A model generated the notes under the pieces. That model ran no database searches. It saw only the letters and a program-made list of their open reading frames with translations, and was not told where the DNA came from. Source: Myroides profundi (GTDB taxonomy: Bacteria > Bacteroidota > Bacteroidia > Flavobacteriales > Flavobacteriaceae). Taken from it: a DNA stretch of 64,000 nt. Of the stretch, positions 1 through 64,000 are shown piece by piece (the first letter of the stretch is position 1; each line of letters begins with the position of its first letter). The translations under genes and the position numbers were made by a program. The stretch is taken from NCBI RefSeq assembly GCF_000833025.1, contig NZ_CP010817.1, positions 1-64,000 of the forward strand, written 5' to 3'.

Positions 1-1
1 T

Positions 2-416
2 ACAAGCATAGGTAAAAACCAAGCAATCAAAAAATTAATTATCTTTGAGCTTATCAAAGGTGAAGCAAAAGTTTATAATTTAAGCTTTGGTGATAGTACC
101 AATTACAATGGTGATTTATTGCGTATAGATGATAGAATTGTTAGTAATAATGGTGATATGAATAGGGTATTGGCTACTGTATTTAGAGCAGTCCTTGACT
201 TCACAAAAGACAAGATAGATTGTAAAGTAGTATTTAAAGGAAGTACTCCTTCACGGACACGGTTATACAGAATGGTTTTTATCCACTAACTATGAGGAAC
301 TGTCTAAATATTTTAATATATATGGACTTGATGCAGAAGGAAAAGTAGTAAACTTTGCCAAAGATAAAGTGTATCAAGGTTTCTTAATCACACCCAATAC
401 GAACAGTCTAAAATAA
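2..416 (+). pseudogene. DUF6934-like gene, 5'-truncated by window edge and frameshifted
   Basis: An open frame runs from the window edge (frame 2) through a segment ending in KGSTPSRTRLYRM and then stops at 287-289. The protein clearly resumes in frame 3 with YEELSKYFNIYGLD and ends at 414-416. The GSTxxRTRLY segment is characteristic, as far as I recall, of DUF6934 proteins of Bacteroidota, which have no established function. Removing one T from the five-T run at 276-280 would join the two halves as M-V-L-S-T-N-Y. The lesion is therefore a single-base homopolymer indel: a recent pseudogene, a phase-variable tract, or a sequencing error. The small gene at 423 follows after 6 bases, so the two probably formed an operon. 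Confidence 0.6.
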
Positions 417-422
417 GGCATT

Positions 423-638
423 ATGAAAAAAGAAATTGACTCAAACAAAGTAAACACTAATATTACACCTCAAATAAGAACACTTGGCAACAATCTAAAG
501 GTCATTGATGAATCAGGTAAACTAGAAGAAATGACTGCTTTAATTACACAATTAAGAGCTTCAGGAGAGTTGGACATTTTCGAAGAGAGAGAAAGAAAGA
601 GAAAAGAAGAATACGAGAAGGCACAAAAAGAATCTTAG
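423..638 (+). CDS. small charged protein, partner of the DUF6934-like gene
   Basis: A 71-residue protein not assigned to a named family. It starts MKKEI, carries a central VIDESGKLEEMTALITQLRASG segment predicted to be helical, and ends in a very charged Arg/Glu/Lys helix. It has no signal peptide or membrane segment. It begins 6 bases after the frameshifted gene, so co-transcription is likely. The protein at 797-1003 is a paralogue sharing MKKEI and the (I/V)ID-x2-GKLE core. A regulator or antitoxin-like partner of the upstream gene is conceivable from the two-gene layout, but nothing in the sequence proves it. Confidence 0.6.
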   Translation: MKKEIDSNKVNTNITPQIRTLGNNLKVIDESGKLEEMTALITQLRASGELDIFEERERKRKEEYEKAQKES

Positions 639-796
639 TGTTTATTCAACACTTTTAGTTCTCACTATTTCGCCTAATAATACTTCTAATCACTAACGAA
701 TCTACTATCCATCTTCTCTGGATATACACAGTCTTTGAATACTGTTATTTCGTCTTTCTAATTACTCCAATTCATAAAAACTTAAACTTCTAAATC

Positions 797-1003
797 ATGA
801 AAAAAGAAATTTATTTTAATGAAAACGAAGAACCTATCTTACATAAAGTTACATACTCTGATAGAGAAGAGGTTATTATTGATAATACAGGGAAGTTAGA
901 AGACACTAAAATTCTAGTAGCAAAACTAAAAGCTAAAGGGGCATTCGAACGCTTAAATAAACTTATAGAACAAACAAGAGCAGAAAAAAAAGCTCAAGAG
1001 TAG
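797..1003 (+). CDS. small charged protein, paralogue of 423-638
   Basis: A 68-residue protein of unknown function. It shares with the 423-638 product the MKKEI start, the IIDNTGKLED core, the following L-x2-KLKAKG helix and a charged C-terminal tail (EQTRAEKKAQE). Here the small gene stands alone: the 158 bases upstream show no second DUF6934-like frame. A bidirectional terminator follows. The pair looks like a duplication in which only one copy kept its larger partner. Confidence 0.55.
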   Translation: MKKEIYFNENEEPILHKVTYSDREEVIIDNTGKLEDTKILVAKLKAKGAFERLNKLIEQTRAEKKAQE

Positions 1004-1054
1004 TTATTCAATAGCTTACTACTGATAATAAAAAACAAGACTGTTATAAAATAA

Positions 1055-1086
1055 AAAAGCACGTAATCTAGAGACTACGTGCTTTT
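1055..1086. terminator. bidirectional intrinsic terminator
   Basis: An inverted repeat AAAAGCACGTA ... TACGTGCTTTT with A/T tracts on both sides lies between the convergent small gene (797-1003) and rpiB. Confidence 0.8.
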
Positions 1087-1115
1087 GTTCTTTTTACATT
1101 ATAGTATTTACTTGT

Positions 1116-1547
1116 TTAGGCACAAGTAATCTTGTTCACTCTATTCTGGTGTCTTCCACCTTCGAAAGCTGTGTTTAAGAAAGTCTCTACCATCGCTACA
1201 GCTTGTTCTATAGAAGTATAACGAGCAGGTATACTGATCACATTAGCATCATTGTGCAGTCTTGCTAACTCAGCAATCTCTTTTGTCCAACAAAGGGCAC
1301 AACGCACACCTTGATGTTTATTAGCAGTCATCGCTATACCGTTTCCGCTTCCACAGATTACGATACCGAAATCAACTTTACCTTCTTCTACATCTGTAGC
1401 TACTTTATGTCCAAAATCTGGATAATCAACAGACGAAAAATCATCTGTCCCATAGTTAGTTACTGTAAATCCTTTTTCTTCTAGATACTTAACGATAGCC
1501 TTTTTGTATTCAGGTCCCGCGTGATCATTTCCGATTGCTATTTTCAT
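1116..1547 (-). CDS. rpiB: ribose-5-phosphate isomerase B
   Basis: A 143-residue cytoplasmic enzyme that interconverts ribose 5-phosphate and ribulose 5-phosphate in the non-oxidative pentose phosphate pathway. Family hallmarks are visible: the N-terminal GNDHAG phosphate-binding segment (residues 6-11), the catalytic cysteine in CGSGNG (Cys65), the HNDANV segment (98-103) and the C-terminal GGRHQNRV motif. Length matches the RpiB/LacAB family. The gene is probably monocistronic: a terminator follows, and a TAACTTTG -7 element precedes it by about 27 bases. Confidence 0.95.
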   Translation of the reverse strand: MKIAIGNDHAGPEYKKAIVKYLEEKGFTVTNYGTDDFSSVDYPDFGHKVATDVEEGKVDFGIVICGSGNGIAMTANKHQGVRCALCWTKEIAELARLHNDANVISIPARYTSIEQAVAMVETFLNTAFEGGRHQNRVNKITCA

Positions 1548-1573
1548 TGTGTGTTGTGTTGAATAATTTTGTA

Positions 1574-1581
1574 CAAAGTTA
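1574..1581 (-). promoter_or_regulatory. -7 element of rpiB promoter
   Basis: On the minus strand TAACTTTG matches the Bacteroidota -7 consensus TAnnTTTG about 27 bases before the rpiB start. No clear -33 TTG was found. Confidence 0.4.
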
Positions 1582-1595
1582 AGAATAAATCTTTT

Positions 1596-3209
1596 CTACA
1601 GCCCTAATTCTTCCACTGCTATTTGTCTCATCTCTACTTTTCTTACCTTACCTGATATGGTCATTGGGAATTCTGATACGAACTTCCAATACTTCGGTAT
1701 TCTGAAGTGGGCTATCTTCTCGGTACAGAAGCCTTTTAATTCATCACCTGTCAAGGTTATTCCTGGTTTTAAGATTACCCAAGCCATAATCTCTTCTCCA
1801 TATTTCTCATCTGGAACTCCGATAACCTGTACATCTGCAATAGACGGATGAGTGTATAAGAAGTCTTCTATCCACTTCGGAGATATATTCTCCCCTCCGC
1901 GAATAATAAGGTCTTTAATACGTCCTGTAATCGAAATATACCCTTGATCATCCATAGTAGCCAAGTCTCCTGTATGCATCCATCTATTCTCATCTAATAC
2001 CTCAGAAGTCAGTGTTCGATTATTCCAATATTTCAACATCACTGAATACCCACGTGTACACAGTTCGCCTGCTTCTTCTCTAGGAACTATTCTACCTGTT
2101 TCTGGGTCTATAATTTTGATTTCTAGATGGTCTTGTACAGTTCCTACTGTCGTGGTCTGTTTGACAATATCAATACCGATATGCGTTTGGGTAGATACAG
2201 GTGAAGTCTCTGTCATACCATAACAGATACTCACTTCCTCCATATTCATCTCTGTCTTCACGCGACGCATCACTTGTTCAGGGCACAGTGAGCCTGCCAT
2301 CACTCCCGTTCTTAAAGAAGTAAGGTCATACTCTTTAAAGTTAGGCAACTGTAGCTCTGCGATAAACATAGTAGGTACCCCATATAAAGAAGTACACTTC
2401 TCGTCTTGTACTACCTGAAGAGTCTTAGCAGGGTCAAATCCGTCATTTGGAATCACGATCGTAGCTCCATGAGAGGTACAACACAGATTGCCTATAACCA
2501 TCCCAAAACAGTGATAAAAAGGCACAGGAATACAGACTCTATCTGCAGTAGTGTACTTTAAACGCTTACCGATAAAATAGCCGTTATTTAGGATATTATG
2601 GTGTGTAAGGGTTACTCCTTTAGGGAAACCTGTAGTCCCTGAAGTATATTGTATATTAACAGCTTCTCCGAACTGTACAGAGTCTTCTATAATGGCTAGT
2701 TCTCCATCTGTTATCTGATCGCTATCTGATAAGAAAGTATCCCATTCTTCTCCTAAGAAAACAACTTCTTTTAACGAAGGACAATCTTCAAAAATCAAGG
2801 AAATAATCTTTCGGTAATCACTACTTTTAAAACTTGGAGCAGATACGATCAGGGATATTTCAGATTGATTAACCGCAAACTCAATCTCATGTGCTCGATA
2901 AGCAGGGTTAATATTAACTAATATCACACCTATACGAGCTGTAGCATACTGCATAAGCACCCACTCATAACAGTTGGGCGCCCAGATCCCTACGCGATCT
3001 CCTTTCTGTATATTGTGCGCTAATAATGATTTTGCAACTTGAGTAGTCAAGTTATAGAACTCTTGATACGTTGCTCTGAATCCTTGATGAACACTGACTA
3101 ATGCCTCATTGTTGGGGTATTGATCGGTTATCTTTTTTAGATTCTGTCCTATGGTTTCTCCTAACAATGGTGTATCAGATGCACCATGCACATAAGAAAT
3201 AGTATTCAT
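1596..3209 (-). CDS. AMP-forming acyl-CoA synthetase, ACSF2/FadD-like
   Basis: A 537-residue member of the ANL (acyl-CoA synthetase) superfamily. It probably activates a fatty or short-chain acid to its CoA thioester with ATP. The P-loop-like motif YTSGTTGFPKG is at residues 188-198. The YGMTETSP adenylate-binding motif lies around 335, the hinge GRIKDLIIRGGENISP around 430, and the C-terminal SGKVRK region carries the catalytic lysine. The overall pattern resembles ACSF2-type ligases (acid chain length not predictable). No signal peptide. It lies upstream of rpiB on the same strand with a 48-base gap containing the rpiB promoter, so the two need not be one transcript. Confidence 0.88.
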   Translation of the reverse strand: MNTISYVHGASDTPLLGETIGQNLKKITDQYPNNEALVSVHQGFRATYQEFYNLTTQVAKSLLAHNIQKGDRVGIWAPNCYEWVLMQYATARIGVILVNINPAYRAHEIEFAVNQSEISLIVSAPSFKSSDYRKIISLIFEDCPSLKEVVFLGEEWDTFLSDSDQITDGELAIIEDSVQFGEAVNIQYTSGTTGFPKGVTLTHHNILNNGYFIGKRLKYTTADRVCIPVPFYHCFGMVIGNLCCTSHGATIVIPNDGFDPAKTLQVVQDEKCTSLYGVPTMFIAELQLPNFKEYDLTSLRTGVMAGSLCPEQVMRRVKTEMNMEEVSICYGMTETSPVSTQTHIGIDIVKQTTTVGTVQDHLEIKIIDPETGRIVPREEAGELCTRGYSVMLKYWNNRTLTSEVLDENRWMHTGDLATMDDQGYISITGRIKDLIIRGGENISPKWIEDFLYTHPSIADVQVIGVPDEKYGEEIMAWVILKPGITLTGDELKGFCTEKIAHFRIPKYWKFVSEFPMTISGKVRKVEMRQIAVEELGL

Positions 3210-3472
3210 AAATATAGTTTTTTGTTGGTTTTTCTAAAGTACGAAATTTTAAATACAATTCACTTTATATAATTAATTGCTATAAAGAATCTTAGCTATA
3301 CTAGATAAATGGCATCATTATCCTCAAAAAATTATTCTATTCTCTAACTCCCTTCTTTTAGTCAAACAAACAAGTAATTAATACCATAAATAGAGATATA
3401 GCAAGAATAACTAACAGATTATAAATCAGTAACTTTATAGTACCCATATATGTATAATTAAAACAGCTGAAT

Positions 3473-4357
3473 ATGAGACAACTTAGATTAATAGCAATAC
3501 TATGCACAGTCTTCTGTTCTATAAGTATATATGCACAAATAGACTACGGTACTTACAAATATGCGGATACGAATAAACCCATAAATGGGAAGCTAAAATG
3601 CTTCTATGCCAACAACCAATTAGCGGAAGAAGTAACCTTAGTCAATGGTAAAAAAGAAGGTATGAATAAAAGCTACTACGATAATGGAAAGCTAAAAAAG
3701 GAATGTACCTACAAAGACAGCAAACTAAGCGGAGCTTTTAAAGAATACTATGCTAATGGGAAACTAACCTATTCTGTAACTTATGCTAATGGAGATAGAG
3801 AAGGCTTAGCTCAGACTTACTCAGAAAATGGAATGCTAGAGGATGAGTATAACTATAAAAACGGAATGCTGAATGGTATCTCAAAAGATTACTTAGAGGG
3901 CAAACTTCTACAGAAATCTACCTATATACAGAATAAACTCGATGGAGAATTCTTCTATTATCACCCTAATGGCAAAGTAAAGGTTAAAACACTTTATAAA
4001 AAGGATAAAAAGGAAGGACCTGAGAAGATATATGCTCCTGCAGGAACCTTGCTAGAAGACAATTATTATCTAAATGGCAAGAGGAGTGGTTTGAGAAAGG
4101 TAACAGATACTAAAGGTAATCCTGTCAAAGAAATGAACTATATAAACGGTCTGTTAGATGGGGAGTACAAACAATATGTTGCTGCTGATCTATACATCAG
4201 AAGAACATTCCAAAATGGATATGAAGTAGGTAGACCTACGCTACACAATGGTAAAGGTAAACTAATAGATCAGTCTGACATCATCTACAAAAAAGTATAT
4301 GAACCACTAGTTATGAAAGCAATGCAAACCTTTAATCCTGATGAAGATGAAGAATAA
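3473..4357 (+). CDS. secreted MORN-repeat (YwqK-like) protein
   Basis: A 294-residue protein with a signal peptide (hydrophobic stretch to about residue 21, ending IYAQ). About ten MORN-like repeats follow, of the form YxNGKLxxxxxYxNGxxxG, for example DNGKLKKECTYKDSKLSG. Such proteins are usually annotated as toxin-antitoxin system YwqK family antitoxin, but here there is no toxin gene, and export through the inner membrane argues for an envelope role. The stop overlaps the start of the next MORN gene by 17 bases, so the two are translationally coupled. Confidence 0.8.
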   Translation: MRQLRLIAILCTVFCSISIYAQIDYGTYKYADTNKPINGKLKCFYANNQLAEEVTLVNGKKEGMNKSYYDNGKLKKECTYKDSKLSGAFKEYYANGKLTYSVTYANGDREGLAQTYSENGMLEDEYNYKNGMLNGISKDYLEGKLLQKSTYIQNKLDGEFFYYHPNGKVKVKTLYKKDKKEGPEKIYAPAGTLLEDNYYLNGKRSGLRKVTDTKGNPVKEMNYINGLLDGEYKQYVAADLYIRRTFQNGYEVGRPTLHNGKGKLIDQSDIIYKKVYEPLVMKAMQTFNPDEDEE

Positions 4358-4940
4358 AGCTATATTTCTGATTTTATCGTTATTACTTACTTGCTCAATA
4401 ACAAATGTATATGGACAAGAAGAAGCTGTATTATATCAACTAGATGGCAAGCCGCTAAATGGCAAAATACAACGATACAATGACTATGATATAAAAGTAG
4501 AAGATGTTACTTATGAAGAAGGAATGCGTACTGGAATCAGAAAAACTTACTATCGCAATGGAGTGCTTTTTTCTGAAGGTAAATATGTACTAGGCAAACT
4601 AGAAGGGGAGTACAAAACCTATTATGAGAATGGTAAAACAAAGGGAATCTATGCCTATCAAGAAGGAGTAAAAGAGGGAATAAGTAAGTTCTATGATGAT
4701 GATGGAAAACTAGAATATGAGACATTATTCAGAAACGATAAGAAAGAATTGCACCATCGCTTTTATGACAATGGTAAAATAAAATATACAACAACATACG
4801 TAGAGGGCATTATTAACCAAGAAGATAAGTTTACAACTAGAGAAAAACTTGACCAAAGAAGTTACTATAAAAATGGAAAAGTAATCAAAATAGACTATTA
4901 CGAAAATGGGAAGTTCTCACATGGATTAAACTTTGACTAA
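4341..4940 (+). CDS. second secreted MORN-repeat protein
   Basis: A 199-residue paralogue of the upstream gene with its own signal peptide (hydrophobic core to about residue 26, ending VYGQ). Six or so MORN-like repeats include YRNGVLFSEGKYVLGKLEG and YENGKTKGIY. Two ATGs occur (4341 and 4347). Both lie inside the upstream gene; the second gives a cleaner signal peptide (MKNKAIFL). Function is unknown. The tandem, overlapping arrangement suggests a duplicated pair expressed together. Confidence 0.8.
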   Translation: MKMKNKAIFLILSLLLTCSITNVYGQEEAVLYQLDGKPLNGKIQRYNDYDIKVEDVTYEEGMRTGIRKTYYRNGVLFSEGKYVLGKLEGEYKTYYENGKTKGIYAYQEGVKEGISKFYDDDGKLEYETLFRNDKKELHHRFYDNGKIKYTTTYVEGIINQEDKFTTREKLDQRSYYKNGKVIKIDYYENGKFSHGLNFD

Positions 4941-4974
4941 TCCACTTTTACACTACGTTAAAGGAATAGATTGT

Positions 4975-5015
4975 AAAGCAAGAATAGGATATTGAAGTAC
5001 CTTATTCTTGCTTTT
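4975..5015 (+). terminator. intrinsic terminator after MORN pair
   Basis: The inverted repeat AAAGCAAGAATA ... TATTCTTGCTTT is followed by TTTGTATTATTTTTT. Confidence 0.75.
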
Positions 5016-5045
5016 TGTATTATTTTTTCTCTCTTTTTAGGGAGT

Positions 5046-5078
5046 TTTTGGAAAATAAACTAGAACATTATAAATTTG
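5046..5078 (+). promoter_or_regulatory. promoter, probably of rnr
   Basis: TTTTG (5046-5050), a 20-base spacer, then TAAATTTG (5071-5078) fit the Bacteroidota sigma-ABfr consensus TTTG-N19-TAnnTTTG. The implied 5' untranslated region before rnr is about 260 bases. I see no open reading frame or strong hairpin in it, so nothing else explains the 4941-5344 gap. Confidence 0.55.
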
Positions 5079-5344
5079 CAGAATCAAACGTACTTCAAGA
5101 AATGAAAGTACAGTGTACTGATCAACGATAAAATATAAGTATTAAATAACTCTACTTTCCTTTCTCTAAAAGAGTTATTTCTCGACCTATTTCTTCAAAA
5201 ACTTAGCTACAAAAGAGGAAATACTATCGCTGATTAAAACAATCAAATTAAAATATTACTAAAAAATAGGATAAAACAGTTAGTAATTCGTACATTTAAG
5301 GATAATTACCAACCCTATTTTAGGTAAACATAATGAATTAGAAA

Positions 5345-7522
5345 ATGGCAAAAAAAATTAAACATAAAAAGAGTAAAGCATTTGACTTTGCTCCAAAAAT
5401 ATTAAAATTCTTATCTAAGAATACGACTAAAACGTATAACTATAAGCAGATCGCTGCTCAATTAGAAATAAACGATACTCAAGGTAGAAATGAGATTATC
5501 AAAGAACTAAAACACCTTATCTCGAAAGGAAAAATAGAAGAGATTGAAACTGGTAAATACAGATTCATCCCTAAAGCAAACTATGTAGAAGGTTATATCG
5601 ATATGACTGCTCGTAAGACTGCTTATCTAGTAGTAGAAGGAGTAGAGGACGATGTGTTTATCCCAACAAATAATCTAAACAAGGCTTTAGATGGTGACTT
5701 CGTTAAAGCATATATCTACAACAAACGAAAAGGTAAAAAACCTGAAGGAGAAGTAGTAGAAATCTTAGAAAGACACAAAAAACAATTTGTAGGAGTTATC
5801 GAGATTCAAAAGAACTTTGCTTTCGTATCTACTGCAGATGCTAAGATGTACACAGATATATTCGTTCCTAAAGAAAAAGTAGGAGAGGCTCGTGATGGAG
5901 ATGTAGTCGTAGTAGAAATAGAAGATTGGCCAGAAAAAGCAGATAGCCCATTCGGTAAAGTGATGAAAGTACTTGGTAAACAAGGAGAACACAATACTGA
6001 AATACACGCTATTTTAGCTGAATATGGATTAACAGCTGAATTCCCTAAAGAAGTAGATGAATATGCTAATCACTTAGATACTTCTATTACTGAAGATGAA
6101 ATAGCAAAACGTAGAGATATGCGTGATATTCTTACGTTCACGATTGACCCTAAAGATGCAAAAGACTTCGATGATGCCTTATCATTCCGTCAATTAGAAA
6201 ATGGATTCTACGAAATAGGTATTCACATCGCTGACGTATCTCACTATGTAAAAGAAGGAACTATCCTAGATGAAGAAGCTTATAACAGAGCTACTTCTGT
6301 ATATCTAGTGGATAGAACTGTACCTATGCTACCTGAGGTGTTATCTAACTTTGCTTGTTCGTTAAGACCTAATGAAGATAAATATACTTTCTCTGCTGTA
6401 TTTGAATTAGACGATAAAGCAGAAATCAGAAACAAGTGGTTTGGTCGTACTGTAACGCATTCTGACCAACGTATGGCTTACGAAGAAGCTCAGTATATCA
6501 TTGACTCTAAAGACAGAGTTATTCCTGCTGATATCTCTCTTACAGGAGAAGATCAAGAAATAAGTGAAGAAGTAGCTGATGCAGTATTAAAGCTAAATGA
6601 ATTAGCGATGATCATGCGTAAAAACCGTATGTCAGATGGTGCTATCTCTTTTGATAAAGTTGAGGTTAAGTTTAACCTAAACGAAGAAGCTGAACCAGTA
6701 GGTGTATTCTTCAAACAATCAAAAGAAGCTAATCATTTGATTGAGGAATTCATGTTATTAGCCAACAGAAAAGTATCTGAGTTTATTGGTAAGCAAAAGA
6801 AAACATTCGTATACCGTATACACGACGAACCAGATCAAGAGAAGTTATTTGGTCTTCAGACTGTGATTGCACGCTTTGGACATAATATTAACTTCAAGTC
6901 TAAGTCTAGTATCTCTAAGTCTATCAATAAACTTCTAAAAGATGTAGAAGGTAAAAAAGAACAAAACTTAGTAGATACTCTAGCGATTAGATGTATGAGT
7001 AAAGCGAGTTATTCTACGAATAATATCGGGCACTATGGATTAGCTTTTGATTACTATTCTCACTTTACATCACCTATTCGTCGTTATCCTGACGTTATGG
7101 CTCATAGATTATTACAACACTATTTAGACCATGGTGATAATGTAAACCCGGAGTTATATGAAGTAAAATGTTCACACTGTTCTTCTAGAGAGAATCTAGC
7201 AGCTAATGCAGAAAGAGATAGTATCAAATATATGCAGGTGAAATACATGCAAGATCAACAAGGTACAGAGTTCTTGGGTGTTATCTCAGGTGTTACAGAA
7301 TGGGGTATCTATGTAGAGATAGTTGATAACAAGTGTGAAGGTATGGTGCGTATTAGAGAAATAAAAGAAGACTATTACGTATTCGAAGAGAAACAATATG
7401 CATTAGTAGGACAAGCAACGAAAAAGATGCTTCAGCTAGGTGATGAGGTTATCGTTACTGTTAAGAATGCAGATCTTGTAAAAAAACAATTAGATTTCAA
7501 CTATATTAAAAAGGTAAACTAA
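5345..7522 (+). CDS. rnr: ribonuclease R
   Basis: A 725-residue 3'-to-5' exoribonuclease of the RNB (RNase II/R) family that degrades structured RNA in the cytoplasm. An N-terminal winged-helix region (about 10-75) and cold-shock domains (80-220) precede the RNB catalytic domain, which opens with DPKDAKDFDDALS (268-280); its aspartates bind the catalytic magnesium. HYGLAFDYYSHFTSPIRRYPDVMAHR marks the end of RNB, and an S1 domain (about 645-715, GVISGVTEWGIYVEI) follows. A Lys-rich N-terminus (AKKIKHKKSK) probably binds RNA. The gene ends 1 base before the GIN-domain gene, so they share a transcript. Confidence 0.96.
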   Translation: MAKKIKHKKSKAFDFAPKILKFLSKNTTKTYNYKQIAAQLEINDTQGRNEIIKELKHLISKGKIEEIETGKYRFIPKANYVEGYIDMTARKTAYLVVEGVEDDVFIPTNNLNKALDGDFVKAYIYNKRKGKKPEGEVVEILERHKKQFVGVIEIQKNFAFVSTADAKMYTDIFVPKEKVGEARDGDVVVVEIEDWPEKADSPFGKVMKVLGKQGEHNTEIHAILAEYGLTAEFPKEVDEYANHLDTSITEDEIAKRRDMRDILTFTIDPKDAKDFDDALSFRQLENGFYEIGIHIADVSHYVKEGTILDEEAYNRATSVYLVDRTVPMLPEVLSNFACSLRPNEDKYTFSAVFELDDKAEIRNKWFGRTVTHSDQRMAYEEAQYIIDSKDRVIPADISLTGEDQEISEEVADAVLKLNELAMIMRKNRMSDGAISFDKVEVKFNLNEEAEPVGVFFKQSKEANHLIEEFMLLANRKVSEFIGKQKKTFVYRIHDEPDQEKLFGLQTVIARFGHNINFKSKSSISKSINKLLKDVEGKKEQNLVDTLAIRCMSKASYSTNNIGHYGLAFDYYSHFTSPIRRYPDVMAHRLLQHYLDHGDNVNPELYEVKCSHCSSRENLAANAERDSIKYMQVKYMQDQQGTEFLGVISGVTEWGIYVEIVDNKCEGMVRIREIKEDYYVFEEKQYALVGQATKKMLQLGDEVIVTVKNADLVKKQLDFNYIKKVN

Positions 7523-7523
7523 G

Positions 7524-8192
7524 ATGAAAAAAATCGTTTTATTCATTGCTGTAATGGCAAGTACAATTTCTTTTGCACAAAAAACGAAATCAATAGGAGA
7601 CTTTTCAAAAGTTAATGTTTTTGATCAAATTGCAGTAACTTTAGTTCCTGGAGAAGAAGGTAAAATAGAAATTGAAGGAGATAAAGAAGACTATGTAAAC
7701 GTAGTAAACAAGAACGGAGCACTAAAAATAAAGATGAACTTCGTAAATAGTTTTCAAGGAGATGATATCAAAGTAAAACTATACTACAACAAACTAACTG
7801 AAGTAGCAGCAGGCGAAGGAGCTAGTATAAAAGGAGACACTCCTATCAAAGCAACTACGCTAACTATAAATGCGAAGACTGGTGGAATGATTAATCTAAA
7901 TATCGATGTAGACAAAGCGATTGTTAAGTCAAGTGCTGGTTCTGTTATTACATTAAAAGGAAAAGCAAATGTACAGGATGTACTGAATAGTTCTGGTGCT
8001 AAAGTAAAGAGTCAAAACTTAGAAACAAATCAAACTATTGTTACCGTGAATGCTGGTGGTGTTGCAGAAGTAAGAGCTACTGAACTAGTAGAAGCAAAGG
8101 TGAGAGCAGGTGGAGAAATCAGAGTTCATGGAAACCCTAAAACAATTAGTGAAAAGAATGTTCTAGGTGGAGTAATTAAAAAAGTAGATTAG
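7524..8192 (+). CDS. GIN-domain (DUF2807) secreted protein
   Basis: A 222-residue protein with a signal peptide (MKKIVLFIAVMASTISFAQ, cut after about 19). The rest is a repetitive beta-helix-like region matching the putative auto-transporter adhesin head GIN domain: it opens SIGDFSKVNVFDQIAVTLVPGEEG and contains repeated short strands such as GGVAEVRATELVEAKVRAGG. The family is abundant in Bacteroidota envelopes; no enzymatic activity is known. It starts 1 base after the rnr stop. Confidence 0.85.
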   Translation: MKKIVLFIAVMASTISFAQKTKSIGDFSKVNVFDQIAVTLVPGEEGKIEIEGDKEDYVNVVNKNGALKIKMNFVNSFQGDDIKVKLYYNKLTEVAAGEGASIKGDTPIKATTLTINAKTGGMINLNIDVDKAIVKSSAGSVITLKGKANVQDVLNSSGAKVKSQNLETNQTIVTVNAGGVAEVRATELVEAKVRAGGEIRVHGNPKTISEKNVLGGVIKKVD

Positions 8193-8242
8193 TAATAATA
8201 CGTTTTTATACAAAAAAATGTATCTTGCAAAAGATTATGAAT

Positions 8243-8272
8243 AAATGCCAATTCTAGAATTGGCATTTTTTA
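8243..8272 (+). terminator. intrinsic terminator after GIN gene
   Basis: AAATGCCAATTC TAGAATTGGCATTT followed by a T tract. The hairpin ends only about 10 bases before the next start codon, so transcription of the LysE gene depends on readthrough or on a promoter overlapping the hairpin. Confidence 0.8.
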
Positions 8273-8282
8273 ATTATATAAG

Positions 8283-8966
8283 ATGTTTGATGATTTATTA
8301 ACAGGTGTCACTCTTGGATTCTTTCTGAGTTTTATGATAGGGCCTGTTTTTTTTATTCTTATTGAGACAAGTATTACAAGAGGATTTAAGGCAGCTATAG
8401 CCTTCGATATAGGTGTTATATTAGCTGATGCGGTATTCTTCGCTATAGCGTTCTTTAGTAGCTTTAAATTAATCAATGCGATAAAGGATGACCCTGCTCT
8501 TTTCCTTTTTGGGGGAATGATTATGCTTACTTATGGGATTATCTCTTTTATCAAACTAAAAAAGGTACAAGTACAAACCTTACAAATAGCCCCTCCTAAT
8601 CTAAGACGAGAATACTTAAACTTATTTGCAAAAGGGTTCTTACTTAATTTTATCAATGTAGGAGTGCTCGGTTTTTGGTTGGGTATTATTATAACATTGG
8701 GCCCGCAGATGGATATGAATCCTAATAAGATGTTTACCTTTTTTGGGTTCACTATTCTAGCGTACTTCGTTACAGATCTTTTCAAGATATTCTTAGCAAA
8801 GAAACTACGCGAAAAGCTTACAGCAACCAATATCTTAAAGATAAAAAAAATAAGCAGTATTGTTATTATGGTATTCGGACTAGTCATTATGATTAAAGGA
8901 ATACTTCCAAAATCTGCAGATAATCATATTAACCTCCCTCTACCTAATCTAGAGAGTAAGAAATAA
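8283..8966 (+). CDS. LysE/RhtB-family exporter
   Basis: A 227-residue inner-membrane protein with about six hydrophobic segments. It begins with the family signature LLTGVTLGFFLSFMIGPVFFILIETSITRGFKAA, in which the small-residue and Pro-rich GPxFF motif is typical of LysE/RhtB amino-acid and metabolite exporters. The substrate cannot be inferred. Length fits the family (about 200-230). It is followed directly by a strong terminator. Confidence 0.88.
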   Translation: MFDDLLTGVTLGFFLSFMIGPVFFILIETSITRGFKAAIAFDIGVILADAVFFAIAFFSSFKLINAIKDDPALFLFGGMIMLTYGIISFIKLKKVQVQTLQIAPPNLRREYLNLFAKGFLLNFINVGVLGFWLGIIITLGPQMDMNPNKMFTFFGFTILAYFVTDLFKIFLAKKLREKLTATNILKIKKISSIVIMVFGLVIMIKGILPKSADNHINLPLPNLESKK

Positions 8967-9003
8967 AAGAAAGGGCTTAGTAGTTTACTAAGCCCTTTCT
9001 TTT
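8967..9003 (+). terminator. intrinsic terminator after LysE gene
   Basis: GAAAGGGCTTAGTA, loop, TACTAAGCCCTTTC followed by TTTTT: a long, nearly perfect stem. Confidence 0.88.
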
Positions 9004-9039
9004 TATAAGAAGATATAACGTTAACTATAATGCATAAAA

Positions 9040-9065
9040 AAAGGATAGTGAAATCACTATCCTTT
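9040..9065 (-). terminator. terminator of tRNA-Cys
   Basis: On the minus strand AAAGGATAGTG, loop, CACTATCCTTT then a run of T, a few bases after the tRNA 3' end. Confidence 0.8.
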
Positions 9066-9070
9066 AGTTG

Positions 9071-9141
9071 AGGCTTCGAGCGGATTCGAACCGCTGTAGA
9101 CGGTTTTGCAGACCGCTTCCTAGCCACTCGGACACGAAGCC
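9071..9141 (-). tRNA. tRNA-Cys (GCA)
   Basis: On the minus strand the cloverleaf runs from GGCTTCG (5' acceptor) to CGAAGCC plus discriminator T, 71 nt. The anticodon arm is GGTCTGCAAAACC with anticodon GCA, and the T-arm has GGTTCGAATCC. CCA is not encoded. A U at the discriminator position is the normal identity element for tRNA-Cys. It is a single tRNA with its own terminator. Confidence 0.95.
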
Positions 9142-9229
9142 TTGTCCTTGAATTGGATTGCAAACTTACTAAATATTTTGATATTTCAAAACCAATTAAT
9201 GTACTTTTTTACAACAATTCAAGACGATA

Positions 9230-9586
9230 TTATCTAACTCCTTGCATTTCAACAGTTACATATTCTACATCACCACCTACAGGAGGGTTTATTTTAGAGA
9301 CTAATACTGTTATTTCTTCTACCATTCTTATTTCTAGGATTACTCTATCGATGATTCGTTGTGCTACATGCTCTAATAACTTAGATCGAATAGCCATTTC
9401 TTCCTTCACGATTGTATTTAAGTGAACGTAATCTATAGAATGTTTCAGATCATCTGTAGAAGCAGCCATCGTAAAATCTCCTTTCGCTATTAAATCTACT
9501 CGGTAATCCGAACCTATTTTTGCCTCTTCATCCATACATCCATGAAAAGAAAACGTTCTAATATTGTTTAATCTAATTATTCCCAT
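9230..9586 (-). CDS. folB: dihydroneopterin aldolase
   Basis: A 118-residue cytoplasmic enzyme of folate synthesis that converts 7,8-dihydroneopterin to 6-hydroxymethyl-dihydropterin and glycolaldehyde. Visible family features are FHGCMDEEAKIGSDYRVDL near the N-terminus with the conserved acidic residues, a SIDYVHLNTIV segment containing the conserved Tyr, the LLEHVAQRIIDRV helix, and a Lys before the C-terminal strand (VLVSKINPPVGG). Length matches FolB (about 120). It lies upstream of tRNA-Cys and is divergent from glnS. Confidence 0.9.
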   Translation of the reverse strand: MGIIRLNNIRTFSFHGCMDEEAKIGSDYRVDLIAKGDFTMAASTDDLKHSIDYVHLNTIVKEEMAIRSKLLEHVAQRIIDRVILEIRMVEEITVLVSKINPPVGGDVEYVTVEMQGVR

Positions 9587-9686
9587 AACACATTTGTTTG
9601 TTTAATAATGGCTAAAAGTACAAATTATTTGCCTCCTATAATTCATAATATGCTAAAAGACTATCAGCTTTTGATTAGTTTTTTGA

Positions 9687-9694
9687 TACCTTTG
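9687..9694 (+). promoter_or_regulatory. -7 element of glnS promoter
   Basis: TACCTTTG matches TAnnTTTG, 20 bases before the glnS start codon. A TTTTG at 9669 is closer than the usual 17-23 spacing, so the -33 is uncertain. Confidence 0.5.
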
Positions 9695-9714
9695 TAGTTA
9701 TAATAATTATTTCC

Positions 9715-11397
9715 ATGTCAACAAAAGAGAAATCATTAAACTTTATTGAGCAAATCATTGAAGAAGATATCAAGAATGGTTTGCCAACAGAAAAACTTCA
9801 TTTCCGTTTTCCGCCTGAGCCTAATGGTTATTTGCATTTAGGTCACGCGAGTTCTATTTGTTTAAACTTTGGATTAGGTCTTAAATACAATGCGCCTGTG
9901 AACTTGCGCTTTGATGATACCAATCCTTCTAAAGAAGAACAGGAGTTTGTTGACGCAATCAAGCAAGACGTAGAGTGGCTAGGGTACAAATGGGCAAATG
10001 AAGTTTATGCATCTGACTATTTCCAACAGCTATACGACTGGGCTGTCCAAATGATTAAGGACGGTAAAGCTTATGTTGATAGCCAAACTTCAGAAGAAAT
10101 GGCTCAGCAAAAAGGTACTCCATCTACAGTAGGTGTAGATAGTCCATATAGAAATAGATCTGTAGAAGAGAACCTTGATTTATTCGAAAGAATGAAGAAT
10201 GGCGAATTTGAAGAAGGAACTCATATTTTACGTGCTAAGATAGACATGGCACATACGAATATGCTTATGCGTGATCCTATCATGTATAGAATCATGAAAA
10301 AAGCACACCACAGAACGAATAATGACTGGTGTATATACCCTATGTATGACTGGGCTCACGGAGAGAGTGATTACTTAGAGAGCATCTCACATTCATTCTG
10401 TACATTAGAGTTCTTACCTCACAGAGAGTTATATGATTGGTTCTTAGATCAAGTGGTAGATGAGAATAATATCAGACCTAAACAACGCGAATTCGCTAGA
10501 AGAAACTTATCACATACAGTAGTAAGTAAGCGTAAGCTAGCTCGTCTAGTAAGCGAAGGACACGTGACAGGATGGGATGACCCACGTATGTCTACGATAT
10601 CAGGACTGAGAAGAAGAGGATACACAGCAGCTTCTATTAGAAACTATGCTGATACGATAGGTATCGCTAAGCGTGATAATCTTATCGATGTATCTTTATT
10701 AGAATTCTGCATCAGAGAAGACCTTAATAAGATAGCTCCTCGTGTGATGGCAGTATTAGATCCTGTAAAACTAGTGATCACTAACTATCCTGAAGGACAA
10801 GAAGAGTGGCTAGATGCAGAGAATAATCCTGAAGAAGAAGTAATGACTTTCCGTAAAGTGCCTTTCTCTAAAGAGCTTTATATCGAAAGAGAAGACTTCA
10901 AAGAAGAAGCAAATAGCAAATTCTTTAGATTGACTTTAGGAAAAGAAGTACGTCTTAAAAATGCTTATATCATCAAAGGTGAAAGCGTAGTAAAAGACGA
11001 GAATGGCAACATTACTGAGATACACGCTACTTATGATGCTGACAGTAGAAGTGGTAGTGGATCTGAAGCGAGCAAACGTAAAGTAAAAGGAACTATACAC
11101 TGGGTATCTGTACCTCATGCAGTAGAAGCAGAAGTGCGTATCTATGACCGTCTATTCGTAGATGAGAACCCTGATGGTAATAAAGAGGTAGACTTCTTAG
11201 ATTTTATCAATCCTAACTCATTAGAGGTAGTGAAAGGATATCTAGAACCAAGTCTAAGTACAGCGGTAGAAGGAGATAAATTCCAATTCCAACGTTTAGG
11301 CTATTTCTGTGTAGATAAAAACAGTACTCCAGAAGCGCTAGTATTCAATAAAACCGTAGGTTTAAGAGATACTTGGGCAAAAGTAGAGCAAAAGTAA
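9715..11397 (+). CDS. glnS: glutaminyl-tRNA synthetase
   Basis: A 560-residue class I aminoacyl-tRNA synthetase charging tRNA-Gln. The HLGH signature is at residues 41-44 in [19 protein letters not shown] follows at about 67, and the KMSKS-equivalent VVSKRKL lies at 269-275. The C-terminal half is the beta-barrel anticodon-binding domain ([12 protein letters not shown] onward). Length agrees with bacterial GlnS (about 555). Having GlnS means Gln-tRNA is made directly. It is a single gene bracketed by a promoter and a terminator. The GluRS gene, gltX, lies 4.5 kb away on the other strand. Confidence 0.97.
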
Positions 11398-11417
11398 TAC
11401 TTCTATAAAAATTACAC

Positions 11418-11466
11418 AAAAGCAGTGTTTTAACTAAAAATTAACGGTTAAAACACTGCTTTTTTT
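11418..11466 (+). terminator. intrinsic terminator after glnS
   Basis: AAAGCAGTGTTTTAAC, loop, GTTAAAACACTGCTTT followed by T7: a 16-bp perfect stem. Confidence 0.9.
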
Positions 11467-11504
11467 GTATCTTAGAGTATTAATCATTTTAAAAATTAAA
11501 AGCT

Positions 11505-11846
11505 ATGTCAAATCGTTTAGGAAATACAGCTATCGCAGTATTAGCTGGAGTAGTAGTAGGAGCAGGTTTAGGAATATTATTTGCACCTGACGAAGGAAAA
11601 AAAACACGTAAAAAAATCAAAAAAACATTTAATGAGTCAAAAGATGATTTAAGTGATAAAATTGATGAATTAAAAAAACAAGTACGTCAAACTGTAGCAA
11701 AAAAGAAACAAGATTTCGAAGCTGGATTTGATGAATTTTTAGCTCATACAGAAGACAAAAAAGATGACGTAATCGCTGCTTTAGAAAAAAAATTAGCAGA
11801 GTTAAAGTCTAAAGGAAACAGTATAGCTGAAAACGCTAAGAAGTAA
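11505..11846 (+). CDS. YtxH-domain protein
   Basis: A 113-residue protein with one N-terminal glycine-rich transmembrane helix (about residues 8-28, AIAVLAGVVVGAGLGILFAP) and then the basic motif DEGKKTRKKIKK and a long Lys/Asp/Glu amphipathic helix. This is the YtxH pattern, a general-stress membrane protein family of unknown mechanism. The gene starts a three-gene cluster (YtxH, holin-like, small protein) with gaps of 18 and 10 bases, a layout comparable in composition to the enterobacterial yqjCDE locus. Confidence 0.85.
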   Translation: MSNRLGNTAIAVLAGVVVGAGLGILFAPDEGKKTRKKIKKTFNESKDDLSDKIDELKKQVRQTVAKKKQDFEAGFDEFLAHTEDKKDDVIAALEKKLAELKSKGNSIAENAKK

Positions 11847-11864
11847 TCAAGTAGTATATAAGAA

Positions 11865-12215
11865 ATGGCATTTAAGGATATAAAAGAGAATCTAGACGAC
11901 ATTAAGACTAACTCTGAAGAGTTTATCAATACAAGTTTAGATTACTATCGCTTATGGGGGTTTAAAATTACAGCCAAAGCTGGGAGCAAGTTTATGACTT
12001 TACTTCTAGTATGTCTGTTTGTTATGATGTCTCTACTTTTCTTATCTTTATTTGCAGCTTATGCTTTAGCAGCTTGTCTTGAGAGTACAGCTCTAGGTTT
12101 TTTACTAGTAGCAGCATTCTATATGCTGATAGCTGTATTAGCTTATCTATTTAGAAAACCTCTAGTAGAGAAACCATTTCTTAGAAAGTTATCTGAGATA
12201 ATATTTAACGATTAA
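11865..12215 (+). CDS. putative membrane protein, phage-holin-like (YqjE type)
   Basis: A 116-residue protein with a hydrophilic, mostly helical N-terminus (1-45) and two transmembrane segments (about 48-72 and 75-100) separated by a short turn with ALAACLESTALG. This layout is that of the Actinobacteria/Proteobacteria holin superfamily III (YqjE-like) group, which are chromosomal membrane proteins rather than phage lysis genes. No phage genes are nearby. It is the second gene of the YtxH cluster. Confidence 0.75.
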   Translation: MAFKDIKENLDDIKTNSEEFINTSLDYYRLWGFKITAKAGSKFMTLLLVCLFVMMSLLFLSLFAAYALAACLESTALGFLLVAAFYMLIAVLAYLFRKPLVEKPFLRKLSEIIFND

Positions 12216-12225
12216 AACTGGTACG

Positions 12226-12477
12226 ATGAGAAAGTCTTATTCTTCTTTTGAAGAAATCAAATATGATCTAGAAGTTCTAAAACTGAAAAAAGATATACAC
12301 TATCACAAAGTCTTTAGAGCAGTAGATAATATAAAAACAGAATTATCACCTGATAGAGTCGTTAGAAATACATTAGGCTCAGTTACATCTTATGTAAAAG
12401 GTTCGAGTAATATTCAAGCGTTTTTAATAACAACTGCTTTAAAATACTTCTTTAAGAATAGAACTAAAAACAAATAG
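12226..12477 (+). CDS. small conserved protein, third gene of YtxH cluster
   Basis: An 83-residue basic protein beginning SYSSFEEIKYDLEVLKLKKDIHYHK, predicted helical, without a signal peptide or membrane segment. I recall similar proteins (DUF6327-like) downstream of YtxH/holin-like genes in flavobacteria; function is unknown. It starts 10 bases after the holin-like gene and is followed by a bidirectional terminator. Confidence 0.7.
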   Translation: MRKSYSSFEEIKYDLEVLKLKKDIHYHKVFRAVDNIKTELSPDRVVRNTLGSVTSYVKGSSNIQAFLITTALKYFFKNRTKNK

Positions 12478-12489
12478 TTTTTTAATAAG

Positions 12490-12517
12490 AAAGGGTTCCA
12501 TCTAGATGGAGCCCTTT
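12490..12517. terminator. bidirectional terminator
   Basis: AAAGGGTTCCATCT / AGATGGAGCCCTTT with flanking T tracts, between the convergent YtxH cluster and the SPFH gene. Confidence 0.85.
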
Positions 12518-12523
12518 TTGTAT

Positions 12524-13510
12524 TTATTCATCTTCTAAGCCATCTTCATAGCTTGATGAGTAATCATTATATTCTTTAGAAGAAAAGTCCTCAGAACGCT
12601 TAGAAACACCTTCTACAGTACTCATTTCTTTTATCTTGCTACTAGCTGCAAATGAAGCTACCATATTCGTAAGCATATCGCTCGCTGCTGATGGAGCATT
12701 TGGTAATAGGATCAAGTTAGAACGGCTATCTGCTCCTACAGACTGTAACGTATCATAGTGTTGCGTAACCACGATTAGGGCAGAAGCTTCTTGTGAGTTA
12801 ATACCTACTTTATTTAATACATCCACACTCTCTACTAGCCCTTGTGCGATCTCTCTACGTTGGTCAGCGATACCCTGTCCTTGTAAACGCTTAGATTCAG
12901 CCTCAGCTTTTGCTTTCGCAACGATGCGGATTCTACTCGCTTCTGCTTCATATTCAGCAGCTACTTTCTCTCTATCCGCCGCATTAATACGGTTCATCGC
13001 ATTTTTTACCTGGATATCAGGATCGATATCCGTGATTAGTGTATTGATAATATCATATCCGTACGTTGTCATCGCTTCGTTTAATTCGCGTTTCACCGCA
13101 ATAGCGATATTATCTTTTCGCTCGAACACATCATCTAAGATCAGCTTAGGTACTTCTGCACGCACTACGTCGAATACATACGAAGTAATCTGATCATGAG
13201 GATACTCTAGCTTGTAGAACGCATCTTCTACTCTATCTTGGATAACCTTAAACTGAATAGAAACTTTCAGTTTAACGAATACGTTATCTTTCGTTTTAGT
13301 CTCGATTAATACATCTAATTGTTGGATACGAAGATTTACTACTCCTGCCTTTCTATCCACAAAAGGTATTTTAATTTGTAATCCAGAATGTCTAATACTA
13401 TTAAATCTTCCGAATCGTTCAATGATCACAGCTGACTGCTGCTTCACCGTAAAAAAGCCAAGAAGTAATAATATAATTACCGCTCCGACTATAAAGTACA
13501 TTGGTGTCAT
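12524..13510 (-). CDS. SPFH/band 7 (stomatin/QmcA-like) membrane protein
   Basis: A 328-residue protein with one N-terminal transmembrane anchor (about residues 4-22) followed by an SPFH domain that opens KQQSAVIIERFGRFNSIRHSGLQIKIPFVDR. Then come the band-7 segment INAADREKVAAEYEAEASRIRIVAKAKAEAESKRLQGQGIADQRREIAQGL and an acidic tail. Such proteins form oligomers that organise membrane domains and often modulate FtsH-type proteolysis. No NfeD-type partner is adjacent. It is a single gene convergent with the YtxH cluster. Confidence 0.9.
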   Translation of the reverse strand: MTPMYFIVGAVIILLLLGFFTVKQQSAVIIERFGRFNSIRHSGLQIKIPFVDRKAGVVNLRIQQLDVLIETKTKDNVFVKLKVSIQFKVIQDRVEDAFYKLEYPHDQITSYVFDVVRAEVPKLILDDVFERKDNIAIAVKRELNEAMTTYGYDIINTLITDIDPDIQVKNAMNRINAADREKVAAEYEAEASRIRIVAKAKAEAESKRLQGQGIADQRREIAQGLVESVDVLNKVGINSQEASALIVVTQHYDTLQSVGADSRSNLILLPNAPSAASDMLTNMVASFAASSKIKEMSTVEGVSKRSEDFSSKEYNDYSSSYEDGLEDE

Positions 13511-13583
13511 AGTGCAATTTTTATGAATTATTCTGTTAAAATAAATATTTATATCCTTATTTAAAAGAATAATTCATTATTTA

Positions 13584-14099
13584 TTACTTTGTCAGTATAA
13601 TATTAGCAAAAAGCAGGTTCAATTGACTATCCTCTATATACTCTATTTCTGGAAATAAAGGGATAAGATACTCTTTTACAGCCTTAGCCGGAACTGCTAG
13701 TACGAGAGCCTTCTCTGACTTTTTTAATAAGATCATCGGTATCTCACTACCATTCTCTAGTGTAAAGCTCAGTTCGCCTAATCTGTGATTCCATTTGAAG
13801 TTGGTTTTGCTCACTTGACAGCCCTGTACATAGTGATCGAAATTACCTGTAAAGTCTTTTTGAAGGACTAATAGATCTTTGTTACAACTAGGAGTATGAG
13901 GATAAGGAGAGCTAAATACTGCCTGTCCTATAATGGGTTTTACCTCTATCTGCTGAGGTGTCCATTCCCCAATTAAGTGTTTTTGAACAAATTTTATCCA
14001 CTCGCTCTCAGCATTAGATCCACCATTGTCATCACTAGAACATCCATTAAATACTAAACCTGCAAATAGAAATAAAATAATATAACCGACCTTTTTCAT
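13584..14099 (-). CDS. lipocalin-like lipoprotein
   Basis: A 171-residue lipoprotein when read from the ATG at 14099: MKKVGYIILF starts a lipoprotein signal ending FNGC, with SSDD after the cysteine, as is common in flavobacterial lipoproteins. An upstream in-frame ATG at 14135 would add 12 basic residues before the signal and is unlikely to be used. The mature part resembles short lipocalin-like proteins (GEWTPQQIEVKPIIG opening). Function is unknown. Confidence 0.75.
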   Translation of the reverse strand: MKKVGYIILFLFAGLVFNGCSSDDNGGSNAESEWIKFVQKHLIGEWTPQQIEVKPIIGQAVFSSPYPHTPSCNKDLLVLQKDFTGNFDHYVQGCQVSKTNFKWNHRLGELSFTLENGSEIPMILLKKSEKALVLAVPAKAVKEYLIPLFPEIEYIEDSQLNLLFANIILTK

Positions 14100-14172
14100 A
14101 GCATTACGTTTTAATACACACCTAAATTTAGGCATTTATATCGAAAATATCACAGAATATGTAATAATAAAA

Positions 14173-14201
14173 AAGAGGCCTGAACGATGTTCAGACCTCT
14201 T
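14173..14201 (-). terminator. terminator of gltX
   Basis: AAGAGGTCTGAAC / GTTCAGGCCTCTT (one mismatch) followed by T tract on the minus strand, just after the gltX stop. Confidence 0.85.
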
Positions 14202-14208
14202 CTATATC

Positions 14209-15723
14209 TTATTTATTCGCTTCTACAGCGATAGCTATTCTCTCTATAGTCTCCTCTTTACCGATCATCTCGATGATGTCAAATAAGTCTGGTCCCTTCA
14301 CAGCACCTACTAGACTAAGGCGAAGTGGTTGCATCACTTTCCCCATTCCGATGCCTTGCTCATTGATCCAATCCTTCACGATAGACTCTATATTCTTCGC
14401 TCCGAATGTCTCGATACCTTTTATTACTTCAGACACTTGTGTCATAATATCAGATGTATCTTCTTTCCAATTCTTTAATGCCTTAGCATCGTATTCTGTT
14501 GGTTTTACGAAGAAGAAATCACTCAACTCATAGAAATCAGCTACGAATGTTGCTCTCTCTTTGATTAATCCTACTACTTTCTCTACATAAGCATCTGTCG
14601 CTTCGATACCGTTATCTTTTAAGATTACTTGGTATGCCTTAGCTAAGTCAGCATCGCTCTGTAGCTTCAGATAGTGTTGGTTAAACCATTTATTCTTCTC
14701 TGGGTCAAACTTAGCACCTGCCTTGTGTACACGTGTTAAATCGAACTTCTCTACTAACTCTTCTAAAGAGAAAATCTCTTGATCCGTACCGTCATTCCAT
14801 CCTAATAAAGCAAGGAAGTTCACCACAGTCTCAGGGTAGAATCCTCTCTCTCTATATCCAGAAGACTTCTCTCCAGATGTAGGATCTTGCCAATCTAATG
14901 GGAACACAGGGAATCCTAGTTTATCTCCATCACGTTTAGATAGCTTACCGTTACCTACTGGCTTAAGGATTAGAGGAAGGTGAGCGAACTCAGGAGCTTC
15001 CCATCCGAATGCTTTGTATAACAACTCGTGTAGTGGAAGAGAAGGTAGCCACTCTTCACCTCTAATCACGTGTGATGTCTCCATTAGATGGTCATCCACG
15101 ATATTAGCTAAGTGATATGTAGGCATTCCGTCACTTTTATACAACACCTTATCATCTAATAAGCTCGTTTCGAACTTGATATCACCTCTGATAATATCTT
15201 TTAGATGTAAAGTCTCACCTACAGGAGTCTTAAAGCGGATAACATAAGCCTCACCATTAGCTATCTTAGTATCCACTTCTTCTTTACTTAATTTAAGAGA
15301 AGTGCTCAGCTGCTCTCTATTCGTATGATTATATATAAATGTCTTTCCTTCAGCTTCAGCTACTTTTCTTAATTCGTCTAATTCTTCAGCAGTATCAAAA
15401 GCGTAGTATGCCCATCCACTCTCGATTAGTTGATCAGCATATTGTTTGTACAATTCCTTGCGCTCACTCTGTCTATATGGTCCGAACTTTTCATTCTTAC
15501 CGATAGTCTCATCAGGTGAAATCCCTAACCATTCTAAAGCTTCTAATATATAAGCCTCAGCTCCTGGTACAAAACGATTTTGGTCAGTATCCTCTATTCT
15601 GATATAGAATACTCCGTTGTGCTTTTTAGCGAATAAATAATTGAATAATGCGGTTCTTACGCCACCAATGTGTAATGGTCCAGTTGGACTTGGTGCAAAA
15701 CGCACGCGAACTTGCTTAGCCAT
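14209..15723 (-). CDS. gltX: glutamyl-tRNA synthetase
   Basis: A 504-residue class I aminoacyl-tRNA synthetase charging tRNA-Glu. Signature HIGG is at residues 18-21 in [19 protein letters not shown], and KLSKR at 260-264 serves as KMSKS. The C-terminal alpha-helical anticodon-binding domain follows. Length fits bacterial GluRS. It is the last gene before the 2.8-kb origin region and is transcribed leftward, away from it. A TATCTTTG -7 element precedes the start by about 19 bases, and a strong terminator follows. Confidence 0.97.
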
Positions 15724-15741
15724 TTTGTTTAAAATTTTTTA

Positions 15742-15749
15742 CAAAGATA
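15742..15749 (-). promoter_or_regulatory. -7 element of gltX promoter
   Basis: TATCTTTG on the minus strand, 19 bases before the gltX start; no clear -33 element. Confidence 0.5.
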
Positions 15750-16005
15750 AATACTAAGGCCATTTATCTACTGATATTTAGTATAATATTTTATACAAAG
15801 CCGAAATCTATCACTTCTCACACTTTATATATAAGAGTATATTATCATCAAGTTACACCTATATTATATATACATAAACCAAATTGACCTAGAATGCCCG
15901 CCTTTGGTCAAAATGACCTGCTATGATTATTTTGATCAAAATTGCTTATATTCAAAACATCTAACTAACAGTAAATAAATCTGTTATCTGAATTCAAAGT
16001 ATTTT

Positions 16006-16090
16006 TGTTCGGATAATGTTCGGTAATACCTAGTATTTACTTGGAATAGGAGGTGTTTTACCGAACTGTACTAAATTTCTACCCGAACAA
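16006..16090 (-). repeat. dispersed hairpin repeat, copy A
   Basis: An 85-base element with four TTCGG units, two in each direction. Read on the minus strand it is TTGTTCGGGTAG, then GTTCGGTAA, a spacer, ATTACCGAAC and TCCGAACAA. This gives a nested inverted repeat: inner GTTCGGTAA / TTACCGAAC and outer GTTCGG / CCGAAC. A diverged second copy (roughly three quarters identical) lies at 39931-40017 in the opposite orientation. Both are intergenic, upstream of leftward genes. Its nature (mobile repeat, protein-binding site array or structured RNA) is open. Confidence 0.6.
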
Positions 16091-16658
16091 TCTACTAACT
16101 AAATACACTACATTTTCATCTACAAGAAACTAAAAAATAAAGAATATTCTTAATCCAAAATAGACAAAATAACACCTTATTTTAAGGTCAAAAAAACGAG
16201 TTTTTTTAGAGTAAAAAACACATCAAAAACTAGATCAAAATACAGTACCAAAATCTCTAAAAAAAGAGCAAAAAATACAGCTAAAAAAGCTTGCTTAAAA
16301 TTCAAAATAGAGAACATATTTCAATAAAAAATTCATCTATTCAATAAAAAAATAATAGGTAAAAACAATACAAAAATCTTAAAAAGACACTTCATTATAA
16401 CGTCCATCGTAGATAAAAAAACTCCTCTCTCTACCTCAAAAATGGGTACGCAATCTCTCCGACCTTACCCCAAAGTCCACTAACCAACCAACCCAAATAA
16501 TTACCTCGGGACACTTAATTTTGAACTCTAAAATACAATCGAAACTCTGTTTACAACCACAATTAGTAGTGCAGAAGGTGTTAAAACATAGATAGTAACT
16601 AAGTTTACTATATTTCATAATCTATTATAATACAACGATTTATCTCCATACACCCCAT

Positions 16659-17110
16659 TGTTAATAAGAAACAGTATAACACTGATATTAAACAAAGTAA
16701 GAACTAACAATTTGTGTTGATAACTGTAAAAAGTTTAAAAAAAGTATTTTTTGTTTATTTCAAAAAAATTACAATACAGCTCATGCACACATATTTGCAA
16801 ATTTATTTTCTAAAACATATTGTGTGGATATTAAGATCAAAAGTATAGGTTGTGAACAGTTTTACACACCCTCATTTATCTAAAAATAACTGTTGATAAC
16901 GAAAAAGTCTCTTGTTAATAACCAATCTAAACTATTTATTTTAAACGATTTGTGAATTAACAACCTGTTGATAAGTATTAATAATTGATTTTATAGAATT
17001 TATAGAGAAAAGTTATTGTACATATTAACAGACAATACTATACTATTAGTTTATTTTAAAATTTTAAAAAATCTATTTATATATATTATAGTTGTTAATA
17101 ACGTTGATAA
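16659..17110. other. putative chromosomal replication origin (oriC)
   Basis: Within 452 bases there are eight DnaA-box-like 9-mers, all in the same orientation: TGTTGATAA at 16715, 16891 and 16966; TGTGGATAT at 16823; CGTTGATAA at 17102; and TGTTAATAA at 16659, 16913 and 17093. The first five differ from the TGTGGATAA consensus by one or two bases. The last two of the series are directly adjacent. The segment 17041-17092 is almost purely A/T and could be the unwinding element. Base composition switches strand here: bases 16261-16320 hold 34 A and 12 T, while 17641-17700 hold 11 A and 34 T. mnmG (gidA), a common origin neighbour, and parS sites lie just to the right. dnaA itself is not in this window. 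Confidence 0.75.
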
Positions 17111-17311
17111 GTGTTTTTGTTTTTCTTATTTGGTATTATGTATTGTTGAGTGTGAAATATTGAAATTATAAGCCGTTGTTTTTTAAAGGTGATTTTATAA
17201 GTATGGCGATTAAAATTTTCGAAGCCTCTGAGGTTTGCTTATTATTTTTTGATAGGGGAGTAGGTCGCTATATGAAAAATATAGACGGTTGTTTTTTTTG
17301 TAAAGTAGAAA

Positions 17312-17327
17312 TGTTCCACGAGGAACA
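17312..17327. other. parS-like ParB site 1 (one mismatch)
   Basis: TGTTCCACGAGGAACA differs from the palindrome TGTTCCACGTGGAACA by one base. It is the exact reverse complement of the site at 17721. Confidence 0.65.
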
Positions 17328-17720
17328 TTCCGAAACATCGCCTTGTATTTTGCGTATATTTTCTGACAGTGGAAGTGGGGTAAAATATCTAAATTATAAG
17401 AGGTTGTTTTTAGTAAAATTTGACTCTGATTTTGTAGTGTTTTTTGTGTAGTTTTTAAGACTGTTTTTTGCCTGTGATTTTTAGATTCGATTATGCATGT
17501 TATTTTAGAATTTTAGTTCTCTATTTTTTGTTAGCAAGATCATATTTTTTGACAGAGAAATTTATGAGGTAGGTTGTTTTCATATTGATTAAAATCTCTG
17601 AAGATGTAATTCGATTTATTGATCCAGGCAATAATTATATTTTTCTTCAAAAGAGTAAATCTTAGTCTTTTTTGATTTTTTGTTTTTTTCTGCTTGAGTC
17701 TTTATTGATGAAATGTTAAT

Positions 17721-17736
17721 TGTTCCTCGTGGAACA
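17721..17736. other. parS-like ParB site 2 (one mismatch)
   Basis: TGTTCCTCGTGGAACA: one mismatch to the palindrome, and the exact reverse complement of the 17312 site. Confidence 0.65.
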
Positions 17737-18146
17737 TTTTTGAAGGTTTTTAGATTTTTCTTTTTTCATTGGATTGATTTTAGACTTTAGTTATTTTTTC
17801 TCGTTGGTTGAGAAAAATTTGTCGAGTAGTATTTTTTTGTTTTTGCTAGTTAATAAAAATACTTCTAGACTTTGATATTTGAACTTCGGATTATTTTTCT
17901 TCAAAATATGAGTTTGTTGGGAGCATATTTTTTAAGAGAATTAAATTTTGTTGTTTTTGGTCCATTTTTTCAACGCGCTGAGAATCGCGTATATTTTTTT
18001 TTCTGACCATTGGTACGTTTTATCGAAAATATGAGAAGGAGAGATTTTGAGCTTTTTTATTATTTTATTTTTCTCATCGTTCTTATTTTTTATTTTGATC
18101 TTGGATTAAAAAAAGTTATGCGTTGAGATTGTCGTATTTTGCTTTT

Positions 18147-18162
18147 TGTTTCACGTGAAAAA
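18147..18162. other. parS-like ParB site 3 (one mismatch)
   Basis: TGTTTCACGTGAAAAA: one mismatch to the widespread parS form TGTTTCACGTGAAACA, with the central TTTCACGTGAAA intact. Confidence 0.7.
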
Positions 18163-18397
18163 AAATAGAGTATTGGTACTGTGTTGTTTTTGTATAAGTA
18201 GATTTTTTTTCTAATTGTTATCGATCTAAGTAGGAGTTTCGTTTTCTATTTGCGTAACTTTGGAACTTGATAGGTCTGTATATTTTATACAGGTCTTTTT
18301 TTACAAGAAAACAACGCTGTATAATTTCAATATATTATTTTAATCAGGTGTTAGTATTAAATATCAAAAGCTTAGTGGGTTGTTTTACACTGGAAAA

Positions 18398-18417
18398 GGC
18401 TTTTTAAGTCTATTTTT
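18398..18417 (+). repeat. 20-base direct repeat, first copy
   Basis: GGCTTTTTAAGTCTATTTTT occurs here and again, identically, at 18480-18499 (82-base period), just upstream of the ybeY promoter. Confidence 0.7.
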
Positions 18418-18479
18418 AGGCATTAAAGCCTAAAGGATTAACTATCTGTGTTTTTAGTTTGTAAAATTGATATTTTAAG

Positions 18480-18499
18480 GGCTTTTTAAGTCTATTTTT
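18480..18499 (+). repeat. 20-base direct repeat, second copy
   Basis: Identical to 18398-18417. It ends 12 bases before the TACCTTTG element of the ybeY promoter and therefore covers the place where the -33 element should be, which makes a regulatory role possible. Confidence 0.7.
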
Positions 18500-18511
18500 T
18501 ATTTTTCCGTG

Positions 18512-18519
18512 TACCTTTG
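18512..18519 (+). promoter_or_regulatory. -7 element of ybeY-mnmG promoter
   Basis: TACCTTTG matches TAnnTTTG, 29 bases before the ybeY start codon. It is the only good match between the origin and ybeY. Confidence 0.5.
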
Positions 18520-18548
18520 CAACAATTATTTTTTAATAGAAAAAAAGT

Positions 18549-18968
18549 ATGATATTTTTTAACTATGAAACTGATTTTCAATTAGTTGAAGAGACTAAAT
18601 ACGAAGATTGGATAGAAGAGATAGTGACTTCAGAAGGATTGATCCCTGGTGATATCAGTTATATATTTTGTGACGATGCTTACTTACATGAGATTAATGT
18701 TAAGTATTTAGATCATGATACATTGACAGATATTATCAGTTTTGATTATTGTGAAGGAAAGATTGTCTCTGGTGACATCTTTTTATCTATAGAGAGAGTA
18801 CGTGATAATGCTAAGGACTTTAATGTTGATTTTGACGTTGAGTTACTGAGAGTTATGTCTCATGGTGTCTTACATTATTGTGGTTATAAGGATAAATCTC
18901 CAGAGGATGAACGCTTAATGCGTAGTAAAGAAGAAGAGAAAATGGCTATGTTCCACGTGGAACAATAG
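18549..18968 (+). CDS. ybeY: rRNA maturation endoribonuclease YbeY
   Basis: A 139-residue UPF0054-family metalloprotein needed for 16S rRNA 3' maturation and ribosome quality control. The metal site SHGVLHYCGYKDKS places His105 and His109. The third ligand is usually His in proteobacterial HGxLHLxGYDH but is Asp115 here, a variant I associate with Bacteroidota. The N-terminal half carries the DTLTDIISFDY strand typical of the family. The last codons (Met-Phe-His-Val-Glu-Gln) are encoded by a perfect parS site. mnmG follows after 42 bases, probably in the same transcript. Confidence 0.93.
   Translation: MIFFNYETDFQLVEETKYEDWIEEIVTSEGLIPGDISYIFCDDAYLHEINVKYLDHDTLTDIISFDYCEGKIVSGDIFLSIERVRDNAKDFNVDFDVELLRVMSHGVLHYCGYKDKSPEDERLMRSKEEEKMAMFHVEQ
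18949..18964. other. parS site 4 (perfect), inside the ybeY 3' end
   Basis: TGTTCCACGTGGAACA, a perfect 16-bp palindrome identical to known ParB-binding sites. It encodes most of the C-terminal FHVEQ of YbeY and ends 4 bases before the end of the stop codon. Confidence 0.9.
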
Positions 18969-18994
18969 TGTTTTTTCGAGTATTTTAATTTAAA

Positions 18995-19010
18995 TGTTTC
19001 ACGTGGAACA
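18995..19010. other. parS site 5 (perfect class), abutting the mnmG start
   Basis: TGTTTCACGTGGAACA is immediately followed by the mnmG ATG at 19011. It takes the place where a ribosome binding site would be; no Shine-Dalgarno sequence is visible, which is normal in this phylum. Confidence 0.88.
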
Positions 19011-20888
19011 ATGAGTATATTCGCTGATAAATATGATGTAATAGTAGTAGGTGGTGGGCACGCTGGTTCAGAGGCTGCTGCTGCTGCTGCAAATATGGGT
19101 TCTAAAACTTTATTGATTACAATGAGTTTGCAGAACATCGCTCAGATGTCTTGTAATCCTGCAATGGGAGGTATCGCAAAAGGGCAAATCGTAAGAGAGA
19201 TAGATGCATTAGGAGGTTACTCTGGTATTGTATCTGATAAGACTGCGATCCAGTTTAAGATGCTTAATAAGTCTAAAGGACCTGCTATGTGGTCTCCTCG
19301 AGTACAGTCTGACCGTATGCGTTTCTCTGAGACCTGGAGGCTTATGTTAGAGGGGACGCCTAACCTTGATTTTTATCAAGATATGGTGAAATCTTTGATT
19401 ATTAAGAATCATAAGATAGAAGGTGTAGTAACTAATCTTGGGTTAGAAATAAAGGCTAAGACAGTTATCTTAACTAATGGTACATTTTTAAATGGGCTTA
19501 TCCACATCGGAGAAAAACAGTTCGGTGGTGGTAGAGCAGGTGAGGGTGCTGCTTATGGAATCACAGAAGACCTAGTGAAAGCCGGTTTTACTTCTGGTAG
19601 AATGAAAACAGGTACACCTCCTAGGGTAGATGGTCGATCATTAGACTATAGTAAGATGGAAGTACAAGGGGGAGATATTAACCCTTCTAAGTTTTCTTAC
19701 CTAGATGTGACACAACCATTAGTTCAACAGAGAGACTGTTTTATGACGTATACTTCTCCTGAAGTACACGATTTATTAAGAGAAGGATTTGATCGTTCTC
19801 CGATGTTTACAGGTAGAATTAAGAGTATAGGACCACGTTATTGTCCTTCGATAGAAGATAAGATTAACCGTTTTGCTGATAAAGATAGACACCAAATATT
19901 CGTAGAACCAGAGGGGTGGAATACTTGTGAAATCTATGTAAATGGATTCTCTACTTCACTACCAGAGGAGGTACAGTTTAAGGCTCTTCGTTCGGTAGCT
20001 GGGTTCGAGAATGCTAAGATATTTAGACCTGGGTATGCTATCGAATATGATTATTTTCCACCTACACAGTTAAAACATACGCTTGAAACTAAGCTTGTAG
20101 AAGGACTATATTTCGCTGGACAAATCAATGGTACTACAGGTTATGAAGAGGCAGCTGCACAAGGGTTAATGGCTGGTATGAATGCTGCTTTAAAAGTGAG
20201 AGAAGAAGGGGAGTTAATCCTTAGAAGAGACGAAGCATATATAGGTGTATTGATAGATGATTTGATTACGAAGGGTACAGAAGAGCCTTATAGAATGTTT
20301 ACATCTCGTGCTGAGTATCGTACTTTATTACGTCAAGATAATGCTGATTTTAGATTAACACCGAAGTCTTACGAACTAGGTTTGGCGTCTGAAGAACGTA
20401 TGAGAAGAATGGAGCATAAGCAGACTGAAGCTGAAAACTTTGTTCAATTCTTTAAAGAAACAAGTGTAAAAACAGAGGAGGCTAATCCTATTTTAGAAGA
20501 GAAAGGATCGTCTCTAATGAGTCAACCTGATAAAATGTTTAAGGTATTCTCTCGTCCACAAATTGAGCTAGAAGATATCCTTAAATTCGAAAAGGTAAAG
20601 ACGTATGTAGAGGAGCATGATCTAGATCAGGAGATCATAGAGCAAGCAGAAATCCAAGTAAAATACTCTGGTTATATAGAGAAAGAAAAGAACAATGCTG
20701 ATAAACTTAATAGGCTAGAGGATGTAAGAATCCCTGCTAATTTTGATTATGATAAGATAGTATCTCTATCGTTTGAGTCACGTGAGAAGCTTAAAAATAT
20801 TAAGCCTATTACGATATCTCAAGCTTCTCGTATCAGTGGTGTAACACCTACAGATATCTCTATCTTGTTAATCCACATGGGTAGATAA
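19011..20888 (+). CDS. mnmG: tRNA uridine-5-carboxymethylaminomethyl modification enzyme MnmG (GidA)
   Basis: A 625-residue FAD enzyme that, with MnmE, modifies the wobble uridine of several tRNAs. The N-terminal dinucleotide motif [12 protein letters not shown] is at residues 12-23, and the [23 protein letters not shown] signature is near 45-67. CNPAMGG and [10 protein letters not shown] sit in the FAD domain, TGTPPRVD is near 200, and the C-terminal helical domain ends [17 protein letters not shown]. Length matches the family (about 620-630). The classical name gidA reflects its frequent position next to oriC, which agrees with this locus. mnmE is not in the window. Confidence 0.97.
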
Positions 20889-20919
20889 GCAGGTTAAGAA
20901 GGCTTGAAAAAATATAAGG

Positions 20920-20958
20920 GGTTGGTATGTTCCACGTGGAACATACCAACCTTTTTTT
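20920..20958 (+). terminator. terminator of mnmG built on parS site 6
   Basis: The 32-base segment 20920-20951 is a perfect palindrome: GGTTGGTATGTTCCAC and its exact complement, directly followed by T7. Its centre (20928-20943) is the perfect parS palindrome TGTTCCACGTGGAACA. As RNA it would form a 14-bp stem with a tiny loop followed by U7, so it meets the criteria for an intrinsic terminator and for a ParB site at once. Confidence 0.85.
20928..20943. other. parS site 6 (perfect)
   Basis: TGTTCCACGTGGAACA, identical to the site at 18949, forming the core of the mnmG terminator hairpin. Confidence 0.9.
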
Positions 20959-21746
20959 ATAGATGGAGCTGTATATAATAGTATAGAAGTAGTGTAGGAG
21001 GTATATATATTAGGGTATAGAGTAGGTAGATATATAGTGTATGATGTGTGAAGTTCAGAGTACTTATTTTGGAGTTATTATTAGCAGTTAAGGATGTGGT
21101 ATGTGCTCTATAGTTATTGTGTTTTATATCATAAAGGATAGTGTAACACTCTTGTGTTTTTACTTTAATAGTGGTGTTGAGTAGATAGTATTAGATGCTT
21201 TAGTTTTTACTTTCCTTTAAAGAAGGGGATTAGTTTTGTTCTTAATACTTTATTAGAAAGTACTCTTATCTATATGCTTGTTTGCTTTCATAGTGATCAT
21301 ATAATTTTACTACATAGTACTAATTTGAGTAGATAAAAGAAAGTAGATTATTTGTAAGAGTTTATATTTATGTATAGTCATATTGGTTGTCTTCTATCAT
21401 TTTTTATGTAGAGAGTAGGGGATAATATTATGTAATGAGTTTGTGTTTTATTGGTCTATTATGATTGGCTATTTTAAAGAATCAAAATGAAGTTTAATGA
21501 AAGGAAGGAACGAATCTTTCTAGTTATCTACTTTATATTTTTAGTTAGAGTAATTGTGTAGGTTATCTATTTTAGTTTAGTACTTTTTGTTTTTTAAGTG
21601 AATTTCTAAGGGTTGTTATTTGAAGTTAAATAATAACTTTAAGTATCATTTTTAGGCTTTGGTTATCTCTCTTTTTATTTTAAAAATCCCCTTAACTAAG
21701 TCATTATTTTTTTGTAGTTTTAGAATCATACCCGATATATGTTGTT
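20959..21746. other. gene-free G-rich intergenic stretch
   Basis: Nearly 800 bases with no plausible gene on either strand. Strand bias is extreme: bases 21001-21060 contain 18 G and 1 C. This fits the leading strand just right of the origin. Other than the promoter element at its end I see nothing definable here. Confidence 0.6.
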
Positions 21747-21754
21747 TATATTTG
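21747..21754 (+). promoter_or_regulatory. -7 element of the methyltransferase promoter
   Basis: TATATTTG matches TAnnTTTG. It ends 1 base before an in-frame GTG (21756), so that GTG cannot be in the transcript; translation must start at the ATG at 21777. Confidence 0.55.
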
Positions 21755-21776
21755 TGTGGCTTTTAAAACTTCATTG

Positions 21777-22625
21777 ATGGAAATTAATGCAACTATTAAA
21801 TATATAGAAGTAGAAGATCATTCTGTTTCTAAAGAGAAATTTGAACTTTATTTAGATGAGAAGTTTCAGTTATTAAAAACTGAACCAGTTCCTGATTTGG
21901 ATAAATTAGATAGTTATTATGAAAGCCCTGAATACATTTCTCATACAGATAGTAAAAAGACTTTCTTCGATAAAGTATATCAAAGTATCAAATCAAAAGC
22001 TATACAGAATAAGTATAAAATACTTGAAGATATTAAAAGTGATCAAGGTGTACTTTTAGACATAGGATGTGGAACAGGGGAGTTTCTATTAGAAGGAAAA
22101 AATAGAGGTTGGTCTGTTTTAGGTTTTGAACCAAATAAAGGAGCGAGACAATTAAGCCTAAATAAGGGAATCACATTAGTGGATTCTCTAGATGATATTG
22201 AAGATCATTCTGTAGATGTTATTACGATGTGGCATGTGTTAGAACATATACCTGATTTAGATAAACAGATAATGACGCTTCAACGTATATTAAAAAAAGA
22301 AGGAACACTGATCGTAGCTGTACCTAATTATAATTCTTACGACGCTAAGTATTATGGTCAATATTGGGCAGCTTATGATGTACCTCGTCACCTTTGGCAT
22401 TTTTCTCAGAAGTCAATTCCGTTACTTTTTAATCCTTACCAATTTGAATTAGTAGAAACATATCCAATGTTGTTTGATAGTTTTTATGTTTCACTTTTAT
22501 CTGAGCAATATAAAACAGGAAAGAAGAATTGGTTTAAAGCTTTTCGTGTTGGATTAAAATCAAATATTGAAGCAAGAGCAAATTTAGAGTACTCTTCACT
22601 GATTTATTACCTAAAAAAGAACTAA
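21777..22625 (+). CDS. class I SAM-dependent methyltransferase
   Basis: A 282-residue cytoplasmic protein with a Methyltransf_11/23-type Rossmann fold. SAM-binding motif I is VLLDIGCGTGEFLLEGK (about 103-119), the acidic loop GFEPNKGA follows, and the post-motif TMWHVLEHIPDLDKQIMTLQRIL is typical of lipid, quinone or polysaccharide methyltransferases. The C-terminal part (YWAAYDVPRHLWHFS) resembles flavobacterial methyltransferases that act on lipid or sugar substrates. The start at 21777 is chosen because the promoter overlaps the upstream GTG. It is a single gene; the substrate is not predictable. Confidence 0.88.
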   Translation: MEINATIKYIEVEDHSVSKEKFELYLDEKFQLLKTEPVPDLDKLDSYYESPEYISHTDSKKTFFDKVYQSIKSKAIQNKYKILEDIKSDQGVLLDIGCGTGEFLLEGKNRGWSVLGFEPNKGARQLSLNKGITLVDSLDDIEDHSVDVITMWHVLEHIPDLDKQIMTLQRILKKEGTLIVAVPNYNSYDAKYYGQYWAAYDVPRHLWHFSQKSIPLLFNPYQFELVETYPMLFDSFYVSLLSEQYKTGKKNWFKAFRVGLKSNIEARANLEYSSLIYYLKKN

Positions 22626-22893
22626 GTTACTTTTTAGCAGGATAAGATGCCTTTTTAGCTCTTTAGAAGTACTATTTCTTATTTTAAAGCGATTTAAGCG
22701 AGTTTCTACTTAGTGGTGATGTCTTTGTATTTCTTTTTTGAGATAATAGTTCTTTTAGTTGTTTAAAAAAGGTGTTCTGTATTAGGTTTATCTATATAGT
22801 TAAATAGACTTGATAGATTTTTATTATATCTTAATTATTTTTATTTAACTGTAAAAAGTTTATTACATTTACAACAGGTTTAAAAAAGCGAAA

Positions 22894-23484
22894 ATGAAAA
22901 AAACTATTTTAATGCTAGGTATAGCTGGATTATTATTTTCATGTAATAATAATGCAACTCCTGCTACTGAATTCAAAACTGCTTATGTAGATTCTGCTAA
23001 GTTGATGAAGGAGTATGAAGAGATGAAGGATATGGAATCAAAATATAAGATCCAATCTGAAGAAAAAGGAAAAAGCTTAGAAGCTGAAGTTGCTAAGTTC
23101 CAACAAGAGGTTCAAAACTTCCAAGCTAATGCTCGTCAAAAAGGACAAGCATGGGCTGAGCAAACTGCTGCTAACCTTCAAAGAAAAGAGCAAGAATTAC
23201 AGTTTAAACAACAAACTTTAATGCAAGCTTTACAAAAAGAGAGCGGTGAGGAAATGGAAGCTGTAGTGAAAAAAGTAAAAGAACATATCGCTGAGTACGC
23301 TAAAAAGAATAACTTAGACTATGTATTCAATACTGAGGATGCATCTACTGTTATCTATAGTAAAGACGGTAATGATGTTACTGAAATCATGATCAAAGAA
23401 TTAAATGCTAAATATAAAGGTAGCGCTACTCCTGCTAAATTAGAGGAGACAAAACCAGCAGAAAGCAAAGAAGATAAAAAGTAA
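22894..23484 (+). CDS. OmpH/Skp-family periplasmic chaperone-like lipoprotein
   Basis: A 196-residue protein with a lipoprotein signal (MKKTILMLGIAGLLFSC, Cys17) and then a Skp-like start (FKTAYVDSAKLMKEYEEM). A long coiled coil follows (about 45-125, rich in Glu, Lys and Gln), and then the C-terminal VKEHIAEYAKKNNLDYVFN strand that closes the Skp body. A Lys/Glu tail ends the protein. Skp proteins hold unfolded outer-membrane proteins; a lipid anchor is an unusual addition relative to soluble Skp. The usual neighbour bamA is absent here, so this is a separate paralogue. Confidence 0.88.
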   Translation: MKKTILMLGIAGLLFSCNNNATPATEFKTAYVDSAKLMKEYEEMKDMESKYKIQSEEKGKSLEAEVAKFQQEVQNFQANARQKGQAWAEQTAANLQRKEQELQFKQQTLMQALQKESGEEMEAVVKKVKEHIAEYAKKNNLDYVFNTEDASTVIYSKDGNDVTEIMIKELNAKYKGSATPAKLEETKPAESKEDKK

Positions 23485-23505
23485 TATCTTTGAATTACTT
23501 TAGAG

Positions 23506-23534
23506 AAAGCCCTTGTTTTAACAGGGGCTTTTTT
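23506..23534 (+). terminator. intrinsic terminator after OmpH-like gene
   Basis: AAAGCCCTTGTT / AACAGGGGCTTT with one mismatch, followed by TTTT. Confidence 0.8.
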
Positions 23535-23577
23535 CGTTTAGTACAGTTTTATTATCGTATTTTGTAAAAAAAAAGGA

Positions 23578-25857
23578 ATGACTAATTTTTCAGAAGAAGC
23601 AGAATACGTTTTAAAGTTTATCAATGAGACGAATAGATCTCTTTTTTTGACAGGAAAGGCTGGTACTGGTAAAACTACCTTGTTAAAAGAAATTATTAAT
23701 ACTACACATAAGAATGCAGTAATAGTAGCTCCTACTGGGATAGCTGCTTTGAACGCAGGTGGAGTGACTATACATTCCTTTTTTCATTTGCCTTTTGCTG
23801 CTTTCGTTCCAGATACTAAGAATCCTCCTATTTTTACAGATACTATCAAGTTTGAAAATCGCGTATCGCTAAGGCGCCATATGCTGATGAGTAATGCTCG
23901 TAGAGCGTTGTTCTTAAACATGGATTTGTTGATTATAGACGAGGTCAGTATGTTGCGTGCAGATGTATTAGATGCGATGAACTTTATGCTACAGACTGTG
24001 CGTAAAAGTCAACAGCCTTTTGGTGGTGTACAGGTTCTTTTTATAGGAGATTTACTACAGTTACCTCCTGTTGTGAAGAACCAAGAGTGGGATGTGCTGA
24101 AGCGCTATTACGACGGGGTATATTTCTTCCATTCAGAAGTTGTTAGACAGTATCCTCCCTTGTATATCGAGTTAGAGAAAGTATATAGACAGTCAGATCA
24201 AGTGTTTATTAACTTACTAAATAATCTTCGCAATAATCGCGTATCTAGAGAGGATGTGGCACTCTTAAATCAATATACCAATCCTAACTTTAATATAAAA
24301 GATAACCCTGGTTATATCACTCTAAGTACGCATAATGCTAAGGCGGACAAGATTAATGAGGACGCACTTAGAGGATTGTTCACGAAGGAGTTTAGTTTTA
24401 TGCCTGAAGTAGTAGGAGATTTCCCTGAAAAGATATATCCTATCGAGGCTAAAATGACGCTTAAAGAAGGTGCTCAGGTTATTTTTATTAAGAATGATAT
24501 CTCTCCAGAGAAGCGATTCTACAATGGTAAGATGGGGATGGTGAAGACCTTGACTAAGCATGAGATATTCATAGAGTTTGAAAATAAAGAAGTCATTGAA
24601 GTAGAACGATACGAGTGGCAGAATATAAAGTATACGGTCGACCCTAATACTAAGGAGATCGTAGAGGAGGTCTTAGGTACCTTTAGTCATTATCCTCTTA
24701 AGCTAGCATGGGCTATTACGGTGCACAAGAGTCAAGGGCTTACCTTCGATAAAGCTGTTTTAGACGTATCTAAGGTGTTTTTACCTGGGCAGGCTTATGT
24801 TGCCTTATCTAGACTTCGTTCGTTAGAGGGACTAGTCTTATTATCACCTATACAGATGAACGGCTTAGTCAATGACGAGGATGTAATGAGCTATGCAGAG
24901 AATAAGGCTGGTGCAGAAGAATTAAATCTGCAATTAAAGATAGAGACAAAGAACTTTCTTCGAAACTATTTGATACAGACCTATTCTTGGTTTAACCTGA
25001 GTACACAATGGCATACGCACCTTTATAGTTATAATGCGGAGGCGGAGAGAAGTAAGAAAAGTACATTTATGGGCTGGGCTCAGCGTATGAATAACCACTT
25101 AGATGAAATGGTTGTTCACTCAGAGAAATTTGTCAATCAGTTAAGAGCATTGTTTGAAGAAGAACCTTTCAGATTTGAGTTTACTAAAGAACGTGTACTT
25201 AAAGCATATGATTACTTTTTTCCTCGTTTAGATCATATGGTTTTTGAGCTATTGTTCACTATAGCACAGGTAAAAACTGCGAAGAAATCAAAGGCGTTCT
25301 ACGAAGAATTAGTACCGTTAGAAGAGTCATTACTGAAGACGGTTATTCAGATGAAGAAGGCTTCTATTATATTGAAGTTAATAGAAGAGGATAAGAAGAT
25401 ATGCAAGGAGAATCTGCGCTCACTAGAGATCAGTGAGTATAAGATTAACCATTTAGTCAATATCGCTAATCTGATAAGAAGTACTAAACTAGGAGTAGAA
25501 GAGGAGGAAGATATAGAAGTGTATTCTTCTAGTCCGAAGACGAAGTCGAAAGAGAAAAAGAAGTCTACGTTTGTCATTACCCTAGAGATGTGGAAAGAGA
25601 AGATGAGTATAGAAGATATTGCATTAACTAGAAAACTGACTACGACTACGATTTATTCTCATATCGGTAAATTGATTATGGATGGGCATATTACCTTAGA
25701 GGAAGTATTGCCTAAGGAACGTATAGAGGAGTTAACTGCTTTATTTGAGAAGAGTAAGGGAATGACGTTATCTGAGATTAAAGCGAATGCAGAAGAGGAG
25801 TTCTCATGGGAAGAATTAAAGCTGTATCAGCGTGCAATGGCTCAGAAAGAGGAGTAA
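23578..25857 (+). CDS. PIF1-like superfamily 1B DNA helicase with C-terminal HTH
   Basis: A 759-residue helicase. Walker A GKAGTGKT is at residues 26-33, Walker B LLIIDEVSM at about 119-127, Q-loop GDLLQLPPV near 157-165, and the PIF1/RecD-type motifs TVHKSQGLTFDKAVLD and AYVALSRLRSLEGL near 380-425. After residue about 640 comes a helix-turn-helix of the HTH_40 type (TRKLTTTTIYSHIGKLIMDG), as in RecQ-like and PIF1-like bacterial helicases. The role is probably unwinding of structured DNA or replication-fork support. It is a single gene on the leading strand. Confidence 0.92.
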   Translation: MTNFSEEAEYVLKFINETNRSLFLTGKAGTGKTTLLKEIINTTHKNAVIVAPTGIAALNAGGVTIHSFFHLPFAAFVPDTKNPPIFTDTIKFENRVSLRRHMLMSNARRALFLNMDLLIIDEVSMLRADVLDAMNFMLQTVRKSQQPFGGVQVLFIGDLLQLPPVVKNQEWDVLKRYYDGVYFFHSEVVRQYPPLYIELEKVYRQSDQVFINLLNNLRNNRVSREDVALLNQYTNPNFNIKDNPGYITLSTHNAKADKINEDALRGLFTKEFSFMPEVVGDFPEKIYPIEAKMTLKEGAQVIFIKNDISPEKRFYNGKMGMVKTLTKHEIFIEFENKEVIEVERYEWQNIKYTVDPNTKEIVEEVLGTFSHYPLKLAWAITVHKSQGLTFDKAVLDVSKVFLPGQAYVALSRLRSLEGLVLLSPIQMNGLVNDEDVMSYAENKAGAEELNLQLKIETKNFLRNYLIQTYSWFNLSTQWHTHLYSYNAEAERSKKSTFMGWAQRMNNHLDEMVVHSEKFVNQLRALFEEEPFRFEFTKERVLKAYDYFFPRLDHMVFELLFTIAQVKTAKKSKAFYEELVPLEESLLKTVIQMKKASIILKLIEEDKKICKENLRSLEISEYKINHLVNIANLIRSTKLGVEEEEDIEVYSSSPKTKSKEKKKSTFVITLEMWKEKMSIEDIALTRKLTTTTIYSHIGKLIMDGHITLEEVLPKERIEELTALFEKSKGMTLSEIKANAEEEFSWEELKLYQRAMAQKEE

Positions 25858-25913
25858 GGTCTATATTGAAGTAAGCATACTGTTATTAAAGAATAAATCA
25901 AGTAGGGGGCTTA

Positions 25914-26040
25914 TTTGCTTTTGCTTTGCTAGGGGAGTGCTTGCAGTATTCTAGCACATTCCTTCGACAAAACACCTGTTTTGGCTAGGATTCTCCAAGG
26001 AAAGTCCTAGGAATCTGCAAGAAAGTGCAAGCTAAAGCAA
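25914..26040. repeat. long imperfect palindrome, intergenic
   Basis: A 127-base element starting TTGCTTTTGC and ending GCTAAAGCAA. Inner arms CTTGCAGTATTCTAGCAC and GTCCTAGGAATCTGCAAG pair with four mismatches, and TTCCTT pairs with AAGGAA further in. It is more G/C-rich than the surrounding intergenic DNA. It could be a miniature inverted-repeat element or a structured RNA; no gene lies inside. Confidence 0.5.
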
Positions 26041-26063
26041 TGATCTTCCAAATAGAAACAATA

Positions 26064-26100
26064 AAAAAACGGTCGTATTCATCGAATGCGACCGTTTTTA
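26064..26100. terminator. bidirectional terminator
   Basis: AAAAACGGTCG ... CGACCGTTTTT with extra internal pairing (ATTC/GAAT), between the convergent helicase gene and holB; it touches the holB stop. Confidence 0.88.
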
Positions 26101-27249
26101 TTACTTCTTATGTATTAACCGTGTTAGCTTTATAGATAGATCTGTGAAGATCATTTTAGCATTACCATTTCGTTCTATATGGTAGATAGCATCACCTAGC
26201 TCTTGGTATATTTCATTTATATTTTCTCCGTTGACAAAGGGAGCAAAGTTTTCTAGTTTAAACTTATCTACTGTTGTTTTATAATACACTAGCTCTGGAG
26301 TTTGGTAGTTTAACAACAGTGCCTGTCTGAATAGTTCGATACAGAACTCTATAAACTGTTTTTGCTGTTCACGTCCTAGAGCAGCTAGTTCCTCACTCCA
26401 TTCTATTAATTCTTGAATTACAGCAGCGTTTCCCTTCGCTCTGAAGGCTGCTCGCACCCATTGTACAAACCATTTCTCATAAGGTAAGGCATTCGCTTTA
26501 TTATGTAGTAAGCTCAGTGCTTTATTATAACTTCCTTGCGATTGATTAGCGATCATGATGGCTTCCTGTGGATCACATTGCTCGCGTTGTATTAAAGCTT
26601 CTTGTATTTCGATAGCGTTAAGCGGAGGAAACTTTAGTACTTGACATCTCGAGAGGATAGTCTGTAGAATATTTTTCTCGTTCTCTGCGATTAGTATGAA
26701 CACTGTTTTAGCAGGTGGTTCTTCTAATAGCTTTAGTAGTTTATTAGAAGCCTCAGTATTTAGCTTATCTGCCATCCAGATAATCATAATCTTATAACCA
26801 CCTTCAAATGATTTTAAGGCAAGTTTCTTCAGTACTTCACTCGCTTCATCTACTCCTATTTGTCCTTGTTTATTCTGTATATCAATGTGGGTGTACCAAT
26901 CGAAAAGGTTTCCGTATTTATTCGTTTTTAAAAAACTACGCCATTGTTCTGCGAATAGATCACTAGTAGCATTCCTTTTTACAGCTTCTGTCGTAGCTAC
27001 AGGATACACAAAGTGTAAGTCTGGGTGAGCAAGATTGTTGAATTTGATATTACAGGCATCATTTCCTCCTGTGTTTTCATTACCCGTATTTTTGCATAGT
27101 AAATACTGTGCGTAGGCGATAGCCATGGGTAAAGTACCTGTACCTTCTCCACCAATAAATAACTGTGCATGAGGTACACGACCTGATGCAGCTGACTGTA
27201 TCAAATGATTTTTTAAAAAGGATTGCCCTATAATATCTGAAAATTGCAT
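26101..27249 (-). CDS. holB: DNA polymerase III subunit delta'
   Basis: A 382-residue clamp-loader subunit. The N-terminus FSDIIGQSFLKNHLIQSAASGRVPHAQLFIGGEGTG corresponds to the AAA+ start, with a degenerate P-loop (GEGTGTLPMA lacks the GKT of an ATPase, as expected for delta'). The MADKLNTEASNKLLKLLEEPPAKTVFIL segment and the SRC motif (LSRCQVLKF, about 205) are diagnostic. The C-terminal helical collar domain follows. It is convergent with the helicase gene. Confidence 0.93.
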   Translation of the reverse strand: MQFSDIIGQSFLKNHLIQSAASGRVPHAQLFIGGEGTGTLPMAIAYAQYLLCKNTGNENTGGNDACNIKFNNLAHPDLHFVYPVATTEAVKRNATSDLFAEQWRSFLKTNKYGNLFDWYTHIDIQNKQGQIGVDEASEVLKKLALKSFEGGYKIMIIWMADKLNTEASNKLLKLLEEPPAKTVFILIAENEKNILQTILSRCQVLKFPPLNAIEIQEALIQREQCDPQEAIMIANQSQGSYNKALSLLHNKANALPYEKWFVQWVRAAFRAKGNAAVIQELIEWSEELAALGREQQKQFIEFCIELFRQALLLNYQTPELVYYKTTVDKFKLENFAPFVNGENINEIYQELGDAIYHIERNGNAKMIFTDLSIKLTRLIHKK

Positions 27250-27729
27250 AAGGCAAAGATAAATTAATTATCAAGTGTTTAAAATAATCAGATTCATAAT
27301 TGTACAACTATTTTATTTCTGTTTAGAGAATATTTACCTTCACAAAATAAGGTTTGTTCTATAACAATATATTGTAATGATACAGCTTATTATGGGGTAT
27401 TGAATCTGTGAAGGGATGATTAAGTCAATGTGTTTTGCGTTTAGTTTTGTGTTAGGAGTATCTATTTTGTTTGTTATTTAGAGTTTTTTAGACAAGTTCT
27501 AGTCTATAACTGTTCTAAAATTAAAAATAGTTTAAATATTTATTTGCGCTTATTCTTTTGTATTTCTGTCTGTAAATACTATAATATTGAATAATTAATA
27601 TATGTAAAGTGTAATATATTTATTAATAACGCTGTTTATTGGTGTATTTATAAAAGACTAATGAGTGTAATATGTTAAAATTTTCGTTTAACAATATAAT
27701 AATCAGGTAGTCTGATATCGAAAAAGATT
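27250..27729. other. gene-free intergenic stretch before pgk
   Basis: About 480 T/G-rich bases between the divergent holB and pgk genes. No open frame, tRNA or strong hairpin was found. Confidence 0.5.
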
Positions 27730-27737
27730 TATATTTG
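27730..27737 (+). promoter_or_regulatory. -7 element of pgk promoter
   Basis: TATATTTG matches TAnnTTTG, 34 bases before the pgk start codon; a degenerate TCTG lies at about the -33 distance. Confidence 0.5.
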
Positions 27738-27771
27738 TGTAACTTATCGTAAAATATATAAAAAAGTAAAG

Positions 27772-28962
27772 ATGAAATCTATTGATAGTTTTGATTTTAA
27801 AGATCAAAAGGTGTTGGTTAGAGTTGACTTTAATGTTCCCCTAGATGAGAATTTTAATGTTACAGATACAAATAGAATAGAGGCTGCAAAACCTACTATT
27901 GAAAAAATAGTAAAAGAGGGTGGTGTAGCTATCTTAATGTCTCACTTAGGAAGACCTAAGGGAGAACGCAATGACAAGTATTCACTACGTCATATCGTTG
28001 CAAAAACAGAAGAGATTTTAGGACATAAAGTTACTTTTGTGAACGACTGTGTAGGAAGTACAGTTAAGGAAGCTATCGCAGCTAGTAAAGCTGGAGATAT
28101 CATCTTATTAGAGAATCTACGTTTCTACGCAGAGGAAGAAAAAGGTGATGAAGGGTTCTCAAAACAATTAGCGGAGTTAGCTGATTTTTATGTGAATGAT
28201 GCTTTTGGTACTGCACATAGAGCACATGCTTCTACTACTATCGTAGCGAAGTACTTTGCTGATAAAAAATGCTTTGGTTATTTATTAGCTAAAGAGATAG
28301 AGAGTTTAAATAAGGTATTGAATAGTACTGATAAGCCTGTTACAGCTGTATTAGGTGGTTCTAAAGTATCTTCTAAAATTACGATTATAGAGAATATCTT
28401 AGATAAGATAGATCACATGATTATCGGTGGAGGGATGACTTTTACGTTTATTAAAGCTCTAGGTGGTAAGATCGGTAATTCTATCTGCGAAGATGATAAG
28501 CTAGAGTTAGCTTTAGATATCTTGAAAAAAGCGAAAGAGAAGAATGTACAAGTGCACTTACCTGTGGATATTTTGGCTGCTGATGCATTCGCTGCTGATG
28601 CAAATGTACAAGTGGTAGCTGCTAATGAAATTCCTGATGGATGGCAAGGTTTAGACGTAGGTCCTAAGACATTAGAAAGCTTAAAACCTGTGGTAGCTGA
28701 GTCAAAAATCATCTTGTGGAATGGTCCTTTAGGAGTATTCGAGATGGAGAAATTCGCGAATGGTACGATCGAGTTAGGTAACTTCATTGCTGAAGCTACT
28801 AAGAACGGTACTTTTTCATTAGTAGGAGGTGGAGACTCTGTAGCTGCTGTAAAACAGTTTGGTCTAGCGCCTAAGATGAGTTATGTTTCTACTGGAGGTG
28901 GAGCAATGTTGGAAATGTTGGAAGGTCAAGTATTACCTGGAATTAAAGCAATACAAGAATAA
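27772..28962 (+). CDS. pgk: phosphoglycerate kinase
   Basis: A 396-residue glycolytic enzyme that transfers phosphate from 1,3-bisphosphoglycerate to ADP. Hallmarks are [12 protein letters not shown] near residue 15-26, SHLGRPKG around 60, the [13 protein letters not shown] segment near 115-127, [13 protein letters not shown] near 145, the GGSKVSSKI loop, and C-terminal [13 protein letters not shown] with the nucleotide-binding glycines. Length is standard. It has its own promoter and terminator. Confidence 0.98.
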
Positions 28963-28969
28963 TAGTAGG

Positions 28970-29003
28970 TCCCTATGCTTATATATATAAGCATAGGGAT
29001 TTT
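28970..29003 (+). terminator. intrinsic terminator after pgk
   Basis: TCCCTATGCTTATA / TATAAGCATAGGGA followed by TTTT. It ends only 15 bases before the next start codon. Confidence 0.85.
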
Positions 29004-29018
29004 ATAATACATAGCGCG

Positions 29019-30527
29019 ATGAATTACAAAGTATTAACTTTATTAGCATGCGGTCTTTTTTCGTACTCAGTCATGGGACAGAATGAGCCTAGTACGCTTA
29101 CAGAAGTATCAAAGAAAGAAATGAGCCCAGAGGTGTATCTGGACTCTATTAAAAAGACATTCGTTAACCATGCTAGTAGTGCCTCTATAGAGAAGCGCTG
29201 GTTGAATGAGTTATTGAACCAAGATTTATTTAATGAGCTAGAGAACGAGTTAGCTGATGCAAACTTTGACGAAGGAGATGTTCGTTTTGATGAATTACCT
29301 ACTGAGCTTTTAAAAGAACGTTTAAAACGATTAAATGAGAAAACACCTTTTAATGTTGAATACAATGAAACATTAGAGCGAGTGATTAAATCATTTTTAA
29401 AGAATAGAAAACGTTCTTTTGAGAGGTTATTAGGCTTATCAGAATACTATTTCCCAATGTTTGAGGAGCAATTAGCAAAACAAAATGTTCCTTTAGAGGT
29501 TAAGTATTTATCTATAGTGGAATCTGCACTTAACCCTGTAGCTCGTTCTAGAGTGGGAGCTACAGGTCTATGGCAATTCATGTATCCTACAGGTAAACAA
29601 TATAATCTAGAAGTAACTTCTTATATAGATGATCGTATAGATCCATTAAAGTCATCTGAGGCTGCTGCTAAGTTTTTGTCAGACTTGTATGGTATGTTTG
29701 GTGATTGGGATTTAGTGTTAGCATCTTATAATGCTGGACCAGGTAACGTTAGTAAAGCGATTCGTCGTTCTAATGGATATACGAATTACTGGAATATTAG
29801 ACCAAATCTTCCACGTGAAACACAAAACTATTTGCCTGCGTTCTATGCTACTATGTATATTTTTGAATATGCAAAAGAGCATGGTATCACGTCTAAAAAG
29901 GCACCTATAAAGGTAGTAGAGACTGATACAATAGCGATTAAGAAAACAATGTCTTTTGACCAAATCGCTAATTTATTAGATGTATCTAAAGAAGAAATAG
30001 AGTTCTTAAACCCAACGTATAAGTTACAAGTGATTCCTTATGATAGTGGTAAACTGAACTTCTTAAGACTACCTGTAAAGAAAATAGGTTTAATGGCTTC
30101 TAATGAGGAGAAGATGTATGCTTATGTAGACTTCGTAGATTCTAAAAAAGAACAGCCTAACTATGCTGTAGTTGCAGAGTCTATAGTAGAAAGTAGCTCT
30201 GTTAATCCGCGTTATCATACGATACGCAAGGGAGAGAGTGTAGGTACTATTGCTAATAAATATGGTATTTCGGTAGCTCAGTTAAAGAAACTGAACAATA
30301 TGAAAGGTAATGTTATCTATCCTGGTAAGAAATTAGTGGTAGGTAAAAAAGCTGTAGCTCAAGCGTCAGGTGGTACTAAGAATAATTTCTATACAGTGCA
30401 GCGAGGAGATTCTTTATCATCGATAAGTAAGAAATTTGCTGGAGTGACCGTGTCTAAATTAAAGTCCTTAAATAATATGAAGGACTCAGATGACATTCGT
30501 CCAGGTATGAAGTTAAGACTTAATTAG
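29019..30527 (+). CDS. mltD: membrane-bound lytic murein transglycosylase with two LysM domains (MltD-like)
   Basis: A 502-residue secreted cell-wall enzyme that cleaves peptidoglycan to 1,6-anhydromuramyl products. The signal peptide ends about residue 21 (VMGQ). The SLT catalytic domain has Glu168 in LSIVESALNP, then the GATGLWQFM, LASYNAGPGNV and ETQNYLPAF motifs of family 1 lytic transglycosylases. Two LysM peptidoglycan-binding repeats follow at about 397-445 (YHTIRKGESVGTIANKYG) and 455-500 (FYTVQRGDSLSSISKKF). The DUF4837 gene follows after 23 bases, probably in the same operon. Confidence 0.94.
   Translation: MNYKVLTLLACGLFSYSVMGQNEPSTLTEVSKKEMSPEVYLDSIKKTFVNHASSASIEKRWLNELLNQDLFNELENELADANFDEGDVRFDELPTELLKERLKRLNEKTPFNVEYNETLERVIKSFLKNRKRSFERLLGLSEYYFPMFEEQLAKQNVPLEVKYLSIVESALNPVARSRVGATGLWQFMYPTGKQYNLEVTSYIDDRIDPLKSSEAAAKFLSDLYGMFGDWDLVLASYNAGPGNVSKAIRRSNGYTNYWNIRPNLPRETQNYLPAFYATMYIFEYAKEHGITSKKAPIKVVETDTIAIKKTMSFDQIANLLDVSKEEIEFLNPTYKLQVIPYDSGKLNFLRLPVKKIGLMASNEEKMYAYVDFVDSKKEQPNYAVVAESIVESSSVNPRYHTIRKGESVGTIANKYGISVAQLKKLNNMKGNVIYPGKKLVVGKKAVAQASGGTKNNFYTVQRGDSLSSISKKFAGVTVSKLKSLNNMKDSDDIRPGMKLRLN
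29807..29822. other. outlying parS-like sequence in mltD-like gene
   Basis: TCTTCCACGTGAAACA differs from TGTTCCACGTGAAACA at one base. It is 9 kb from the cluster and codes for the conserved Leu-Pro-Arg-Glu-Thr segment, so it may be a chance of codon choice. Confidence 0.3.
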
Positions 30528-30550
30528 AATAGAAAATAGGAGAGTATAGT

Positions 30551-31537
30551 GTGAGGTATGTAGGTTGCTTAATGTTAGTATTATTTGCCCTAGTTGGGTG
30601 TAGAGATCGGTCTGCTAAGAATAGATCTAATAATCCTATGGACGAACCTCATCAGATACTTATAGTCATTAATGATAGGCTATGGTATGGTAGTGTAGGG
30701 GATAGCATAAGAGAACATTTAGCTATACCTATAGAAGGAATCACACCTCCAGAATCTACTTTCTCTTTAGAGCAGATTTCTCCTAATTTGTTTTCTTCTA
30801 GGACTAGGAATAGAAGAAATATTATTGTCTTTTCAGATAATTATAATTCAAATAGTTTTTTGTTTGAGAAGGATAAGTATACTGCCGGTCAGATGTACTT
30901 TACAGTTAGTGGGGATTCTAGAAAGGGATTGATAAAAGAGTTTAAGAATAATGCAGATTCTATCGTAAATTCTATATTGCGCTCAGAGTTTGATGTCGTT
31001 GCAAGGCGTATTCTTGAAGGAAAGATAGTTGATACTGATTACTTTCAAGATAAGTTTCAAGTTAGTTTGAATTTGCCCACTACTTATAAGTTAGTTGGAA
31101 GTAATTACCACTTTGTATGGTTTAAAAAGAATATTGCTTCAGGTAATAGTAATATTCTGATTTACGATGTACCAATTGATAGAATTGAAAATACAGAGGG
31201 AACTATTCTAAATAATTTATTAGCAGTGAAGGATTCAGTGAATGGTAAGTATATACATTCTATAGAAGATAATTCGTATCTGAGACTTAATGAAGGGTTT
31301 ATCCCTAACAATAAAGAGTTTGTAAGACAAGGAAGAAAGGTCTATGAGTTCACAGGGGAGTGGGATATGAATAATAGTTTTATGAGTGGCCCCTATATGA
31401 GTTATGTATTTAGAGATGTGTCAGCTAATAGATATCTGTTTATAGAAGGATTAGTATATAATCCAGCTATGGGAAAGAGAGGGATCTTAATGGAAGTAGA
31501 ATCTATCGTAAACTCATTGAAGTTTAATGAGAATTAA
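30551..31537 (+). CDS. DUF4837 lipoprotein
   Basis: A 328-residue protein read from a GTG start (30551). It has a lipoprotein signal with lipobox LVGC (Cys17) and then a region matching the DUF4837 pattern of Bacteroidota (PHQILIVINDRLWYGSVGDSIREHL, later FFFVWFKKN-like and GRKVYEFTGEWDM). An in-frame ATG at 30572 would leave only 10 uncharged residues before the lipobox, so the GTG with Arg at position 2 is favoured. Function is unknown; position after a lytic transglycosylase suggests an envelope role. Confidence 0.85.
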   Translation: MRYVGCLMLVLFALVGCRDRSAKNRSNNPMDEPHQILIVINDRLWYGSVGDSIREHLAIPIEGITPPESTFSLEQISPNLFSSRTRNRRNIIVFSDNYNSNSFLFEKDKYTAGQMYFTVSGDSRKGLIKEFKNNADSIVNSILRSEFDVVARRILEGKIVDTDYFQDKFQVSLNLPTTYKLVGSNYHFVWFKKNIASGNSNILIYDVPIDRIENTEGTILNNLLAVKDSVNGKYIHSIEDNSYLRLNEGFIPNNKEFVRQGRKVYEFTGEWDMNNSFMSGPYMSYVFRDVSANRYLFIEGLVYNPAMGKRGILMEVESIVNSLKFNEN

Positions 31538-31553
31538 GAAATTAAATAGAAGT

Positions 31554-31583
31554 AAAAAGGCGTTCATCACTGAACGCCTTTTT
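31554..31583. terminator. bidirectional terminator
   Basis: AAAAAGGCGTTCA, loop, TGAACGCCTTTTT between the convergent DUF4837 and kup genes. Confidence 0.9.
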
Positions 31584-31588
31584 ATGTA

Positions 31589-33571
31589 TTAGTATCTTCT
31601 ATGTAAAGGTAATTCGTCTATTGGATTAATCACCATTGGGAATCGCTCAACGGTTACAGCGCTACTGTCAAGCCCAAAGGCCTTTTCTTCTGACAGGGCT
31701 AGCTTTTTAAGCCACTCATATAGTGTTAGAATAATAGTTTCATGAGCAGGTAGCTCATTGTCATAAGACAGTTCTTTCTCTATCAATACATATTCAAAGT
31801 CTGTATATATATTGTTTTTTTGTAGAGAGGTATATTTACTTATAACATCTACTTCTCCTGTTTCTGTTAGCTCTTTGAGTACTTGTTTCATGAGTACACT
31901 GATCTTTTGGTCATTTCTAAAACCTAGATAAAAGTCAACACGGATAATATTATCAGCACCCATCTTCTGAATTTTGTATTCTAAATTATAAGGTTGATCA
32001 CTAACATTCACATGTATAAACCAATAGTTATCTGCTCTTTTAGGTCTACGTTGTGTGATAGAATACAGCGCTTTATATTCTATTTTAGAGCATGTATTGG
32101 AGTTGGTTAGATAGATTAGATTAGAAGCAAATTTAGGAATGCTTGTATCTCCACTAATATCTAGAAGAATGTCTTTATACTGTTCTATATTGACAAACTC
32201 AGTATAGTTCTTTCTAATTTTCTTAGCTAAGTAGTTTATAATCATCGTACCTGCTAGTAAAGACGCTATGATAACAGTAACATAACCACCATGAGTGAAC
32301 TTCTGAACGTTAGCGATAAAGAATGAGACTTCTAAGCTTAGGTATATTAGTTCGACTAAGACGATTACAACAATATGCACACGTTTTAGGTACATATAGT
32401 AACCTAGTAATATTGTAGTCATGATCATACACAAGGTAATCGCTAGTCCATACGCAGCCTCCATATTTCCTGACTCTTCAAAGTGCAATACTACGAATAC
32501 ACAGCCTAAGAATAGTAACCAGTTGATAGAAGGAATATATAATTGCCCTTTTACATTGGTTGGGAATTTTACTTTTACTTTTGGCCATAAGTTAAGTCTT
32601 ATCGCTTCATTGATTAGTGTAAATGATCCACTTATTAGGGCTTGTGATGCGATTACAGCGGCTATTGTTGCAATGGCTATACCAAATGGTAAGAACCACT
32701 CAGGCATAACTAAAAAGAAGGGGTTTGCGGGGTTTTGATTATCTGGTGATAGTTGTAATAGTGTTTGGTTAGAAAAGTTGATTAAATAAGCTCCTTGTCC
32801 AAAATAACACAATACTAGCATCGCTTTTACAAATGCCCAAGTGATGCGTATATTCTTTATCCCACAATGTCCTAGATCGCTATAAAGTGCTTCTGCACCT
32901 GTAGTACATAGAAAGACAAATCCCAATACAAAATAACCTTCTGAGTGTATAGAAAGTAAATGAACTGCATAATAAGGATTTAAAGCCTTAAGTACTGTAA
33001 GGTTATCCATTAAGTGGAATAGACCAATTATCCCTATCATTAAGAACCACAAAGTCATCATAGGGCCAAAGAATTTACCAATAGCTTTGGTACCAAATTG
33101 TTGGATGACAAAGAGAATAAAGATAATTCCTATCACTATCGGAATAGTCTGTAGGTTTGGTTCATATATTCTAAGTCCTTCTATAGCAGATGATATAGAG
33201 ATAGGAGGGGTGATGATACCATCAGCTAATAATGCACTACCTCCAATGATAGCAGGAATGATTAACCAACGTTTCTTCAACCTTTTGACTAAAGTATATA
33301 GGGAGAATATACCTCCCTCACCATTATTATCTGCCTTTAGGGTTAGAAAAACATACTTAATGGTCGTCTGTAAGGTTAAAGTCCAAAAAACGCATGAAAT
33401 AGCTCCTAAGACAATATCCTCTCGGATAATCTCTTTTCCTATGATGGCTTTCATTACATAAAGTGGGGATGTACCAATGTCTCCATAGATAATACCTAAG
33501 GTCACCAGCAGTGTACCTAAGGTTATTTTATTCAATTGAGAACTGTGGCCATGTGATGACTGTGCTTGCAT
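31589..33571 (-). CDS. kup: KUP-family potassium uptake protein
   Basis: A 660-residue inner-membrane K+/H+ symporter. The N-terminus TLGIIYGDIGTSPLYVMKAI is the KUP signature, followed by about 12 hydrophobic segments up to residue about 455. The TGAEALYSDLGHCG and SQALISGSFTLINEAIRL motifs are conserved. A cytoplasmic C-terminal domain of about 190 residues follows. Length is standard. It is a single gene; nothing visible in the short upstream region tells how it is regulated. Confidence 0.95.
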   Translation of the reverse strand: MQAQSSHGHSSQLNKITLGTLLVTLGIIYGDIGTSPLYVMKAIIGKEIIREDIVLGAISCVFWTLTLQTTIKYVFLTLKADNNGEGGIFSLYTLVKRLKKRWLIIPAIIGGSALLADGIITPPISISSAIEGLRIYEPNLQTIPIVIGIIFILFVIQQFGTKAIGKFFGPMMTLWFLMIGIIGLFHLMDNLTVLKALNPYYAVHLLSIHSEGYFVLGFVFLCTTGAEALYSDLGHCGIKNIRITWAFVKAMLVLCYFGQGAYLINFSNQTLLQLSPDNQNPANPFFLVMPEWFLPFGIAIATIAAVIASQALISGSFTLINEAIRLNLWPKVKVKFPTNVKGQLYIPSINWLLFLGCVFVVLHFEESGNMEAAYGLAITLCMIMTTILLGYYMYLKRVHIVVIVLVELIYLSLEVSFFIANVQKFTHGGYVTVIIASLLAGTMIINYLAKKIRKNYTEFVNIEQYKDILLDISGDTSIPKFASNLIYLTNSNTCSKIEYKALYSITQRRPKRADNYWFIHVNVSDQPYNLEYKIQKMGADNIIRVDFYLGFRNDQKISVLMKQVLKELTETGEVDVISKYTSLQKNNIYTDFEYVLIEKELSYDNELPAHETIILTLYEWLKKLALSEEKAFGLDSSAVTVERFPMVINPIDELPLHRRY

Positions 33572-33669
33572 AAAAATGTCAGATTTAAACTTGTAATTTG
33601 TAACGATATGGTTACTAATAAGCTAATAGTCAGAATAGGAATATATACCACTCCATGGCTAGTCTTAGT

Positions 33670-34539
33670 TTAGTAAAGATATTTTGCTTTTAATAAAGCG
33701 ATATCCACTTCTAATATCTCTGTCAAGTACTGTTCTACAGAAGTATAATATTCCTCTATAGTATTCAATGCCTTATCTAAGAATTGTTCTTGTACTGTGA
33801 ATAGGGTTAGAAGTGTTTCTGCTTGTTGTGTTTCTAGATTAAATTGTTTTTGTATTCTTTGTATATCAAGATTGACATATTGATTAGTCAATAGGTAATC
33901 TTCTATCACTGTATGTTGATTTACTCCTAGAGCTGATAGGAGTAGAGCAGCAGCTAGGCCTGTTCTATCTTTACCTGCAGTACAGTTAAACATTAATGGA
34001 GCCTCAGAACACTCTACTTCTTTAAAGAAAGCTTTGTATTGACTTTGATTATGGAGTACTAGTTGTTCATTGATATCCACTAAGAACTTAGTCGCTAAGC
34101 CTATATCACCTTCTTGCACAATCTGCATGACCTGATTCTTACTAAGATTACCAGGTGTGATAGGCAAGAGTATTTCATTAGTAACTGTCTTAGGCAATAG
34201 CGTTTTTTGTTCTTCACTTTCTTCTTCACTTCTAAAGTCCACGATTGTAGTCAGTGGAAGTGAGCTAAGGTAGTCTAGGTCTAAGGCAGTTAAGTTACTC
34301 AATTGTCCTGAGCGAAATAAGCATCCCCATTTAACCGTTTTATTGTCTTCTGTTTGATATCCACCTAGATCTCTGAAGTTAGACTGACCTTGTAAAGGAA
34401 TGTGGCGCAATCTGTTATTAGCTACTTCAAGACCTTTGTGTGTAGTATTAAGGTCTAGAGCGCTTTGGTTCGGGGTAGAACTGCGTTCTACGTCACTATC
34501 TGTTTCAATTAAACAATGTCCTTTTTGTAAATTTTGCAT
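33670..34539 (-). CDS. tyrosine-protein phosphatase (Y_phosphatase3 type)
   Basis: A 289-residue cytoplasmic phosphatase of the PF13350-like group. Substrate-side motif NFRDLGGYQTED is at about residues 54-65, VDFRSEEE near 100-107, and the catalytic P-loop CTAGKDRTG has Cys186 and Arg192. The HCxxGKDR form is shared with lipid/protein dual phosphatases of this family; the physiological substrate is unknown. There is no signal peptide, and the first 40 residues are polar and probably disordered. Confidence 0.9.
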   Translation of the reverse strand: MQNLQKGHCLIETDSDVERSSTPNQSALDLNTTHKGLEVANNRLRHIPLQGQSNFRDLGGYQTEDNKTVKWGCLFRSGQLSNLTALDLDYLSSLPLTTIVDFRSEEESEEQKTLLPKTVTNEILLPITPGNLSKNQVMQIVQEGDIGLATKFLVDINEQLVLHNQSQYKAFFKEVECSEAPLMFNCTAGKDRTGLAAALLLSALGVNQHTVIEDYLLTNQYVNLDIQRIQKQFNLETQQAETLLTLFTVQEQFLDKALNTIEEYYTSVEQYLTEILEVDIALLKAKYLY

Positions 34540-34761
34540 AGAGCTATCACTATTTTAAAGCCTTAATAATCTCAGGCAGATTTATAACAATGCTTTTCTG
34601 AACTCTTACATGTAAGTAGCATTAGATGCTAGATATTGTAAAAATGATCAACTCAATCAAGAATAAATAATACTTTTCGACAATAAAAAGATACTTATTT
34701 ATTACTATTTAATGATTAATAATCAGAAAACTATTAAGTTAAATGTATTTTTAATATAGTG

Positions 34762-34769
34762 CAAATATA
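34762..34769 (-). promoter_or_regulatory. possible -7 element for the phosphatase gene
   Basis: TATATTTG on the minus strand matches TAnnTTTG and would give a leader of over 200 bases before the phosphatase start at 34539. No gene is seen in 34540-34760. Confidence 0.35.
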
Positions 34770-34790
34770 AGGGGGAAAAAAGACAAACTA

Positions 34791-35192
34791 TTAAGAGTTG
34801 TCTTCTTTTTTTTCTGTTGTAGCGTCTATGAATTTCTCGAAAAGCTTAATCATCTTCTCGTTTACATCTTTGAATGTTAATCTATCTTTAGATTGATAGA
34901 ATAGCATCATAGCATAAGGCTTATCTATATTTTCTAGTAGTAAGTGTTTATTCTGCCTATATGCTTCGCGTAATAATCTTTTAAAATAGTTTCTATCTAC
35001 CGCCTTTTTAAAATGACGTTTAGATACAGATACTCCTACTTTTAGAGGGAGGTCTTCTTGATTAGCTGTCTGAACATATACCATTCTCAAAGGGTATTTA
35101 CTCACAGTTTTGCCTGTTGTAAATAACTCTTCGATTACAGCTTTGCTTTTTAGCTTTTCCTTTTTAGGATAATTGTATTTTTTTTGTTCCAT
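34791..35192 (-). CDS. rnpA: ribonuclease P protein component
   Basis: A 133-residue basic protein that supports the RNase P RNA in tRNA 5' maturation. The family core VGVSVSKRHFKKAVDRNYFKRLLREAYR is visible at about residues 52-79; it includes the RNR-like motif as DRNYFKRLLRE. Length is typical. rpmH is not upstream, unlike in most bacteria. A TACCTTTG -7 element lies 8 bases before the start. Confidence 0.93.
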   Translation of the reverse strand: MEQKKYNYPKKEKLKSKAVIEELFTTGKTVSKYPLRMVYVQTANQEDLPLKVGVSVSKRHFKKAVDRNYFKRLLREAYRQNKHLLLENIDKPYAMMLFYQSKDRLTFKDVNEKMIKLFEKFIDATTEKKEDNS

Positions 35193-35200
35193 ATAGACTG

Positions 35201-35208
35201 CAAAGGTA
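35201..35208 (-). promoter_or_regulatory. -7 element of rnpA promoter
   Basis: TACCTTTG on the minus strand, 8 bases before the rnpA start, implying a very short or absent leader. Confidence 0.45.
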
Positions 35209-35236
35209 GCAAAGGAATATGAAATATTTATAAATA

Positions 35237-35262
35237 AAATAGGCCGCTACTGCGGCCTATTT
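35237..35262 (-). terminator. terminator of the M1 peptidase gene
   Basis: AAATAGGCCGC, loop, GCGGCCTATTT then TTATTTAT on the minus strand, directly after the stop codon. Confidence 0.85.
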
Positions 35263-37158
35263 CTATTTTGTATAGATACTATTTTCTTGATTTACATCAG
35301 CCATAAATTGGCTTGGGTCGATCACTATTTTCTTAATAGTACCTTTTGGTTTATTGATTGTGAACTTATACTCTGGCTGAGCCCATCCCCATCCATCTAA
35401 TACTGTTCTTTCGTATTGTACAAACTGGTTAGGTTTGATCCAGTGCATTGAAGTATAAGGAATATAGAATGTCTCTATAGAACCATCTTCGTATTCTACT
35501 AAGATATCTAGAGGCATACCCATTCTTCCCATTCTACCTAATGTAACTAAAGTTTGGTTTTTCTGTACCTCTTCTACGAATAGGATAGAGTAATCTATCG
35601 TGTTGTTCGTCTGTGTCCAGTCGATTAAATATTGGTCTAATACAGCACCAGATACTTTCTCAGCTACACGCTTGAAGTCATTAGGAGTAGGGTGAGTGAA
35701 CTTGTATTCATTATAGTACGTTCTCAGTGTAGTCATCATATTATCCCACCCGATTAAGTAAGCTAATTGAGTTAAGAAGATAGACCCTCTGCTGTATGCA
35801 GAAGTAGAATAAGCTCTATTGGTCATATAATGATCTGCATGTGTACTTAATGGCTCTTGCATTCCCTTAGACACTAAGTTGTAATAGCTCTTATAAGTAG
35901 ATCCGAACGGGTTCACATCTTCTTGTTGGTCTTTAGGTAAGATCTTTAGCATTGCTAAGTCAGAGATAAATGAAGTAAACCCTTCATCCATCCATTCGTG
36001 TTTCGTCTCATTAGTAGCTAAAGCATGTTGGAACCAACTGTGCGCTAACTCATGAGCTGTCACTCCTGCTAAGCTTGGGAATGATCTCTCACCTGTGATT
36101 AAGGTACACATAGAGTATTCCATACCTCCATCACCACCTTGTATTACAGAGTATTGGTTATAAGGGTAAGGACCTACATTCTCATTGAAGAATTTCATTA
36201 ACTCTGCTGTTACAGGCTGTAGTTTTTTCCAGTTATCTATAATAGCAGGGTTGTTTTTATATAAGAAGTGAAGTTTCACTCCATCAGGTCCATCATATGT
36301 ATCGTGTATGAAGTTAGGGTCTGCTCCCCATGTAAAGTCTAGTACATTCTCAGCCTTAAAGTGCCATGTAAGCTCTTTACCTTTTTTGATAGAATTATCA
36401 TCGATACCAGCATCTTGGTATCCATATCCTACCTCATTATTATTTACGATATTACCTGTACCACCTAAGATATAGTTTTTATCTAACGTTATTTTTACGT
36501 CGAAGTCACCCCATACACTGTGGAACTCTCTACCTAGATACTGCTCAGCATGCCATCCTTCGAAGTCATATTCAGCGATCTTAGGGAACCATTGAGACAT
36601 AGACAGTGCTACACCCTCTTTAGAGTTTCTACCAGCTCTACGGATCATCACAGGAGCTTGTCCGTCGAAGTTCATTGTGAATACAGTAGATGACTTAGGA
36701 GCGATAGGTTTTTTTAGAGTCACCTCTAGTACAGTACCTACTTCTTTCGTCTCTAAAGCCTCACCATCTTGCATCATTTTAGATACCTTTAAGTATCCTA
36801 TTTCGTTGTCTTTTAGCTTTGTGATTCTACTTTCAAATACTTTTCTACCTCTCACTGTTTTAGTATCTACCATACGAGAGTCAGGATCAGCAATATTTGA
36901 TAATAGCGCATCCATATCACTATTTGGTTGGAATGCGTTGTAGTAAAGGTGGAAGTATACTGCTTTTAAAGTATCAGGTGAATTGTTTGTGTAAGTTAAC
37001 TTTTGAGTACCTGTATATTGGTACTTTTTCACGTCCATCTTCACGTCCATTTTATAGTCAACATGTTGTTGCCAATAACCTGGATTAGGGTTGTTTTGAG
37101 CGATTGCATCTATCAGGGCAATAGAGCAAATAGCTAGAGTTAGTAATATTTTTTTCAT
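35263..37158 (-). CDS. secreted M1-family metallopeptidase
   Basis: A 631-residue aminopeptidase-type enzyme read from the ATG at 37158, which gives a clean signal peptide (MKKILLTLAICSIALIDAIAQ region). The upstream ATG at 37185 would add nine non-signal residues. The exopeptidase motif GMEYS and the zinc site HELAHSWFQ (His369, His373) with the third ligand in WMDEGFTSF about 19 residues on define the gluzincin M1 fold. It is probably periplasmic or outer-membrane associated. It follows the subtilase gene on the same strand with a terminator between. Confidence 0.92.
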   Translation of the reverse strand: MKKILLTLAICSIALIDAIAQNNPNPGYWQQHVDYKMDVKMDVKKYQYTGTQKLTYTNNSPDTLKAVYFHLYYNAFQPNSDMDALLSNIADPDSRMVDTKTVRGRKVFESRITKLKDNEIGYLKVSKMMQDGEALETKEVGTVLEVTLKKPIAPKSSTVFTMNFDGQAPVMIRRAGRNSKEGVALSMSQWFPKIAEYDFEGWHAEQYLGREFHSVWGDFDVKITLDKNYILGGTGNIVNNNEVGYGYQDAGIDDNSIKKGKELTWHFKAENVLDFTWGADPNFIHDTYDGPDGVKLHFLYKNNPAIIDNWKKLQPVTAELMKFFNENVGPYPYNQYSVIQGGDGGMEYSMCTLITGERSFPSLAGVTAHELAHSWFQHALATNETKHEWMDEGFTSFISDLAMLKILPKDQQEDVNPFGSTYKSYYNLVSKGMQEPLSTHADHYMTNRAYSTSAYSRGSIFLTQLAYLIGWDNMMTTLRTYYNEYKFTHPTPNDFKRVAEKVSGAVLDQYLIDWTQTNNTIDYSILFVEEVQKNQTLVTLGRMGRMGMPLDILVEYEDGSIETFYIPYTSMHWIKPNQFVQYERTVLDGWGWAQPEYKFTINKPKGTIKKIVIDPSQFMADVNQENSIYTK

Positions 37159-37173
37159 AATGTGTTTGAAATC

Positions 37174-37206
37174 AAAACTCCACATATATTATGCATAAAT
37201 GTGGAG
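37174..37206 (-). terminator. terminator of the subtilase gene
   Basis: CTCCACAT / ATGTGGAG hairpin followed by TTTT on the minus strand, between the subtilase and M1 genes. Confidence 0.65.
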
Positions 37207-37239
37207 CTTTATATATTAAGGGTTACTTAGTTACAAGTT

Positions 37240-38853
37240 TTATTTTTTAGCTTTTGACAATTTCTCAGCTAATAATAATGCATTGTACGCATTTACAAAC
37301 TTACCAGAAGTAGAGATAGATTGGAAATTTCTGATTTCTTTTTTCTCACCTACTACTACGTCGAAGTTTACTGCTACACCTGAGTCCATGATGATTTTCT
37401 TCACTTCTCCAGCTGTAAACTCTGGGTAATAAGCTCTCACTAATGCTGCAACACCTGCTACGTTAGGAGAAGCCATAGAAGTACCTTGTAAGTACTCATA
37501 ACTATTCGTTGGTACAGTAGCATAGATTTTCACTCCAGGAGCGAATACGTCTACGTCATAATCTCCATAGTTAGAGAAACGAGCCACCATATTTTTACCA
37601 AACTCTGGGTTAAGAGCTCCTACTACTAAGAAGTTGTTAGAGATCTCTGGTCCCATCTTCACGTTATCGTTAGGGTAGCGCTCTACACCTCCAGGGATGT
37701 TTAAGTCCATAGCATCATTACCTGCAGCTACTACGATAAGTACATCTTTCTCTTCTGCATATTTAATAGCGTCACGTACCCACTGACTGTTTTCTTCGTA
37801 GTATTTACCGAAGCTTCCGTTGATTACTTTAGCACCGTTATCTACTGCATATCTAATACCTAATGCGATATCCTTATCATACTCATCTCCATCAGGTACA
37901 GCTCTTACAGCCATGATCTCTGCTACGTCAGATGCTACACCGTCTCCACCTAAGTTATTACCACGAGTCTGAGCGATAATACCAGCTACGTGAGTACCGT
38001 GTTTAGCCTCTTCTCTTACAGGTCCGATCACGTTGTTATCACCATAGATTCTATCATTGATATCTGTATGATCATCACCTACTATTTTTCTACCGTCGAA
38101 CTCTAAGTTTAAGTGGTGTTTCGCTTTACTTTCTACACTGTTTTTGTAAGCTTCTAACCAAGATAACTCTCTTCCACCTGCTAAGATATTATACATAACA
38201 TTCTTAGAGTGGATGATCTCTTCATTAGCATCTAATGGAATACTGTTTAAGTCATCCATTGTGTAGTCTTTCTTATCTAGGTATTTTGCGATACGCTCAT
38301 TTGCGCGCAATAGCATATCTACACGTAGTTTGCTCTCTTGGTTGCTTTTTATTTCTTCGTCGTATTCCTTCACAGCTCTTTTGTACTGATCAGAACCGTC
38401 ATCACCTCTACGAATCACACGTACCATCTCTACATTTTCGTGTACAGACTGTCCTAAGAAGTTCCATCCGTGGATGTCATCGATGTATCCATTATTATCA
38501 TCATCGATACCATTACCAGCTATTTCATTAGGGTTTGTCCAAACTTGAGTTTTTAAATCATCGTGATCAATCTCAACACCTGAATCTACAACTCCTACAA
38601 TTACTTTCTTAGGTAATTTCTTTCCTTTAAGAATTTCTTCATACGCTCTGTCAACAGACATTCCAGGAACAGTATCATTAATGATGTCTAAATGACTCCA
38701 TCTGCGTAATTGTTCTTCTGTAAGTTTTGTTGTTCTCTTCGGTAGATTATCTACACCCGAGATCGGTGTATTGGTAATCGTACTCGTTGTACCACAGCTA
38801 GTTAAAGCTAATGCTAAAGCAGCTGATAGGTATAAAGGTTTAATCAATCGCAT
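37240..38853 (-). CDS. S8 family (subtilase) lipoprotein peptidase
   Basis: A 537-residue serine protease with a lipoprotein signal (lipobox LTSC, Cys20). The catalytic triad is visible: Asp90 in VVDSGVEIDH, His in KHGTHVAGI (about 290) and Ser in GTSMASPNVAG (about 465). A long insertion between Asp and His (about 130-270, containing DDDNNGYIDDIHGWNFLG) is characteristic of the flavobacterial group of these proteases. It is anchored in the envelope. There is no C-terminal type IX secretion domain; the protein ends soon after the catalytic domain. Confidence 0.94.
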   Translation of the reverse strand: MRLIKPLYLSAALALALTSCGTTSTITNTPISGVDNLPKRTTKLTEEQLRRWSHLDIINDTVPGMSVDRAYEEILKGKKLPKKVIVGVVDSGVEIDHDDLKTQVWTNPNEIAGNGIDDDNNGYIDDIHGWNFLGQSVHENVEMVRVIRRGDDGSDQYKRAVKEYDEEIKSNQESKLRVDMLLRANERIAKYLDKKDYTMDDLNSIPLDANEEIIHSKNVMYNILAGGRELSWLEAYKNSVESKAKHHLNLEFDGRKIVGDDHTDINDRIYGDNNVIGPVREEAKHGTHVAGIIAQTRGNNLGGDGVASDVAEIMAVRAVPDGDEYDKDIALGIRYAVDNGAKVINGSFGKYYEENSQWVRDAIKYAEEKDVLIVVAAGNDAMDLNIPGGVERYPNDNVKMGPEISNNFLVVGALNPEFGKNMVARFSNYGDYDVDVFAPGVKIYATVPTNSYEYLQGTSMASPNVAGVAALVRAYYPEFTAGEVKKIIMDSGVAVNFDVVVGEKKEIRNFQSISTSGKFVNAYNALLLAEKLSKAKK

Positions 38854-38929
38854 TATAGTTAAATTTAAATTATCAATGTTATTCGTGCTAAAAATATAAA
38901 TAAGTTACATCTTGAAAGTGTACTTAACA

Positions 38930-39790
38930 CTAAATTAAGATTTCATTAGCTTTTAAATTCTCATTTAGTCTCACTCCTTTTTCAGTATGTTGCACAGTGA
39001 TGATTTCATTATGAGCATCGTGTTCTAAGAACAAATACCAATTCTCATCAGCTGCCATCTTTAAGAATTTCTCTTTTTCGTCTAGTGTTAGCAGAGGTCT
39101 TGTATCATATCCCATAACATAAGGAAGAGGGATGTGTCCTACTGTAGGCAGTAGATCGGCTACATAAGCTATCTTTTTGCCTTTATAGTTCAGTATAGGG
39201 ATCATTTGCTTCTCAGTATGTCCATCTGCGAAGAAGATATCAAAGCCTAATTCGGAGTTGTGCAGTATGTTTCCTTCAGTCTTTGGGATGAAGTGTAGTG
39301 CACCACTCTCCTGTATAGGAAGTATGTTCTCTGATAAGAAAGAAGCCTTCTCTCTCGCATTCGGTTTAGTTGCCCATTCCCAGTGATTCTCATTCGTCCA
39401 GTACTTAGCGTTTTTAAAAGCGTTTACATATCCTGTTCTATCACTATTCCAGTCTACAGCACCTCCTACGTGATCGAAGTGTAAGTGTGTCAAAAATACA
39501 TCTGTGATATCATCTCTATGAAAGCCATGCTTAGCTAGAGACTTATCTATGCTATGGTCACCCCATAGATTATAATAACCAAAGAATTTATCAGATTGTT
39601 TATTTCCCATACCTGTATCGATAAGGATCAGTCTGTTGCCCTCTTCGATAAGGAGTAGTCTAGCACCTAAGTCGATGAGGTTATTAGCATCAGCAGGGTT
39701 GGTTTTGTTCCAAATCACTTTAGGAACAACGCCAAACATAGCACCACCATCTAGTTTAAAGTTGCCACTTTCTATAGCGTATAGTTTCAT
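38930..39790 (-). CDS. metallo-beta-lactamase-fold hydrolase
   Basis: A 286-residue cytoplasmic hydrolase with the zinc motif THLHFDH at residues 101-107. A conserved Asp in DTGMG and downstream histidines (FADGHTEKQMIP, LEHDAHNEI) complete the site. It resembles AHL-lactonase or glyoxalase-II-like MBL proteins, and the substrate is unknown. The gene ends 77 bases before the subtilase start on the same strand; co-transcription is possible. Confidence 0.88.
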   Translation of the reverse strand: MKLYAIESGNFKLDGGAMFGVVPKVIWNKTNPADANNLIDLGARLLLIEEGNRLILIDTGMGNKQSDKFFGYYNLWGDHSIDKSLAKHGFHRDDITDVFLTHLHFDHVGGAVDWNSDRTGYVNAFKNAKYWTNENHWEWATKPNAREKASFLSENILPIQESGALHFIPKTEGNILHNSELGFDIFFADGHTEKQMIPILNYKGKKIAYVADLLPTVGHIPLPYVMGYDTRPLLTLDEKEKFLKMAADENWYLFLEHDAHNEIITVQHTEKGVRLNENLKANEILI

Positions 39791-39930
39791 AATTGTTTTA
39801 GTTTATTTGAGTTAGGTGCAAATTACTAAAATTATTTCTCCTAGTCTCTCTTTTTTGCAAAAGTCTGTCACTGGCCTTGGTATAGCAGAGGATCTAATCG
39901 GTTATCTAAGGAAATGATAGTAGTATATAG

Positions 39931-40017
39931 ATGCTTCGGGTAGAGATTTAGTACGGTTCGGTAAAAGGGTACTTATCCTAAGTAAACACTACTCATTACC
40001 GAACAGCTTCCGAACAA
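39931..40017 (+). repeat. dispersed hairpin repeat, copy B
   Basis: Homologous to the 16006-16090 element but in opposite orientation: TTCGGGTAG, ATTTAGTAC, GTTCGGTAAAA, a variable centre, AAGTAAA, ATTACCGAACA and TCCGAACAA in the same order. It keeps the nested TTCGG/CCGAA inverted repeats although the central bases have diverged, which implies constraint on the stem sequences. It lies upstream of the MBL gene and next to the RAYT/REP element. Confidence 0.6.
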
Positions 40018-40204
40018 TTTTTTAATTAAAAATGGTAAATTGTTTACTAATAGTTGGTTATGTTGAAATAAACTAACCAAAGTAAGGCAATATCTCCAAT
40101 ACTAACCAAAAAGGGCAAAAGAGGGCGATAGTTAATGAAGAATTTAAAATTAGGAATTAGGAAGGGTAGCCTTCTGCATGATGGGAGAAGGAATTGTGTT
40201 ATGA

Positions 40205-40352
40205 GTAGAGACGGATTATTATCCGTGTCAGACAAACAAATCAACCCAATCAAAACACAAACAATCCCAATCAACATCAAAGTAGAGACGGATTATTATC
40301 CGTGTCAAACAAAATACCCCAATCAATGTACACACAGATTATCATCCGTGTT
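40205..40352 (-). repeat. 77-bp REP-like repeat, left array (two units plus one degenerate)
   Basis: Two copies of GAGACGGATTATTATCCGTG end at 40229 and 40306, exactly 77 bases apart, and a decayed third copy ends near 40352. They are in the opposite orientation to the seven units right of the RAYT gene. The core GGATTATTATCC is a small palindrome, as expected of REP hairpins. Confidence 0.85.
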
Positions 40353-40482
40353 ACCCAAAGAATTTTAAAAACTATATTAAACTCGCAAAGGATAGATATA
40401 CATCAATATTATTAAATTGTAAATCTTTAATATACATATTAGTAAGGATTACTTTTTGCTGTTTATTCATTAAAAAAGAATT

Positions 40483-41007
40483 ATGAATAAGAAGTTTAAA
40501 GGTGTGTATAATCGATCTTCGAATAGAGCTAAATGGTGGGATTATACAAATGACGGAACGTATTTTATAACTATTTGTACAAGAGATATGAAACATAATT
40601 TTGGGTATATATTTCAAGATAAGATGTACTTAAATGATTTAGGGAGATGTGTTTTAAATTGTTGGTTTAGTATCCCTCATTATTACCCATTTGTTGTTTT
40701 GGATGCATTTATTGTAATGCCAAATCATGTGCATGGTATCTTACATATTAATAGAGGGAATGATAAAACTAAGAATGTTGATAATATCATGGAATTTAAA
40801 AACGTATCTGGAAGTTTAGGAAGTATAATAAAGGGGTTTAAAGTAGGAGTAAAGAAAGATGCTAATAGTCTTGGTATAGCGTTCTTTTGGCAAGATGGGT
40901 ATCATGACCATATTATCAGAACAGTTTCTGCGTATCAGAATATTGCTAATTATATTCATACTAATCCTTCACGTTGGAATAAGGATAGGTTTTATAATGA
41001 GTTTTGA
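40483..41007 (+). CDS. REP-associated tyrosine transposase (RAYT, Y1/IS200-like)
   Basis: A 174-residue HUH single-strand transposase relative. The HUH motif is in VMPNHVHGILHI (about residues 85-96). The C-terminal segment NIANYIHTNPSRWNKDRFY carries the likely nucleophilic Tyr (YIHTNP), and RSSNRAKWWDYTNDGTYFITICTRD is the usual N-terminal strand. RAYTs are domesticated transposases that act on REP hairpins rather than on their own ends. That matches the flanking inverted arrays of a palindromic 77-bp repeat. Confidence 0.92.
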   Translation: MNKKFKGVYNRSSNRAKWWDYTNDGTYFITICTRDMKHNFGYIFQDKMYLNDLGRCVLNCWFSIPHYYPFVVLDAFIVMPNHVHGILHINRGNDKTKNVDNIMEFKNVSGSLGSIIKGFKVGVKKDANSLGIAFFWQDGYHDHIIRTVSAYQNIANYIHTNPSRWNKDRFYNEF

Positions 41008-41077
41008 ATGGGGTGTTTTGTTCGTGTTTTGAATGTGTTATTTTGTTTGCTTGATGTTGATGATGATTTGTTTGTTT

Positions 41078-41590
41078 GACACGGATGATAATCCGTCTCT
41101 ACTTTGATGTTGATTGGGATTGTTTGTGTTTTTAATGGGTTGATTTGTTTGTTTGACACGGATGATAATCCGTCTCTACTTTGATGTTGATTGGGATTGT
41201 TTGTGTTTTTAATGGGTTGATTTGTTTGTTTGACACGGATGATAATCCGTCTCTACTTTGATGTTGATTGGGTTTGTTTGTGTTTTTAATGGGTTGATTT
41301 GTTTGTTTGACACGGATAATAATCCGTCTCTACATTGATGTTGATTGGGGTTGTTTGTGTTTTTAATGGGTTATTTTGTTTGTTTGACACGGATGATAAT
41401 CCGTCTCTACATTGATGTTGATTGGGGTTGTTTGTGTTTTTAATGGGTTGATTTGTTTGTTTGACACGGATAATAATCCGTCTCTACATTGATATTGATT
41501 GGGTTTGTTTGTGTTTTGAATGGGTTGATTTGTTTGTTTGACACGGATGATAATCCGTCTCTACTTTGATGTTGATTGGGTTTGTTTGAT
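41078..41590 (+). repeat. 77-bp REP-like tandem array, seven units
   Basis: GACACGGATGATAATCCGTC occurs at 41078, 41155, 41232, 41309, 41386, 41463 and 41540, a constant 77-base period. Each unit continues TCTAC-(A/T)TTGATGTTGATTGGG and a T/G-rich TTTGTTTGTTT filler. Two units (41309, 41463) carry ATAATAATCC in place of ATGATAATCC. The exact spacing with few substitutions implies recent tandem amplification. Confidence 0.92.
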
Positions 41591-41962
41591 GTGGGAAAGG
41601 GGACTTCTTTTAAGGTAGAATTAGTATCTGTTTTAGTGTTCAAAATATTATCGATTCTTACTTTTATATTTTATTGATAAAGGATAACTTTGTCTTTTTA
41701 AAAAAATAATGCCTTGATTTGTTCAATACATTCTTTTAAATGTCCTTGAATAGTTGAATTAAAGGTACAATATTTGCGATAAAGTATTTTAGTAGTGCTA
41801 AATAATCGAATTAAGTGATTAGTTTTCAGTAGTTTTTTTACTAAAGTAGTTAGGAAAGAATATCAAAAAAGGAGTTCTAACGATAGTTTTTATCGATATT
41901 AGTATTAAAACTTCTAATCGTTATAAATATGTTAGTTAGTACAAGAAACCATTTTTTTATAA

Positions 41963-41970
41963 TACCTTTG
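41963..41970 (+). promoter_or_regulatory. -7 element of sufA-sufBCD promoter
   Basis: TACCTTTG matches TAnnTTTG, 38 bases before the sufA start. The 41591-41962 stretch upstream shows no gene. Confidence 0.5.
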
Positions 41971-42008
41971 TAAATCAAATTTTAGAACTAATCTATTTTA
42001 AAAAAGGT

Positions 42009-42338
42009 ATGATAAAAGTTTCAGATATAGCGAGTAAACGCGTAGCCCTTTTGATGGAAGATGAAGGGTTTAACCATACTACAGATTATGTACGTGTAGG
42101 AGTGACTAGCGGAGGATGTTCCGGACTTTCGTATCAATTAAAATTTGATCACGAGATAGGAGAAGACGATAAGATTTTCGAAGACAATGGTGTGAGAATC
42201 GCTGTGGATAAGAAAAGCTTTTTGTACCTAGTAGGAACGACTTTAGAGTATTCTGGAGGATTGAACGGTAAAGGTTTTTATTTCAACAATCCAAATGCAA
42301 GTAGAACTTGCGGATGTGGAGAAAGCTTTTCATTATAA
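42009..42338 (+). CDS. sufA: HesB/IscA-family iron-sulfur assembly protein
   Basis: A 109-residue A-type Fe-S carrier. The three conserved cysteines are visible: one in TSGGCSGLSYQ and two in the C-terminal CGCGESFSL. Length fits. It heads the sufA-sufB-sufC-sufD cluster with gaps of about 105, 64 and 53 bases, so SufA naming is preferred over IscA. It probably receives clusters from the SufBCD scaffold and passes them to apo-proteins. Confidence 0.93.
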   Translation: MIKVSDIASKRVALLMEDEGFNHTTDYVRVGVTSGGCSGLSYQLKFDHEIGEDDKIFEDNGVRIAVDKKSFLYLVGTTLEYSGGLNGKGFYFNNPNASRTCGCGESFSL

Positions 42339-42443
42339 GACCTCAAGGTAGAAAGGCGGATGTACGTCTGTCTTTCTTTCCTTTTGATAATTAGTTTAAT
42401 AAAAGAAGCGTACGAGAAAGTAGTGGCTTTTAAGTATAAATAT

Positions 42444-43892
42444 ATGAGTAAGTATACAGAAGAAGATTTAAAGAAAGAATTAGAAACCAAGGAGTATGAG
42501 TATGGATTCTATACTGATATAGAGTCAGAGACATTTCCTGTTGGGTTAAATGAAGATATTGTTAGAGCTATCTCTGCTAAGAAAGGTGAGCCTGAGTGGA
42601 TGACTGAGTGGAGATTAGAAGCATTCCGTATTTGGGAATCGATGGTGGAGCCGGAATGGGCTAATGTGAACTATACTAAACCTGATTTTCAAGCTATATC
42701 TTACTACTCTGCACCTAAGAAGAAGGATGAGTATAAGAGCTTAGATGAGGTGGATCCAGAACTGATAGAGACTTTTAATAAACTTGGTATTTCGCTTAAC
42801 GAACAGAAGCGTCTTACTGGTGTAGCGATGGATATCGTGATGGACTCTGTGTCTGTAGCGACTACATTTAAAGAGACTCTAGCTGAGAAAGGTATTATAT
42901 TCTGTTCTATCTCTGAGGCGATCAAGACGCACCCAGAGCTAGTGAAGAAATATTTAGGTACTGTGGTACCACAGACAGATAACTTCTATGCGGCGCTGAA
43001 CTCTGCAGTATTCTCTGATGGTTCATTCTGTTATATTCCTAAGGGTGTTCGTTGTCCTATGGAGTTGTCTACATACTTCCGTATTAACCAAGCTGGTACA
43101 GGTCAGTTTGAGCGTACATTAGTGATCGCTGATGAGGGTAGTTATGTTTCTTACTTAGAGGGATGTACTGCACCGTCACGTGATGAGAACCAATTACACG
43201 CTGCTGTAGTAGAGCTTATCGCTATGGATGATGCTGAGATTAAGTATTCTACTGTTCAAAACTGGTTCCCTGGAGACAGTGAAGGAAAAGGAGGAGTGTT
43301 TAACTTCGTGACTAAACGTGGTCTATGTGAGAAGAATGCTAAGATCTCTTGGACACAAGTAGAGACTGGATCTGCTGTGACATGGAAATATCCATCATGT
43401 ATATTAAAAGGGGATAACTCTATCGGTGAGTTTTACTCTATCGCTGTGACGAATAACTTCCAACAAGCGGATACAGGTACTAAGATGGTTCACTTAGGTA
43501 AGAATACGAAGTCTACTATTATTTCGAAAGGTATATCTGCTGGTAAATCTCAAAATAGTTATAGAGGATTGGTTCAGATGGGACCTAGAGCTGAGAATGC
43601 TCGTAACTTCTCTCAATGTGACTCTTTATTAATGGGTAATGAGTGTGGTGCTCATACATTCCCTTATATAGAGGCTAAGAATACTACTGCTCAGATCGAG
43701 CATGAGGCGACAACTAGTAAAATCGGTGAAGACCAAATCTTCTATTGTAACCAACGTGGTATTCCTACAGAAAAAGCGATTGCACTTATCGTTAACGGAT
43801 TCTCTAAGGATGTGTTGAATAAGTTGCCAATGGAGTTCGCTGTAGAAGCACAAAAATTATTAGAGATTTCTTTAGAAGGAAGTGTAGGTTAA
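42444..43892 (+). CDS. sufB: Fe-S cluster assembly protein SufB
   Basis: A 482-residue scaffold subunit of the SufBCD complex. The start at 42444 ([12 protein letters not shown]) is chosen; an upstream ATG at 42360 would prepend 28 hydrophobic residues without relatives in the family. The family segments are visible: [68 protein letters not shown] and C-terminal [16 protein letters not shown] (with the cluster-site Cys in MGNECGAH). It acts with SufC and SufD encoded next. Confidence 0.96.
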
Positions 43893-43956
43893 TCTACGCC
43901 TAAACTAAAGAGTTCAAAAAATCAGATTACCTCAACAAAATTAAATAAGACAATTT

Positions 43957-44709
43957 ATGTTACAGATAAAAAATTTACACGCAAGTGTTGAAGATAAAGA
44001 AATATTAAAAGGAATTAACTTAGAAGTAAAAGCTGGTGAAGTACACGCTATTATGGGACCTAACGGTGCTGGTAAGAGTACATTATCATCTGTGATCACT
44101 GGTAATGAAGCATTCGAAGTTACTGAAGGAGAGATTCTTTTAGATGGAGAAGAGTTAGGAGAATTAGGACCAGAAGAAAGAGCTCATAAAGGAGTGTTTT
44201 TATCGTTCCAATATCCTGTAGAGATTCCTGGTGTTTCTGTAACTAACTTTATGAAAACAGCAATCAACGAATCACGTAAAGCACAAGGATTAGAAGAAAT
44301 GCCTGCGAACGAGATGTTGAAAAAAATCAAGGAGAAAGCGGAGTTATTAGAGATCGATAGAAAGTTCTTATCTCGTTCTCTTAACGAAGGATTCTCTGGT
44401 GGTGAGAAAAAACGTAATGAGATCTTCCAAATGGCTATGTTAGAGCCTAAGTTAGCTATCCTAGATGAGACTGACTCAGGATTAGATATCGATGCTCTAC
44501 GTATCGTAGCTAATGGAGTGAACAAACTAAAAAGTGAAGATAACGCAGTAGTGTTAATTACACACTACCAACGTTTATTAGACTATATCGTGCCAGATTT
44601 CGTACACGTATTATACGATGGAAAAATCGTTAAGACAGGTGGTAAAGAATTGGCATTGGAATTAGAAGAAAAAGGATACGATTGGATCAAAGCTTCTTTA
44701 GAGAAGTAA
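43957..44709 (+). CDS. sufC: Fe-S assembly ATPase SufC
   Basis: A 250-residue ABC-type ATPase of the SufBCD scaffold. Walker A is GPNGAGKST (about 34-42), signature [15 protein letters not shown] (about 143-157), Walker [13 protein letters not shown]. The ETDSGLD form in place of DEPxxGLD is typical of SufC. Soluble. It lies 64 bases after sufB and 53 before sufD. Confidence 0.97.
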
Positions 44710-44762
44710 GAATACTAGATCTCAAGAATCAATCATTTTAATCTAATTGCAAAGAAAGAATT

Positions 44763-46082
44763 ATGGAGCTTAAAGATAAATTAATTACGTCTTTTGTGGC
44801 TTTTGAACAAGGTTTAAAAGGTGAACATGAAGGTTTACACGATATCCGTTTAGAAGCATTAAAGACATTCGAAGATAAAGGATTTCCTACTAAGAAAGTA
44901 GAAGCGTGGAAGTATACTTCATTGAATTCAATTTTAAAGAATGAATTCCGCGTATTACAGAAAGAGGAAACAGCGATAGAGTATAAAGATGTAAAGAAAT
45001 ACTTCTTAAGTGATTCTGATACTTATAAATTGGTGTTTATCAATGGAGTGTTCAGTTCTCACTTATCATCTACTACTCATGATGGTTTAGACGTATGTTT
45101 AATGTCATCTGCACTGACTAAGCCTAAATATAAAATGGTAATTGATGCCTTTTATAACACTACGGCTGATAAGACAGATAGTATGACAGCTTTAAACACT
45201 GCTTTTGCTACTGAAGGGGCTTTTATTAATATCCCTAAGAGTAAAGTAGTGGCTAAGCCGATAGAGATTATATACTTCTCAACGGTAGCAGATAAAGCCC
45301 TGTTAGTACAACCTCGTAACTTAGTAGTAGTAGGAGAGAATGCTCATGTACAGATCGTAGAAAGACATCAGAACTTGACTAACTCTACTGTACTTACTAA
45401 TGCTGTAACTGAGATCGTAGCGCATAAACGTGCTATCGTTGATTTCTATAAGTTACAGAACGATAACGAAGAAGCTACACTAGTAGACAATACATATATT
45501 ACTCAGAAACAAGAGAGTAGAGTTTCTGTTCATACTTTCTCATTCGGAGGTAAGTTGACTAGAAATAACTTAAACTTCTATCAAGACGGAGAACGCATTG
45601 ATAGTATGTTAAAAGGTGTGACACTAATCAGTGATAAACAACACGTGGATCACTATACATTAGTATCTCATAACCAACCTAACTGTGAGAGCCACCAGAA
45701 CTATAAAGGTATCTATGATGGTAACTCTACAGGGGTATTCAATGGTAAGATCTATGTAGATAAAATAGCACAGAAAACAGATGGTTTCCAACAGAGTAAT
45801 AATATCTTACTAAGTGAGAAAGCTACTATCTATGCTAAACCACAGTTAGAAATCTTCGCTGATGATGTGAAGTGTTCGCATGGATGTACTATAGGACAGT
45901 TAGACGATGATGCTATGTTCTATATGCGTCAAAGAGGAATTCCTAAGAAAGAAGCAAAAGCATTACTAATGTATGCTTTTACAGATGAAGTAATGGAGTC
46001 TGTAAAAGTACCTGAGTTAAAATCTAAGGTAGCGAAAGTAATTGCTGGTAAATTAGGAGTATCTATGGGATTTGAAATTTAA
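44763..46082 (+). CDS. sufD: Fe-S cluster assembly protein SufD
   Basis: A 439-residue SufB paralogue that completes the SufBC2D scaffold. The RKVEAWKYTSLNSIL-like start (KKVEAWKYTSL, about 41-51), the beta-helix core with FNGKIYVDKIAQKTDGFQQSNNILLS, and the C-terminal DDVKCSHGCTIGQLDDDAMFYMRQRGI motif are diagnostic. It is the last gene of the cluster, followed by a terminator. Confidence 0.95.
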   Translation: MELKDKLITSFVAFEQGLKGEHEGLHDIRLEALKTFEDKGFPTKKVEAWKYTSLNSILKNEFRVLQKEETAIEYKDVKKYFLSDSDTYKLVFINGVFSSHLSSTTHDGLDVCLMSSALTKPKYKMVIDAFYNTTADKTDSMTALNTAFATEGAFINIPKSKVVAKPIEIIYFSTVADKALLVQPRNLVVVGENAHVQIVERHQNLTNSTVLTNAVTEIVAHKRAIVDFYKLQNDNEEATLVDNTYITQKQESRVSVHTFSFGGKLTRNNLNFYQDGERIDSMLKGVTLISDKQHVDHYTLVSHNQPNCESHQNYKGIYDGNSTGVFNGKIYVDKIAQKTDGFQQSNNILLSEKATIYAKPQLEIFADDVKCSHGCTIGQLDDDAMFYMRQRGIPKKEAKALLMYAFTDEVMESVKVPELKSKVAKVIAGKLGVSMGFEI

Positions 46083-46111
46083 TTTCACGTTTTTTATACT
46101 TGGTCAAATAT

Positions 46112-46141
46112 AAAAGAGACTGCCTCAGGCAGTCTCTTTTT
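46112..46141 (+). terminator. intrinsic terminator of sufA-BCD
   Basis: AAAAGAGACTGCC, loop TCA, GGCAGTCTCTTTT then T. Confidence 0.9.
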
Positions 46142-46196
46142 GCATTTAATAAATGCTATGGTCATATTGGTTAGGTATGCTAATTATAATAATAAA

Positions 46197-46230
46197 AGCG
46201 ACCTAGCTATTGGGGGCAGCTAGGTCGCTT
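46197..46230 (-). other. orphan strong hairpin
   Basis: AAGCGACCTAGCT, 8-base loop, AGCTAGGTCGCTT: a perfect 13-bp stem, followed on the minus strand by TTTATTATTAT. It belongs to no annotated gene. The remaining gene-free interval to 46743 contains no open frame on either strand, so a leftward small RNA ending here is possible. Confidence 0.5.
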
Positions 46231-46743
46231 AAGAAAAAGAAAGTTTGTTGTTTTTGTTGTATATAGAATATTTCATATATCGTGCCAAAAAATGTAATGT
46301 GTTGTGTTTTAGAATGTGAGGGTATAAAATGATATTTTTTTAACGGTATTTTAAGAAATATATGTTTTTATGATGATAATTTCTCTTTTGTATTATTATT
46401 CAATGTTGGAGAGTTCTGATTATTATTAGGTATTGGTATTGATGGCTAGTACGTAGGTTGTCTCCTACTATAGTTATTTTTAGCCGTTCTTACGCTATTT
46501 TAAGTTGATTATTACTTAGGAGTTATTTAGTTAATAATATGGGCTTAAAATGACTTGTATATACAGTATTATACATGTCTCACTTTATGCGGCCATAATA
46601 GGCTAGAAGTGTGCATATAGAGTCATAAAAGTCAATGTAGAGAATAAAGAAAGTATGAAGTGATAGTTTTGTCCATAGAATTATAATTCATACGTTCTTT
46701 GATATACTGTATATAGCGATGCGGTAGGGGAGTAATGATAAAA

Positions 46744-46778
46744 AAAGAGAGAACCTTCTGTATGAAGATTCTCTCTTT
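46744..46778 (-). terminator. terminator of nrdBA
   Basis: AAAGAGAGAA ... TTCTCTCTTT with an inner CTTC/GAAG helix, followed by a T run on the minus strand. Confidence 0.85.
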
Positions 46779-46808
46779 ATAGATTATAAGATAATATAGA
46801 TTGAGTTC

Positions 46809-48503
46809 TTAAGATTCACAACTGCTACATGTCACTAGGTTCGTTACCATCTCTTTAGATACACTCTGACTACGTTGGTAGTATAGTGTTTTAACTCCTA
46901 GTTTCCATGCTTCGATCATTAGGTTGTTTACTTCCTTAATCGGTAGAGCAGAAGGGATGTTTAGGTTTAAGCTTTGTGCTTGGTCTACGTACTTCTGTCT
47001 TACAGCAGCTTGTTGTATGATTTCAAGTTGACTGATTTCTTTGAATGTCTTGAATACTGCTTTTTCTTCTTCAGTAAGACCTTCTATCTGTTGTACACTA
47101 CCACCATTAAGCATAATAGTTCTCCATGTCTCTTCGTTGTCTAGACCTTTTTCTTCTAGTAACTTCGTTAGGTATTTATTCTTACGCATGAAGTTTCCTT
47201 TAGATAGTCCTGCTTTATAGTAGTTACTACTAAAAGGTTCTATCCCTGGAGATGTCTGTCCTAAGATAGCAGATGATGAGGTAGTCGGAGCGATAGCCAT
47301 AGTAGTCGTGTTACGTCTACCATATCCTTTCATGATCTCTGGTTCACCATAGATACGTGCTAATTCTTGAGACGCTTTGTCTGCTTTAGCGCTAATGTTA
47401 TCAAATATCTGATTTGTTAGCATTTTAGCTTGTAGTCCTTCGAATGGGATCATATTCTTCTGTAGGTATGAGTGCCATCCTAGTACTCCTAATCCTAAAG
47501 CTCTATGACGTTTAGCAAAACGATTAGCAGCAGCTAAATAGTAGTTTCCTTCTGTTTTTTCTATAAACTCTTGAAGTACTGCGTCTAGGAAGTAGATCGC
47601 TAGTTTAACAGCCTCTGTGTCTTTCCACTCGTCGTATAACTCTAAATTCATAGAAGATAAACAACAGATGAACGATTCGTCATCAGAAGAAGGTAGCATA
47701 ATCTCAGAACAAAGGTTACTTGCGTTCACACGCATATTAAGATCTTTGTATACTTGTGGTTTATGCCCATTCACGTTATCAGAGAAGAATAAGTATGGCA
47801 TACCTTTTTGTTGGCGACTCTCTAGTACTTTAGCCCATAATTGTCTCTTCTCTCTATCCCCATCTATCATCTCTTGCATCCAGTAGTCTGGTATACATAC
47901 TCCATAGAATAGGTTCTGAATAGGGTTACCGATATTTTTTATATTTAAGAATTCTTCACAGTCAGGATGGTCTATGTCTAAGTATGCTGCAAAAGCACCT
48001 CTACGCACACCTCCTTGTGATATCGTGTCCATCGCTGTATCGAACAACTTCATAAAGCTTACAGCACCACTACTCTTACCATTATCTGTTACAGCACTAC
48101 CTCTCTCGCGAAGTGCTCCAAAGTAACCTGACGTACCACCACCAATTTTGGTTTGCATAATTACTTCACCAAGCTTGTGTGTGATTCCTTCTATACCATC
48201 AGGAATATGTACGTTAAAACAAGAAATAGGTAGACCTCTCTCTGTACCCATATTAGCCCAGATAGGAGAGCTTAGACTCATCCATCCACGTTCTATCATC
48301 TCTTGGAATGATTCTTTTAATTCGGGTTTATACAGTCTTCTGGCAGCAGCTGATGCGATACGGTCGATAGCACCTTCTACTGTTTCTCCTTTAAGCAAGT
48401 ATCCTCTATTAAGGATCTGTTCACTTTCGGAGTTTTTCCACCAAAGTTTTTCTGTTAGGTTATCGTTGTCTTCTGTCAATAATGGTAATGAGAAATTGTT
48501 CAT
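46809..48503 (-). CDS. nrdA: class I ribonucleoside-diphosphate reductase, alpha subunit
   Basis: A 564-residue catalytic subunit that reduces ribonucleotides to deoxyribonucleotides. Redox cysteines are visible: PISCFNVHI (first Cys of the pair), the thiyl-radical site NLCSEIMLPS, the second Cys in ICCLSSMNL, and the C-terminal TCSSCES swinging pair. MAIAPTTSSSAILGQTSPGIEP is the usual loop. It is much shorter than E. coli NrdA because the N-terminal ATP-cone is missing: the protein opens within the catalytic core. Gene order is nrdB then nrdA, 39 bases apart. Confidence 0.95.
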   Translation of the reverse strand: MNNFSLPLLTEDNDNLTEKLWWKNSESEQILNRGYLLKGETVEGAIDRIASAAARRLYKPELKESFQEMIERGWMSLSSPIWANMGTERGLPISCFNVHIPDGIEGITHKLGEVIMQTKIGGGTSGYFGALRERGSAVTDNGKSSGAVSFMKLFDTAMDTISQGGVRRGAFAAYLDIDHPDCEEFLNIKNIGNPIQNLFYGVCIPDYWMQEMIDGDREKRQLWAKVLESRQQKGMPYLFFSDNVNGHKPQVYKDLNMRVNASNLCSEIMLPSSDDESFICCLSSMNLELYDEWKDTEAVKLAIYFLDAVLQEFIEKTEGNYYLAAANRFAKRHRALGLGVLGWHSYLQKNMIPFEGLQAKMLTNQIFDNISAKADKASQELARIYGEPEIMKGYGRRNTTTMAIAPTTSSSAILGQTSPGIEPFSSNYYKAGLSKGNFMRKNKYLTKLLEEKGLDNEETWRTIMLNGGSVQQIEGLTEEEKAVFKTFKEISQLEIIQQAAVRQKYVDQAQSLNLNIPSALPIKEVNNLMIEAWKLGVKTLYYQRSQSVSKEMVTNLVTCSSCES

Positions 48504-48542
48504 AGAATTCTTTTAGGTTTTTTTGATAGTGAATTTTTTGGT

Positions 48543-49520
48543 TTAGAATAGGTCGTCTGCAGAGAAACTCTTATCGTGCTTAGTGTAGTCAACAGGTCTC
48601 TTAGCGAAGAAATCATCTAAACTGTTTGCGAACACTTCTTCTTCGAACCAAGCCATTGGTTTGTATTGTTCGTGGGTGATATTAAAGACCTTTTTAAGGC
48701 CAATCTTTTGCATACTTTCGTCTACTCTGAACTTCATGAAGTTTAATAGATCTGCTTTGTTTACCGTTTCTATTTCTCCTGTGCTGAAGATCCAGTCTAA
48801 GATTCTACTTTCGATCTCGATAGATTTATGGATTACTTCATTCACATGATTGATTAACTCATCATCAAAGAAGTCTGGGAACTCGTCTCTAATCACATTA
48901 ACGATATAGATACCTGCGTTAGCGTGTACTTGCTCGTCTACAGATGTCCATGCAATGATATTGCTAACATTCTTCATTAGTCCTTTAAAACGAGTAAAAG
49001 ATAAGATGATGGCGAACTGGCTGAACAGAGATACGTTCTCAATCAATAAAGAGAATAAGATAAGAGATACTACATACTTTTTGCGGTCAGTATAGTTACC
49101 AGAGTTCTCTAATACTTCTGATAAGTATTCTACTCTTTCTTTAATAACAGGTACAGTTAATAAGTTCTCAAACTCGTCATTATATCCTAATACATCTAAT
49201 AATCTAGAATATGCTTCTGAGTGTCTAAACTCACATTCTGCAAATGTACTTCCTAGTCCATTAAATTCTGGTTTAGGGAAGTGTAAGTATAGGTTTCCCC
49301 AAAAGGTCTTAACTGCAACTTCTATCTGAGCAATAGCTAATAAACTGTGCTTGATAGCTAGTTGTTCTTCTTTCGTTAAGTGTGAGTGGAAATCTTGTGT
49401 ATCTGCTGTGAAGTCAACTTCACTATGTACCCAAAATGATTTATTAATTGCATCTGTGAATTGGTATATTCCAGGATACTCAAACGGTTTGTAGTTTACT
49501 CTTTTATCAAAAATCGACAT
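48543..49520 (-). CDS. nrdB: class I ribonucleotide reductase, beta (radical-generating) subunit
   Basis: A 325-residue ferritin-like subunit. Metal ligands are recognisable in ECEFRHSEAYSRLL (Glu and His of helix C, with Tyr at the position of the radical tyrosine), in the later SLLIENVSLFSQF and in WTSVDEQVHANAG. The C-terminal tail DKSFSADDLF would dock to NrdA. It lacks an N-terminal ATP-cone. The closest characterised relative I know in this phylum, Flavobacterium johnsoniae NrdB, is a class Id enzyme with a dimanganese cofactor and an unoxidised Tyr. A class Id assignment here is inference. Confidence 0.93.
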   Translation of the reverse strand: MSIFDKRVNYKPFEYPGIYQFTDAINKSFWVHSEVDFTADTQDFHSHLTKEEQLAIKHSLLAIAQIEVAVKTFWGNLYLHFPKPEFNGLGSTFAECEFRHSEAYSRLLDVLGYNDEFENLLTVPVIKERVEYLSEVLENSGNYTDRKKYVVSLILFSLLIENVSLFSQFAIILSFTRFKGLMKNVSNIIAWTSVDEQVHANAGIYIVNVIRDEFPDFFDDELINHVNEVIHKSIEIESRILDWIFSTGEIETVNKADLLNFMKFRVDESMQKIGLKKVFNITHEQYKPMAWFEEEVFANSLDDFFAKRPVDYTKHDKSFSADDLF

Positions 49521-49920
49521 AGCTTAATTTTATTAGATTATATAATTAGGACAACCTTCTTCTAGTCAAAACGTCAAGTGAGTGTACTTTTTAAAAGTGA
49601 TGAACACTTGTGAACACTGCGATAGCCTTGTGTGTAAGTAGATAAGATTGACGAAGTTATCTTAGCTAATTTACTGTTTACTAATAACTAAATCAATAGA
49701 AAATGTTTGAAAATCATAATTAGTTATTAAACATCTGTTGATAACTATTATTTGTTGAAATGTTGTGATTGTCGATTTTATGGTGATATCATTTGAGAGA
49801 AGGTCTATTGTGAGGATATTGTCTTAATGCCATTTTGTTATTCCTAGTTTTTACAGAATAGTCTTAAAAAATATGTAATTATCTATTTCTGTTGAATAGA
49901 AGGGCACCTACTGAAAATAA
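49521..49920. other. nrdBA upstream region with one DnaA-box-like site
   Basis: About 400 bases without a gene between nrdB and the heme operon. TGTTGATAA, the 9-mer repeated at the origin, occurs once (49736-49744). Near 49600-49618 the direct repeat GAACACTT-GTGAACACTG is seen. A classic NrdR box was not recognised. Confidence 0.4.
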
Positions 49921-49950
49921 AAAAAGTGGAAGGTATGCCTTCCACTTTTT
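49921..49950 (-). terminator. terminator of the hmu operon
   Basis: AAAAAGTGGAAGG, loop, CCTTCCACTTTTT followed by T on the minus strand. Confidence 0.88.
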
Positions 49951-49956
49951 AGTATA

Positions 49957-50997
49957 TTAAGCTAGTTTAGCAACTAGTTCTCTCCATTGTTCTAATTCTG
50001 GTATTCCTGGTTTTCTCTTACCAAAGAATTGGACGATGATTTCGCCAATCTCGTTGAATACTTCTACAGAAGTTACGATACCATCTTCTGTAGGTTTGCG
50101 CACTATCCATGTCTGTGCTATCTTATCCATATCTAGGTGCATATTGAAGTCTGGGTCTAGTACATTGTACCAGTTTTGATGCCACATCGTTCTTTTTACC
50201 TCACCTGTGTGGATCTGGATATTACCTTTATTCCCTACAAAGACCATAATAGGCGTCTGAGCTTCTGAAGCACCTTCTAACAAGGTTACGATAGCATCTT
50301 TAGTAATCTGCTTAGCGTAGTACTCCTCTGGAGCTAATCTTAATGCTTGGGTACGAGTTAGGTTGTATTTCTTTAATAGTGAAAAGAAGTTATGTGTATC
50401 TTTTAGTTCTTTCCACTCTGTTCTGAATCCTTCTACATCTATCTCTTCATCTAGTCTTTCGTCTAGATTATGTAAGTAAGGTTCTGTTGTTTCTTCAGTT
50501 GATTGGTTCTCTGAAGTATATTTTTTTACTAATGCGTGGAATGCTTCTTCGTTGCTCTGAGGTACTAAATAAATCTTGTGAATAGCTTCACCGTCTTTAC
50601 CAAAGAACTGTAAACTCATTCTGTCTTTATCTCCTGCTTTCTCTACTACTGCGAATACTTTCTTCCAGTGGCTTAAGAATATTCTTAGGTCTATATCAGG
50701 ATTAACGAATAGACCAGCGTGAGGGCTACTAAAATCAGGGTTAGCATACACACCTTTTCTCTCGTGTACACATTCGTCATTACGTGTTAGTGCCATTACT
50801 TTTCCTAATGTTTCTACCTCAGATAGTATTGCTTCAAACTCAGGTTTTAATCTTGTAACAGATTCTCCTATTTGTGTAGCAAGTAGTTCCATTTCACTAG
50901 CGTTAAGTTCTTTGGCTGCATTGCGTATTCTAATATGTGGATTGGTCACCTTTAGAGCGTCCCAACGTTCTTTTAATGTTTGTGTGCTTGTACTCAT
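49957..50997 (-). CDS. hmuS: hemin-degrading/heme transfer factor HmuS
   Basis: A 346-residue cytoplasmic protein made of two tandem HemS-type repeats. The first opens LKERWDALKVTNPHIRIRNAAKELNASEMELLATQIG, and the second EGFRTEWKELKDTHNFFSLLKKYNLTRTQALRLAP. This family receives imported heme and releases iron or passes heme on. The likely axial His of the C-terminal repeat is in NIQIHTGEVKRTMWHQNWYNVLD. It is the last gene of the hmuTUVS operon. Confidence 0.92.
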   Translation of the reverse strand: MSTSTQTLKERWDALKVTNPHIRIRNAAKELNASEMELLATQIGESVTRLKPEFEAILSEVETLGKVMALTRNDECVHERKGVYANPDFSSPHAGLFVNPDIDLRIFLSHWKKVFAVVEKAGDKDRMSLQFFGKDGEAIHKIYLVPQSNEEAFHALVKKYTSENQSTEETTEPYLHNLDERLDEEIDVEGFRTEWKELKDTHNFFSLLKKYNLTRTQALRLAPEEYYAKQITKDAIVTLLEGASEAQTPIMVFVGNKGNIQIHTGEVKRTMWHQNWYNVLDPDFNMHLDMDKIAQTWIVRKPTEDGIVTSVEVFNEIGEIIVQFFGKRKPGIPELEQWRELVAKLA

Positions 50998-51008
50998 AAT
51001 TGTTGTTT

Positions 51009-51785
51009 TTAGATACCAAATATTATTAAAGGATTATTGCTAACAGGGTTTTTAGTTACCACACATGGGAAGTTATATACCTCAGAGATGATCTCTTGAG
51101 TTAATACTTCTGCAGGTGTGTCATAGATTACCTTTTTTCCCTTTTGTAGCAAGAGTATTTTATCAGCATACTGTGCTGCTAAATTTAGATCATGTATTAC
51201 TACGATAGCTGTATTTCCTTTAGACGTGAATTCTTTAATGATGTCCATGATACGATGCTGATGTAGTACATCTAGATTGTTCAATGGTTCGTCTAAGAAT
51301 AACAGCTTATTCTCAACATTATTGTTTAACTGTGATAATACTCTAGCTAAGTGGACACGTTGTTTCTCCCCTCCTGATAGATGATTATACTCTCTGTGCT
51401 GTAGTGGACAGATATCTATACAGTCCATACTCTGCTGTACTGCTGTCTTGTCTTCTTCTGTAGGGATGTGGTCAAAATAAGGATATCTACCCATCATAAC
51501 TACATCTTCTACGTTTAGGGGGATATCTCCATTGTGATGTTGTGAAAACTTAGCTTTGTGTTTAGGTAGTTCTTTCGTACACCATTTAGGGTATTCACAT
51601 GATTTCAATAGAACCTTGTTTCCCTTTTCGTGTAATTCATCAGCAAGTATACTTAAGAATGTAGACTTACCTGCTCCATTAGGACCTAATATCGCAATAA
51701 ACTCACCTTCTTTACATTCGAAGTCTATATCGTTGATGATATAATTTCCTTTTGCTAAATAGTTTATTTTAAAAGCTTCAATCAT
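51009..51785 (-). CDS. hmuV: heme ABC transporter ATP-binding protein HmuV
   Basis: A 258-residue ABC ATPase. Walker [10 protein letters not shown] is near residues 35-43, signature LSGGEKQRVHLARVL about 135-149, Walker B LLFLDEPLNNLD. It energises the HmuU permease; the FhuC/HmuV-type N-terminus and context support heme as substrate. There are 2 bases between it and hmuU, so translation is coupled. Confidence 0.94.
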   Translation of the reverse strand: MIEAFKINYLAKGNYIINDIDFECKEGEFIAILGPNGAGKSTFLSILADELHEKGNKVLLKSCEYPKWCTKELPKHKAKFSQHHNGDIPLNVEDVVMMGRYPYFDHIPTEEDKTAVQQSMDCIDICPLQHREYNHLSGGEKQRVHLARVLSQLNNNVENKLLFLDEPLNNLDVLHQHRIMDIIKEFTSKGNTAIVVIHDLNLAAQYADKILLLQKGKKVIYDTPAEVLTQEIISEVYNFPCVVTKNPVSNNPLIIFGI

Positions 51786-51787
51786 AA

Positions 51788-52819
51788 TTAGAGTGATTTT
51801 TTAAACTTGATTAATATAGCAATAAATACTGGTGCTCCCATAATCGAAGTAAGAATACCTATCGGAATCTCTGAAGGAGGCACAAGTGTTCTGCTTATCG
51901 TATCTGCAACTAATAATAGTATACTACCACATAGTGTAGACAGGGGTAGAATAAAGTAATAGTTTGATTTAAAAACAAGTCTAAGTATATACGGAACTAT
52001 TAATCCTACGAATCCTATAGTCCCAGTGAATGCTACTATTGTACCTACCATAAGGGCAGATAATAGTACTATTTTTTTCTTTGTTTTCTCTACTGGTATT
52101 CCTAAGTGTGTTGCATCTCGTTCTCCTAGCATCATCGCATTTAAAGCTTTTCCCTTGTTGATTAACAAGGTTATAGATACTAGTATGACTACTGCAAGGA
52201 TACTAACTTTAGTCCAAGTCGCCCCTGCTAAGCTACCTAAGGTCCAGAATGTTAAGTTTCTCAATTCTTCATCACTTGATAAGTAAGTCAGCAAGCCTGT
52301 CGCAGCACCTGTTAGTGATGTAATAGCTACCCCTGATAATAGTAAGACACTGATATTCGTCTTACCTGCGGTGGTAGACATTTTATACACAAAAGTCATC
52401 GTGACAATAGCTCCTATAAAGCTCATGATACTCAATAATGAGTAGTGTACAGCTTCTGGGATCAAGGATTTAATATGAGATCCTAAAACAATAGTAACTG
52501 CTGCAAATAATACAGAGCCAGCTGTAATACCTATAAGATCAGGTGAGGCAAGGGGATTCTTAAACATCCCTTGAAGAGTTGTTCCGGCAAGAGATAGTCC
52601 AGCGCCAGTTAAGATTGCCATTAGAACTCTGGGAAGTCGGACATCAAAAAATACATAATAGTCGCTTGGATTTACCTCTTGCTTAGTGAACAATATTTGG
52701 TATAAAGTCTGGAGTGATCCAGACTCAAATTGATAAACTCCTATGAATATAGACGCAATGGCTATTACAATTAAGATAACAGATAATACTATTGCGTAAA
52801 AAGAGAGTTTGGTTTTCAT
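51788..52819 (-). CDS. hmuU: heme ABC transporter permease HmuU
   Basis: A 343-residue FecCD-family permease with about nine hydrophobic segments. Family motifs are RLPRVLMAILTGAGLSLAGTTLQGMFKNPLASPDLIGITAG (about 62-102) and LGIPVEKTK near 245. GLIVPYILRLVFKSNYYFILPLSTLCGSILLLVADTISRTLVPPSEIPIGILTSIMGAPVFI, the C-terminal hallmark, follows. It lies 6 bases after hmuT. Confidence 0.94.
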   Translation of the reverse strand: MKTKLSFYAIVLSVILIVIAIASIFIGVYQFESGSLQTLYQILFTKQEVNPSDYYVFFDVRLPRVLMAILTGAGLSLAGTTLQGMFKNPLASPDLIGITAGSVLFAAVTIVLGSHIKSLIPEAVHYSLLSIMSFIGAIVTMTFVYKMSTTAGKTNISVLLLSGVAITSLTGAATGLLTYLSSDEELRNLTFWTLGSLAGATWTKVSILAVVILVSITLLINKGKALNAMMLGERDATHLGIPVEKTKKKIVLLSALMVGTIVAFTGTIGFVGLIVPYILRLVFKSNYYFILPLSTLCGSILLLVADTISRTLVPPSEIPIGILTSIMGAPVFIAILIKFKKSL

Positions 52820-52825
52820 TATAAT

Positions 52826-53683
52826 TTATTCAGATAGTAATTGATTTAATTCTTTCGCTGCTTGACCTACTCTTGGACCAAATCCACTTAATAATAAGCC
52901 ATCCATTGCAATTACTTTTTTGTTTTTACCTGCGTTAGTTTTGTTGATACCATCGATTTTTAATACTCCATCGATACCTCCCATACTTTGTAATCCTGTT
53001 GTGAACATTAGGATGTAGTCTGGGTTACTGTTTAGTAATGATTCTGGTGTAAGAGGTTTGAAATCCTCAAATTCTGTTACAGCATTTTGTGCTCCAGCGA
53101 TTTTAACAATACTGTTTACTGGTGTTTTGTCTCCTGCTACTAGTAATGTTGCAGCTCCACGAGCATAGATGAACAATACCTTAGGTTTGTTTTCAAATGA
53201 AGGAAGACCTTGTAAATCTTGATCTATTTTGTCTAGAAGTGGTTGGTAGTTTTCATTGTTTAATGACTGAGCTACTGTTTTTATTAATGTCTTTGTTCCT
53301 TCTAAAGAGAACTCTTGTTTAATAACTTCTAAGCGTATTTTTGTTTTTTCTAATTGACTTTTAAAGTCATCATTAAGGTCTTTTTCTGTAGCATATATAA
53401 TCGTTGGTTTTAACGCCATAATGCTTTCGATAGATATTTTAGAAGTATGTCCTAGATCTTGTGCTGTTGTTTTAATGTCCTCAGGATAAGTACTAGTTAC
53501 ATCTACTGCTATTATATTTTCTTTTTCTCCAAGAGCAACAAGTGTTTCTGTAATTGCTCCATTTAGAGAAATAATTCTTTCTTTTACTTGAGCCGTTTCA
53601 ACTGGTGTAGACTCTTGTTCTTTTTTAGAATTACAGCTCATCATTGCTGTAACGATTAGGAATAAAGCTGTTAGTTTTTTCAT
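52826..53683 (-). CDS. hmuT: heme-binding lipoprotein HmuT
   Basis: A 285-residue periplasmic-binding protein of cluster A-type (TroA/BtuF-like helical-backbone) fold. The lipoprotein signal ends MMSC (Cys17), anchoring it in the membrane. The opening RIISLNGAITETLVALGEKENIIAVDVTSTYPEDIKTTAQDLGH is the HmuT-type signature. It delivers heme to HmuU. It is the first gene of the leftward operon, with a near-perfect promoter and a palindromic operator upstream. Confidence 0.92.
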   Translation of the reverse strand: MKKLTALFLIVTAMMSCNSKKEQESTPVETAQVKERIISLNGAITETLVALGEKENIIAVDVTSTYPEDIKTTAQDLGHTSKISIESIMALKPTIIYATEKDLNDDFKSQLEKTKIRLEVIKQEFSLEGTKTLIKTVAQSLNNENYQPLLDKIDQDLQGLPSFENKPKVLFIYARGAATLLVAGDKTPVNSIVKIAGAQNAVTEFEDFKPLTPESLLNSNPDYILMFTTGLQSMGGIDGVLKIDGINKTNAGKNKKVIAMDGLLLSGFGPRVGQAAKELNQLLSE

Positions 53684-53718
53684 TTGAGTTGTTTATTTGA
53701 AATAGTTCTAAATTATGG

Positions 53719-53750
53719 CAAAAATAGAATCTTTTTTACGCGTTACAAAA
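53719..53750 (-). promoter_or_regulatory. hmuT promoter
   Basis: On the minus strand TTTTG (53750-53746), a 19-base spacer, then TATTTTTG (53726-53719): an essentially perfect Bacteroidota promoter, about 35 bases before the hmuT start. Confidence 0.75.
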
Positions 53751-53753
53751 CAT

Positions 53754-53772
53754 ATTTAGATTAATTTTAAAT
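53754..53772. promoter_or_regulatory. palindromic candidate iron operator between hmuT and sufS
   Basis: ATTTAGATTAATTTTAAAT is a 19-bp imperfect palindrome (ATTTAnAnTnAnTnTAAAT), and the overlapping ATTAATTT-T-AAATTAAT (53760-53776) is a perfect 8+1+8 palindrome. It sits right behind the hmuT -33 element and upstream of the sufS promoter, the position expected for a Fur-type regulator of heme uptake and Fe-S assembly. The identity of the regulator is inference. Confidence 0.5.
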
Positions 53773-53804
53773 TAATATTTAGTAGGCTAAAGTATAGTTA
53801 TCCT

Positions 53805-53824
53805 TATCTTTGCTTTTACATTTG
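53805..53824 (+). promoter_or_regulatory. sufS promoter (two overlapping -7 elements)
   Basis: TATCTTTG (53805-53812) and TACATTTG (53817-53824) both match TAnnTTTG, 47 and 35 bases before the sufS start. For the first, TTTAG at 53778 stands at a plausible -33 distance. Confidence 0.5.
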
Positions 53825-53859
53825 CATACTAAAGAAGTATGACGAGTATTTTTAATTAA

Positions 53860-55086
53860 ATGAAAAGTAATATGTTAGATATAAAGGAGGTACGTAAGAA
53901 TTTTCCAATTCTTACTCAATCAGTAAATGGCAAGCCTTTAGTTTATTTTGACAACGCAGCTACTGCACAAAAGCCAAAAGTGGTAGAGGATGCAATTGTT
54001 AAATATTACGAAACTATCAATGCAAATATTCATAGAGGTGTGCATACGCTTAGCCAATTGGCTACGGATGCGTATGAGGAAGCTCGTAAAAAAGTACAAG
54101 CTCATGTGAATGCTAAGCATGATTATGAAGTACTGTTTACAGCAGGGACTACGTTTGGAATAAATTTGGTGGCAAGTGGTTTTGGTAGTCTACTTAAGGA
54201 AGGTGATGAGGTGCTTATCTCAGCTATGGAGCACCATTCTAATATTGTGCCATGGCAGTTCGCTTGTGAACGTTCAGGAGCTACATTGAAAGTTATTCCA
54301 ATGAATCAGGATGGTGATTTAATTATGGAAGAATTTGATAAGCTATTAAATTCTAATACAAAAGTAGTAGCTGTAACCCATATTTCTAATGCGCTAGGAA
54401 CTATTAACCCAATTAAGGAAATTATAGCTAAAGCACATCAAGTAGGAGCTGCTGTCTTAATCGATGGTGCTCAAGCAACACCGCATATTAAACCTGATGT
54501 ACAAGACCTAGATTGTGATTTCTATGTGTTTTCAGGCCATAAGGTGTGTGGACCTACAGGAACTGGTGTTCTTTATGGAAAAGAAGAGTGGTTAAATAAA
54601 TTACCACCTTATCAAGGAGGAGGAGAGATGATCAAGACGGTTACTTTTGAGAAAACAACATATGCATGTCTACCACATAAATTTGAGGCAGGTACACCAA
54701 ATATTGCTGGAGGAATTGTATTAGGAGTTGCTTTAGATTATTTAAACGGAATAGGCTTTGATAAAATAGCTGCTTATGAGCACGAACTTTTAGAGTATGG
54801 AACGAAGCGTTTATCTGAAATAGAAGGGCTTAAAATATATGGAACTGCCAAAGAGAAGACTTCTGTGATTTCTTTTAACCTAGAAGGTATTCATCCTTAT
54901 GATGTAGGAGTTATCGTAGATAAACTTGGTGTAGCAGTTCGTACAGGACATCATTGTACTCAACCAATCATGGACTTTTTTGGTATTCCTGGTACGATTA
55001 GAGCTTCATTTGCTTTCTATAATACAAAAGAGGAAATCGATGTGTTAGTAGAAGCTGTGAAGAAAGCACAAATGATGTTATCATAA
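53860..55086 (+). CDS. sufS: cysteine desulfurase SufS
   Basis: A 408-residue PLP enzyme that takes sulfur from cysteine for Fe-S cluster assembly. PLP lysine Lys228 is in FSGHKVCGPTG, and catalytic Cys366 is in RTGHHCTQP on a short loop, as in group II (SufS) desulfurases. An alternative Met at position 5 would hardly change the protein. It heads sufS-sufE-sufT-DUF2480, separate from sufABCD 8 kb away, and is divergent from the heme operon. Confidence 0.95.
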   Translation: MKSNMLDIKEVRKNFPILTQSVNGKPLVYFDNAATAQKPKVVEDAIVKYYETINANIHRGVHTLSQLATDAYEEARKKVQAHVNAKHDYEVLFTAGTTFGINLVASGFGSLLKEGDEVLISAMEHHSNIVPWQFACERSGATLKVIPMNQDGDLIMEEFDKLLNSNTKVVAVTHISNALGTINPIKEIIAKAHQVGAAVLIDGAQATPHIKPDVQDLDCDFYVFSGHKVCGPTGTGVLYGKEEWLNKLPPYQGGGEMIKTVTFEKTTYACLPHKFEAGTPNIAGGIVLGVALDYLNGIGFDKIAAYEHELLEYGTKRLSEIEGLKIYGTAKEKTSVISFNLEGIHPYDVGVIVDKLGVAVRTGHHCTQPIMDFFGIPGTIRASFAFYNTKEEIDVLVEAVKKAQMMLS

Positions 55087-55112
55087 TAAGTAAATAAAGA
55101 AAATATAACGAT

Positions 55113-55532
55113 ATGACAATTAAAGAAATTCAAGAAGAGATAATTGACGATTTTTCAATGTTCGACGATTGGATGCAACGTTATGAATATATTATTGAAT
55201 TAGGAAAAAGCCTTCCGTTAATCGACCCTCAGTATCAAGTAGAAGAGAACTTGATTAAAGGATGTCAATCACAAGTGTGGTTGTATGCTGAGTTACAAGA
55301 TGGCAAGGTCGTTTTTACGGCAAATAGTGATGCTATTTTGACTAAAGGAATTATTGCTATTTTGATTCGAGTGTTTTCAGGACAGAGAACAGAAGATATC
55401 CTAAATGCAGATATGTCTTTTATTGACGAGATAGGTCTAAAAGAACATTTGTCTCCGACTAGAGCAAATGGATTAGTTTCAATGATCAAACAAATTAAAA
55501 TGTATGCTTTAGCTTATCAAGCTAAACAATAA
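55113..55532 (+). CDS. sufE: sulfur acceptor protein SufE
   Basis: A 139-residue partner that accepts persulfide from SufS. The family motif LIKGCQSQVWL has the acceptor Cys at about residue 51. The MFDDWMQRYEYIIELGKSLP opening is characteristic. It lies 26 bases after sufS in the same operon. Confidence 0.95.
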   Translation: MTIKEIQEEIIDDFSMFDDWMQRYEYIIELGKSLPLIDPQYQVEENLIKGCQSQVWLYAELQDGKVVFTANSDAILTKGIIAILIRVFSGQRTEDILNADMSFIDEIGLKEHLSPTRANGLVSMIKQIKMYALAYQAKQ

Positions 55533-55543
55533 ATTTATAGAAT

Positions 55544-55864
55544 ATGGAAGAAGTAGATGTACAACAATTAGGGGAGAATATAGTTAAGGTTCTTAAAACT
55601 ATTTATGACCCAGAGATTCCTGTAGATATATATGAGTTAGGATTGATTTATGATGTTTTTGTTAATGAAAATTACGACGTTAAGATTTTAATGACATTAA
55701 CTTCACCTAACTGTCCTGTAGCAGAGACTCTACCAATGGAGGTAGAGGAGAAGGTAAGATCAATAGACAATGTAAAAAGTGTTGAGATTGAATTAACTTT
55801 TGAGCCATCTTGGACAAAAGATTTAATGAGTGAAGAGGCTAAATTAGAGTTAGGAATGCTTTAA
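55544..55864 (+). CDS. SufT-like MIP18/DUF59 Fe-S maturation protein
   Basis: A 106-residue protein of the MIP18 (DUF59) family. DPEIPVDIYELGLIYDV opens the domain at about residues 22-38, and MTLTSPNCPVAETLPMEVEEKV carries the single conserved Cys. These small proteins help insert Fe-S clusters into targets and are common in suf operons, where the name SufT is used. It has an 11-base gap from sufE and a 2-base gap to the next gene. Confidence 0.9.
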   Translation: MEEVDVQQLGENIVKVLKTIYDPEIPVDIYELGLIYDVFVNENYDVKILMTLTSPNCPVAETLPMEVEEKVRSIDNVKSVEIELTFEPSWTKDLMSEEAKLELGML

Positions 55865-55866
55865 TT

Positions 55867-56382
55867 ATGGAGGGAGAAATTGTAAATAAAGTTGCTAATA
55901 GTGCTCTTAAAGTTTTTGACTTAGAAGAGTTATATCCTACGAATCCTCGTATGGATATCGATATAGCACAGTGGTTATACGAAGGATTTGTTCTTAGAGA
56001 GAAAGAATTCAGAGCTGCATTAAAAGAGGTAGATTGGTCTATTTACGAAAATGCTTATGTAGGATTATTCTGCTCTACAGATGCTATTCTTCCAGGATGG
56101 GCATATATGCTATTGACAAGTCATCTTCAACCTGTTGCAAAACGTATATTCTTAGGTGATAGAGCTCATTTAGAAAAGTCTATTTATCAAGAATTATTGT
56201 TTTCTTTAGATTATTCTCAATATGTAGATTTGCCTGTAATTATTAAAGGTTGTTCAAAGAAGGAAATCCCAGAGGAGGCGTATGTTTTAGCAACACAATT
56301 AATGATGAATCACGCACGTTCAGTGATGTTTGGTGAAGCTTGTTCAGCAGTGCCTGTGTATAAACGCGCGATTAAAAAGTAG
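55867..56382 (+). CDS. DUF2480 protein in the suf operon
   Basis: A 171-residue cytoplasmic protein of the Bacteroidota-specific DUF2480 family, opening NSALKVFDLEELYPTNPRMDIDIAQWLYEGFVLREKEFR. Cys residues (LFCSTDAILPGWAY, IKGCSKKE, FGEACSAVP) are conserved as I recall the family and could take part in metal or sulfur handling. It starts 2 bases after the SufT-like gene, so a role in Fe-S assembly is a reasonable inference; no activity is known. Confidence 0.85.
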   Translation: MEGEIVNKVANSALKVFDLEELYPTNPRMDIDIAQWLYEGFVLREKEFRAALKEVDWSIYENAYVGLFCSTDAILPGWAYMLLTSHLQPVAKRIFLGDRAHLEKSIYQELLFSLDYSQYVDLPVIIKGCSKKEIPEEAYVLATQLMMNHARSVMFGEACSAVPVYKRAIKK

Positions 56383-56389
56383 TCCATTC

Positions 56390-56421
56390 TTTGCTATTTT
56401 AACTTATTGTTATTATTTTTG
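56390..56421 (+). promoter_or_regulatory. promoter of the DUF3078 gene
   Basis: TTTG (56390-56393), a 20-base spacer, TATTTTTG (56414-56421), 17 bases before the start codon: a strong match to the Bacteroidota consensus. Confidence 0.7.
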
Positions 56422-56438
56422 ATTAAAATTTTAACAAT

Positions 56439-57293
56439 ATGAAGAGACTTTTATTAGGAGTGTGCGCTTTCTTAGCAGTGTATTCAGCTCAGGCTCAGGA
56501 AACTGAGGCTAATACAGCAACAGAAGCTGTTAGCCCATGGACAAGAACAGGTAATTTTACTTTTTTACTTAACCAATCTAGCTTCTCAAATTGGCAAGCA
56601 GGTGGAGATAATAACGTATCTGGAAGTTTTAAAGTGAATTACGATTTCAATTACAAACAAGGTGATTGGAACTGGGATAATAAAATAATTGCTAGTTATG
56701 GTCTTACTAAGTTAAAAGGGCAAGATCAGAAAAAAACTGATGATAGATTAGAGTTTAACTCATTACTAGGTAAAAAAGCTCAGGGTAACTGGTTCTATTC
56801 TGCATTCTTGAATTTCAAGACTCAGATGGATAGAGGAGTAGATAAAGATGGAGTATATAACTCTCACTTTATGTCTCCAGCTTACTTACAAATAGGACCT
56901 GGTATGTTGTGGAAAAAGAGTGATAATTTAAAAGTGAATATTGCGCCAGCTACTTCACGTTTTATCTTAGTTCACGACCACTTTACAGAGTTTGGTGATG
57001 CTTTTGGTGTTGAAAAAGGTAAATCAATGAAATACCAACTGGGGATGTCTATTAATGGATACTACAAATTCGACGTTATGGAGAATGTATCTGTTGAGAA
57101 TATCTTAAACTTATATTCTAACTATCTGAAAAAACCAGAGAATGTGGTAATTGATTATCAGTTGAATGTAGTGATGAAGATTAATAAATATCTTTCTACA
57201 AACTTTACATTCCAAACAATCTATGATGACTTAGCTTATAAAGGCTTCCAAGTTAGAGAGATGGTTGGAGTAGGAGTAAACTACAACTTCTAA
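56439..57293 (+). CDS. DUF3078 outer-membrane beta-barrel-like protein
   Basis: A 284-residue protein with a signal peptide (to about residue 19, AQAQ). The following region of alternating strands opens TRTGNFTFLLNQSSFSNWQAGGDNNVSGSFKVNYDFNYKQGDWNWDNKI, typical of DUF3078. It ends in Phe (VGVGVNYNF), as outer-membrane barrels usually do. It is probably an outer-membrane protein of unknown role, with its own promoter and a bidirectional terminator. Confidence 0.85.
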   Translation: MKRLLLGVCAFLAVYSAQAQETEANTATEAVSPWTRTGNFTFLLNQSSFSNWQAGGDNNVSGSFKVNYDFNYKQGDWNWDNKIIASYGLTKLKGQDQKKTDDRLEFNSLLGKKAQGNWFYSAFLNFKTQMDRGVDKDGVYNSHFMSPAYLQIGPGMLWKKSDNLKVNIAPATSRFILVHDHFTEFGDAFGVEKGKSMKYQLGMSINGYYKFDVMENVSVENILNLYSNYLKKPENVVIDYQLNVVMKINKYLSTNFTFQTIYDDLAYKGFQVREMVGVGVNYNF

Positions 57294-57310
57294 TAGAATA
57301 CATACAAAGG

Positions 57311-57336
57311 AAAAAGGTTGGCATTTGCCAACCTTT
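57311..57336. terminator. bidirectional terminator
   Basis: AAAAGGTTGGCA TT TGCCAACCTTTT between the convergent DUF3078 and asnA genes. Confidence 0.9.
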
Positions 57337-57342
57337 TCTTTT

Positions 57343-58347
57343 TTATAATAGGTTAATACCTTTTTGTTCCGCTTCTCTTCTTACTTCCTCCGGCCAAATA
57401 CTCGCTTGTACTTCTCCAATATGCTTTTTGCGCAATAAGAACATACAAATTCTTGATTGACCTAGACCACCACCTATACAAAGAGGTAACTTATCCTCAA
57501 GTAATAAGCTGTGATATAACAATGATTTTTTATCTAAAGCTCCTGCTAACTCTAATTGATGTTCTAAAGCTTCTTTGTCTACTCTAATTCCCATAGAAGA
57601 TAACTCTAATGATTTACCATGAACAGGGTTCCAAACTAGTAAATCACCATTTAATCCTTTGTAACCATCTTCTGTAGGAGTAGTCCAATCGTCATAGTCA
57701 GCTGATCTGCTATCATGAGGAATGTCATTAGATAGCTTTCCTCCAATTCCTATAATAAAAACAGCCCCATATTCTTTCGCTATTGCATGTTCTCTTTCTT
57801 TTGGAGTAAGAGTAGGGTATAGTTGTAAAAGTTGCTCAGAATGAATAAAAGACAGTTTTTTAGGCAGGATAGGTTCTATTCCTAGTTCTTCATATATTCT
57901 GTGTTCTGTGTCTAGCAATGTTTGATAGATTGAACGGACTATATTTTTCAAATAACTTAGAGTTCTATCTGCTTTTTCAATGCGTAATTCCCAGTCCCAT
58001 TGATCGACATAGATAGAGTGTATAGGACTGCTATCCTCGTCTGGACGAAGGGCTTTCATATCTGTTAGAATTCCTTCATGAGCATCTAACTCTAGCTCTT
58101 GTAGTCTAATTCTTTTCCATTTTGCTAATGAATGTACTACTACACCGCGATTGTTATTTAGAAATTTTACAGGGAATGACACTGGACGCTCTATACCGTT
58201 TAAATCATCATTAATACCTGTGCCTTCATTTACGATCATAGGTGATGATATAGGGTATAGGTTAAGTGCATTACATAGTCCTTTAGAGAATTGTTCTTTG
58301 ACTAATGCAATGGATTTTTCTGTTTGTAAAATTTCTTTTTTGCTCAT
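57343..58347 (-). CDS. asnA: aspartate-ammonia ligase (asparagine synthetase A)
   Basis: A 334-residue class II synthetase-like enzyme making asparagine from aspartate, ammonia and ATP. The family pattern is clear: SSPMIVNEGTGINDDLNG near residues 34-51, VVHSLAKWKR about 69-78, IYVDQWDWE about 107-115 and the C-terminal GGGLGQSRICMFLLRKKHIGEVQ. Length matches E. coli AsnA (330). Upstream lie a terminator hairpin and, before that, an Asn-rich leader peptide, so expression is probably set by transcription attenuation responding to charged tRNA-Asn. Confidence 0.96.
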   Translation of the reverse strand: MSKKEILQTEKSIALVKEQFSKGLCNALNLYPISSPMIVNEGTGINDDLNGIERPVSFPVKFLNNNRGVVVHSLAKWKRIRLQELELDAHEGILTDMKALRPDEDSSPIHSIYVDQWDWELRIEKADRTLSYLKNIVRSIYQTLLDTEHRIYEELGIEPILPKKLSFIHSEQLLQLYPTLTPKEREHAIAKEYGAVFIIGIGGKLSNDIPHDSRSADYDDWTTPTEDGYKGLNGDLLVWNPVHGKSLELSSMGIRVDKEALEHQLELAGALDKKSLLYHSLLLEDKLPLCIGGGLGQSRICMFLLRKKHIGEVQASIWPEEVRREAEQKGINLL

Positions 58348-58380
58348 GATTTTTTGTTTTTGAATTTGTTTTAAAATAAA

Positions 58381-58405
58381 AAAGGCTCCTCAGAGAGGAG
58401 CCTTT
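58381..58405 (-). terminator. attenuator terminator of asnA
   Basis: On the minus strand AAAGGCTCCTC, loop TCT, GAGGAGCCTTT followed by TTTATTTT. It lies 33 bases before the asnA start and 25 bases after the leader peptide stop, and it cannot serve hflX alone because the leader gene lies between. The segment TCCTCT (58394-58399) of its first arm can instead pair with AGAGGA (58457-58462) inside the leader coding region, which would be the antiterminator. Confidence 0.8.
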
Positions 58406-58430
58406 AAACGGATAATGAAATAATATATAA

Positions 58431-58511
58431 TTAACTTAAATCAATGCCAATAGGATTCCTCTTCGAGTCGTAGAAACGATTCAAATTATTATTAGAGAAA
58501 TTATTGTTCAT
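58431..58511 (-). CDS. asparagine-rich leader peptide of asnA
   Basis: A 26-codon frame from ATG (58511-58509) to TAA (58433-58431). The peptide starts MNNNFSNNNLNRFYDS and ends GIDLS; 8 of 26 residues are Asn, with two runs of three Asn codons and another Asn at position 11. It is followed at once by an intrinsic terminator and then by asnA. This is the architecture of amino-acid attenuators (as for trp, his and leu). Ribosome stalling at the Asn codons would leave AGAGGA (58457-58462) free to pair with the terminator's first arm and let transcription reach asnA. Confidence 0.85.
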   Translation of the reverse strand: MNNNFSNNNLNRFYDSKRNPIGIDLS

Positions 58512-58609
58512 TGATAAATACATATAATCAGCTTTTTAGCAATACTGTAAAAATAGAAAAAATATTATTATCTAATCTTCTTTTACTAATTAATTTATAA
58601 ACAAATATT

Positions 58610-59842
58610 TTATTCTTCTTCTGAAGATTCAATTAAATGGTCATAATCTGGGAATAAAAAGTTGTTGTAAGGGAAACGTGTAATGTGAATTTCACGTACT
58701 GCTTCGTAAACTTTCTTTCTAAACTCTTCAAAGTTTTCTTTGTTTGTTGCTGAGATAAAAATAGCATTGTTTTCACCTACTTTATTCATCCAAGTCTTCT
58801 TCCATTCTTCTATTGAATAGTGTTTAGAAGTACGTTCTGTCATTAGATCATCCTCTTCTATTCTCTCAGGTTGATAAGCATCTATTTTGTTAAATATCAT
58901 AATAGTAGGCTTGTCATTACTCTTGATATCCTTAAGAATCTCATTTACAGATTCGATATGATCTACGAAGTCATGATGAGAAATATCTACTACGTGTAAT
59001 AATAGATCTGCTTCTCTTACTTCATCTAAGGTACTTTTAAATGACTCCACTAACTGAGTAGGTAGTTTACGAATAAACCCTACAGTATCTGACAATAAGA
59101 ATGGCAAGTTACCAATTACGATTTTACGTACAGTAGTATCTAGCGTTGCAAACAACTTATTCTCTACGAATACTTCACTTTTACCTACAGCATTCATCAG
59201 TGTAGACTTCCCTACGTTAGTATACCCTACTAAGGCTACTCGTACCATTGCTCCACGGTTTCCTCTTTGAGAAGCCATTTGCTTATCGATTACCTTTAGT
59301 TTATCTCTTAAAAGGGTAATACGGTCACGTACGATTCGTCTATCTGTTTCTATCTCTGTCTCCCCAGGACCTCTCATCCCAATACCTCCACGTTGTCTTT
59401 CTAAGTGAGTCCACATACCAGATAGTCTAGGTAATAAATACTGGAATTGTGCTAGCTCTACTTGAGTTCTTGCATACGAAGTTTGTGCTCTTTGAGCAAA
59501 GATGTCTAGGATTAGGTTGGTACGATCTAGTACTTTACAGTCTAGTTCCCTCGAAATATTCTTTTGTTGAGCAGGCGATAGTTCATCATCGAATATCACG
59601 GTATGAATATCGTTCTCTACAATATAATTATGAATTTCTTGCATCTTCCCAGTACCAACAAAGGTCTTAGGATTTGGCTTGTCCATTTTCTGTGTAAAAC
59701 GCTTATATACTTGTCCTCCTGCAGTAAATGTCAAAAACTCTAATTCGTCTAAATACTCATTTAGCTTTGATTCATCTTGATCTTGTGTAATGATTCCAAC
59801 GATTACAGAACGTTCAAAATTTATTTCTTCTCTATCAATCAT
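58610..59842 (-). CDS. hflX: ribosome-associated GTPase HflX
   Basis: A 410-residue GTPase that splits stalled or stress-inactivated ribosomes. The N-terminal HflX domain has the GTGKMQEI and DDELSPAQQKNISREL segments. A coiled coil follows, then the glycine-rich RQRGGIGMRGPGETEIETDRR linker (about 150-170) and the G domain with GYTNVGKST (near 207), DTVGFIRKLP and NKID. The start at 59842 (MIDREEINFER) is chosen because the -7 element TAATTTTG (59868-59861) would overlap an earlier ATG at 59863. It is separated from asnA by the leader and attenuator. Confidence 0.95.
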   Translation of the reverse strand: MIDREEINFERSVIVGIITQDQDESKLNEYLDELEFLTFTAGGQVYKRFTQKMDKPNPKTFVGTGKMQEIHNYIVENDIHTVIFDDELSPAQQKNISRELDCKVLDRTNLILDIFAQRAQTSYARTQVELAQFQYLLPRLSGMWTHLERQRGGIGMRGPGETEIETDRRIVRDRITLLRDKLKVIDKQMASQRGNRGAMVRVALVGYTNVGKSTLMNAVGKSEVFVENKLFATLDTTVRKIVIGNLPFLLSDTVGFIRKLPTQLVESFKSTLDEVREADLLLHVVDISHHDFVDHIESVNEILKDIKSNDKPTIMIFNKIDAYQPERIEEDDLMTERTSKHYSIEEWKKTWMNKVGENNAIFISATNKENFEEFRKKVYEAVREIHITRFPYNNFLFPDYDHLIESSEEE

Positions 59843-60080
59843 ATAAACTATATTATAGTGCAAAATTACTAAAATTGTAAGACTAAATAAGAAGATACTT
59901 TAAAATACTGTCTTTTAATTTGTTATCACTACCCTTAAAATGTGGAATATTATGAAAACATTTGCTCTTTTTATGAAATCAAATAAGTTTTACTCTTTGT
60001 TTTTCAGTATCTTGCTATAGATTGTTATGGTACATTTTTTGCCATTATAGAAGAAGTGATAACATTTTATACTTTTCGAA

Positions 60081-61517
60081 ATGAAAACAATACAATATAT
60101 ATTTTTAGTTATTTTTTCTCTTACTGGGGCTTTAAGTTTTGGTCAGAGAGCTGTCGTAACAGCTAATAACTATGACATTAGTGATAATCTAGACCTTCAA
60201 GCTGTAGCTTCTATATTTGGAGAGTCTAAGGATTTAGCTGACTTTGAATTTAGATTGAATGACCCTAACTTGAGAATCAATAACCTCGATTTGAATAGAG
60301 ATGGTTATGTAGATTATCTACGAGTTGTGGAATTAGTGGAAGGAAGAACACACCTTATTGTCATTCAGGCAGTATTAGGCAAGGATCTTTTCCAAGATGT
60401 TGCAACTATTGAAGTAGAAAAAGATACTAGAGAAAATGTAGTATTAATGCAAGTAGTAGGGAACTCTTATCTGTATGGGCCTAACTATATTTATGAGCCT
60501 GTTTATTTAAGTAGACCTCCTATGTTTACTTTATTCTGGACGAATAATTATAGAGCTTATCACTCATCGTGGGGTTGGGGATATTATCCTGATTATTACT
60601 ATTATTACTCTCCTTATAGTACAGATAGATATATGAGCCATGTACATATCCAAATTAATCACTATAACAATTATTATTATTCTAGTAATAGATATAGTAC
60701 ACGTGCACAAAGAATGTATTATGATGTGGCTCAGAGCTCTTATGAAAGTCAGAATCCAAACCAGTCGTTTAGAACTAGATATGGAGAAGATAGTTTCTAT
60801 AATAGAAAAGATCTAACAGATACGAGAGGTAGTTCTAACTCACGTAGTGAATACTCAGTGGACAGTAACCAAAATCCAAATTATAGAAGATCTGCTTATA
60901 CAGATAATAGTAGTACATCTAGTAATGGAAGTGGTAACTCTCGTTCTAGTTACAGCAGAGGAGGTAGTTCTATGGATACTAATGGTTCTGGTTCATATAG
61001 TAGAGGAGAGGCGATAACGAATAGTGGAAGCAGCAATTCTCGTTCTAGTTACAGCAGAGGTAGTAGTTCTACAGATAATACTAGTTCTAGTTCTTATAAT
61101 AGAGGAGAAGCGATATCAAATACAGGAAGTAGCAATTCTCGTTCTAGCTACAGCAGAGGTAGCTCTTCTAATAATACGAGCTCATCGTCTAATAATTCAT
61201 CTTATTCTAGATCTAGCTATAGTAGAGGAAGCTCATCTTATCCTAGTAGTTCTAGTAATAGTAGTTATAATAATTCGTCTAGTAGTTCATCTTATCCAAG
61301 TAACTCATCATCTAGATCTAGTTATAGTAGAGGTAGCTCTTCTTATCCGAGTAGTTCTAGTAACAGTAGCTACAGTCGCTCGTCTAGTAGTTCTTACCCT
61401 AGTAGTTCATCAAGTAGTAGCTATAGTCGCTCATCTTCAGGAAGTAGCTCATCAGGCTACAGTAGAGGAGGAAGTGGTAGCTCATCATCATCGTCTAGAT
61501 CTAGTTATAGTCGATAA
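60081..61517 (+). CDS. secreted protein with Ser/Arg/Tyr-rich repeat tail
   Basis: A 478-residue protein with a signal peptide (to about residue 21, SFGQ). A folded N-terminal part follows (about 25-150) with LDLNRDGYVDYLRVVE, an EF-hand-like D-x-N-x-D-x-Y acidic loop. Next is a Tyr/Trp-rich region (about 160-215), and from about 235 to the end a low-complexity tail built on repeats such as SNSRSSYSRGSSS. The tail is highly basic and serine-rich. The front part resembles a protein widespread in Bacteroidota with no known role. The final repeats vary in length, which indicates expansion by slippage. Confidence 0.8.
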   Translation: MKTIQYIFLVIFSLTGALSFGQRAVVTANNYDISDNLDLQAVASIFGESKDLADFEFRLNDPNLRINNLDLNRDGYVDYLRVVELVEGRTHLIVIQAVLGKDLFQDVATIEVEKDTRENVVLMQVVGNSYLYGPNYIYEPVYLSRPPMFTLFWTNNYRAYHSSWGWGYYPDYYYYYSPYSTDRYMSHVHIQINHYNNYYYSSNRYSTRAQRMYYDVAQSSYESQNPNQSFRTRYGEDSFYNRKDLTDTRGSSNSRSEYSVDSNQNPNYRRSAYTDNSSTSSNGSGNSRSSYSRGGSSMDTNGSGSYSRGEAITNSGSSNSRSSYSRGSSSTDNTSSSSYNRGEAISNTGSSNSRSSYSRGSSSNNTSSSSNNSSYSRSSYSRGSSSYPSSSSNSSYNNSSSSSSYPSNSSSRSSYSRGSSSYPSSSSNSSYSRSSSSSYPSSSSSSSYSRSSSGSSSSGYSRGGSGSSSSSSRSSYSR

Positions 61518-61555
61518 TTAAAGGTGTAAATAAGCTAGTTTTAGCACTAAATAAG

Positions 61556-61587
61556 AAAAGGCGAAGTATGATTACTTCGCCTTTTTT
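61556..61587. terminator. bidirectional terminator
   Basis: AAAAGGCGAAGTA, loop, TACTTCGCCTTTT between the convergent repeat-protein and S1/P1 nuclease genes. Confidence 0.88.
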
Positions 61588-61605
61588 ATATGCTTTAGAA
61601 TTGTC

Positions 61606-62394
61606 TTATTTAAAGATGTCATTTAAGATTTTAGCTAATCTTAATCCTCCTTTTAGTAATTGACTTTCTACGTTGTCTTTGTGATCAAAGTGGTATCTGT
61701 AGCTTAGAGATTCTTCAGGCTCTACACTAGCGTATAGTTTATTAGCCATCGTATACGAATCATAGATCCAATCTTCTAATGTACCAGAAGTGATTTTTTG
61801 ATTGTAGTTAGCACCGTGTACATCTAGTACAGTAGCATATTCTGTATAGCTATATTTATCGAAGTCAACTAGAGCAGAGTCCCATAGACTGTGTAAGTTA
61901 GTTGCTTTTCTAAACCATTCTATTTTTACTCTATTTCCTCCAAGATCTTCTGGTCTACCGATATGTAATGGTTGATGAGCATCACCGATGATATGGATTA
62001 AGAAGTAAAGATTCTCTTGTTTTTTTGCTAGCGGAAGATTCTTGTCTTTTAACTCCTCGATAAGGATAAGAGCTCTTTTGTATAAGTTCTCATCTGTAGA
62101 GTTAGCTAGTTCTTTATCGAATGCTTGTCTATCTAGATCACCTGGCATATTGATATAGTGCCAGCTATCTGCGAATTTCCAAGAAGGATCTGACTTTAAG
62201 AAGTCTGGCCAGTTAGCCCAGTAAGCTAATTGTTGGTTGCCAATGATTTCTTTTAATTGTTTTTTAGCTTTTTTGCTTAAGTTTCTTTCTGCTAATTCAG
62301 CTACTACTCTGTGACCAGTAGTACCCCAAGCAAATACATTAGCTGTCTGTAATGCAAAGAATGCAACTACAAATAGGGATAATAATTTCTTCAT
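61606..62394 (-). CDS. S1/P1-type secreted nuclease
   Basis: A 262-residue zinc-dependent single-strand nuclease family member. The signal peptide ends VFA, so the mature protein begins with Trp (WGTTGHRVVAELAE), the Trp that coordinates zinc through its N-terminus in S1/P1 nucleases. Further ligands are in DSWHYINMP, HIIGDAHQPLHIGRPEDLGGN and NLHSLWDSALVD. Length is typical. It probably degrades RNA/DNA in the periplasm or medium for phosphate. It starts 4 bases after the thioesterase gene, probably in the same transcript. Confidence 0.93.
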   Translation of the reverse strand: MKKLLSLFVVAFFALQTANVFAWGTTGHRVVAELAERNLSKKAKKQLKEIIGNQQLAYWANWPDFLKSDPSWKFADSWHYINMPGDLDRQAFDKELANSTDENLYKRALILIEELKDKNLPLAKKQENLYFLIHIIGDAHQPLHIGRPEDLGGNRVKIEWFRKATNLHSLWDSALVDFDKYSYTEYATVLDVHGANYNQKITSGTLEDWIYDSYTMANKLYASVEPEESLSYRYHFDHKDNVESQLLKGGLRLAKILNDIFK

Positions 62395-62398
62395 AATA

Positions 62399-62911
62399 TT
62401 ATTCGTTAAATAGAGCTATAAGTTCTGTAGCATCACTCGGTTTCATCTTTCCTGCGATAACTAAACTTAACTGTTTACGTCTTAAGGCTCCGATGTATCT
62501 TTCTTTCTCTAAATCTGTTTCAGGGATTAGCTCAGGGATAGCTACAGGATGACCTGTATCATCTACAGCTACGAATGTATAGATAGCTTCATTTGCTTTT
62601 TTCTTTATTCCTGACTCTCTGTCTTCGATCCATACATCTAAGTATACTTCCATAGACGAGTTAAATGAGCGTGATATTTTAGCCTCCACAGTTACTACAC
62701 TTCCTAGAGGAATAGGTCTGTTAAAAGCGACGTGGTTCACTGATGCAGTAACGCATACTCTGCGCGAGTGTCTTCTAGCAGCGATACCAGCAGCTCTATC
62801 CATACGAGCTAATAATTCTCCACCGAACATATTATTAAGTGGGTTAGTCTCTCCTGGTAGAACTAAGTCTGTCATTAAAGTAGCTGATTCAGATACTAAT
62901 TTTGCTTCCAT
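62399..62911 (-). CDS. acyl-CoA thioesterase (hotdog fold, YciA/BFIT-like)
   Basis: A 170-residue thioesterase read from the ATG at 62911 (MEAKLVSESA), because the promoter element at 62927-62934 rules out the earlier ATG at 62941. The hotdog motifs NPLNNMFGGELLARMDRAAGIAARRHSRRVCVTASVNHVAFNRPIPLGSVVTVEAKI are clear, including the Asn/Gly and Asp residues of the acyl-CoA thioesterase active site. It hydrolyses acyl-CoAs; the chain length is not predictable. Confidence 0.93.
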   Translation of the reverse strand: MEAKLVSESATLMTDLVLPGETNPLNNMFGGELLARMDRAAGIAARRHSRRVCVTASVNHVAFNRPIPLGSVVTVEAKISRSFNSSMEVYLDVWIEDRESGIKKKANEAIYTFVAVDDTGHPVAIPELIPETDLEKERYIGALRRKQLSLVIAGKMKPSDATELIALFNE

Positions 62912-62926
62912 TGTTATTATTTTCGA

Positions 62927-62934
62927 CAAATATA
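62927..62934 (-). promoter_or_regulatory. -7 element of thioesterase-nuclease promoter
   Basis: TATATTTG on the minus strand matches TAnnTTTG, 16 bases before the thioesterase start. Confidence 0.55.
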
Positions 62935-62948
62935 GGCACATTAAATAA

Positions 62949-62976
62949 AAATCCCGAACCTTTTCAGATTCGGGAT
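62949..62976 (-). terminator. terminator of HU/SPOR gene
   Basis: ATCCCGAA ... TTCGGGAT followed by TTTTTATTT on the minus strand. Confidence 0.8.
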
Positions 62977-62991
62977 ATATGTTTTAACTAT

Positions 62992-63933
62992 TTATTGTAC
63001 TAAAATCCAAGCATCAATATTGATAGTATTATGTATTTTTCTCATTTCTCGTTGAGCCTCTTGTTGAGTCGTATAGCTACCATAAGAGACAGGATATACT
63101 CCATACTTCGTACGAGATAGTGCTTTTGCACCTTCATACCCTTTCTTCTGTAGTTTCTTAGCCTCCGATAGCGAAGTTTGTTCTGATCTAAAAGCACATG
63201 CGATAATGTGATAAGGAGTACTTACAGTCTCTTCTATAACCACCTCTTCTTCTTTTACAGGAATAGAGATAGTAGTAGCAGTAGGCTCTATAATGAATGT
63301 AGCTTGTTGTATTTTATTCTCTACTCTGCTCTGAACATTTTTACCTACAGTGTACGCTTCATCGTTTAAGTACGCTTCATATCCTTTGTTTACAAAGACT
63401 CCAGCTGTACTAATAAATAAAGCTACTACAGCAGCATATTTAAAGAATGTATACTTCTTGTTTGTCTTCACAGTAGGTACCGTAACAGTTTCAGCAAGTG
63501 GGATGATAGGAGATCGCTCTATCGTCTTTGCCATTACTGTAGATAGACCAAAAGAGGTCATTAAGTAATTACTATTAGAAGCAGGTTCGAATACTAGATT
63601 ACCTTCAGAATTAGTTTGGAACATACCCACATTCAGTAATTCTAAACTACCGATATTGCGCAACTCTACTTCCCATCCTTTAATATTCTGATTGATTAAA
63701 AGAACAGCTTCATCATAAGAGATATTCTCTTCTACAGCGATATGATTAGCTAATAACCCATCGTTATGCTTAATACTCGCATTAAAAGAAAGACTCTTCT
63801 GCGGAGGGAAGAAACATTGTTTCTCCTCACTGTAGTATGATGACTTGATTTCTGTCAATAGAGCTCCAAAACCAGGAATGATTACACACTGGTATCTATA
63901 AAGCAAAGCTGATATGTATTTTTCGATCTTCAT
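62992..63933 (-). CDS. HU-domain and SPOR-domain membrane protein
   Basis: A 313-residue protein with an N-terminal pair of HU-like/CCDC81 domains (about 1-130; IEKYISALLYRYQCVIIPGFGALLTE). One transmembrane segment (about 168-187) is followed by a C-terminal SPOR domain (about 240-313; PYHIIACAFRSEQTSLSEAKKLQKKGYEGA) that binds denuded peptidoglycan. The layout puts the HU part in the cytoplasm and SPOR in the periplasm, as in flavobacterial proteins thought to link division-site cell wall with the cell interior. Confidence 0.92.
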   Translation of the reverse strand: MKIEKYISALLYRYQCVIIPGFGALLTEIKSSYYSEEKQCFFPPQKSLSFNASIKHNDGLLANHIAVEENISYDEAVLLINQNIKGWEVELRNIGSLELLNVGMFQTNSEGNLVFEPASNSNYLMTSFGLSTVMAKTIERSPIIPLAETVTVPTVKTNKKYTFFKYAAVVALFISTAGVFVNKGYEAYLNDEAYTVGKNVQSRVENKIQQATFIIEPTATTISIPVKEEEVVIEETVSTPYHIIACAFRSEQTSLSEAKKLQKKGYEGAKALSRTKYGVYPVSYGSYTTQQEAQREMRKIHNTINIDAWILVQ

Positions 63934-63938
63934 AAAGA

Positions 63939-63969
63939 CAAAATTACATTAAACAATAACTAATCAAAA
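63939..63969 (-). promoter_or_regulatory. promoter of HU/SPOR gene
   Basis: On the minus strand TTTTG (63969-63965), an 18-base spacer, TAATTTTG (63946-63939). It ends 5 bases before the start codon, implying a nearly leaderless mRNA. Confidence 0.6.
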
Positions 63970-64000
63970 AAATATTCACTATTATTTTTAACAACCTATA

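Follow-up and report, generated by a model that had tools for sequence, protein, structure and literature searches.

The DNA upstream of asnA on the minus strand of the window (the whole stretch of 64,000 nucleotides that was analysed) most probably encodes a ribosome-mediated, trp-type transcription attenuator that would sense charged tRNA-Asn, a reading to which we give a probability of about 0.91 from the sequence. This reading had been put forward in an earlier note on the same DNA, and it gains support from conservation in relatives, from an antiterminator that covaries with its terminator, and from cognate leaders with WWW or HHHHH elsewhere in its genome.

Architecture of the asnA leader

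In the direction of transcription, the features of the region are as follows.

58548..58555, minus strand: promoter-like -7 box TATTTTTA of the TAnnTTT type (TAnnTTT in 16 of 16 aligned rows, by eye)
58431..58523, minus strand: leader ORF MYLSMNNNFSNNNLNRFYDSKRNPIGIDLS, 30 codons, the coordinates taking in the stop (ORF listing and alignment of relatives)
58485..58508, minus strand: putative stall site, with Asn codons in two runs of three (AACAATAAT TTCTCT AATAATAAT)
58494..58506, minus strand: segment 1, at the first Asn codons; in the predicted fold of the window sequence alone, a partner of segment 2 in ribosome-free RNA
58448..58462, minus strand: segment 2, putative antiterminator strand, with the core AGAGGA
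58395..58405, minus strand: segment 3, the 5' arm of the terminator, holding the antiterminator partner TCCTCT
58381..58391, minus strand: segment 4, the 3' arm of the terminator (terminator scan)
58373..58383, minus strand: T-rich tract of the terminator (sequence and terminator scan)
57343..58347, minus strand: asnA, aspartate--ammonia ligase, the gene presumably controlled (TIGR00669, E 5e-124; PF03590, E 2e-92)

The gene scores 413.9 bits as asnA with TIGR00669 against a cut-off of 292.8, and it is the only PF03590 match in the whole genome. Upstream of it, the leader ORF holds 8 Asn in 30 codons, as expected for the attenuator of a biosynthetic gene. The earlier note had described this ORF as a 26-codon frame, MNNNFSNNNLNRFYDSKRNPIGIDLS, from an inner ATG at 58511 to the stop at 58433-58431; its 8 Asn codons and two runs of three are confirmed, but the ATG at 58523 is the better start, because ATGTAT is aligned there in the seven closest rows and the inner ATG is not kept, its position reading TTG or TTA in L111, L112, L083, L113 and L084. 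The 30-codon leader begins MYLSMNNN. The intrinsic terminator (58405-58381) consists of 11 pairs closed by a 3-nt loop and is followed by the T-rich tract; its stem lies 25 nt after the leader stop and 33 nt before the asnA start codon, the leader stop itself being 83 nt from asnA, so that the 11-bp stem, T tract, spacing and gene order noted previously were all found again. Over the 156 nt that span leader and terminator, the fold has a z-score of -5.1, and 0 of 200 shuffles were as good.

The TAnnTTT box is presumably the -7 element of Bacteroidota. It occurs 70 to 5 nt before the first leader in 31 of 38 loci, compared with 1411 of 3800 mononucleotide shuffles. If this box (TAnnTTT at 58555-58549) is the promoter, the leader transcript would be nearer 165 nt than the roughly 130 nt suggested before. 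A start downstream of the hairpin is less likely, since it would have to fall in the 33 nt between stem and start codon.

Asn codons in close relatives and cognate leaders in the same genome

In a draw of 378 genomes of the genus, asnA is present in 16, the window's own included, and a leader with a terminator precedes it in all 16 (15 besides the window's). Conservation of the Asn codons and of the terminator was the check proposed in the earlier note, and both recur, also in distant Bacteroidota. A covariance model made from Vaginella and 15 of the 16 genus genomes matches within the genus largely by construction. The terminator is present in all 16 aligned sequences, and the densest 12 codons of the leader hold 7-8 Asn in 11 of the 16 and 3-5 in the other five (L114-L117 and L085). 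Also, an Asn-Leu-Asn motif (Asn-Ser-Asn in L118 and L119) is kept in 16 of 16 leaders. Towards its C terminus the peptide drifts, and L111, L112 and L113 have different stops.

The five loci with few Asn leader codons (L114, L115, L116, L117 and L085) come from close relatives and retain the terminator. They form one subclade, in which, as these alignments read, much of the Asn run is gone.

Other leaders of the Myroides profundi genome follow the same pattern. A leader VNTQFLNTNWWWLAKSYQGSVGRTMYLSCD, containing WWW, precedes a PF00425 gene (L163; 238012-238767, minus strand) that we read as trpE, with the terminator GAAGCCTGCTAGG 35 nt past the leader stop, and an HHHHH leader precedes hisG (L166; PF01634, 2879601-2880065, minus strand), with a terminator 34 nt past the stop. 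Moreover, the next-best match of the asnA covariance model in this genome is a WWW leader, MNLILTNTWWWTKLTSNVVSSPCYVYMN, with a terminator, before a gene that we take from its sequence to be trpB. It lies at C1:3154099-3154242 on the minus strand (L183), with the trpB-like gene standing apart from trpE, and it is conserved in three relatives (L184, L185 and L186); the four lower-ranked loci of the covariance model that were examined are trpB leaders. For the two other PF00425 genes (L164 and L165), the same scan gave no cognate leader. In the leaders of this genome, as far as their genes can be named from sequence, the codon run tracks the end product, which is the classic rule of attenuation.

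This rule bears on the possibility that the Asn run is an arrest motif, in which a sequence-specific nascent chain or a drug, and not scarcity of Asn-tRNA, would halt the ribosome. Polyproline slows ribosomes, and Pro-Pro-Gly or Pro-Pro-Pro-Gly is frequent in the second-type leaders of relatives with tandem units (L089, L092, L087, L141 and L149). Slowing by polyproline also appears in the accessible part of PMC11611912. However, the leader of the window has no motif of the Pro-Pro-Gly type; Asn is what the leaders have in common, their other residues and their spacing being variable, and each of those collected stands before an asparagine-synthesis gene. Together with the WWW and HHHHH leaders of the same genome, which obey the cognate rule, this makes arrest an improbable explanation, and sensing of Asn-tRNA charging is preferred.

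Recurrence of the device before asnA

For a broader view, the regions upstream of asnA were collected from 1904 genome look-ups (nested draws, repeats included) and from 80 contigs, these being the best 80 of at least 589 confirmed relatives. A duplicate of the window (L001), a further duplicate (L110), fragments or truncated loci (L103, L108, L120 and L145) and a locus with only 45 nt upstream (L009) were excluded before counting, and L113 joined after the first count. The detector asked for an ORF with at least 4 Asn per 12 codons ending -5 to 80 nt from a terminator of at least 8 bp. An Asn-rich short ORF with a terminator was found in 38 of 147 upstream regions, compared with 1 of 1470 dinucleotide shuffles, and natural control windows from the same loci passed in 3 of 1950 cases. 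When any amino acid was allowed to score at a density of at least 5 in 12 residues, Asn did so in 34 of 148 regions and each other amino acid in 0-1. L085, with 3 Asn, falls below the cut of the detector and entered later tests as a homologue; two loci that do pass, L135 and L121 (the latter with 4 Asn in 18 codons), look weak and were omitted from the covariation, folding and tree tests. The carriers include Hymenobacter, Solirubrum, Vaginella and Mesonia; no Prevotella or Prevotellaceae locus among the best 80 of at least 589 relatives passed the detector.

Within the 4.06 Mb genome, two nearby Asn triplets occur at 7 places, the same number as with a reversed-pattern control, and the asnA leader alone among them is a short ORF before a terminator. 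As candidate leaders the other six were rejected: L157, L159 and L161 lie in long open N-frames, L160 lies inside a long open frame in another register, and L158 and L162 have shorter N-frames with no terminator within reach of the detector.

Some further observations concern particular loci. In Hymenobacter-type loci, a hairpin-like CTCCC(C)GC...GGGAG sequence without a T tract stands between the terminator and asnA (in L002 and L122 at -138 and in L004 at -77 from the asnA match), and is perhaps the relic of a second unit. In genome G468 (L119 and L120), asnA appears as two adjacent matches, seemingly in different frames, so the gene may be broken there. Finally, a distant asnA from another class of the same phylum (L134; GC 0.62) has an Asn-rich leader, VNANLNSNLNLNANNNAMTAGG, and a terminator; this device is possibly of independent origin.

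The putative antiterminator covaries with the terminator

The earlier note had proposed an alternative pairing between AGAGGA and TCCTCT. Both sites are exact (58462-58457 and 58399-58394), but the 6-bp match alone is not significant, since 37 of 200 shuffles equal the ungapped 2:3 match of the window. Support for the 2:3 pairing in the window comes instead from covariation in relatives. This was evaluated with 39 modules, that is, 47 modules in 40 loci minus L135 and seven near copies or weak cases (L010, L109, L112, L115, L116, L117 and L121). The duplex of segment 2 with its own terminator arm has a mean of -14.2 kcal/mol, compared with -9.4 kcal/mol with the arms of other loci, and 0 of 20000 permutations, which ignore relatedness, reach the observed sum; the same result is obtained separately within the 30 first-type and the 9 second-type modules. 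Moreover, 16 modules selected by hand for their common register show pairing in 127 of 128 cells and changes on both sides in 5 of 8 pairs, as exemplified by GGAAGGCT/AGCCTTCC, GGAAGATT/AGTCTTCC, GAAAGATT/AATCTTTC and GAGAGGCT/AGCCTCTC. An antiterminator pairing (2:3) that excludes the terminator is thus present by covariation among the aligned relatives. By the strength of the own-arm duplex the window ranks 5 of 39, L114 ranks 16 and L085 ranks 31; this duplex is weak in L085 and L114, the two members of the low-Asn subclade that were tested.

These data also weigh on a reading in which the hairpin does no more than terminate hflX and the Asn-rich frame arose by chance in AT-rich DNA between genes. 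Indeed, hflX ends at 58610, upstream of the leader and on the same strand, and a scan of 57200-58800 gives no other minus-strand terminator-like site between hflX and the leader. However, in L007, L010, L141 and L149 the leader and terminator are present even though the nearest listed upstream frame runs in the opposite direction, and the terminator in these loci is thus not that of the upstream gene. The shuffle and natural-window controls, the covariation of leader with terminator and the failure of the six other double Asn-triplet places to be leaders go against chance as well, and this reading, highly improbable in our judgement, is largely refuted already. As for a translation-independent riboswitch or T-box with an incidental ORF, T-boxes control asnA in some Firmicutes, but this has almost no probability here, where no Rfam model matches at its gathering score (a tRNA being the sole match in the whole window), the top sub-threshold match of the region by bits and the sole leader family up to an E of 1 is Phe_leader, at 25.9 bits against 55, and relatives keep the reading frame over the Asn codons while the peptide end drifts.

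Proposed mechanism and folding model

What can be read from the DNA is an ORF carrying runs of Asn codons, a terminator after it, a 2:3 complementarity that covaries among relatives, and recurrence of the device before asnA. From these we infer where the promoter lies, that the leader is translated and ribosomes stall at its Asn codons, that the 1:2 step takes place and that asnA is regulated in response. RNA synthesis would begin upstream of the leader ORF. With plentiful Asn-tRNA, the ribosome would pass the Asn codons and reach the stop, and segment 2, lying under or behind the ribosome or paired again with segment 1, would leave the 3:4 terminator free to form, halting RNA polymerase before asnA. 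On the other hand, when Asn-tRNA is scarce, the ribosome would stall on the Asn runs and mask segment 1, segment 2 would then pair with the first arm of the terminator (2:3), and asnA would be transcribed for want of a terminator. In a leader that is not translated, the 1:2 hairpin would favour termination.

This scheme was modelled by folding 43 modules with an assumed footprint size for the ribosome, after removal of L135 and L121 and of two modules in which the ORF overlaps the stem. With a ribosome on the mid-Asn codon, the first arm of the terminator is predicted to be paired upstream with a mean probability of 0.80 and above 0.5 in 43 of 43 modules. With the ribosome at the stop, the predicted mean is 0.37, or 0.20 when only RNA downstream of the ribosome is counted, and with no ribosome it is 0.46, above 0.5 in 21 of the 43 modules. 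The values predicted for the window are 0.72 when stalled, 0.67 at the stop (0.16 with downstream RNA only) and 0.20 for ribosome-free RNA. Most relatives have segment 2 nearer to the stop codon than does the window clade, and in the model of the window this segment lies just upstream of the assumed footprint of a ribosome at the stop; in the predicted fold without a ribosome, segment 2 is taken up by segment 1 (58506-58494), which lies within the first Asn run. The values 0.67, 0.16 and 0.20 suggest that the off state in the window clade may depend either on steric separation or on formation of the 1:2 hairpin. Also, the best 2:3 duplex of the window (-11.3 kcal/mol) compares with -17.0 kcal/mol for the terminator, so antitermination would need to win kinetically.

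History, tandem units and codon choice

A tree of 148 AsnA proteins, built with FastTree, places 34 of the 38 attenuated rows together in a clade of 43 with an SH-like support of 99; the remaining four (L081, L134, L143 and L149) sit on long branches elsewhere, where their place is unsure. The attenuation label needs 8 changes on this tree, compared with 34 in shuffles. The counted device is absent from 110 of the 148 rows and from 9 of the 43 in the attenuated clade; among these nine, L009 has only 45 nt upstream, too few for a judgement, and L124 encodes a protein identical to that of L005. Seven of the nine were inspected by eye, and no device was seen except the weak one of L121.

Several relatives have two leader-terminator units before asnA, found by the detector in L014, L055, L087, L088, L141, L143 and L149 and read by eye for the second unit in L081, L089 and L092. 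The first leader type has the form NNN-x-x-NNN-L-N...R/K before a GCCTTCC-type stem, and the second NNNNNN...PPG before a GCCTGC-type stem, its Pro-Pro-Gly codons often lying near the antiterminator strand.

Leader Asn codons in the 38 carrier loci are 63 AAC and 246 AAU, two weak loci included. In eight GC-rich loci the leaders have 15 AAC and 43 AAU, compared with 27 and 1 in asnA (Fisher p about 1e-10), and in fourteen hand-picked AT-rich loci 21 and 103, compared with 88 and 84 (Fisher p about 1e-9), these values not being true probabilities because the loci are related. The preference for AAU may reflect sensitivity to charging or simply the need for weak structure.

Taken as a history, Asn attenuation could be a widespread and old property of one Bacteroidota AsnA lineage, whose fuller form is two serial units and of which the single unit of the window is a reduction; we consider the chances of this about even. 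It would include two distinct leader types, an RNA polymerase that passes two checks of Asn starvation, and a favouring of AAU over AAC.

Relation to known attenuators

Ribosome-mediated attenuation is classically that of the trp, his, leu and ilv operons of enterobacteria. The asnA device resembles these in its leader ORF with cognate codons, intrinsic terminator and alternative antiterminator, but differs in that it would read Asn, belongs to Bacteroidota and has a promoter box of the TAnnTTT type; no homology with them is claimed. With the trpE, trpB and hisG leaders of the same genome, whose terminators stand 21-35 nt past the leader stop, it shares architecture and cognate codons, although it concerns another amino acid and another gene. 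A comparative study of attenuation by Lopatovskaya and others (2010), cited in PMC4833913, may hold asnA.

In Flavobacterium psychrophilum, strong clues for leader-peptide attenuation before amino-acid biosynthesis operons are described in the available part of PMC9723704, which mentions neither asnA nor Asn, and in Bacteroides thetaiotaomicron the portion of PMC7366714 at hand reports sORFs reminiscent of leader peptides. The tandem relatives resemble the Salmonella mgtCBR leader in having two short ORFs; there, according to the available text of PMC3641672, these are tandem attenuators in which both ORFs are thought to steer stem-loops that control transcription. However, mgtCBR serves magnesium transport and virulence, as given in that text, whereas in the tandem relatives both leaders are Asn-rich and stand before asnA, and the window itself has one unit instead of two ORFs. 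In the accessible part of PMC9045200, asnA of E. coli is expressed at a lower level in a ribosome mutant and the leader peptide is tnaC; asnA was not found in the available text of PMC12123629. The titles and beginnings of abstracts surveyed, mostly from outside the subscription journals, do not name an asnA leader. Within that literature we found no earlier description of asparagine or asnA under leader-peptide attenuation, whereas the trp and his versions are long known. The tandem arrangement of some relatives would count as a variant.

If the attenuator reading is true, asparagine and asnA would join the amino acids and genes watched by stalled ribosomes, and a mechanism studied mostly in enterobacteria would extend to a Bacteroidota lineage, beside the trp and his leaders of the same genome. 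Moreover, nature would offer two tests: the low-Asn subclade, of the way in which such sensors decay, and the tandem relatives, of the reason for placing two sensors of one amino acid in series.
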